Assembly (NCBI GenBank): GCA_000310025.1
Contig: FN649746.1
Span: 2,262,095 to 2,305,722 of the forward strand
Origin: Ectocarpus siliculosus
Lineage: Eukaryota > Sar > Phaeophyceae > Ectocarpales > Ectocarpaceae
Direction of reading: 5' to 3'
Length of the DNA: 43,628 nt
Part shown: positions 1-43,628 of the stretch, piece by piece
How the letters are laid out: each line of letters begins with the position of its first letter
Numbering within the stretch: position 1 is the first letter of the stretch
Position numbers and translations under genes: made by a program
The notes under the pieces: generated by a model
The model's input: only the letters and a program-made list of their open reading frames with translations
What the model was told of the DNA's origin: nothing
Databases searched by the model: none

Positions 1-1010
1 CCCCCCCCCCCCCCCCCCCCCCCCCCCCCCATATGTGTTGGTGTCGTCGATGCTATGCAGCACCATCCGTCGCCGAAAAACTAGGGTTGTTATGGTGCGG
101 CTGTCGAGTTTAGCATATGTAGGCGTGTGAATTCTGCTTGAAGTACGTCTACTGTGGACGCATTTCGTTGTTCGGCAGCCCGATGTGTCTCCGAGGGCGG
201 AGTTAAGACTTGAGAGGAATAGCAGATAAGGTTAAGGTTTACGAGGGGTCCTTCTGGAGAGCTCATGAGAGTACAGTGCCATCGTGGGGGCGATGCTTAT
301 AGACAAAGTACAGAGACAGCCCAGCTGGCTCCCAGCTGCCAGTTGTGATGTTTGCCAAACCCAACAGCGCACATCGCTGATGTGGTTTTCACTCGAAAAG
401 CCCAACATACCTCAACGAACCAAAACCAAAACTTTAGGTGGTGGTCACGATTCGTTGTTTTAGATGTCCGCACGACTCAGGGACGCCTTACAGTGGGAGA
501 TAGGTCAATGCACGCGCTACGGCCACGAGTTGGTCTCCGTATTGAGTTTGTGTCAGCATAGGCTTTCGTTGAGATGGAACAGATGTGTATCGAGGAAGGC
601 GAGGTTTCTACTTTTCCACCCCCTTGATTTCGGTGCCTACCTCACATTCCTTGTGGGCTTCGTTGACTTCTCATCGCATGTATGGTGAGGGGTGCGGCTA
701 TATGGTGCAAATGATTTGTACCTGAAATCACTCGGCAGCCTCGACAATGACAACACCCACTTGCTGTCGTAGTCTACGTCATAGGCGGCACCCCCCCCCC
801 CCCCCCCCCAGGTTCTATTCTCACGCGCATCAATCCGCCGCCACGCATCCAATCCAGTTAACTACATACTACAGCTTCACGACTCGACGATAAGAGCACC
901 AACAACAAGAGCGGCAGCAACAACAAACAACATCAGCAACAACAAGAACTACGAACACAAATGAACCCCCCACGAACCAACCAAAACAACAAACCTTTAT
1001 TTTTTTCCAG
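1..1010. other. No supported exon; upstream intron/flank with poly-C tracts
   Basis: The window opens with 30 C residues, and a second run of about 19 C lies at 791-809. Short ORFs occur on both strands but none has convincing splice borders or protein-like composition. Because the first supported exon begins at an acceptor (1011), this stretch is probably intron or holds an unrecognised upstream exon of the same gene. Confidence 0.5.
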
Positions 1011-4000
1011 ATCAAGGCGTCTTTCCTCACGTCGAGGAAGGCCAAGACGAAGCAGGGTAGGTCCGGGCTGGGGCGAAGCCGCCTCCGACGCTCTTGGAAG
1101 GGCAAGAGTTCCTCTGCCACCTCTTCCGTCACCCCCGGGCCTCCTGCTGCCGGTGAGTGCGCACGGACTAAGGTGGTGTGTGCACGCTGGATTGCTTGAC
1201 AACACGTACGGTCGTGGAAAAATGACTAACAGGGTTGCATGTGAAGATCATTGCCGGCACCATGAGTTAGTGTGACCGTCATCTTGACATGTGTGGTTCG
1301 AGTGCTTTTGTTTGGGACCGCTCGTTTGCGGGAATTCCCCCCCCCCCCCCCCCAAGTCCGGATCGCACGGTGCCCATGCGGGAGTAGCGTGGAAAGTTAA
1401 AGCGAATGAGACTGGCTCTTTTCAGCCCGCCCTTTGCTCTCCTCGGTTGGTGTCGTTTTCCGGGGCACAGGAATTCACAAGTAATTTAGTCTTTGACTAT
1501 TGCAGAAGACCAGGGCATCGAATAGTTCGCATGACCTCACACTCAGTAGACTATTCACAGTCAACCACGAGAGAAGCCGAGAACGGACCGACACGTGCAA
1601 GGGAAGCTCTCGACGCGATCGTTTCGACGAAACCGTGTTTTCTTTTTCGGCGTTGGGAGCCTCGTTTTTGCGAAGTAATCGAGCCGTGAAAAGTCGGCCC
1701 GAGTGTGGATGTGTTCGGGCAATCGCAGCTCTAAGGTACCCTTGTCTTCTTCGGCACTGACCGCTTGTCGGTTGTGGGTTGTGGAGCATTCGAGCCATGA
1801 AGGGCCGATCTAGGAGGTGTCAAATCACCCGCTGTTTTACCGTAGGGTAGCGGTGGAGCCGGGTGTGGCGGGGGAGGCCCTCCTACGGGGGGTGGGCGCA
1901 TACAATCCACGACCTGCAGTAAGTAGACGGCCGGAGGGCTGAAACACGCACAGCATTCCGTGAGTGTCGTCATTGTCACACGGGGTGTCATTTTCTCACT
2001 TTTCGACTACGACGACTTATACGGATCTCTCTTCCTAGATGTACACCGAGCGGTCTATCACGCGCTTCCACTGCTTGAAGCATTCGGGGCGCTCTGAACA
2101 GCGCAGCGTTCAGGACACACGCCGCAGCGGTGTCGGCTTCTCAAGCTCGTTTATCAGCAGCTAGAACAGGGCGTCAACGCCAAGAAATTGCTCTGCTGGA
2201 AAATGTTTCTTACCTCCTCACCAAAAAGACTTTCTAAGTATTTTGCCGAGGGATTGTTTCTCGATTTTCAAGACGGGTGCGGATGTTGTGTGGAGATACA
2301 CATTGGGTAGAAACCGGGACATGTGCTTCTGGGCTGTTGAGGCTGCAGCGGAGGCTACAGCAGGAAGACAAAGCAAGAGCATTCGGTTGGAACGTTAGTT
2401 GCTGTTGGACGCCAGAGCTTTACGGCATCAGGATGCTCCACACAAGGATTCCCTTCATCGTGTGTACAAGTAGTCCACGCAGAATCACGCATCGTTTACT
2501 TGCGTTGTGCTCGTCGCCGCGCTGAATTCCCAGCACCTATTCGCTGTTTGTTTGCGCTTCCCTCTGGAGCAGCGTCGGCGGTTGGCTCTGGCCGTGGCGG
2601 CAGGGCTCGGTCGGGGAGCGTCGGTGGGTATACAGCCACCGTGGATTCCGCCTCTGATGTCGGTGAGGGATCGTGGTGTTTGGGCCGGAGGGGATGGAAA
2701 TGGAAAACCTTGGCGCTTGGAATCCTACTAACCTCGTGGTCGTCAGACTCTCGCATTTTCGGTACATCGTTAAACGCCCAGTAATAACCTCCACCCTGTA
2801 AGTACGTGCTGCTCGATGGTGTTCGCGCATCATGTGACGCTATTTTTTTTTTTATCTGTTTCCTCGCTGATTGGGATTCGATGACACCCTTCCTGCCTGG
2901 CGCCTTTTCTGCACCCCGTATGGCCGCCGCGGACGCCTCGATTCACTCTCTTTTCTAAGCACCGTTCCCGTGCGATTTTTTGTTAATGCTTCGATTCTGC
3001 AGGCGATGCCGGGGTGGACGATTTACTCGAGAGTGGCCGTGTCTCCCAACACGGGTCTACGGCGGCAGCAGCAGTACCGGGAGCTAAGGTACGCATGTTG
3101 ACGCGCTGGACGTCTTGGTGGCCTACGCCGAGTCTCATGTTAACAGTTATCCTGCGAGCGTGCCACCGCTGGGGACGACCCTTGTTTCTTTTTTTTTCAG
3201 TGTCGGGCGTCCCACCTTTCCTAATGCGCAGGAATTCTTGAAATCAGTGTTGTGGTGTAGGTTATCACCGCCATAGCGTACTGTGTCACCGATCCTTTTT
3301 TTTTCGTTGTCATGTCCGCCGGCCATAACAAGAGCGTACTGTGTTTGAAGTTCCCTCCGCCATAGCGTACTGTAGCCTGCCATGGTTCTTTTAGAACGGT
3401 CCTTCTCAGCACAGCAGTGACAACCCCTGACTAGAATTATCCTCGGGTTCGCGGCGCCGACAGGAGGATGCTTCGACCCGGGATGCCGACGAGGCGGGCG
3501 TGATGGCCAAGCCCATGGCTGTCAAGCACCTTCGACTCGGGGAGGTAAGGCGAATATCACTTGACAAGAGCTAAGAGCGGAGGGAACTTCAGAAAGAGAG
3601 AGAGAAAGAGAGGGAGAGAGATGGAGGAAGAGAAAGAGAACGCACAAGATGCCGTGTCTGTTTTGCTGTCCTCTTGGTCATTGTGGAGGCACAGCACCGC
3701 TTCATGGAGCCAAAATTTGCGTAGAGGGGGGATCGATGTTTTGGGGGAGGTGGCGGCATGCCCGTGGTGTCGCTTTTGTCATCTGATATACTAGTGCTCA
3801 TGTTTTGTCTCTGCCCGCCCCACACCCGCTTTCCCCACGGTTTGGCCTGTTCGCAATGTACATTGTTTTGCAGTGAGTTTACTTGTATCTGCGAAATGTA
3901 CCGCGTTTGGTGGTGCCCCGGGATACCAAATACCGCCCCATGGCTATCTTCTCTATCGGTAGCACAAAACACGCAAGTATATATTTGACGGTCAACTATT

Positions 4001-5787
4001 TAGCTGGTATCTCTGATCTACCAGCCTTGTGGGCTGCACCCTGAGCCGGCAACCAAGCTCCGCACTTCGCTCCGACACAGTTGGCAGGGGTGCGAGGCAA
4101 ACCACAGGTCTTTTGGTTACCACACGAGTACTACACAGTATTCCATCAAGGCCGCCCTGGTCGCTTGTTTTTTCTTCCCCGACAGGTGAACGTCTTCCTG
4201 ACTTACATGGGGGACCGCTACCTAGAGCTAGAGGATGTGGACAACGTGCACCTCAAGCTTCACCCCCTCGTCTACACGAATAAGACGTGGACCCCTAGGA
4301 AGCTTCTCTTCAGGATGCGGAGGGACGTCATACTCGATGTGCTCTCTCAGGTCGGTTCTCGGCTTTTGACGTTTCCTTGACCCCCGGAGCCTTCTTCCTG
4401 ACTGTGGGAAAAAAGGCGTTTCGCGAATCGCCTCTACAGTTTGGTGGATTTGATGGAATCTGCAAACCGATCGTGACGCTGAAATTATGGCTCTTCCCTC
4501 CCAATAGAGATCCCTCCAAAGCACGCATCGCCTCCAGAATTACGCACACTGTACCCTGGACGTCCTCTCCAGCACCCCATTGCTGTGGGGTGTATCCTTA
4601 TCCCTGGCCCATGCACTCAGCCAGTTTCATTTTCTCCCTTCCTGAAAACGCGCTCTTCCAACCGCTGACGTTGTGAGCTTCCCCCCGTCCTCCGAAAACA
4701 TGCCCCCTCGGCCATCGCGTACCCCCAGGTGAGCCGCAACTTTAACAACCTGGGGAACTTCCTCAACACCAGGGTCCTCAAGTCGGGGGCCGCCACAAAC
4801 ACCTCGTCCTCGACCCTGATGGGCACGTCGGCTGCCTGCCGCCGCCCCTCGAGCGGCGGCGGTGCCGGTGCTGGCATTAGTGGCCTGGGCAAGAGCAACA
4901 AGCAAGCCTCTCCCTCGGCCGCCGCGGGAGGGAAGACGAGCGGCACCGGCACCGTGTACTTGCCCGATCTCTTGTCGGAGACGTCCGGCGGCGGTGCCTC
5001 TCGGTCAATGTCTCTATCCCCGCGCCCGGGACGGTCGCTGTCGCTCAAGGGACGGAAGCTTCTCGGGAGAAACCCATCCGCGACGCCACGAAGGGCGACC
5101 GCACGTGCAGAGGCGGGGCGAGGTGGGAAAGCCGGCGGCCCTACCGACAGAAGCGGCGCGGCGGCGGGATCGGGCCGCTGGGTGGGGTGGAAAGGGTTTG
5201 TTTCTCCGCTTCCGCGCAGAGCGGGGGCTTCGCCCCTGGGAAGGATGGCCCTTGAGGCTGACGACGACGACGACGACGACGACGATGATGACAGCGGTCA
5301 GAACGACGGCAGCGACGGCGACAGCAATAGGGCTCGCGACGACGTGTCGCCGATCACGATCGGTCCGGCAGCCGCGGCCGCCGCGGCCGCCGCCGCAGAA
5401 GCCCGAGCTCTCCGCGAACCGGGTTCGGCGGGACGCGGAACAGCAACCATGGTGGCTTCTTTCGCGCCGGGTAGCGGAGGGGGTGGCCAGCTACTCGAAG
5501 GCGGGGGGGGCTCGATGGCGGCAGCGGCAGCGGCAGCGGCAGCGGCAGCGGCAGACGCGCGATCGCAGGCCGACGAACATGACGCGAAGCTGCTCTTGTT
5601 CGGTCGGCAATTGGGCGGGAGCCGCAGCGGGAGCGGCGGCGGCGGGGGTGGTGGAGGGGGTGGGGGCAACCCCTCCGGCGGAATGTCTTCGCGTCTGCCA
5701 TCGAGGATCAAGAGGCTGGCGTTCTCGGGGAAGAAGGGGGCCGGCGATGGGGGCGGCGGGGGGGTAGGAGGGACCGGCAAGAGTTGA
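1011..5787 (+). CDS. C-terminal exons of a SABRE/Hobbit/FMP27 (BLTP2)-like protein, 5' partial
   Basis: Six exons join in frame with GT-AG borders: 1011-1152, 2570-2662, 3003-3088, 3464-3544, 4186-4350 and 4729-5787 (541 codons, stop at 5785-5787). The first three encode a Ser/Gly/basic linker. The next two encode a well-ordered segment with AVKHLRLGEVNVFLTYMG, DVDNVHLKLHPLVY, NKTWTPRKLLFRMRRDV and VILDVLSQ, running into NFNNLGNFLNTRVL at the start of the last exon. I read this as the conserved C-terminal part of the FMP27/SABRE/Hobbit (BLTP2) family, very large tube-like lipid-transfer proteins at ER contact sites. That family call is from memory of the motif style and could be wrong; that it is a real gene is much surer. 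The rest of the last exon is low complexity: an Asp run near 5263-5291, Ala runs near 5370-5400 and 5519-5553, and a Gly run near 5634-5670. The start lies upstream of the window. Confidence 0.6.
1338..1354. repeat. Poly-C homopolymer in intron
   Basis: A run of about 16-17 C residues lies in the first intron of the BLTP2-like gene. Similar C or G runs recur at 1-30, 791-809, 23961-23977 (beside the gap) and 27370-27390. Confidence 0.9.
3588..3642 (+). repeat. GA-rich microsatellite
   Basis: An imperfect (GA)n/(GAAA)n purine tract lies just after the donor at 3545, inside an intron of the BLTP2-like gene. No coding role is seen. Confidence 0.8.
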
Positions 5788-7887
5788 TCGCAACAGTTAA
5801 TGGCGTGGGTTGTGTGGACATGTGACCCCGTCAGACTTGGCAGTGTTTCGTCGGTCCCTATCGAGCTGTGAGTGTATTGTTCGTGTTGATGAAGCTCTGT
5901 CGTGTGGTTGCGGTGAACCACCCTGAGCTTTCCAAGGTCAGCCACAAGCGCAGCGCGTTTTGGGTAAACTGCTGGTTGTGCTTACAATGAGTGCAGTAAC
6001 GTGAGTGAGGGCGCGCGTGGTGTGGTGTGGAATTTTGTCGGGTTGTAGGGTGGGTACCGTCGTGGACATTGTTGTACAATTGGTCGTTCTAAGTGTGTGT
6101 CTTCCCCGTGTGTGGGTTTGCTGTGTGTGGTGTGATTGCCTTGACGTTGTACATATTGATTTTTCTGTTCCCAGCGAGAGATGGCGTGTAGTGTGGATTT
6201 TCTAGCCATATTTATGAAACATGAATAGTCTAGTCCCGCCCGCCCGGCGGTGCATGGTACAGCCCATCGGCACGGTGACGCCACTCTCGTCTGAGCTGCT
6301 CTTGCGTCAATTAAGGGCGCGGAGTTACTGGCCGGTTGCCCACCACGCGAATGAAGCTGTTTGCGTACCTCTGGTACAATTGTACGAACTACGAAGTTGC
6401 CCTGACACAGTCAAGGGAGAAAAGGCAATTCCTACAACCACACCGTTTTGTATCACGAATAAGAAGTGCTGAATTTGGAGTAGGCCTCCTGTCACGGCAA
6501 GGACTGTTTCAGCCGTACTTTCTTCATGACGCACGCCTACAGAGGGCGAACGGCTCCTTCCTCTCTTCGGGGAGATGGTATACATCCCGACTAGCTCAGC
6601 AAAGAGTAGAGATGTTGTCGACTGGCGCAGGACCGGAGTCATCACGACAACAAAGCGACAGCCGGCTCTCGGGTGGTCTGCGCACACTGACGAGGAAGAA
6701 GGACTGATGACTAGGGTGTTTCATTGGAGCACCATCCACCCCTCACCGAACGAAGCAGCGTGGTGCTGATGGGTCTTAGCCGGGACAAGGGCGTAGTCCT
6801 GTCCCTGGCGCGAGTTTCTCGAGCCTCCCCCACAATATATACATATGGTGGCCCATGAGCAACACCAAAACTTGCTGTACCGATCCGACTTTCGGGCAAA
6901 TGGCGTAAAAACGTCCCCACTACCCTAGTTTGCATGCATACCACACAGCGCCGATCTTGCCCGACACCGCGATCACCTTTCCTTTCCTTCCTCAACCTCG
7001 GAGGCTCCCGTCTGTGTTTCAATTGAAACAGGGTAGAGCCCGGTGGTTGCAACGGACCCCCCGGCCCGAACCGCACTTTGGCGGGTACAGGTCGGCAATT
7101 ACTCGAAACGACAAACATCTGTAGGTCTCCGCAGCTCTCGTCTGCTACGGCGTCGACAATACTCGCTGCATGCCGCAGAGTCAACGATACCCTCGTGGGC
7201 TAAGTACGTACAGCACCGGGATATCGAACAGCACGGTGGGAATTTTCGAGGAAATTCTGGGGGGAAGTCATGCGACCTGTTCTCGCACTTGTTCCCACGT
7301 TTGGTCCCATGCGCTTTCGTGCCGAGCTATCCGGCCGTCTTCCCCCACTGTTGTTGTCGCGCAGCGTCAGGCGGGTGACAATAGTGCCCCAGCGTGAGAA
7401 ACGGGCCGACATAGAAACAAGCAGCCACGGCATGCGCGCGAACAGGCCGAGACGTTTGGTAAGAGAAGGTGTGGCGGCACATGAATTTGATGGGATATTG
7501 TGCGTTGTTTGTAAGCCCACGGGGTGGGCAAATGCGGCCCATGGACGCGATACAAGTGATGTGGTGTGCGGATGAAAGTACGTGCCGTTCAGCTCTGTTC
7601 ACAGAAAGACAAGAGAAAACACCAAAAATGATAAGTCCATAAATGTGTAAGTCCCCCTCAATCCTCGCCAAGACCCACAATTATTCCCCATCTGATAGAT
7701 ACAAATTACACTCCACAGAATATCAACCCCGCAGAAAACTTCCAGAGACTTTCGACGCAGCAGGTGGATGGACTGAACGGAAACCAACCTGTGAAATTGT
7801 CCACACCAGAAATGAAGAGATCTCGCCCGTTGACAGTTACCGCTCCAGTCTTCCAAACGGTTCGAATGGTCCTCCTCGTCGGCCTGT

Positions 7888-7889
<2 letters not shown>

Positions 7890-7927
<38 letters not shown>
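7890..7927 (+). repeat. (GT)n microsatellite
   Basis: About 19 uninterrupted GT dinucleotides, directly followed by the first copy of a longer direct repeat. Confidence 0.95.
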
Positions 7928-7930
<3 letters not shown>

Positions 7931-8175
7931 ATTAGCATCGACCGCGCTAACCGGCTGACCAATGAAAGGACGTCAGTCTCAGTGCGGTTGAAAACACAAA
8001 ACACCACTAAATGCATGTGTGTGTTTTTTTTAATTATTATTAGCATCGACCGCGCTAACCGGCTGACCAATGAAAAGACGTCATCTCAGTATCAGTGCGC
8101 ATAAAAAGAAGAGCTTCTAAAGGCCATGGTGTGTGTGTTGTTAATTGTATCGCTACCGGCTGAACAATGAACAAA
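7917..8175 (+). repeat. Three diverged direct repeats of about 105 bp
   Basis: Each copy starts with a GT run and T run, then ATTAGCATCGACCGCGCTAA and CCGGCTGACCAATGAAA. Copies start near 7917 and 8020; a third, more diverged one starts near 8128 (ATCGCTACCGGCTGAACAA). The first two are nearly identical over about 50 bp. No coding potential is evident. Confidence 0.8.
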
Positions 8176-9556
8176 AGACATGTGTGTTTTTTTTTATTGT
8201 GCGTGTAGACACGGCGGTGGCGTCGAATTATCGTGTTTGTGTTCCATCCGACAACGTACAGCATTGACTCAGCAAAATATATCAGATTCAAGAGAAACCC
8301 GTCAAGAGCACTACTGTACGGACGTGATGAAGAGAGATATTCGAAGTGAACCTTGACCAACCAGAACGTCAACTCCGCACCAAAATTGATGTACGTAGCA
8401 CTCAATACGCGGGAATCGGGAGGGGAACACAACAACCAGCTACAACGAAGCGAGAGCGAGAGGTCTCTCTCACGTGCAACACCATGATGTAAGAGAGAAA
8501 GATAGAAAGGGCTCGGTCATGTTCCGATTTGACCCGGGTGTCACTCTCTCCAACATGAACAGCAAGGCAAAGAGATGAATGCTCGACAAAGATGGCACAC
8601 GAAGACACCGCATGTAGACCAGCACGGATTAATCGTGAAATTTCTTCTGACCCAATCGTCAGGTCGTTAGTTTACTTGGTCGTTTCGTGTGTTCGACACC
8701 CAGGTTTCGTTCGCTATTCAGTCGGTCTACCCTTAAGGTTTTCTTACATATTTTTCTTGGCGTAGCACAATGAATCTATCTCTACCCACGGATAAGAGTC
8801 CTGGATAACGAGCCATGAACTCCAGTTGGCGGAAGTACTTTTTTGTCTCCCAGGACGACTCGACAACAAAAGGGCGGCAAAAGATCGGCTTGAAGCAGAT
8901 CATCACATTCAACAATGTATATAAACTCGGCCAAAACGTCTGAACTCTTGACCAAAAAGCGATCGAAACTGTTGGATGCTCTCGTCCGAAATTCGGGGTA
9001 ATTCGAAATGCCCTTAAAAAACGAGCTCAGGAGTTGTGATAGGAAGTCTTTGCCAACGAGTTTGTAGGGCGGATTGAGCCGCAGAGATGAGCAGCAGGTT
9101 TGTTCGTTTGTCTGCACAGCAGTCGCTGGTACAATAAGCCAGCAATTCGGCACCATGCGTGGCTTAGACTCACCTCATTGGAGTAAGCATTGAGTCAACG
9201 GTAGAACTGTTTGTTGCTTTGTCAACGAACAACCAACCAAGAAGCGGTAGCAAAACTTCCTAAATAATATATTCCCGGTGCCACCAGGTGCATCAACAAT
9301 TGAGGGAGTTCACTGCCGCAGCCTTATGCGCCCTACTCCTAATAACGTCGGAGGCTGCATCGGACATGAATAGTTCCGTGGGAACCGATCCCCTACTAAA
9401 TACCCGCGCGAGACCGAAGTTACGTGCGATTGTTGAAATGGGATGACGACAGCAACAACAACCGAAGTACCTCAACCTTCACGAGCTCAACAGTTGCGTG
9501 TTGGCGACTACTACCTCTTGCTGACAACAAGGCTGGCCGGGCTGGATTGCACTTAC

Positions 9557-10095
9557 CTATCTATCGCAGTCACTTCGAAGTAAGATGATCCCGGTTTGCA
9601 GGCGACGCGGAAGAAGAGAAGGGTAAAGACTGCCGCCACGCAAAACACGCACGTTTGTGTATCAGTACGCCTTCACGAAACAGAGAGTAGCCAATCACCG
9701 CCTCGGGCTTGGTCGTTTCGAAGGGAAGGATATTTCTTGTCGAAACATCGTTGAACGACACTCTGGATACACAACAAGGAGGGGGGGAGTTGGTACGGAC
9801 GCTTGAAGGCTTTCCCTCGTCGCCAGTGTACCTGCGAGCTGCAAAGTAATCAACACGTGCATGGACCCGAAACGAAAAAAGCGGGCTTCGAGGCCCAAAC
9901 AACAAAAGAGCCGAGTGTACGCACCCCATGCGCATCGCAGGTGTACATACACTCACATAGCATTCCGCGGTAGAGAAGCTTTCCGCGTAGAGTTGTGACC
10001 GGGTCTTGGAACTCGACGTTGTCGCCGAAGATCGACAAGTCTTGGGGTTTTTCGTATTGCAACGGTAGATCCTGCTCGAGGATGCGGGTCAATTT
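9557..10095 (-). CDS. DUF2358-like protein, two internal exons (partial)
   Basis: Two minus-strand exons have good borders. Exon 10095-9957 starts at phase 0 after CCCCGCAG and ends T|GTGAGT. Exon 9629-9557 starts after GGCGGCAG and ends AG|GTAAGT. Phases match (1 to 1), giving KLTRILEQDLP, then IFGDNVEFQDPVTTLRG, LLYRGMLFFTLLFFRV and YFEVTAID. The pattern of a leading helix with EDLP, a DPxxxxxG motif followed by a tyrosine, then a hydrophobic helix and a beta strand fits the DUF2358 family (PF10184), found alone or beside SOUL haem-binding domains, often in plastid proteins. Neither the N-terminal targeting exon nor the C-terminal exon with the usual Trp-rich motif was found, so the gene may be partial or decayed. 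Function is unknown beyond the family call. Confidence 0.5.
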
Positions 10096-11200
10096 CTGCG
10101 GGGAGAGACGTGAAGCACCATGTGTGTTGCGCGCGATGCGGCCGATATGATCAAGTATAGCTGGCACCGCGTGGCACAAAACGTTGATCCGGAATCCAGG
10201 GTTTGAGTCATTTTGACCATTGACCACGTTTCTCTTTTGAGACCGGAACCGGCTCTACTCTAAATGAGATACTTCCAACAGTCGGGGCGCTCTCCCCGCT
10301 TGTTCCATATTCTACAGTTGCAATATCTTCGTTTTCTGTTTGGCGTTGTGTGTTCACAGACTATCTCCAACATAGCAATCGCTGCCTTCATGCAGGTATG
10401 GTCTGAATTATCAAGCATTCCCATGTCACACCCGTCAACTTAGCCATCATTTCCTGGAGGGCTTCCCTCTGTTCACACATTCTGCAATGATGAGAACTGC
10501 AGCGCCCGCCACTAACATGTCCCCTTGTGTTCTTCTTCCCCCGCCCTACTGTATTACACATATTGCTGTAGTAGATACACCTCTTCCTCCTTTCTGTCAA
10601 GCACAGGTCCCCACCTCTCGAAAGTTCTGTTTAGGCTTTTTCGCATAGTCCATCGTACCGTTTGGGAGACGGTCGTTTGTTCCTGGTTGTTCTTCTAACT
10701 TCCAATAGACCTCCAAAGCGTTGTACCTTTTTCTCGACCGCCATCTATACTTTCCGAGACATCTTCCTTGTCTGCCCCCGATCTGCTGCGATGCTTTCCC
10801 AACGAGCGGTGTGTTTCGTTCGGTGCTCAAAGAATAATACGACGAGCTCGGGACAGAGCGGGCTCACAGGCCCTTCTCAACGAAAGCAAACGCTACAGAA
10901 CGCGCCCGAACTTAAGAACTCAGGACTTAAGAACTTGAGCACCCTTTTTTAGCTCGGTTAAGAACCCGGTACACTATTGAAACCTATAAAGCGACCGTTC
11001 GTAGCATGACCCTGGGAACACACAAACCCCGCCCTCGGCCGAAACTATAATAGAGGTTCGTAAGCGCGGGCGCTTTCTGAAGAAAACGGAGGGATTTCGG
11101 CTGCACTCTCCTGACTCAGGCGGACTACTGTAAGCATAAGCGGGAGCACACGCGCCGTCCGAAGAGAGAAGCGCGAGTCGGTGCGATGCAACAAAGTTAC
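10096..11200. other. Intergenic or intron, no supported exon
   Basis: No spliceable coding exon was found. A short direct repeat of CTTAAGAACT occurs twice at about 10910-10935. This span could be the 5' intron region of the DUF2358-like gene. Confidence 0.4.
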
Positions 11201-11824
11201 CCATAACAATACTGCTCGACCGCGGCTTGCCTGCATGGTGCCTTCAAAGTCCCCCTCATCGATAGTCCAACCGGCCTTGCAGCGAAGGCAACGGACGGAG
11301 CCTCTTGTCAAGGAGACCGATGTCATCGCTCCTACTTTGCCGACCGATAAGAGGTGGCCGCAGCCGTCCGCGCAAACTGTCACCGGACCTGGTGGCGCCA
11401 GGACAGAGGACGCATATGCTTTGTTTCTTGGCCGCTTTGGTTGTGTGCGCCGTTTGAACAACTGCTGTAGGCCGTTGTCGCAGCGTGGCAGAGAAAATCT
11501 CACGAACGTTTGTTTCGGCAAATTATGTCTACTGCTTTCTCTGGTCGAGATCGACTTTGCGGCAGCGCGAAACACGTTGAATGTACAAGGTTTCATACGA
11601 CCCGCGCCACTCACAATCAAGGTTCCTCTATAGGGCTGCTGACATCTACTCTGTAGATTACCTCAACGCATACCACATCTGCTTGTTCTTCCGCATGAAA
11701 GTCTTGCTCTCTGCAGCATCGCGAAGGAAGCGCCCCACAAGATCTTACCAGGTGCACCTGGTGCTTCTCGTTGTGCTACCGACGATTGGTGGAGCGTCCC
11801 GACACGGTGCGAGCCACCTAATGC
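11201..11824 (-). CDS. Candidate zinc-ribbon exon pair, possibly RPA12-like (partial)
   Basis: Two minus-strand exons are proposed: 11824-11749 (after CCCTGCAG, ends G|GTAAGA) and 11388-11201 (after GCCACCAG, ends TGG|GTAACT; an alternative GC donor ends it at 11231). Phases agree (1 to 1). The second exon encodes CADGCGHLL, then SVRCLRCKAGW and DEGDFEGTM. This resembles the N-terminal zinc ribbon of RNA polymerase I subunit RPA12 (CxxCG..LL, CxxC, then DFEG), although the first Cys pair is spaced by three residues, not two, and a ten-residue insertion is present. The diagnostic C-terminal ribbon with the RSADEG motif was not found on either side. It could instead be a chance Cys pattern, or upstream exons of the DUF2358-like gene, since the reading phase (0) is compatible. 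Confidence 0.3.
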
Positions 11825-14800
11825 CTGCAGGGACAGGCAGGTGCGGCAGGAATCACGAGTGAGTAAGCGACGTCTGTCAGACAGCATACATACCCAGCAG
11901 ACCACTCTCGTCGATTTCTGGGTACGATCTCGTCACTCGTGGGAGGCAGGTCACTTGCTCATCCTCGATGTCTGTGTACGAAGCTGTGCCTGTTATGTCC
12001 CGTCTCCAACAACACGGAACGGTTGCCGCTGCTGTTCAACAGTCAAGAACTCTGAGCTACTGTAGCATACATGCACACACCGCTATGTACCCGACTTCGT
12101 ACATGTTGTCGCACCGGCATCGAATACTTTGCCCGAAAGGCCTCGACATCTGCATCTTCCAGCAGTAGCAGAGCGGCCGCGGTGCAAGAGACCCAACTTG
12201 TTCTCATGTTTCGTTCCTTGGCCTGCTCTCCTGCTCTCGTGTCGCTCTCTTGGCTTGCGCTCACCCCGCGCGACCCCTTGTTGACAGTCCCGCCAACACA
12301 GTACGCCAGAGAGAGGCGAAATGCGGCGGAATAAAAGAAGAAAGTGTAAGTTTGACCGCCTCTCGCAGTCTCGCAGCTACAGCTGTTCGATCCGAGTCCT
12401 GGTGTACATATTGTGGTGTGTGGTCACTTTTCAACCAGCATGGATGGATACAGAATGCATGTGTGCGAAGTCCAACATACGTGCCCTGCCTCTCTTTGCA
12501 TCACACTCTCACAGCAGCAGTTAGTTGTTGAAGAGCTTCGACACACACACGCAGAGCCCGATGAGCATCCGAGCAGCATCTACGCTATCATACGTATGAC
12601 GGTGTGCTGGCTGATATGCCCTGATGTGCGCAGATACATAGAATTGATGATGAGATGCTGCAGCAATAGATGGTGACCTGCGGGCACGACCGCAAGAACA
12701 GCATCGAGAGAGGGAACACAAAGGGCCACCATCCAAAGGACCGACAGATCTACATTGCTCGAATGCTCTCGTGCTACTGCAGCAACCCGCCTGTGAATCG
12801 ACGTCGTGGTCGTCGATATCGTCTATTTACTACAATACGTCGTCTAGACAGCTGTTTATTTTAAGTACATACAAGGTCTTGGCGCCGCCATAAAAACATC
12901 GCCGACTTGCAGGTGATGACTGATGCATGTGCTTGTGTCCGTCAAAGGGACAGGCGGCTGCTGCTTACTCGCGTAGCCTCTGAGTTTTGAGTTTTTTTTT
13001 TTTGGGGTGGGGTTTGTTGCGGGTTGGGTTTTGGAGGGAGAGTTTTGGAGGGAGAGAAATAGTGCATGGTCAGTGCGTCCCACTCCACAAAGCCGTGCAC
13101 CCATGATGGGGGAACAAATATAAAAGCACCGATACACACACCGGCAAAACGGTCAATGAACCTGAAATCACCCCTACATGAACCTGACCACACAATCACC
13201 CCTACAAGGTTGTTCCCGCGGCAATACACAATTCCCACTTAGGGTTAGTAGGTAGAAAAGGGATAATAATTGGCAAATCCGGGGTCAACGGACTCTCCCA
13301 TGTATGAAGTACACATGAAACGTCGGCGGCGCCATCACATTGAGGTAGCTCCTGTGACATCGGTGATCCCGACTTTCCCAGGGCCGACACTTAAGTCAAG
13401 TGCCATGTGTATGAATGTAGCCCTTGGGAGTTGTTGAGAAAGGTCATGCGGGCACGGCTTACATACATTGTCGTTTACAAAATCAGTTTTTGGTCGGCGC
13501 CCACTGCATTCATTCATCCATCCATTCATCCGTTCATTCATCCATGCATGGTCGTTTACAACTCAGTGTTTTGGTCTGCGCCCACTGCATTCACTAATCC
13601 ATGCTTTCGTTCCTGAAAAAGATCCAATGTTTTTCTTTGTGTTCATTTGGGCAGGATGTAGCACAGCAGGACATACCAGGGTTAAACATTTATGTTGTCT
13701 CTCTTCGGCAAGCTGAAGTCTCGTGGCGTGTGTTCTTGGTCTCGGAGATCCTTGCTCCCGTGCCTCCTTAGGTCATGAAGCTACAATGTTGCTCTTGGCT
13801 ATGGACCATGCATATTGGGCGTGGCCCATGAGTAGCTCATAAATGACGCGGCTGTCTGCCCCCGTTGCGTTGGTGGTCGAGGTCACCAGCTTGAGTGACT
13901 TGCTGCCTGCAATGATCGTCAGAGATCGAAGACCACAGAAGAAGCAAAGAAGCGGGTAGCAAGCACAGCGTGGGATTTGGTGTGAGTCTCTGACACATTT
14001 CTGTGGCATATGGGTGGGCAGAAGGAACACAGAGGCACGATGTTCCAACACAGCGCTGTGTCTGAAGATTTGAAGATTCGAGCGCATTCAGAGGACCGCC
14101 GGGCCAGATCGGAGGTGTATTTGCTTCAAGTCACACAAAGGGCGGGCAGTTCCTGTGTGAACCTTTGTTAGGCCATCATCTCCTGGTTCGGTGATTTTCC
14201 TTTGTGTATCCATTACCTGCCATTCTTCCCAACCGATGATGAGGAGGCTGACTGCACGACAACGTGTCCAAGACCTTCTTCGTACTGTTGCAGAGCTACG
14301 CTCGCGGCCAACGCTCGTGGAAAATTCTTCGAGAGAGAGTGGGTGAAAGCGACATTCTCTTCTGGCTCGCGTATCTTTTCAAGATCTTCTCTGGACGAGT
14401 CTCGCACCCTCCCCGATCAACAGAAAGTCGACAACGCAGACAGTGGTGATGTACCTATATCTTTGCAGTCACACGCCAACGCCGGGGCGAGTGCTGGAAG
14501 TTCTGAGGGGAGAGAAGCAAATTAAGCTGCAATAAAGTCCGGAAACAGGCACCCTACTGCCGAGGACTTCATGTCGATCCCCACTGCGTTCTGCATGTCC
14601 AGACGCCCGCACCATCATCACATTTACACGCTTCTTGGTGTTCTTCGGAGAGTACAGATGAGGAGAGCCTGACATGCGCTAGTCTACATATAAATGCGTG
14701 TGCTAAATCAGAGGTGTTGAGAGGGAGCCGGGATAAACACCACCCTCTCTTCGGCTAGGTTCATCACCCAACGAAAGCGAAAAGAGAGTGCCACGGCAAG

Positions 14801-15718
14801 TACCTGAGTTGTAGAAAATACTTGCACATCAGCTAAACGTACTCCTTTGATACTCTGTATTTGTTCGTGGCGCATTGTCCTGGTGGACCATGCTGCTCCT
14901 GTACGCAGTGGAGGAACGAAATGGCAAGCTGAAGTTTTGGAAACGGGCTCTCTATCTCGATTTTGAGATGGCTCACCGTTCCTGCCGTCAGTCGCTAGTT
15001 GTGCCGTCGCTGGCACTACTTCAAGCTTTGGAACGTGAGACACCGCAGCGTGCACGTTAATTGCTCTACACTGTTTCATTTTCTCCGCCGACTTCCTTCC
15101 CAAAGCATCCCCCTACTGAAAGGCAATCTATTGGCGTCGGTAGTCCATCCTGACAAAAATAAATAAAAAGACGAGTGGAAATCCTGAGTTCAGCCAACCA
15201 CATGGGTCGGTACTCCCCTGCTCTCTCAACCACCGGGCATGCTGCATCTACCGCCTTCACGTATTGCCCAATCAATACCCCGTTATGTGTCTTGATCGCG
15301 CAGCTGCTGAATGTATTGGCCTCTAGGATGTCTCTTTCAAACCGTAGCACCTCATCATGCGTAACGGGATGCCTGCAGATGAGGGGTGGCAACAACACCA
15401 ATCGGCTTATCATCTTCGAGATTCTCATCCCAAACAATATCAACTTGCGGGAACACTTGTACCTGATCCAAGTTCGGTACGTGCTCTCTCTCCGACGGCT
15501 TACTCTACGACAGGGAACGTTCAGCAACCGCCCCCTGGTAGGGGACGCTCAGGCCCCATCTCTTAAGAAGAGAAAGGGCGCTTCATCGTTCCCGTCAGGT
15601 GGTTGTCGCAGGCGAACACTTGAACCACACCCAAGCAAAGGGTGGGCAGCCATCAAGCAAAGATCGAGCCAGCCGCCGGCCAATCAAAACGCCCACGAGA
15701 CGGCAAAACATCAACTCC
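11825..15718. other. Intergenic, no supported gene; short repeats and orphan ORFs
   Basis: I see no recognisable gene. Minus ORFs at 13773-14087, 14708-15103 and 15066-15527 (153 codons) have partly protein-like stretches, for instance HPVTHDEVLRFERDILEAN in the last one, but no known motif; they may be remnants of mobile elements. The span also includes the 3' flank of NOC2, which ends at 15719. Confidence 0.4.
13469..13600 (+). repeat. 80-bp tandem duplication with an ATTC microsatellite
   Basis: GTCGTTTACAA...CAGT...TTGGTC followed by GCGCCCACTGCATTCA occurs at about 13469-13514 and again at about 13549-13594. The first copy is extended by an (ATTC/ATCC)n microsatellite at 13508-13545. 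Confidence 0.85.
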
Positions 15719-18700
15719 TCAATCCCATTCGGTGTCGCTCCATGCCCCGAGGTCCTCCACCAGGTCGGGTGCCGAGATGTCGCCAGCGGCCCCAGCAGCG
15801 CTTGGGGGCTTCGCTTTACCACCGCCGCCGGAGGACCTCTTGCGCTTGGGGGTGCTGCTTCCGTCATCGCTGTCGTCGTCTTCCGTGTCGTCGTCATGGC
15901 CTTGAACAGCGTTGCCTGAAGCACGGAGTGCAAAAACAAGTGAGAAAGGCAGGAATGATCGCGATGGGCGGTTCACCGCTTGCACGTGCACGCGAATAAG
16001 GTCACCAGCCTGGGGGGACAGACGGAGTGTACTCCAACTGCGGTTGTGCCGCACGGCTGTCCCCTGGGGCCTTGTCGTCGAACTTCGATATATATTATCT
16101 AAAGCATCCCAAGTTGCATCATGCAGGTTCAAAAATTCGGCACTTGAAAGCGCTTTATCAACACCGTCCAAACGTTGGCTCATGTTGTCGACGTGTTCAC
16201 CTCCGGAAGAGTACCGTACTGTCCGTAGGGTGTGGGGTGTCACACGTTGAATCTTGCGGTATATACCGCATCCTACACAGCAATACCAACACTAGATTGG
16301 GGGAGCTTAAGTTGGTGCGACTCAGGTACGGCTGGCACTCGGGGAGTAGACCGCATGGCGCACGCTTCCGCACGGCCTGCAAAACGTTAATCGTTGTACG
16401 TTGCCATGCAACCAGATTGAAGCTAGTGTTCGCAGCAGCAAAAACCGAACGACGTCCAAGTGAAAGCGTGGCCCGCTCCAGTATCCCACCACGTTTCGCT
16501 GCTGACGATCATTCAGATGTCGTTCGGGCAGACAATGCCCTACTAACCCCGCCTCCCTTCTCATCCTGGTGTGCAAAAAATCCGACCATCTCCCTCCCCA
16601 CTCTCATCGCCACACGCGACGGCCTTTGACCCCAAGAATATGGGGCCGCGCATGATACATACCCCTCCCCCTCCCCCCGGTGTTTGCCATCGGGGTTGGG
16701 TTTTCGTCGCTTGGCAACGACGTTGTAAAACAAGCCCCCCCTCGGTGTTTGCCATCGGGATTAAGTTTTCGTCGCTTGGCAACGACGTTGAAAAACAAGC
16801 CAATTCACTTCGTGCACTCGGCAACCAGGTTACCGTTTTTTTTTTTTATTTCTGTTTTTTTTTGGAGGTAACCATAATGGTGGTCGAGTAGATCATGTTG
16901 TGCGGGGTCGAGAAACCTCACTCCGTGCAAGGGGGATGGTCGCACCACGTTGTGTTAAAATGGTCAAGCTTCCTCGAGGCAGTTACACAGTGCTTACAAC
17001 TGTCTCTGGAAGTGAAAGCACCAGAAAATAAATTAAGTCATACGTAGCTGTCATCCGTACGCAAGGAAGTAAGCACAAGATGCCGAACACCCTTAGCAGG
17101 ATGCAGCGCCCCCTTCATGCGACTCGCCGAATACCTCACGGCGCTTCGCGCTTGGTGATGTGAGAGCCTGGTCCGGTGAGAACCCGGCGTGCTCCGTCCC
17201 GGCTTTGTAGGGATGCGAGGTCAATGGTCTAACGACTACGGCATGCACGACTATGAGTACACCCCCCCTCCCACCCCCCCCACGACAACTTACCTTTCTG
17301 CTTCTTGGTCTTCTTGTTCTCGGACGATTTCCCCTTGGTCGTAACGGCGGCGGTAGGTTTCGATGAGAGCGGTGTATTCTCATCGTCGACCACGCGTTCT
17401 ACCTCGGACTCCGACGCCCCGAGGCGTTTGCGCATCGACGGGGCCCCCTGGTCAGTAACGGATTGGATACGAGCATACGTTGGTGTCAATAGCTGTTGAT
17501 GCGTCTGCGAAAGGCATGCGTTCATGCAACCGTGCCGAACACGTGGTGAAACAGTTTCGCGCCGGCGTGTTGTTACAAACGGCGCGCAGGCAGCAACGTG
17601 TTCGTAGAATGATTGACACGTAAACCAGAAGGAGCATTTGATGTGTTGATGTGTTGACAAGTGCTCTGGGGCACACGTGACGGAAAAAGACAAATCCATG
17701 GACACAACATTGGCGCCTATTCCTTCTCTTGTCTACTCTGACTGCATGTGGTACAACAGGTGGTGTATCAGAAGACCAACCCCTCCTTCGAAACGTTGTC
17801 GCGCTTAGCAGCGGTTGTCTGATGCACATCGCCGGATGAACACATAAGACCCAACGACACACACACAAAGATCGTCCCCCGCCCCGGAAAGGAACGGTGC
17901 GGTTTATTCAAGGTGCCACTTTCTCGTTTGTTGCTCGCCGTGTGAATCGTTCTAACAACTTTCGGCGCATCGTCACTTTCGTTTTCGAGATGAAACATCC
18001 TTCGTTCTTACTCCCTGCACAGACGCCTCCGGCACTTCGTGGGCGGTCCTTGCATCATTCCATGCTCGTTTACAACCACACTAGGGCGGTCACACAGCCA
18101 GACTGGCGTTGAGGGCCAAGACAAGCGCTCCTCCTCGAGCATGTTCAAATACACACAATAAAATCACAGTTATACACACTGCACCGACTCAACATCCTTC
18201 TCTCCTTAGACTCCCTTCACCTGTCCCCTCTCACGGGGACCTACCTCTCCACATGCGGTTCCGACAAACTTTACTTGACACATGGCATTTTCCTAGCACT
18301 CCAAACGAAAACCCCTATTCAGGGGTGCGGGGGGTTGTCCCACCTCTGGCCGTAACACTTCTAGCCCCTCCACCTCAGACGGGCATATGCCAAGCTCCAG
18401 CCGCTTTCCCGCCGCCCAAGTGGCTCTCGTCTCTAGGGTTTCCACCAGGCCCCTCGTCATCATCCGCCACTTCGACACCTTTACAGAAACAAAGGAAACG
18501 AGGAAAGGAGAGAGAGAGGGGGGGTGGGGGGGGGGAGAGAGGTGGGAGAAAGAAAAGGGGGTGGGTGGGTGTACTAATGAAACGCATGCCGTAGTCGGTA
18601 GATCTCATCCCTACAACGCCGGGACGGAGCGATGGGGGTGGGAAGAGGAAGAGAGACGGGAGAGAGGAAGGAAGGGTCGCGCGGCAGAGTACAAACCATC

Positions 18701-21700
18701 ACCGACAACCGTGTTCAATTCAGTAGCAGAAGCTTGTAGAAAACTTCGGAGTGTTGGGATACATCAGCTTCTCTGGCGCTACGCACAGGACGAGTCGACG
18801 GCCGGACACAAGAACAATCAATGCTATGCATGCGTACCTGCAGAGAGCTGTTCGATACAACTACTTTGTGCGTGAGTATGGGTGTATGCACACCTTCGTG
18901 AGCTTGGCGAACTTTTTGAGGTGTCCCAGCACGGGCAGCACCAGCTCCGGAAACGCCGCCGAATAGCGGTACAAATCCATCTCCTGCAACACATGGCAAG
19001 AGGAACGTTGAATGAAAGCAATCAAGGAGCGGGAGGAGGTCAGAAATGTAGCAAAGGAACGCGGCAAGAGCCATCTGGTTATCACATGGTGTGTTCCACG
19101 TTTTCACCGCCGGTCGTCTGCAACATTACAATACATGCACCTACGAAAAGCAGAGGGAACAATCTAGGGAATAAACACGACACCTGCGACAAACATAGGT
19201 AACAATCTAGAGAGCAAATATACCGGCAAACACCTACGATAAACAGAGGGAACGATCTAGGGAGTAAATATACCAACCGGCAATACTAAAACCTTCAACA
19301 ATAGACAACAACCACAGGATCGATCCACCACCACCACCAACACCCAACAGAACCAGTCACAAAACCGCACAAGCGTTGGGTTGGAAGAACGCACCTGTCC
19401 CAGCAGCCTGAGGGCCTCCTCTACCACCGCTCCTTGCGCCCTCCCTTCGTCGACCTGCGTCTTGCCCAGCCGCAGGATGGCGGGAACATTCGGCGGAGCC
19501 CCTGTCGAAGCCGTTGCCTGTCCAAAAATAGCAGAAAAAAACGGGAAACGTCCAGAAAAAAACACGATGCAAGAGCGCGCACATTGTGTGTCAGAGGCTT
19601 GCTCAAGATGAGGACCACCGGGGGCTGAAACAGCAGGAAGGATACGAGCAAGGAGAGGTGGTCTACACTACGGGTCCCATTACGTGGAATGTATTCGCGC
19701 TTTTTGTCTCTGACAATCTCCCTCACTGCCTGACTACTCATTTCTCCATCTGTTAAATATTATATTTTCCATTCTCTGTCTCCGTCTCCCTTGCATGCTG
19801 TGGGTACCACGCAAGATGGATTGGGTCAAGATAACTTGGCGGACTATGAGCTAGTACGAGGGGAGTCAAGGTTAGGCAAATATGCGTCCAGACTACTCGA
19901 GCCATGACGAGTTGGTTTAACACCAAGCCGACCGACTGGTCAACTTAGCTTAATCCCAGCCATATTGAGTGGCGAAGCGCTGTTCAAAACAATACCAAGC
20001 GAAGTCAAGTCTAGGCCAGACAACGAAACCTTCAAGAAGCACCTTCTTGAAAAGAGCGGGACTCCTGATGACCTCCAGCAGGGGAGTCGCGCACGGGACG
20101 TACAGCTCAGCCGCAGCGGCAAGCCTCTGCCTCATGCGCACCAGCTGAAACACCAGCGGCGAGTGTCGCAGGGTAGCCGAGAGACGCACGATCCCTTCGA
20201 TCACCTGCCGACAAGGGGTAAGCGTTGGGGCAAGGGGTTGCCGCGCGGTTGGTGGTGATGGTGTCGCTATCACCCATGCCCCTGCGAGGTATCTCTGTGA
20301 CGGCCTAGTTAGCGACCGCACTTGACAACTCTACGGCTAAGAAATTGATACAACATAAAAAAAAAACTCAAAATCTGAGAACTTGAGCACGATATGTGAC
20401 CCCGGATACGAACCCCTACACGAATACTTACAGAACGGCCAGTTGTGGCAGAACCCTAGGAATCAAGACGCCAAGCCTCGGCGAAAACTGTTGCATATCA
20501 TGGAGAGGGCGATAGCTGTAGTTGGGCTAGACTCTTTGTTGACGACCAGGTTGGTTGGGTGATGTTGACTTTGTCGTGTTTGTCCGGATCGATCCGTCGA
20601 TCGTCCTTCGACACGGTTCGCGAAGAAAGGGTCGGCATCAGACCGAAACAAGAACGAGGACAACCGATACGCCCTGCTTGGAAGAGGGGGAACGGTTTCA
20701 TTTTGGTGATTTCAATAGAGAAGGCCACTGCTGCTGTAGTTGACGATGACGCCTGGTTTCCTTCTCGCCACAGGTAAGTGCTTCTTCCTTTCGCCACCCA
20801 CGCGGAGTGAGTCAAGACACATCTACTCTCTCTCCTCCAGAGAACCGTCGGGGTCATGAAAAACAAACAAACAAACAAACAGAAACGACAACTTTGGCCC
20901 CCCACAAGAACTATTCATGTATGTACTATAGCACTCATCCGCTCTGTCCCCCGTAGCATCGACTACCTCCTTCCCGGGTGACAACCAAGAAGCGAAGAAC
21001 GACAAATGGAACGAGCGTGTTCCTGGCAACACACCTGCGCCAGCGGGAAGATGAGCATTCTCAGCTCGTCCTCCCCGGGGGCGGCAGCCAGCACCCCTGT
21101 CCACACGCGGAGGCACGTCACCACCTGAGGACAGGGTTCGGCGCAAGAGGCACAGCCACGGGCGCAGGAAAGTGTTGCGTAGGTTCAGGCTTGAGCAGAC
21201 GCCATCAACGGGGGGCATGTGGAAGGTTCGGGGGACACGGGCGAGGGTGCCGTGTAGGTGCAGGTGTGGGGGAAACGGTTACCGGCATTGGAGGTGAAAT
21301 CATATGGTTCCGGGTGGTACAAAACAAAGGGTTCTGTAGGACTCAATCGATACTCGGGCGGACCCGCGCGGCCATAACTCAATTTCCAGATCCGGCCCGG
21401 TGAAGGGCAGACAGGGATTCAACAAGCGAGATGCCACTGGAAAGGCGAGGCCGCCGAAAGAAAGAAAAAAGACAAAAAACACAAGAATACTGCAGAGAAG
21501 GCGGAAAGAACAACAAGGCAGAAAAAGAGAGGCAATGTACCTAGACGAGTGCATAGAACAGCAAGACGGCCAAAAAAAGGAGAGCAAAATACATGAGAAC
21601 ACAGAAAGAAAGAAAAAAACGTGCACGTACCTGCCACCGTCGCACGGCCTGTACCGAGTCTTTCGTCCTGTGCTGCATGGCGCGTCGAAGCAGGAGGGAC

Positions 21701-24700
21701 AGCTGCCGGATGTAGAGGAAGGCGTTCTGGTACGCGGACCCCACATCCATGCCGTACAGCTCCACCACACAGCTGGACACGGCAAGAGGAGGACAGACCA
21801 CGAGAAAAAGGAAAAATCAGTCTGCCAGTCAGGGCGACGAACATGATACAAGAAGTGAGTGCGTCAGTGGTGGCACTCAACTTGCAAAGATTTACACATT
21901 CATTCTCGACGTATTCCAAGGCGTTGTCAACGCGTGAGTGGGGGTGGGTGGGTGGGGGGCGAGCGTCGCAGGGCGCACACGAAGAAGGTAAATCGCGACA
22001 ACCACAACAACAACAACACAAACAGCGAGTAGCTAAAAAACAGCACCACCACCGGCCGACACCACCAACTCACCCCTCCATGACCCTCAGCGAGACCTTG
22101 CCCGACTGGGAGGCAGGGGGTGCCCTTGCCCTCTTTGCGAAGGCCAGGTAGAGCCTCTTCATACAGCCTTCTACGAAGGGGAACGGCAGCGCTGCAGCCA
22201 TCTGCCGCACCCGGAGGTAGGCCAGCAACCGGACCTGCCGGAAAAGTGGGGGGGGGGAAGGGGAGGGTGCTAGTGCGTTGGATACATATTGCCTAAGTCA
22301 CTCGCACGTTCATTCCGCGGCGCCCCCTTCCAGCAGGGCAGCATCGCTCGCTCCCACGATACTCGAAATAGAGGCAACCACCATCGCCGTCAAACACTAA
22401 AGGACGCATACTTCAGATATACCCTTTATAAGCTTGGCGCTGGCTGGCAGAAACAAAACCTGCATGGACGCGTGCGACGTTGTCCACAAGCATATCACCG
22501 ATTGTTGGGTGTCTATCTAGCCTACAACAACGCCGACGGTATCCTTCGCGAGTATCTTTTCTTCTTGAATCTCAGGATAAGCCACGCCTTGGGAACTTGG
22601 CCGGCCGCTAAGAACTCGAGCTATCGAACAAAAAATCAAGAGAACTCCAACTGTCGTGATGGGCCTGATACCCGCCGGGGAGATATCGCGGTGTGCTGTT
22701 TGGGGGATCGCAGAGACACTGGTTGGGTAGCAACAACGCCGTGAATTCATCGCTAACCTGTGCCAGACTCAAACATGCGGAAGAGCGTCATTTGCTGTGT
22801 GTTCGTGAGAAATACAAAATACAAAAACTTGAACAGGCTCGAGAACAAAGAACTGTGATTCCGGAAAGAGCCAGCCCTAAACTATGACCTACAACGGAAC
22901 AAAATGTTTGGCGAGCCTGGTGCCCGACATGAGGTTCTTGAGTGCTACACTGTAGCGCGCGTGCTCTGCAGTTGTGCTCGACACCACGATCCGACTTAGA
23001 CACTTCCCGAGTAAGCCTTGGCTGGAAAGTTCCATGAAAAAAACAAACATCCTTGGAATGCGCTAGTGTTGCAACAACCCCCTTCGCATGTCACACGTGT
23101 GGTCACCACCGTTCCTTCCAGCTCACCCTCTCGGCTTCCTCGCCCTCTTGCTCCGTGCCCCCTCCGGAACTCTTCGCCTCTGCCCCCGCACCCCCCCACA
23201 GTCCAAGCAAGGTCTTTAGGAAACCCCTCGCGAGGCCCGGGAACGGGACCAGCAGAGGTACGTAGTGCTCTAGCCTCGACAGCAGAAAGCTTAGGAGGGC
23301 CCTGTCGTGCAGCTCGTCTAGCACGTGGAGCAGCGACCTGGTTCGGGGGGTGGAGATGCGCCAAGACGTCGCCGTTGCTGTTGTTGTTTGTTGTTGTTGT
23401 GGTGTATGATTACCATTGCCAATATTGTGTGGCTGTTATTCCTTCAAAGTCTCAACGTGGAATACCCCGAAATGATGCCACTGTTCTTTTCTGTTTCTGT
23501 GGGGCGCGAAACTACAAGCTGTCGCTGCTGTCCTCGCTGGAAACTTGTCACAGATGGCGCTGGCGTACCCTTGGCACCCGATAAACAGCCTCCATCGAAC
23601 GCGTTCGGTTGTTGCTACCGTCTGTTGCCACCACCGTTCTATTGTCGTCAAGAAACCATCTTTCGACACTCCTGTTGGGATCTGTTTTTCTTCATGCCCG
23701 CAACATCGTGGCTATCGTAGAGGGAGGAGGTACGACCTACAACGGTCTGTGCTTCTTCCTTCCCGCCCCCTCCGTACCGTACAACCCGTCAACCCCCTTN
23801 NNNNNNNNNNNNNNNNNNNNNNNNNNNNNNNNNNNNNNNNNNNNNNNNNNNNNNNNNNNNNNNNNNNNNNNNNNNNNNNNNNNNNNNNNNNNNNNNNNNN
23901 NNNNNNNNNNNNNNNNNNNNNNNNNNNNNNNNNNNNNNNNNNNNNNNNNNNNNNNNNACCCCCCCCCCCCCCCCCCCGGCCAAATCCCCTTCTCACTTGA
24001 AGAAACTGTAGAGCGCGGGTTGAATGGGCTTCCAAGCGGGAAGCAACGCCGCCGCCCGAAAGTCCTCCTTCGTCAAGATCACCGCCGCCGCCACCCTTGA
24101 CCGCCCCCGTGCAAGCGCACCCCCCCCACCATCCTCCTGCGGTGCCCCCCCCCTCTCAGCACCAGCTCCCATGACGCTTTGTCGAGCGCTTCCCCCCTGG
24201 AGTCCCCCCCCCCCCGAATCACCGTCTTTGTCGTCATCGGTTGCGGCTATCGGGGTGCCTCCCTTGCGTTTTTGTTTCTTCTTCTTGTTTGGCCCGCTGC
24301 TGCTGCTGCCCGTAGCGGCGACCGCGGCGCCCTCCCCGTCTCCCTCATCCTCGTCGCGCCTGCGCTTTTTCTTGGCGCCTTCGCTACTGCTGCCGCTTGC
24401 GGTGACCGGAGGTTCCGCTGCGGTCTTGCTCTCCCTCCCGGGGAAAAGGAGGTGCATGAAGGCCGAGTGAAGGCCTTCGAGGGAACACACCTGGTCGATC
24501 AGCAACCGACATCGCGGGGGGGGTGGGTGGGACTTAGACGCATGGCATGGTCGGTAGCCCGTTGGCCACGCGTCCCTCGAGAGGACGGAGCATTGTTAGC
24601 ATTGTTCCCACAGGACCGGTCACCGGTGGCGAAGTTTTCCTTCCTACTTTGCCAAAGGTGGCTCAAGTGGGGGGAAGGGGCGATATCTTCGTTGTCTGCT

Positions 24701-27700
24701 TCCATAGATACAGTAGTTGCAGGCAGGGGAGGGCAAACTAAACAAATGGGACGCAACAAAAGCATCAAAAACACAGAAATAAAAAAAAAAAAACGAACGG
24801 AGGACGTAGGCGGGAACACAAATTAGAGAAGACAACAGGGCACGCGAGAACGACAAAAAACAGAAAAAACACAGCAACTCACCATGAGCTCGTTGTATAC
24901 TTCGCTGCTTGGGATGCGGAACTTCTGCTGAACGCCGCTGCCGCCGCCCCCGCTGCCAGCCTTTCCCTCGGCGGCCTCGTCGCCTAAATTGCACAAACAA
25001 ACCAACGGAAGCAGCCCAATCACGACGGATAAAACCAGGTAAACATCCATCAGACATGGGAGAATACGTTCAAGAGAAATCCCCAATACTAGGACAGTCG
25101 AGTTTTGTTCTTTTGTTTCGTTGCTATTGCCGGTGGTTGGGGCTATTTCTCGTCGGTGGAGGTGGTGATACTACACTGTGCGTTCGTTGTCTTCGCTTTT
25201 GTCTTCACATCCCATAAACCTCTTCTGGCCGTTTCTTAAATGCCATGTCCACATCTACTACAATACATGATGCATGTAAGGGTAACGAACACGGAAGAAC
25301 GGTAGAGGGACGAACAGACCAAGAGAAGAGCAATTGTTACGCGCTGCCTCCATTGGTTTATATAGAACACATGAGGTCGGGTGTTGATAAATGAGAACCG
25401 CATGTCCTGTCGACATGCTTTGCACCCGACTTTTATACTCACAAATTCCCCGTCCACGCATCTCTTTCTTTCTTCTACAGCGGTGTACAAGAAATGCTTA
25501 CGGCGTACCAGCTGACGGATGACTCACGCCGTCAACATCGGTCCCACGAGACATGTCAGGAGGCACGAGTAGATATTCGTGACAGGCTCACGGCATAACA
25601 CAGAGTGCAACAACCACGCCACCACGTGTCTGATTCGTTCCGCCTTTCCTACCACTCGCTTCAACGAGTAAGGGGAAGTATGGTGCGCGTGACACCAAGG
25701 GTCGAGCAATGAGCAGCAGCGGCAACAACAACAACAACCAACACCAAAAGAGTGGAAGCCGTGAGTGACCCGAGTGGCGGCAAACTGGGCAAAGGTCCAA
25801 GACGGGGACTGACCAAGGTGGCAGCCGCAGCGGAAGGCCTTGATCATCCTCCGAACTCCCTGGATGCTCGTTCGGTCGAACGCCTCTTGTCGCATGGCCT
25901 TGAGAAGCGGCATCGTCAGAGGTACTCCCCCACCCCTGTTGTCGCCGTTGTTGATGGTGGCACCAACACACAACGTGCGACCCGAACACACAACGCGTCA
26001 CCGAGAGGGAAGAAAAGGAGAAAAACAAAAAAGAGGGGGAGCAATAGAATAGATATATTAAACGGTGGGAGCGATCAGAGCGATGGAGGGGAGGGGAGGG
26101 GAGGGGGGGGGGGATGATGCCGCGAGGCCGTGTTGCTCTGTGTAGCTGACGGCATATCATCCCAAGACAAGCAACACCAGGGCAAAAAAAACGAACGTTC
26201 ACAAACCAGGTCCGCCGGGAGTATCGGTCGTATACCCGCAGAGCACGAAAATACGTACATTCTATATGAATAGCTGTAATAAGCTGTCACATCAATTCCC
26301 GTGTCGTGTTCGTACTGTGAATGAGAGCAGAAAACCGTGCGTGCCCCACCTTCCGGGCGTAACGTTCAGCTAGTAGCTGCAGCTGCGCGAGTGTGTAATG
26401 GGACTTGAACGATGCAATCAGGAAAGAGCTGAGCAAAAACAGCGTTCGTTGTTAGAAACGTGGGAGAGCGACCGATGCGAAACTGAAGAGGAACGCTTTC
26501 CCTCACCCGCACAAGCCTGCATCTGCTACCTTGGCAGCAGCTGATATGTTCTTCGTAAGGTTCTTCCTTTTTTCTTACATGGGTATTTGGTCTCGTTCTC
26601 AGGCGGTATGGTGTTCGCTTCCGACCCTCCCTCGCTAAAAAAAAGTGCATCTCAGAGCTGTAGGTGATTTACCGTCACCACGGTGTCCAAATGCGAATAA
26701 CCGCTCAAGCTCTTTTCAATTATCCCTGGCAGAGATCGTACTATGCACTTCCCAGCCGCTCACAGGTCTGCCTGCCTTAGAACGTTGCCCGCCACCAACG
26801 ATTTTTCCGCGGTGTGGGTCATCATCGACTGCCAGAATTTACGGCCAGATATAGCTGTAAGAACGCCCCTTGCCGTCTAGAACATTTGGATGCAACGGGC
26901 GCAGAAATACCGAGAGAAAAATAAACCGAAATCTCTGAACTGTAGCGTTTGAACGAGTAACGCTATCGATGGTGTACTAGAACGGCGATAGTCTCGCACA
27001 AGGATTGCCACAGAGGCACCACAATCTATTGGCTTCTTCGCCAGAAGAGAGCGAAAAAAACACTTCGATCGCCGGTGATCAAGCCGCCTTGACGAACGAT
27101 AAACCACGAATACACACAAAAAAAAAACAAGACAAAGGAGAGAGAAAACGAAAGATCACCCACTTGGAAGCTTCCCGAAGGAGTGCCGCCGTGCTCTTGG
27201 TGGTAGTCGTCTCCGCCCCTGCCTCTCCGTCCGCCCCCTTTGCAGCCGCACCCCCGCCCTCCCCTCCGTCTCCGTCCTCATCCTCGGAGTCGTCGCTGTC
27301 CATCGGGTCGAACTCAAGCAAGGTAGGTTCCTCTTTCTGATGCGGTCGGTGGGTCAATCGAACGTACGAGGGGGGGGGGGGGGGGGGGGGCACTCGATAT
27401 TGCGAAGAGCATGCATGCACATCATGGCCAAACGTAAGTGGTAGGAGGGGATTCTATTGCATGAATTCGTGTCTTCCACTATTTGTTGTTGGTGCTATTG
27501 ACTTAAGCAAACAGCCATTGCGATCTGTACTCAGTGCGTCCGCAACATCAGTACTTTCTGTCCTCTAGATCAAGAAAACGGGCCCAATGGGTTGGACATT
27601 GTAGCTACCTGTCGTAGGCGGCTCGTTCCCCCCGCTCCCTCCCCCATTCCTCCCAAAAAGAAAGCCTCCGCGGGACCAAAACGAACCTTACCTGCAAGAA

Positions 27701-29222
27701 ACTGTAAAACTCTGGGTCGGTTTCCGCCAGCCCCTTCAGATCCATCGCGCTAGCGTTCGCGTCCTCGTCGTCGCTGTCGCTTTCATCTTCCCCGAGTATC
27801 CCACCTAACACAACGGGGATTGTACCACCGTGCCATCAGTTAAGCAGGTCGACAACGGACCTGTCGAGACGCAGCAACAATCGCGACATGGAACATGCAA
27901 CCTACACGCGAAACACACACCAACCCGTGGATGGACCATTCGAGAAAATCACGAATCGCGGGTAAGGTTTCCTTTACAAGCTCGACAAGACATGAATTCC
28001 AAGACAGAAAATACACGCTTTTCAGGCTGGGCAAAGGCACGGCTGTCTTGAAACTCGTCCTGCACCGCTGCAATCACCACCTACCGTCGCCACCTTCATC
28101 ATCTTCGTCATCACTGCTGCTGCCGTCAACGCCGTCGTTGTCACCGCTACTGCTGTCATTATCGCCGCCGCCGCCCTCCAACTCCCGTTCCGCGTCGTCC
28201 GCCTTGTCCTCGTCGTCGGGATCGCATGCCATGGACATGAAGCCGCCGCTCAAGAAATCGTCCGCATCCAAATCGGCGACGTTGCCGCCATCTTCGCCGC
28301 CGGTAGTGGCGGGTTCCTTCTTCTTTCCTAGATGTCGAGAAGCAGGAGTTCGAGGGAGCTGTCAGGAGAAGGGGAGGCATGGAGTTACACTAATCGTTTT
28401 CACGTGGTGTTGTCCTGGTAGGCCGTCATGTTATCTGCCTCCTGCATTGCAGGACGGGGCAGAAAACTCCGCCGTTCGAGTCCTGCATGTGCTCAATCAT
28501 CAGGGGTGGCGGTTGTCTTATGTAGATGAGTGCCGGCCAGAGAACACAGCTGGCCGGTGCATGTGTAGGCTCAGCTGTAGCCGCACGTGTCTGCCTCCGT
28601 CCTTGCAACACCTGGACAGAGCAGGGAACACAGGAGTTCCGATTTCGAGGTGCAGCGACACGTCCTCCACGGCGCACAGAGCCTGCCGTTGCGTGTGTAC
28701 ACAGCTCAAAGAGTCGCACAGTCGTACATTCACACTTACCTTGCGGCATCAACCGGCCACAGCAGTAGTGCTCCGCAACCATGCGACAACAAACAGGAGG
28801 GCGTCAAGCAGGACTCATGTTTGAATCAGCAACGCTCGGTACCATCATGAAGCTGGCCGCTGAGATCAACACCACCGCCACTCTCTCGCCCCTCTGTGAT
28901 GCTCACCATTCCTTCCGTGTGTTCCCCTGGCGGCTGTTGTGTCTTTCTTCCTGCCACCGCCCTTCCCCTTGGATGTCGAGCCCTGCCCACCTGGCAAGGC
29001 GTCAGGAGCGACGACACTCGCGGCCTTCTCCTTGTTGCTAGGTTCGAGCTGTTGCTGCCGCTGCTGCTGTCGCCGCTGCTTCTCGTGGCTGGCAGCTCCC
29101 TTGCCTTCCACTGTTGCTTTCGAACTCCCGGCCTCTGCCTCTGGTGCTGGGTCAGCAGCAGATTTCGGGGACGCTGCCGCCGCCCGTCTTGCTTTACGAT
29201 TTCGCCCCTTTGGTGTCGGCAT
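15719..29222 (-). CDS. NOC2: Nucleolar complex protein 2 (NOC2), complete, 18 exons
   Basis: Noc2 pairs with Noc1 and Noc3 in nucleoli and the nucleoplasm to mature and move pre-60S ribosomal particles. Exons (minus, 5' to 3'): 29222-28907, 28327-28085, 27804-27692, 27336-27164, 26428-26350, 25898-25814, 24983-24883, 24490-23997, 23337-23127, 22234-22074, 21772-21631, 21124-21035, 20204-20043, 19517-19395, 18983-18894, 18478-18344, 17447-17294, 15915-15719. All phases agree, giving about 1022 aa. The order of motifs follows the family: basic N-terminus, acidic runs, DPEFYSFLQ, YTLAQLQLLAERY, VRRMIKAFRCGCHL, FRIPSSEVYNELM, VRLLAYLRVRQM, CMKRLYLAFAKRA, AYQNAFLYIRQLSLLLR, LRMLIFPLAQ, VIEGIVRL, SAAFPELVLPVLGHLKKFAK and a C-terminal acidic LGAWSDTEWD. 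The start ATG (MPTPKGRNRKARR) heads the basic region. It is larger than animal NOC2L because of low-complexity inserts in exons 1-4 and 8. Uncertain: the 3' end of exon 16. Family conservation suggests PPAPLNR should be kept, which needs the weak donor at 18312 plus an extra exon near 18014-17920. The intron after exon 8 contains the N gap. Confidence 0.9.
16255..16270. repeat. 16-bp perfect palindrome
   Basis: TGCGGTATATACCGCA is a perfect inverted repeat in the last NOC2 intron. No element around it was identified. Confidence 0.8.
16678..16803 (+). repeat. Two 64-bp tandem copies with a short hairpin
   Basis: Copies begin GGTGTTTGCCATCGGG at 16679 and 16743 and both run to ACAAGCC. Each contains CGTCG-CTTGGCAA-CGACG, a 5-bp stem. 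They lie in the last NOC2 intron. Confidence 0.85.
17186..18632. repeat. Inverted pair of a 22-bp sequence
   Basis: CATCCCTACAAxGCCGGGAC followed by GGAGC is present on the plus strand at about 18607-18630 and on the minus strand at about 17213-17191, with one difference. The two copies face each other across about 1.4 kb of NOC2 introns and exon 17. Confidence 0.7.
19138..19282 (+). repeat. Three imperfect 41-47-bp repeats in a NOC2 intron
   Basis: A unit with CACCTxCGAxAAxCAxAGG and AACxATCTAGxGAxxAAA occurs at about 19138, 19180 and 19227. It lies in the intron between NOC2 exons 14 and 15. Confidence 0.75.
20031..20051. repeat. Hairpin spanning a NOC2 splice donor
   Basis: Arms TTCAAGAAG and CTTCTTGAA (9 bp, perfect) are separated by three bases. 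On the minus strand those three bases are GTG, the first bases of the intron after NOC2 exon 13 (donor at 20042-20041). Confidence 0.8.
20858..20882 (+). repeat. (AAAC)n microsatellite
   Basis: About five AAAC/AAACA units in the intron between NOC2 exons 12 and 13. Confidence 0.85.
23800..23957. other. Assembly gap (N) flanked by poly-C
   Basis: A run of 158 N lies in the intron after NOC2 exon 8. The right edge is a run of about 17 C (23961-23977), so the gap probably arose from a homopolymer that could not be sequenced through. The nearby donor at 23996 is intact, so no NOC2 exon is expected to be lost. Confidence 0.95.
26085..26113 (+). repeat. G-run cluster (possible G-quadruplex)
   Basis: Four runs of at least four G separated by single A, ending in a longer G run, in the intron between NOC2 exons 5 and 6. 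On the NOC2 pre-mRNA strand it reads as C-rich. Confidence 0.75.
27370..27390 (+). repeat. Poly-G homopolymer
   Basis: A run of 21 G just upstream (in NOC2 orientation) of the acceptor of NOC2 exon 4, so it reads as a poly-C tract in the pre-mRNA and could serve as pyrimidine tract. Confidence 0.9.
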
Positions 29223-29705
29223 CCTGTGTCGGTGCTTGTCGCGTGGGTGCTTTGGTGTTCGTATTCCCCACCTACAGCTCCACGCGCCACGAGACCAGAG
29301 ACCACCAGTCTTTGCACCCGCGTTCACGGGTTCGCGAGGCGAACCAGAAACCAAACCAGGTTCAGAGCGGGGGTATTTTCCTGATTGTGGACACCGCACA
29401 CGGCACCCGCGTAAGCGTACGGTAGTAGGCGTGTGGCGGCGTAGCCCTGGCAGCCCTGGCCGTGGCAAGCTGGTTCCGTCTTGCTTTGCTCGTGCTGTGC
29501 CAGGCACCAGCTTGTTCGCCCAGTGCGGTGAGTGGATGGTCTTGCGGCTTGCCTGGCGGCTTGCACCCCGCACTGCGCGAACCACTCTCTCCGCTTCTCA
29601 AGTTCAGGGAGCAAGTTTTCCGACGTTGTCAAATCAGCTTATTCACGGTGTAGATCCACCGCACCTGCTCTGTGTTTTCATGTTTCAGGTGCTTGGTTTT
29701 CCATC
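29223..29705. promoter_or_regulatory. NOC2 5' flank, possibly a shared divergent promoter
   Basis: This 483-bp span separates the NOC2 ATG (29222, minus) from a plus-strand ATG at 29706. No TATA box or clear motif is visible. It is GC-rich and stop-poor on both strands, so long ORFs here are probably composition effects. Confidence 0.35.
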
Positions 29706-29861
29706 ATGGCTGCTGTCGGACTGGAAGATACGCTCGAGGTGGATCCCCTCCATGTGGGCCTAATTGCCGTCAGGAACGTCAAGGGAATCAAGCATGGGGG
29801 CATGAGCGAAATGCCGGGCCTGTCACCTCAAGCCTCGCGGTTCTGCCGGTTTACCCCGGAG
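29706..29861 (+). CDS. Hypothetical first exon of a divergent gene
   Basis: An ATG in fair context (TTCCATCATGG) opens a 52-codon stretch, MAAVGLEDTLEVDPLHVG... ending FCRFTPE, before a good donor GAG|GTGAGT at 29862. The same frame is open back to 29532 and on to a stop at 29949-29951. Codons look gene-like but no family was recognised, and no following phase-0 exon was found; the downstream region is occupied by the inverted-repeat element. It could be a chance ORF in GC-rich promoter DNA. Confidence 0.25.
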
Positions 29862-30197
29862 GTGAGTCTCTGCTGTTCTCGTCGGTCCTGCGAACCGCCG
29901 TGCAAGGTAGATGTTGGGTATGGTACTGCTGTAGCAGGCGGCTCTTTTTAAATACATGTAGAATGTTTCGGCAAAACTGCACAGCCGAAACGCAGTTCTG
30001 ATATGACCTCTACCTTTTGGCGATTGTGGATACTGTTTCGCAGTGAGCGGAGGGCACGCTCGAAGGGGGAACCCCTTGGGTCGGGAACCCCCGACGTCTC
30101 GCCTCGTTCTAGTCTGGATATTGGACGCCTCTCTCGGGAATGGAGGTGTGGTGCGAGTCTTGACGCTGACGAAAACCGCGTACCTAGATTACACTTA

Positions 30198-31091
30198 CCG
30201 TAAGAGTCGGAGAGTTGGCACCGGGTGCGATCGTTTTTTAAATGTTTTTTCCTCGGTTTTTTTATCTCACCCAGGTGCCATCTCTCCGACCCCGGTGCGG
30301 AAATGCAATTAAATAATTTCGTTTAGAATTTTCAAGGCACCCCGGTGCGATCTCTCCGACCGGTGCGATCCCCGGTGAAATAAATACACACAGGTGTTGC
30401 GGGGGGGTGGGGAGAAGGAAGGAGAGTAGACGGAGTTGTGACAATCGGTAGTTGACAATCCTATTGATCAGTATAGAACCACACGTTTAGGTACCGTTGT
30501 TGTTGGTTGGAAGCACACCGGTAACAGCAACGTAGGCGGGCACGTAACAGCTTTCCATGCAGCGAGTGGTCTTGTGTTTGATGCGAGTTTGGCTATGGCG
30601 TGACAACAACAAACCATGTCGTTTCCATCTGAGGTGGTACCAGTACACACGGTATCAATTGTTTCCCGCTTCCGTTTCGGTCTTCTTCCACGGATACCAG
30701 TACGTACGCAGAAGTACAATTGTTTCGGGTTATGTAAGGTGGGGTAGGGTGCGGCTTGTATGTTGTGTGTTTGGTTGAGTGTACCGTTGGCAACTTCCAT
30801 ACCAATAAAAATATGAAAACAACTGGCATCCCGCATGAACCGCGACCATCCAATCGTACGTAAAGGAGTGGCGCTCCGCTGACTCCGTCCCCACGTGTAA
30901 AAGGTACGCACATGTACCTCATTCCGGCAGCTGAAAAGGAGTTCAATCTTGGATTGGGGGGTCGGTGAGATCACACCGGGTGCGATCTCACCGACCCCGG
31001 TGCGTAAATCGAATTAAATGTTCATTTCTCGGGTTTTTATCACACCCCGGTGCCATCTCTCCGACCGGTGCCAACTTTCCGACTCTTACGG
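30198..31091. mobile_element. Terminal-inverted-repeat element with foldback-like arms (MITE-like)
   Basis: The two ends match over 29 bp with one mismatch: TACCGTAAGAGTCGGA at 30196 onward, and its complement ending at 31093. If the outer TA on each side (30196-30197 and 31092-31093) is the target duplication, the element is 894 bp and would fit the Tc1/mariner target rule. Subterminal arms (to about 30380 and from about 30960) carry repeated, partly inverted copies of CGGTGCGATCTCTCCGACC and variants. The middle holds no transposase, so it is probably non-autonomous. The superfamily is inferred from the TA only. Confidence 0.75.
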
Positions 31092-31093
31092 TA

Positions 31094-33671
31094 GTACGGG
31101 CTTATCAAGTGTGTGGAAAGAGAAAGGCCCAAATCTCTGTCTGCAGCTACAGCAGTAGTGCGTACGACAAGAGATATTCTATTGCGAGTTACGTCCGATG
31201 TACGTAAGCAAAGCACCTGATGCGATCTTGCAGTCGGTCACGGGAGTAACTCAGAGCACAGCGTATCCGCACGTCGTGCGTTGCGACACGGCCTATACTG
31301 CCGGTGGCAAGCAACCTCCGTGAGAGAGTCGTGCCGGCGGGCTCTTGCACGAGGCGTTCCCAGGGGAAAAAACTGTTAAAAAAAAATAGTTATTTAATCG
31401 GAGAGACCGAAAGAAATACAGAGTGAGAGGATGGGGGTAGCACGTGGGCTGCACCATCCAAGCAAAGTATACCGACGGAAACACACTTAAACATATATCC
31501 CAACGTGTCAACCAACCAGGCAATATGACCCCTTGGGTAAAGACCCGACTGATGTCGTCTCATTGCGTGCACGAAACGTTCTCAACATAAGGGTGACCAA
31601 TCTTGTGCTACGCATCAACTAGTCGCCAGCAGCAAGTAATTCTAGCGACGAACGTATGTGCGTTATACGACTCAGCAAGCTGTGATACAGTCAGAATGAC
31701 AGCTGCTGAACATACGCATGTCAAGAACAAAGTCAAGCTCACCACAAGGAAACTTCTGTAATAGAAAATGATAAAAACTAAGACGGGTAACCGAATAGAC
31801 TTTTCCTGTCGAAATCACGCTGCCTGTCCAGCAGTATATCAAACACAGAATGTACGCCTGCACTACTGCGTCGTGTCTTGGTACGGAGGTGGGCGACATT
31901 GTACGTATCGCTGTGTACCTATAGTTATCGCATGTACAAATGCGATGTACATATCTAACATACTCATGCGAACGTCGAGTGGGCTTTTTAAGCCAAACAC
32001 GGGCAAACATGTTCCTTCACTACATTTTGCTTCTTTCCTTCTTTCATTTCACATGGATGGACTCTTATCCAGGCTTATACAATCCTTCTTGATCACCGCG
32101 ACCAACTCCTATCATACTCGACCCCACACATACATATATACCCTCCCTGGGGAAAGAAGGAAAGGGCTTCAGATGAGGCCGGGGCTACCCCCGGGCCAAC
32201 ATATTGAGAAGAAACCGGAGATCGTTAACTCTACACCCAAGGAAAAAACGGAAATGCGGTCGGACAAGAACCTGGGGCTAAAACAACGTGGGAATTGAAC
32301 ATCAGTTTGAGAATTTGCGCGACAGACACGAAAGACCTAGGGACTTCAGAATCATCGGGAAAAATCACAGTCTTCTTCTGATTATTTTCCAATAACCTAC
32401 CTGGTTGACGTTGTCGCAACCTCATCTGCAAACCCCATCGAAGCCGCTCCTCAAAACCTCTTGAGCTGTCAAAACATAAGAATCACCCCAGGCAAGTGCC
32501 TTCATAAAATTACCGCCTCTGCGAAAAACGGCGGGCACTCACAATAAGGATTGGACGACGGGCAACAACCCTCTCATACTCCGCCTGGGGGGAACGTGGT
32601 ACCAGAAAAAAGAACCAACGAAATAATCAGATGCGTGCGGCTGCGAACGACGACAATGATACCACATAACATACTTCTCCTGTTCAAGTAAACTGGCCGA
32701 TATAGAGCATAAAGACAATTTACCATACGGCCGAACGAACGCGTTTGAACCCAACGCCTTCACTCTAATGAGGGACCCGTTATATTCGTCCCCAGAGCTT
32801 GGCCACCAACCCCGTGCCTCCAAAGCGGTCCCCATCGCACAACGAGAGCAAACCCTTGTAGATCTCACGTTAAACTCGATCTTTTGGCCGCCTTTCCGCT
32901 CTCTAACAAGCATGTCGCAGTTCCTCGTTTTCCTGGCAAACTGTAAAAGTTCCCCGAGCGAGAACGAAATGTATGGCCCACAGTCCATCATCATAACCCC
33001 GTGCTGCCATCCCTGCCGCCGCTGACAAACCTGTAAAAACCTCAACGATCGTCCTCCTTCTACATTGTAGGGGAAATAGTGAGTAATCATGCCACTTTTG
33101 GCTGGTTAAATGCGGCCATCTTGAACGAAGTCCGTGCCCAATGCCCCCTCGACGCGGTCTGCCAATCCCCAGAGAAAGCCGGGGGAATTAAGCGGCACAA
33201 GAGGCGCAGAGATTACTGATTTAAGGAAAATCGTGAGACTGGTGGCGGAACCTCTCGACACAGGAATTTTTCCATTACACCCAAGAGGACGAAACGACAC
33301 AAAACCAAACCTCCGCAATCGGACACTTTGTGGCTCGAAGAACTACGGAGAGTGAATGTCAGTGTGGGGTTGGTTGAGGTGCGCGGTGCTTAGCCGTATC
33401 ACGGGCAGTGATCCTGCACAAACAGACCCACCAGGTGAAGAACGTTCCGAGTAGAAAAAACTTGCACGAGACATTCCAACAGTCATTCGTCTTATTTCAA
33501 ATCGCGCCCCTGTTCACTCGGATGTCAGTTACCGGTACAGTAGGTGCGGGTGTTGAAAGGCTGGCAAACCTGCCCGACAGTGAAGATTGAGCGCATTTTG
33601 TAGGGGTTTCGTGTCTTGCAGGATAAATCATAGGTAATTGGACGGCGCCCTCGACTATAGGGCCATACCAT
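31094..33671. other. Intergenic, one orphan minus ORF
   Basis: No gene is recognised. The main open frame is minus 32539-33090 (listed apart). Plus ORFs in this span are short or overlap it in antisense. This is the 3' flank of the LRR/root-cap gene, which ends at 33672. Confidence 0.4.
32539..33090 (-). CDS. Hypothetical ORF, 183 aa
   Basis: This uninterrupted minus-strand frame encodes a mixed, non-repetitive sequence including WQHGVMMMDCGPYISFSLGE and KGGQKIEFNVRST. I recognise no family. A second minus ORF just upstream (33106-33318, ending GLADRVEGALGTDFVQDGRI) also looks protein-like, so the pair may be remnants of one interrupted gene or mobile element. No splice sites, start context or neighbour links support it strongly. 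Confidence 0.3.
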   Translation of the reverse strand: MITHYFPYNVEGGRSLRFLQVCQRRQGWQHGVMMMDCGPYISFSLGELLQFARKTRNCDMLVRERKGGQKIEFNVRSTRVCSRCAMGTALEARGWWPSSGDEYNGSLIRVKALGSNAFVRPYGKLSLCSISASLLEQEKYVMWYHCRRSQPHASDYFVGSFFWYHVPPRRSMRGLLPVVQSLL

Positions 33672-36600
33672 CTACCCAGCGGTACTCTCGGGCGTCTTAC
33701 AGTCTTCCTGCTGTCCTCGGATCGCCTCCATTCCAGCCATGATCTGCTTGCCGTTGACGTCACGCGTCGGAATGAACGTCTCGCCAAGAATGCCTTTGGC
33801 ACTGCGACTGACCTGGGCGTGACAGTTCACCGGACGGCCGGGGAGTAATTGTGAAGGTGCTTCTTACAGCCTACAAGCATCTACCTGCAACGTCTTCTTT
33901 CAACCCCACACAATGCTTCATCCCTCTACACATAGCTATAGCTACCTGCTCACCTTTGGATGCCAGATGGTACTGAGTGTTGAATGCTACCCGACTCATA
34001 CCTCATTGTGGTCAACGGCCATGTTCATCTGCCAGGTAAGGTGATCGGGGAGATCGTACTTGTCCGTAGGGTCACGCATGGCGATCTGGTGAAGCCTGCC
34101 GTGGCTCAGGCGGACCGTAGCCTTGGGAGTCACTATCTGGAAGGAGGCGTGCTCGGACTGGTGAGTGAATACGCCACCTTCTTCAACCTCGGCGCGAGCC
34201 ACGTATTCGATGCATTCGTCCATGTTGGTGGCGGTGGGGTCCTTGAGAGAAATACGTGGGCGCAAGGGAAAAGGACGAAAGAACCGTCATATGTAACGAG
34301 ACCAGCCATGAACTTCATATAGGGGTACCGAAGCCTCTACATTCTTGCTGATCGAAGCTTTCGTGAAACACGATGTTGTAAGCTTGGTGTCTCCACCACC
34401 AGCAACTGCGCTTGTCGGCGGAAAAAAATCGGAAATTCTTACCCCGAGGATCCATTCGCCCATGCCCATCGTCGTGCTCAGGCGGCGACCGTGGCGGGCG
34501 TTCTCGAGTCTCTTGCGCTCCCAGTACTGTGAGGTGGTCAGCATGTCCGGACATTCCGCGGAATGCGCGAATATACGGCTCAGGGAGACCGATTGAATTG
34601 GTTGCCTACACTCAGTTTTCGAACCAAATCTACCCCAAAAGTATCACACGCCGAGTGTCAGCGAGGCAAGGGAAAGCAGGGCTGGAGACCATAGACGAAT
34701 ACATCGGTGTGATACGGCGAAAGGTGAGAAGGTCAAACACATTATCCGCGAACCTTTTCGAAGCCGAACGAGCGGCAGGCTCCAGGAAGGTTAGCCGCCG
34801 AGACTTGCACGTCTTGGCCGAGGGAAACCGTCCCGGGGGCGAGCAGATCCTCTTCACCGTCGAGAAACACGCTCAGCGAGCCATCCGCGAGGCATGGGAA
34901 CAGTCTGGCGGGGCAAGAGCTGTCGAGGTTGTGGGGTTCCCTAACTTCGATTACCACTGAATGGTGAACGCCATTCTCGTCGGTGGCGAGGATAGACAGA
35001 CCTGTTCGGGTCAACGAGAAAGGCAATGAAGAATATTCGGACGTGGATGGCACGCACGGCCAAGGAGTTGGAACGTTGCCCCTGTTTCCTCGACCATTTC
35101 AGCTTGGTCCTAGACACGGGAGATGGCACTCAATCGCTTTGTTCTTGGTGTGTGTTTGCCGTACTCCTTCCGATTGGGATGGGGTTCATTTACCGAAGAA
35201 GCGCGTATCAGCGCGTCGTGAGGCACATGAAATAATTAGAGATATATATGGCTGTCGCCATACCGGTGATGTACGTGATCTCGGGTAGGTCGGGGACGGG
35301 CGACGTGACCCGCATGTTGATGTGCATGATGTCGTCGGCAATGAGCGAGTACCACGCCCCGTCCTCTCCGGTGAAGTCGAACTTCTGCCCAGAAAAGCCA
35401 AACATGTGAGGATCGCCTGGGGAGTGATCAAGAAAGCGTTGGTTGGCATTGATCGCAATAGAAGGCGCAATAATCATAGAAGAACGCTTCCGGTGGGGTT
35501 TCTGCCAGATTCAAACAAGCGAGTCCCCGAAACGCGCCCAGTACCCCGGACAGTCCCCATGCGCGGCTACAATAATTGAGTTCCACCACTATTCCGAATC
35601 GCTCACATCGAGATTTCGTATTCGTGCTCAAGACGTACTAAATACGTGGCAGTCCCATGCATGCGGGTTCGTCGCCAGGACGACGTGTGTCAAAATGACT
35701 CCGGGGCGGCGCGAGGCGGCAAAAAGAGCGCAGCTCACACTTTTCCGTGAAACCCCGGCGATGTGACACTCTGCGAGCCTCCAACGCGCGGACGCCAACA
35801 GCGTACGAGAGCACTCTTCAGGTTTTGATTCTGCTCGGTCTGGCCATCTTTCGTTGATGGGGACCATATCAGCACCAACAATCATCAGTGCGCTACTATC
35901 CCTCCGGAAACGACTCGTGTACTTCTTCTTCGCTGCGAGTCAGGTAGTCAGGCCGCACACAAGGACTTACGTTACCAGACAACGAGAAGAAACAATACAG
36001 CTCGTGGGATGTTTAGAAACTACTGTAGGTCAGAGCAACTTCGAGAGGCAGTCAGCATCTCACCGCAGGCCGTCGGATTGTAGAGGAACTCGTCGTCGCG
36101 ATCCACGCAAACAAGCCTATCGTCACAGCAAACCTGGTCTGTCTCGCAGTCGCTGTTGTCGTTGTTTGGATCACACGTCACCGGCACCGCTTCAAAGGGA
36201 GGTAGAACGGCGGGTGACGTCGGAGAGAACCTTAAAACGGAATTACATCCTTTGAGAGAAAGTCGACCATCTGCAGAAATATGTTGGTTCAGGCCCAATT
36301 CAACCCAAGCCTGACGGAACTTTGGTGATGCGTGAAAGGGGCACTGTGCCCGTATTTGAAGTTCGACGCGATGCCGTTTGCCTGAGTGCGCCTTGTGGGG
36401 AGATGATCCCGACGAGATAGTGCACGGCCAAGATTGATTGATCAAAACGATCAAGAGAAGCCAACCAGATTCAGATTGCCTGGATCGTTCCTCTCACCAC
36501 AGGTGTATCCTACGGGCCCAGGGGCGCATTGCAGTTCTTGTTCGCTGCACGGGTTGGAGAAGTCCCCGAATTCACACCCTGCCGGCGTTCCGCGACACAC

Positions 36601-39600
36601 ACGCAAAGGATAGCTAGTCTCTCTCATGTTTTGGTTTATGACGGCCAGATTCCGTCAGGCTATTTCGACTACATCATGTCGACTTCATATAGACTATGCA
36701 ATCGTTGAATGTTCCAAGTACTATCCTGGAAGCCAGCTTCACAATTTCTGCAAGGACCTCCAATATCCCTTGTCAGCACCACGCAGTGGATGCCGTACTT
36801 GCTTTCAACTCTTCTCCAATGCGACTCCCATGGAAGGTGGGCTTTGGTACGTTTGGCGTTAGTACCGAGCGAGTTTCCCCGAAAAACAACTTCATAGCCG
36901 ATTGAAATGTAGAACAGGGCTCTGAAGTTTCAGTCGTAGAATACAGGTAGGGCCATGGAAAAGGGATTCTCATTTGTTGAATACAGCCGCACCCCAACGC
37001 TGGTTTGCCCGCCGAACTATCCAACAAATACCGAGAGCAACTGACGTGTACACACTGCAGCAACAACCGACTGTAGTACTCGATTTTCACTGCTATACTG
37101 CCCCGCTCGCCGAGCATTCACTGCGCCGCTCATCGAGCAGAGCAATTGCAGGATGCTGAACGAACAAGCACACAGACGAAACACCCAAGACACCAACCAA
37201 GTACGCGAATCGTCGCTTGCTGCACGACGACAGTGATGCGCCCAGCCCACAGCGAGGCCTCAACCGAACGTCTGAACACCGGCAAGCTGCTTGTATAAAG
37301 GGGTCTGTACTACATGTAAGCGTTTACGCCGCTCCAGCTACTCTGCCACTCACCACATTCCGTGCCGATTTCGTCGTCAACTTGAACATAGCTGCCATGA
37401 TGTACAGGTTGCGGAAGTTGGACTTAGCGAGAAAGTATCAGATCAGTCACGGCGCAACTTCTTGGGCTGCTAATGCATGGGAGAGGCCTTCCGTTTAACT
37501 TTTGTGAGGCTCTGACTCACGGGCCAGGCGCGGCATCATGCCCGCGGCAAATCGGAGCTGCAGATAACCATGTCTTTGCATGTGAACCGTGAGGAGCTGA
37601 GTACGCTACACAAGGGCATCAATATATGTTTCAAGGTCTTATCCGTTTTTGACCATACTCAACAATGCTCGTCGGAAAGACCTAAAACAGTTCCTCACGT
37701 ATTGGTTGATGGCAAGGCCGGCAGGCACTCCAGGTCCGTGTTGTCGTGCAGCCATCTGAGAATCAGCCAACCAAGAATGCAGTTTGCCGGCGAACGAACA
37801 GGGAATCAACCAGCACAGACGACAACGTTAGCAAGCCTTCCTCAAGACGGATTGACAGGTGCACCTTCCATTAAAGAGCTGCCGTATCCCTTGACCACGG
37901 AAACGGCGCCAAAGTTAGGAGGATGATCCTCCATAGCAGTAGTAGTACTTTTCTCGCCTGTAGTATCAGGGCCGCTCGACAAAATGTGATTGCCTTGTAC
38001 ACGAATCTAGAATGACCAGAAGGTCACCCTACGCGCCCTGATCTATCACTAGACGGCTACGTCCAATTGTCACACGTCAGCTGGCGAACAAGAGGAACCC
38101 AGCAGGCAACTCATCGCTATTCCGATGGCGAGTGGAAACCCGTTCGTGCAACCATCTGTCATTGCCGATGGAGTTTCCAGATATCAAAGGGTTCGGAGTG
38201 CACCAGATGACCTGCTACTGCTATAGCAATAGGTCCAGCCCATCCAATTAGCATGATAAAGCGAAACAAACCCATATCAACCACTCTCTCGAAGAGATCT
38301 GCGGGGAAGGGACTTACAGAGTGTCCAGGGCCTCGAGAGATTCGAATATCCCGGCGGGCAGCGTCGTCAAAGAGTTGGAATTAATGTACCTTTCAAATCG
38401 TCAGGGGGATCACGCAAGTCGACGAGGTGTTATAGGAATCCAGGTTTCAAGCGACACTTGGAGTTTCATCTCGGCCATGAAGGGTACACTATTAGCTCGG
38501 TGGTGCCGATAGCCGAAGATGAAGGTGTCGGTGAGTGGAAGTACTCAGGTCTTGGATGAATGCACCATCCGATCTGCTTATACAGTTAGATACACAAACA
38601 AACGTACGTGTAGTCTTACACCCAGCAGTCACGATGAAATATAAATAGTTTATTCGTACAACAGCGATGAGGAAGGGGTTTCGTCGTCACAATCCTATGA
38701 ATGAGTCAGACACATTTAGGTACTCTGCCGGCCACCCATCGACACAATTCCTACTATCTTTTACAAACGAACGGGCGCGGGAGTTATCGTGCAACCTCCT
38801 GAATGGTCTGGTCGGCGGGTGCAGTGCAGCAAAAAACAGTGATACCCATCGCAATGCCGGCGCCAATTCACATCGGCACCAAAATCCCAGCAACGGCGAC
38901 ATGTTGTTTATGATACTCACAGATAGTTCAGGTCTGGGAGAGAATCGAATATTCCCGCAGGAAGCATCATCAAATCGTTATCGCGAAGCTCCCTGTGAGT
39001 TGTTGGAAGCGGGACACACGGCGTCCGAAAGAACAGGTATGTCATCTACTTTGACAGTTGCATCTCAATCGTGAAATGGCACGTTCGCTTTTGAATGTCG
39101 ATAACCCAACATCTAAGTTGTCTGTGGACTTAGGCAGTTTCTGACCAATGTACCATTCGACCTGCGTAGGTCCCCAATGTAGAAAATGAAGTCAGAGCAC
39201 CAACTGATTTCACAGTCACCGACAACGCAGGCGATAGGACAGGTTCATTCTTGACGAGTCCGGAAGCAGGCAAAGGCATCAGTGTAGGGTACCAACTAAA
39301 CTCGTGTTATCGTGGTGAGGGTGTCATTCAAATTGCCGTCGTTCATAACTTCCGCCCGCGATTCGGCCATCAATCCCGTTTGATTCCATATCTGCGGCTC
39401 CACGGCAATGACACTTACAGGGTTCTCATGGCAGGCAGAGAATCGAAAATCCCAGCAGGCAGCGTCGTCAGGTCGTTGTAGCCCAGATTTCTGCAGGTTC
39501 GTTGGGAGGGCAAGAGAGACGTCTAGAAGGGAAGACGGCGAAGGAGCAAGTATCATCAGCGTCTGATACTGCATATTGGTTGCGTTGGTTGCTATAGCTT

Positions 39601-40208
39601 GGGAGGCTAGATCGTCGCAAGTGAATTGCTGTAGTGGATTCACGCAACATGTGACAGCATAATTTACAGCCGATTTGCTTCCATACATACTGCATGTAGC
39701 ATCGTTGTCACCGCTTCGTTTTCCATAATATGCTCACTCTACAGCAGTGTTAGGGATTCGGGTCATTCCCAACGGTTTAGCAAGCAAGTCAAGCACATGT
39801 ACGGGACCCCTGGGCCATCCGTCCCCACTGAAGTAGAGGACTACGGGGTCAATCAATTCGCCTAAATGGATGCATCAACTCAGCACGTCCATTCGTCACG
39901 ATACCCATCGAGGTTCATTGGGATAACGGGAAAGCCCGAGCTGCGGTGGTGAAAGCGCGTATAGCCCACGCGAGAAAGCTGACAATGTTCGGGTGAACTC
40001 CCGACAACGCATCCGCGCTGAGTAGTGACAACTTTCACGCACGTACCAAAATGTTCAACCACTCGGTGCTGCCGTTCGTCACGATCTAGCAGCCAAGTAT
40101 CATGCGTTCTTCGGCATGCAGCTGAATGATGCTCACATGTAGATCAGCCGGTTGACGGAATCGAGCATCCCGGCAGGCAACGTCGCCAGCTCGTTGTTAG
40201 ACAGGTCG
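33672..40208 (-). CDS. LRR / Cys-rich / root-cap domain protein, 5' partial
   Basis: Eleven phase-consistent exons (464 aa in the window). Four LRR exons, each exactly 72 nt and phase 2 to 2: 40208-40137, 39490-39419, 38992-38921, 38389-38318, with units such as NLGYNDLTTLPAGIFDSLPA. Then 36613-36498 (CRGTPAGCEFGDFSNPC...LQCAPG) and 36189-36064 (CDPNNDNSDCETDQVCCDD), two Cys-rich exons. Then 35416-35264, 35001-34754, 34526-34443, 34241-34002 and 33812-33672 (stop TAG). These last five begin GDPHMFGFSGQKFDFTGEDG and carry HINMRV, CPARLFPCLADGSL, CRSFGFEKYWERKR and SAKGILGETFIP, matching the layout of the plant root-cap/late-embryogenesis domain (PF06830): a GDPH-x-G-x-DG start and a GxLGxTYxP-like end. 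No membrane helix or kinase is present; paired Cys suggest an extracellular protein. Start and signal peptide were not found and should lie upstream, perhaps beyond the copia element. The role is unknown; a cell-surface recognition or wall function is inference. Confidence 0.85.
37354..37557 (-). pseudogene. Unplaced splice-bounded fragments, possible LRR exon relics
   Basis: Between the last LRR exon (38318) and the first Cys-rich exon (36613) two minus-strand pieces have AG and GT borders but do not fit the reading phase. 37557-37521 (37 nt) reads LRFAAGMMPRLA, like a cut-down LRR unit (LPAGMFDSL). 37422-37354 (69 nt) reads SNFRNLYIMAAMF. In the phase required by the flanking exons the first has an in-frame stop, so neither is in the gene model. 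They may be decayed LRR copies or chance. Confidence 0.35.
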
Positions 40209-40829
40209 CTGTGCGTTTGTCGGGAGGATGACATAGGTCAAGAGGGGGAAGACTAAATAAGTGCCACCCGCTTCTGCTACTGCAGTGAGGTCATGAATAT
40301 GATCGATAATTCGGGTGGCTCAGTTGTGTGTGATGGGAGCGTAGAGCAGCTCGGCCATGACGGGCCGCACGGGTAGGTAAAGACGTGTAGACGTGGTGAA
40401 AAACGTGTTGTATTCATCGGGGGCGTGCTTGAGCTCGTCATTCCATCACGGCATCAAGTCACGCATAACGCTTTAATACCCAGAACGAATCTCCATGAAT
40501 CTCCACCAATCTACTACACTCCCAAGGAAAACACAAAGAAACTTCTTGTCCCTCCGTAGTTCGTCACTGCAATCCCCGCATATGTATACGCAATATACCA
40601 CCCCCATGCTATGCTACGAGTATATCGAATAGCCCCCCTGCTCGTATGCATCGTCATGCTCCAACAAAATATCAAAGTCATCCTTATCATACCAGTTCAT
40701 CCCAAAACAAATCAAAACCAAGACAAAATCGAAAACTCCAACACCAAAACAATACCTCCAAAAACAATCAATCGCATACCAACTCTTCCAAATCATCAAG
40801 AAAAATCCCGAACATTAACCTTCCAAAAC
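40209..40829. other. Flank between LRR exon and copia element; probably holds the element's 3' LTR
   Basis: No coding exon was found. The part nearest 40208 resembles the introns next to other LRR exons (see findings). The part from about 40450 to 40829 is AT-richer and probably LTR sequence, but the inner edge of the LTR cannot be fixed because the other LTR is outside the window. Confidence 0.4.
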
Positions 40830-43628
40830 ACTACCATCTCCACTTGACCCTCTCTATCTCTTGTTCAAACTCGTACATATCCTCTCTCTTCCACTCAACG
40901 GCAAAGCACGATTTGATCCCAAAACACCTCTGTCACTGCAAATTCATCACAAAGTCTCTGTGCAACGCAAAAGATTCCTTGCTGATAGCCTTCGTCAAGA
41001 AATCTGCATGCTGAAACTCCGACGCCACATGAGTAATCGAAATCTCCTTCCTCTCTACCAGTTCCCTGATAAAGTGATGCCGTACATCAATGTGCTTCGA
41101 GTTTGAGTTCGTGATCGGGTTGTGCGCAATCTGAATCGCTCCCTGATTATCCTCGAAGATTTGAATGCACGGCATACCTGCATCTGGCAACATAAAACGC
41201 CAAACTTGCCTCAAGAAAAGCACCTCCTTCAAGACGTCGGCAATTGCCACATACTCTGCTTCCGTTGTGGAAAGCGTAACGCACTTCTGCGTCCTCGAAA
41301 ACCAAGTCACACACCCACCCCCACACATCACTAGTCCTCCTGAAACCGACCTACGGTCTGCTGCCTTGCTCGCATAGTCAGCATCCACAAACACCTGCAT
41401 GCTCATGCCAGTCACCACACCCCTCTCAAATGTAATCCCCATCCAACTCGTCCTACGCACGTACCCTAAAATACCAAGTGCTGCCTTCCAGTGCACCATC
41501 TTGGGAGACGCGCAATACCGCGCTACTGCTCGTACTGCATTCGCGATGTCCGGCCTGGTTTGAGTGGCCAACCACATCAGGGATCCTACCAACTCGCGGA
41601 AAGGGACATCAGCACACGCTTCGTCCTCGTCAAAGTCGGTGAGCTTCATGCTCACAGGCAAGGGCACACTCTTCCCCCACTCTACGCCGTACTCTGCAGC
41701 CAACTCTTCTGCAAACCTTTGCTGCGAGATCCTCAAAAGGCCTCTCTCTAGATCTCTCTGGTAAAAGCACGCGGAGTACCACCTCAACTCCCCAAGGTTC
41801 TTCACGGGGACCATCTCGTTGAGGTCTCTGCCAAACTTGTCACATCTCTCCTTCTGCCCTACGGCAAAAATGTCATCCACGTGGACCACGATGATCATGA
41901 TCACACATCCATCCTCCATAAATCGAAAAACACATGCATCCGCCAAACATTGTACAAATCCTAAAAGTAACAAACACCTCGTCAGGTGCGCATGCCATTG
42001 TCGTGACGCCTGCTTCAAACCGTACAGACTCTTGCATAGCTTCACGATCAGTCCAGATAACCTACCACAACCTTGCGGGAGACGCATGAAAACATCCTCT
42101 TCAAGCTCAGACTGCACAAACGCCTGCTGAATATCGAAATGACACAAGTCAAGGTTCTGCTCACATGCCAAAGCTGCCAACAAACGCACACTAGACACGG
42201 ATACGGTGGGTGCAAACAATTCTCCAAAATCAATCGAAGCCCTCTGCATGTCCCCCCGCGCTACAAGTCTTGCCTTGAATTTCGTCGGCCATCCGTACTC
42301 GTCTGCCTTACAGTTGAATACCCACTTGGCGTTGATGGAGTTTTCTACTGGTTGCTACACCGGACTAAAAGTACCTGCATCCAACAGACCGAAAAACTCC
42401 CGACCGACTGCATCATCCCACAACTCTGAATGTTGAGACCGCATGGCCTCCTTGAACGTTTTCGGCACGCGGAGGTCGCTGGCGAGGCAGTGAGGGAGGT
42501 CCGGCATCTTGTCAGGAGGGCGCTTGCCACGAAGAGTGGCTTCCACGTCCTCGCGGGTGGCGAACATTGCTGCGAACATGTGCAGGCCCCCCGGCCCTCC
42601 AGCTCCTGCGGCCCCCCCGCTCCCATGGCCTGCTAAACTCGTATCTTGCGGCGGTGGGGGGGCGGGAGGGGCGATGCTGGCGGACGGTGGCAGGTCTCGA
42701 CGTCCTTGATCGACGGCCTCCCGGGTGGCGAGCGACGAGACGAGCGCATCCTTGCCCATCATCGACAGCAGCCCAAGGCGGTGTTGGAGAGCGGTGCCGC
42801 CACCTGACGGCGACGGCGGTTGCTGTTGCTCATCCATGAAGCGCACTCGGTCGCCGCGCGTACGGCCATGCACTCTGGTTTCCTTCTCGCCCAATTCTCT
42901 GACCGCTCGCTGTGAAAGCGGCGGGTGAGCGGGAGCGGCGGCGCTTGCGGGCGGGGGTGTCGGCGGTGGACGGGGCGGCGTGGCTGCGGTGGACGGCGGT
43001 GCCACTCGAAGACGCCGTGGAGATCGGCGACGCGGCTCCGGACCCTGTGAAGATCGACGGAGAAGTGGGCGGCGGCGAAGCGGTGGTCGCTGTGGGCGGG
43101 GTGTAGGTGTACGTCCGCGATGCCCATGGCGGTGGCGGTGCGGCAGCGGCTGCAGGAACGGCGGCGGCCGGCGAGGGCGCCGCGGTGACCGAAGAGCCCC
43201 CCCCGCTGGCCGGTACCGGCGCCGGCACGGCGGTGCGGCGGTTGATCCACACGACGTTGTTGGACAGGCAGATCCTTCCGGTGTCGGCGCGGAGAACGAC
43301 GGCAGTGGCGGCGGAGTGGTTGCGCGCTCCGTGCATGTAGAAGCAACGCACGGATTGGACGTCCGCCTTGCTGGCGCGCTTCACGCGCATCATCCCCTCC
43401 TGGAAAAAAGGGACGACGTTGAGCGGCGGTTTACGTCCGAAGAAGGCCTCGAACGGCGACATCCAGGCCGGGTTGGCCGACGTCGCGGAACGGTTGAAGC
43501 AGCCGGAGGCCCAGATCGCCGATGCAAGCCACAGCCGGTGTCCGTTGGCGTCCATACCGGGGATAGAGGCGAGGTCGACGTGGCCCATGGAGAGGACGTG
43601 GCGACGGGCGGCGTGGCCCCCCTTCATA
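40830..43628 (-). mobile_element. Ty1/copia LTR retrotransposon, 5' part outside the window
   Basis: The minus strand carries the copia order integrase, reverse transcriptase, RNase H. After the stop at 40933 there are purine-rich stretches (GGAAGAGAGAGGATATG, and GTGGAGATGGTAG just before TGTTTTGG at 40830), which suit a polypurine tract followed by an LTR starting with TG. That LTR start is a guess. The 5' LTR, gag and most of integrase lie beyond 43628, so target duplication cannot be seen. Confidence 0.85.
40933..43627 (-). pseudogene. Ty1/copia pol, interrupted by an in-frame stop and a frame change
   Basis: From 43627 the frame encodes the C-terminal integrase region (FNRSATSANPAWMSPFEAFF, GRKPPLNVVPFF) and then an Ala/Pro/Ser linker, ending at 42830. 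The continuing protein lies in another frame, open from at least 43005, with RAVRELGEKETRVHGRTRGD and later PKTFKEAMRSQHSELWDDAV at the start of the RT domain. That frame meets a TAG at 42355-42357, then continues in the same frame with NAKWVFNCKADE and FKARLVARGD, AFVQSELEEDVFMRLPQG, YGLKQASRQWH and the catalytic VVHVDDIFAV. RNase H follows with FVDADYA, STTEAEYVA, FEDNQGA, DVRHHFIRE and ADFLTKA. The two breaks suggest a dead copy, unless the frame change is a sequencing error in GC-rich DNA. Confidence 0.92.

What the first reader, a model, noticed from the sequence alone, without database searches (positions are those of the whole stretch)
38318..40208. Four single-LRR exons, each exactly 72 nt and phase 2-2, set in related introns
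Exon borders 40208-40137, 39490-39419, 38992-38921 and 38389-38318 all give 72 nt and the same phase, so any number can be added or lost without breaking the frame. Intron sequence also looks duplicated: TCGGCCATGA and GGGAAGAC-type segments recur at similar places, and AATGxACCATxCGAxCTGC occurs near both 38560 and 39150. One-LRR-per-exon genes with exon shuffling are known from Ectocarpus ROCO-type LRR GTPases; here the same trick is seen in a different, secreted-type architecture. This is the best candidate for a little-described system.
Basis: partly seen in the sequence, partly recalled or inferred. Interest (0 to 1): 0.85.

Follow-up and report, generated by a model that had tools for sequence, protein, structure and literature searches.

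The report
Secreted receptor-like gene of interchangeable repeats
In a brown alga, a gene for a probably secreted repeat protein is assembled from small, equal-sized exon pieces that can be added or lost without breaking the protein, a known trick in algal immune-type genes that is seen here in a different, secreted gene family.

Summary
The four exons are real: each exactly 72 nt, phase 2-2, GT-AG bordered, one leucine-rich repeat. They are the 3' end of a 12-unit gene (copy A); its other eight units lie outside the window behind a ~14.5-kb insert with a Copia-type frame. Tandem copy B also has 12 units. Introns are related between many units (62 of 210 pairs, 10 of them orthologous A-B pairs; 0 of 4,410 shuffled), but the three introns inside the cited span hardly resemble each other. 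Relatives elsewhere in the genome add N-cap, C-cap and Cys modules, and two start with a signal peptide. I found 95 such exons in 14 of 17 examined stretches. Two recently duplicated loci carry 12 and 5 units, so whole-LRR gain or loss is supported. Between A and B, framework codons are constrained while binding-face codons change at about the intron rate. No ROC/COR domain was found nearby. 72-bp phase-2 LRR exons are published for brown-algal ROCO genes, with non-ROCO cases mentioned (PMC11378527). Verdict: a real secreted-type variant of a known kind; splicing, expression and immune role are untested.

The parts
40137..40208 (-). LRR exon 9 of gene copy A, 72 nt, phase 2-2 (DLSNNELATLPAGMLDSVNRLIY)
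   Evidence: B9 82% identical
39419..39490 (-). LRR exon 10, 72 nt, phase 2-2 (NLGYNDLTTLPAGIFDSLPAMRT)
   Evidence: B10 90%
38921..38992 (-). LRR exon 11, 72 nt, phase 2-2 (ELRDNDLMMLPAGIFDSLPDLNY)
   Evidence: B11 92%
38318..38389 (-). LRR exon 12, 72 nt, phase 2-2 (YINSNSLTTLPAGIFESLEALDT)
   Evidence: B12 96%
37699..37755 (-). C-terminal LRR cap exon, 57 nt, phase 2-2 (WLHDNTDLECLPALPSTN), AG/GT borders; borders read by eye
   Evidence: sequence, alignment with copy B; similar cap-like exons after the arrays of C99, C475, C15 and C33
36496..36603 (-). Cys module exon (RVCRGTPAGCEFGDFSNPCSEQELQCAPGPVGYTCG); span of the protein match
   Evidence: the same module follows the arrays at C99, C475, C15 and C33
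36065..36190 (-). second Cys-rich open stretch; its joining to the LRR gene is inferred
   Evidence: translation; no like stretch with a good score at the other array loci
35238..35483 (-). GDPH...FDFTGE domain, conserved in copy B; may be the C-terminus of this gene or a neighbouring gene
   Evidence: no Pfam match
34745..35056 (-). second piece of the GDPH-type domain
   Evidence: no Pfam match
40298..43628 (.). start of a ~14.5-kb insert in intron 8 of copy A, running out of the window to about C21:2316858-2316922
   Evidence: homology to copy B stops at 40297 and homology to the gene's units resumes at 54765-54829 in window numbering
40933..42354 (-). reverse transcriptase frame (RVT_2, the Copia type by recall) inside the insert
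   Evidence: 473-aa frame; E 3.6e-39

Best explanation
The four exons are LRR units 9-12 of a 12-unit gene in a brown-algal family of probably secreted LRR proteins: signal peptide, short Cys exon, N-cap 'CGITDxD..DL..CL', n LRRs, C-cap 'N.xLxCL', Cys module. The repeating unit of evolution is one 72-nt phase-2 exon plus its intron (mostly 0.24-0.8 kb). Shown by sequence: units share intron homology, recently duplicated loci differ in unit number, every possible exon-to-exon join keeps a hydrophobic junction residue, and framework codons are constrained between the tandem copies. Inferred: unequal crossing-over or gene conversion between the homologous introns adds, deletes and swaps whole LRRs; selection keeps the framework while binding-face codons are free to diversify; and the protein works outside the cell as a recognition or matrix-binding factor, possibly in defence. 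Copy A is also split by a ~14.5-kb insert in one intron and may be impaired; copy B has no such large insert.
For: Exon structure. Twelve units in each tandem copy; unit i of A is most like unit i of B for 11 of 12 units, narrowly so for units 3-5. Intron homology: 62 of 210 intron pairs at E<=1e-4, of which 10 are orthologous A-B pairs and 52 are between different units, against 0 of 4,410 shuffled comparisons; units match with a one-unit shift over up to 1,213 columns at 73.5%. Family: 95 exons of 72 nt in 14 of 17 examined stretches, 0 in five shuffles, 9,025 of 9,025 joins hydrophobic. N-cap and Cys modules around arrays; signal-peptide-like first exon in C15 and C33. Unit number: 12 versus 5, flanks 93.9% over 683 and 93.4% over 1,835 positions, introns grouping by locus (support 94/95, 93% of bootstrap trees). 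Constraint between A and B over 10 exon pairs, 230 codons: dN 0.106, dS 0.224, ratio 0.47 (bootstrap 0.30-0.77); framework dN 0.040 and dS 0.195; binding face dN 0.185 and dS 0.108; intron divergence 0.194; framework versus face, Fisher p 0.001 on rounded counts. C15 array, 10 of its 12 units: diversity of the first 15 exon bases 0.350 against 0.083 in introns, reached by 0 of 387 intron windows; exon middle 0.049.
Against: No RNA evidence. The window gene's own first exon was not found, so its secretion rests on relatives. Unit 1 of both copies lacks an AG acceptor, and that of B also lacks the GT; it is probably a dead exon. Unit 8 has no clear ortholog (A8-B8 0.81, A8-B10 0.82, A8-B3 0.81). 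Between units, binding-face pN exceeds pS in 5 of 9 array sets only (C15, C99, C475, C21A units 2-8, C21B); not in C33, the two C16 arrays or the four window units; these sets are not all independent. In C33 (4 of 5 units) 33 of 384 intron windows reach the exon-start diversity. The 15-base stretch was chosen after I had seen the C15 exons. Between A and B the binding face changes at about the intron rate, so positive selection is not shown there. The sequence match to solved LRRs includes intracellular SHOC-2, so the repeat type alone does not prove secretion.
Confidence: 0.8

Rival explanations
1. Copy A is a decaying pseudogene: the insert in intron 8 has split it, and the four exons in the window are relics of a gene whose working copy is B.
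For: About 14.5 kb of foreign sequence between units 8 and 9; RVT_2 frame inside it; intron divergence between A and B is already about 19%, so there was time for decay.
Against: The four window exons and units 2-8 of A keep open frames and AG/GT borders; cap and Cys exons are still alike in A and B. The A-B constraint cannot be assigned to one copy.
Confidence: 0.4
2. The LRR exons belong to a ROCO (LRR-ROC-COR) gene whose GTPase part was missed.
For: Brown-algal ROCO LRR exons are also 72 bp and phase 2 (PMC11378527). Long-model searches of this genome may miss weak matches.
Against: The only Roc match on C21 is about 1.7 Mb away and there is no COR-A match on C21. The array is followed by cap and Cys exons.
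Confidence: 0.03
3. Static ancient exon symmetry, as in glycoprotein hormone receptors: equal exons from an old duplication series, with no present turnover at this locus.
For: 11 of 12 units of A and B are still best matched in the same order; introns within the window are hardly alike any more.
Against: Other arrays of the family are young: introns differ between units by 8% on average in C15 and 4% in C33, and their unit number differs, 12 versus 5.
Confidence: 0.2

Closest known systems
Brown-algal ROCO GTPases with shuffling LRR exons (Teng 2024, PMC11378527: passages and section 11 seen; Zambounis 2012: not held, known only as cited there and by recall)
   Same: One LRR per exon, 72 bp, phase 2; variable unit number; variable sites on the concave face.
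   Different: No ROC/COR found at this locus; cap and Cys exons around the array, with a signal-peptide-like start in relatives.
Non-ROCO 'shuffling LRR' sequences of Saccharina japonica (15 sequences, one passage of PMC11378527)
   Same: 72-bp LRR exons outside ROCO genes; probably the same broad class.
   Different: That passage says most hold only LRR motifs and could be a reservoir; here the genes have conserved end modules. No sequence comparison was possible.
Tetrahymena LRR genes with 90-bp phase-2 exon arrays (PMC6564038, passages seen)
   Same: Exact-length LRR exons, one phase, variable number, duplicated exon-intron units.
   Different: 90 bp instead of 72; a ciliate; tens of thousands of such exons.
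Variable lymphocyte receptors of jawless fish, LGR and Toll-like ectodomains
   Same: Among the solved structures nearest by LRR sequence, with LRRTM, SHOC-2 and designed LRR proteins.
   Different: No evidence here of somatic assembly or cassette copying.

Membership tests
ROCO (LRR-ROC-COR) genes | ROC and COR domains in the same gene | tested here: not met
   Roc: 67 matches in the genome, the only one on C21 at 576518, about 1.7 Mb away; COR-A: 1 match, on C17, beside which no 72-nt LRR exon was found in 18 kb. Searches with long models may miss weak matches in this genome.
ROCO (LRR-ROC-COR) genes | 72-bp, phase-2, one-LRR exons | tested here: met
   definition read
Non-ROCO 72-bp shuffling LRR genes of brown algae | several 72-bp LRR exons without ROC/COR | tested here: met
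Non-ROCO 72-bp shuffling LRR genes of brown algae | sequence kinship to the 15 S. japonica genes | not testable with these tools
   no other brown-algal genome is held and the paper's supplements could not be opened
Secreted LRR proteins | signal peptide and no membrane or kinase part | tested here: inconclusive
   MEAFMVLLPAFCALSGASA start by eye in C15 and C33; the window gene's first exon and its true C-terminus were not found
Alternatively spliced or somatically assembled receptors (VLR-like) | different unit combinations in transcripts or cells | not testable with these tools
   no RNA or single-cell data

The most novel reading that the evidence does not exclude
The genome holds a dispersed reservoir of mutually compatible 72-nt LRR cassettes (each of 9,025 possible joins of the 95 found keeps frame and a hydrophobic junction) for secreted receptors whose unit number and order change by recombination in introns, and perhaps by exon skipping within an individual: a VLR-like repertoire of soluble recognition proteins in a brown alga.
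Probability: 0.12. Interest if true: 0.88.

Novelty: new variant of a known kind. Interest (0 to 1): 0.46.

Why it matters
It extends brown-algal LRR exon turnover from ROCO GTPases to probably secreted proteins with fixed end modules. The recently duplicated C15 and C33 loci make the rate and mechanism of exon-unit gain and loss directly measurable. If transcripts mix the units, it would bear on the open question of whether brown algae have a diversified immune repertoire.

Tried and rejected
Unit 8 as a swapped-in unit in copy A: first suggested, then weakened (the A8 exon is about equally close to B3, B8 and B10; its upstream 230 nt are closest to B5, B9 and B10 at 0.74 and only 0.53 to B8), so I leave it open. 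A simple LTR element as the insert: a self-comparison of 40100-55400 showed no long terminal repeats, so the insert is composite or decayed. ROCO comparison: the single COR-A match (C17) lies in a frame that looks to me, by eye and recall, like a mitochondrial calcium uniporter; no LRR exon array was found in 18 kb there, so exchange of units between ROCO genes and this family could not be tested. Pfam on the C-terminal pieces: no match above a cut-off (weak hits PF07740 at E 0.087 and PF00423 at E 0.19 not used; the LRR query also hit PF01081, an aldolase model, just over its cut-off, which I take as spurious). Segments C3:341000 and C456:292000 gave no 72-nt LRR exon, although C3 has weak N-cap-like and Cys-like matches. 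A first diversity profile put non-homologous sequence behind the last unit of each array into the intron average (C15 intron 0.136, exon start 0.345, highest of 372 intron windows 0.306; C33 exon start 0.107, intron 0.173); one search leaves those last units out. Ectocarpus microRNA and LRR targets: the listing of 8 papers gave nothing that I followed.

Searches behind the novelty statement: (listings), and passages of four papers (PMC11378527, PMC6564038, PMC8307928, PMC3879662). Zambounis 2012 is not held.

Full report
What was checked. The four exons exist as described: each 72 nt, minus strand, AG before and GT after, one base completing the previous codon and two bases opening the next, one LRR each. 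The alignment of 22 such exons of the two C21 copies has the consensus xLxxNxLTTLPAGIFDSLxALTx with N5, L10 and P11 invariant. In 292,137 bases of examined sequence, both strands, the scan finds 95 exons of exactly 72 nt and none in five mononucleotide shuffles. When all lengths from 60 to 87 were allowed (without the C17 stretch), 95 candidates were 72 nt and 30 had other lengths; one shuffle gave none.

The gene is larger than the finding. Reading on into the same contig (C21) showed eight more units of copy A at C21:2321383-2317009 (window numbering 59289-54915) and a second tandem copy B with twelve units at C21:2353618-2346883. From just upstream of unit 9 down to window 32339, copies A and B match over 8,217 columns at 83%, and in blocks upstream. 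In a DNA search of the 189-Mb genome with copy B's array, 5 of 95 matches are the two copies and the other 90 all cover one dispersed repeat in intron 7 of copy B; 40 of 114 candidates were scored, so this is no proof that further copies are absent. Between units 8 and 9 of copy A lies about 14.5 kb of insert, beginning at window 40298 and holding an RVT_2 frame. Of 24 units, 22 have both AG and GT; unit 1 of A lacks the AG and unit 1 of B lacks both.

Introns. In A and B together, 62 of 210 intron pairs are similar at E<=1e-4 (10 orthologous A-B pairs, 52 pairs of different units) and none of 4,410 shuffled comparisons is (the insert-bearing intron 8 of copy A was left out, and 20 nt at each intron end were cut off). 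Homology is strongest among introns 2, 3, 4, 7, 8 and 9. Inside the cited span it is weak: the stretch upstream of exon 9 against intron 9 is reached by 1 of 200 shuffles, introns 10 and 11 by 6 of 200, the upstream stretch against intron 12 by 8 of 200, and the other seven pairs by 38 to 171 of 200.

The family. Protein searches of the genome led to arrays at C15:5219581 (12 units), C99 (8), C475 (7), C16:6769187 (7), C47 (7), C33:4143320 (5), C16:7965153 (5), C15:1589626 (4), C55 (4), C12 (4), C33:3580416 (4), C16:6728477 (3) and C15:1610267 (3), besides 22 exons on C21: 14 of the 17 stretches examined, nearly all chosen because a search had pointed to them. Some arrays may run beyond the stretch fetched. 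The N-cap exon precedes the array at C475, C15:5219 and C33:4145 (E 3e-7 to 8e-6) and has weak matches at C16:6766, C15:1588, C99 and C3 (E 0.008 to 0.044). The Cys module follows at C99, C475, C15 and C33 (E 4e-10 to 4e-6). C15 and C33 begin with MEAFMVLLPAFCALSGASA, by eye a signal peptide, spliced to a short Cys exon. I take the genome for a brown alga because of its EsV_1_7 repeats (150 matches, 150 of 880 candidates scored, 0 of 14 control genomes; that this domain marks brown algae is recalled). The species is not known to me.

How units change. C15 and C33 are recent duplicates: flanks 93.9% over 683 and 93.4% over 1,835 positions, yet 12 and 5 units. In a tree of 15 of their 17 units' introns (the last unit of each array left out) the units group by locus, with support 94/95, in 93% of bootstrap trees; 2 of 500 label shuffles cluster as well. 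That is what unit turnover after the locus duplication predicts. Each of 9,025 possible joins of the 95 exons gives a hydrophobic junction residue, so order and number are free in principle.

Selection. Between A and B, ten exon pairs (units 2-7 and 9-12; unit 1 left out as dead, unit 8 as ambiguous) give dN 0.106 and dS 0.224 (ratio 0.47, bootstrap 0.30-0.77). I set framework codons (2, 5, 7, 10, 11, 13, 15, 18, 21) and binding-face codons (1, 3, 4, 6, 8, 9) from the general LRR consensus, by recall, and tried no other split. Framework dN is 0.040 and face dN 0.185, against intron divergence 0.194. So the framework is conserved and the face changes at about the intron rate. In the young C15 array (10 of 12 units; the last and one with a longer intron left out) the first 15 exon bases are four times as diverse as introns (0.350 against 0.083; 0 of 387 intron windows reach it) and the exon middle is less diverse than introns (0.049); I chose the 15-base stretch after seeing these exons. 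Results against a general rule: in C33 (4 of 5 units) 33 of 384 intron windows reach the exon-start value (0.122), and between units binding-face pN exceeds pS in only 5 of 9 array sets.

What it is not. No ROC or COR-A match is near. The COR-A match on C17 is in a gene without LRR exons in the 18 kb read. The GDPH...FDFTGE stretch at 35483-34745 has many relatives in the genome (99 matches) but none listed at the other array loci, so it may be a neighbouring gene rather than the C-terminus of this one.

Known and new. 72-bp, phase-2 LRR exons with concave-face selection and alternative splicing are published for brown-algal ROCO genes, and 15 non-ROCO sequences are mentioned for S. japonica (PMC11378527; passages; section 11). 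Tetrahymena has 90-bp phase-2 LRR exon arrays (PMC6564038; passages). In five searches of the held library, of which I saw the listings and passages of four papers, I saw no description of this secreted architecture, of intron homology between units at such loci in brown algae, or of the 12-versus-5 contrast. The library lacks most subscription papers and the 2012 Ectocarpus paper, so this is a weak statement of novelty.

Noticed in passing
C21:2349306-2349478 (copy B intron 7; window numbering 87212-87384; L005:3584-3756): A short dispersed repeat (about 170 nt, at least 90 further matches in the genome, several as neighbouring opposite-strand pairs) ends about 15 nt before the acceptor of unit 8 in copy B.
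   Followed up: partly
window 34745-35483: GDPHxFGFSGQKFDFTGE-type domain, a large family in this genome (99 matches, some in open frames of 300-556 aa), with no Pfam match.
   Followed up: partly
window 36690-36932: About 240 nt nearly identical between copies A and B, far more alike than the surroundings (83% overall); perhaps recent conversion or a shared insertion.
   Followed up: no
G000 C16:2359313-2360836: LRR matches within one uninterrupted 575-aa frame, perhaps an intron-less relative.
   Followed up: no
window 40933-43380: RVT_2 frame and an upstream open frame separated by one stop, with no long terminal repeats found by self-comparison; looks decayed.
   Followed up: partly
G000 C15:5219581-5225081: Units with identical exon protein recur (one type three times, two types twice), suggesting multi-unit duplications within a young array.
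   Followed up: partly
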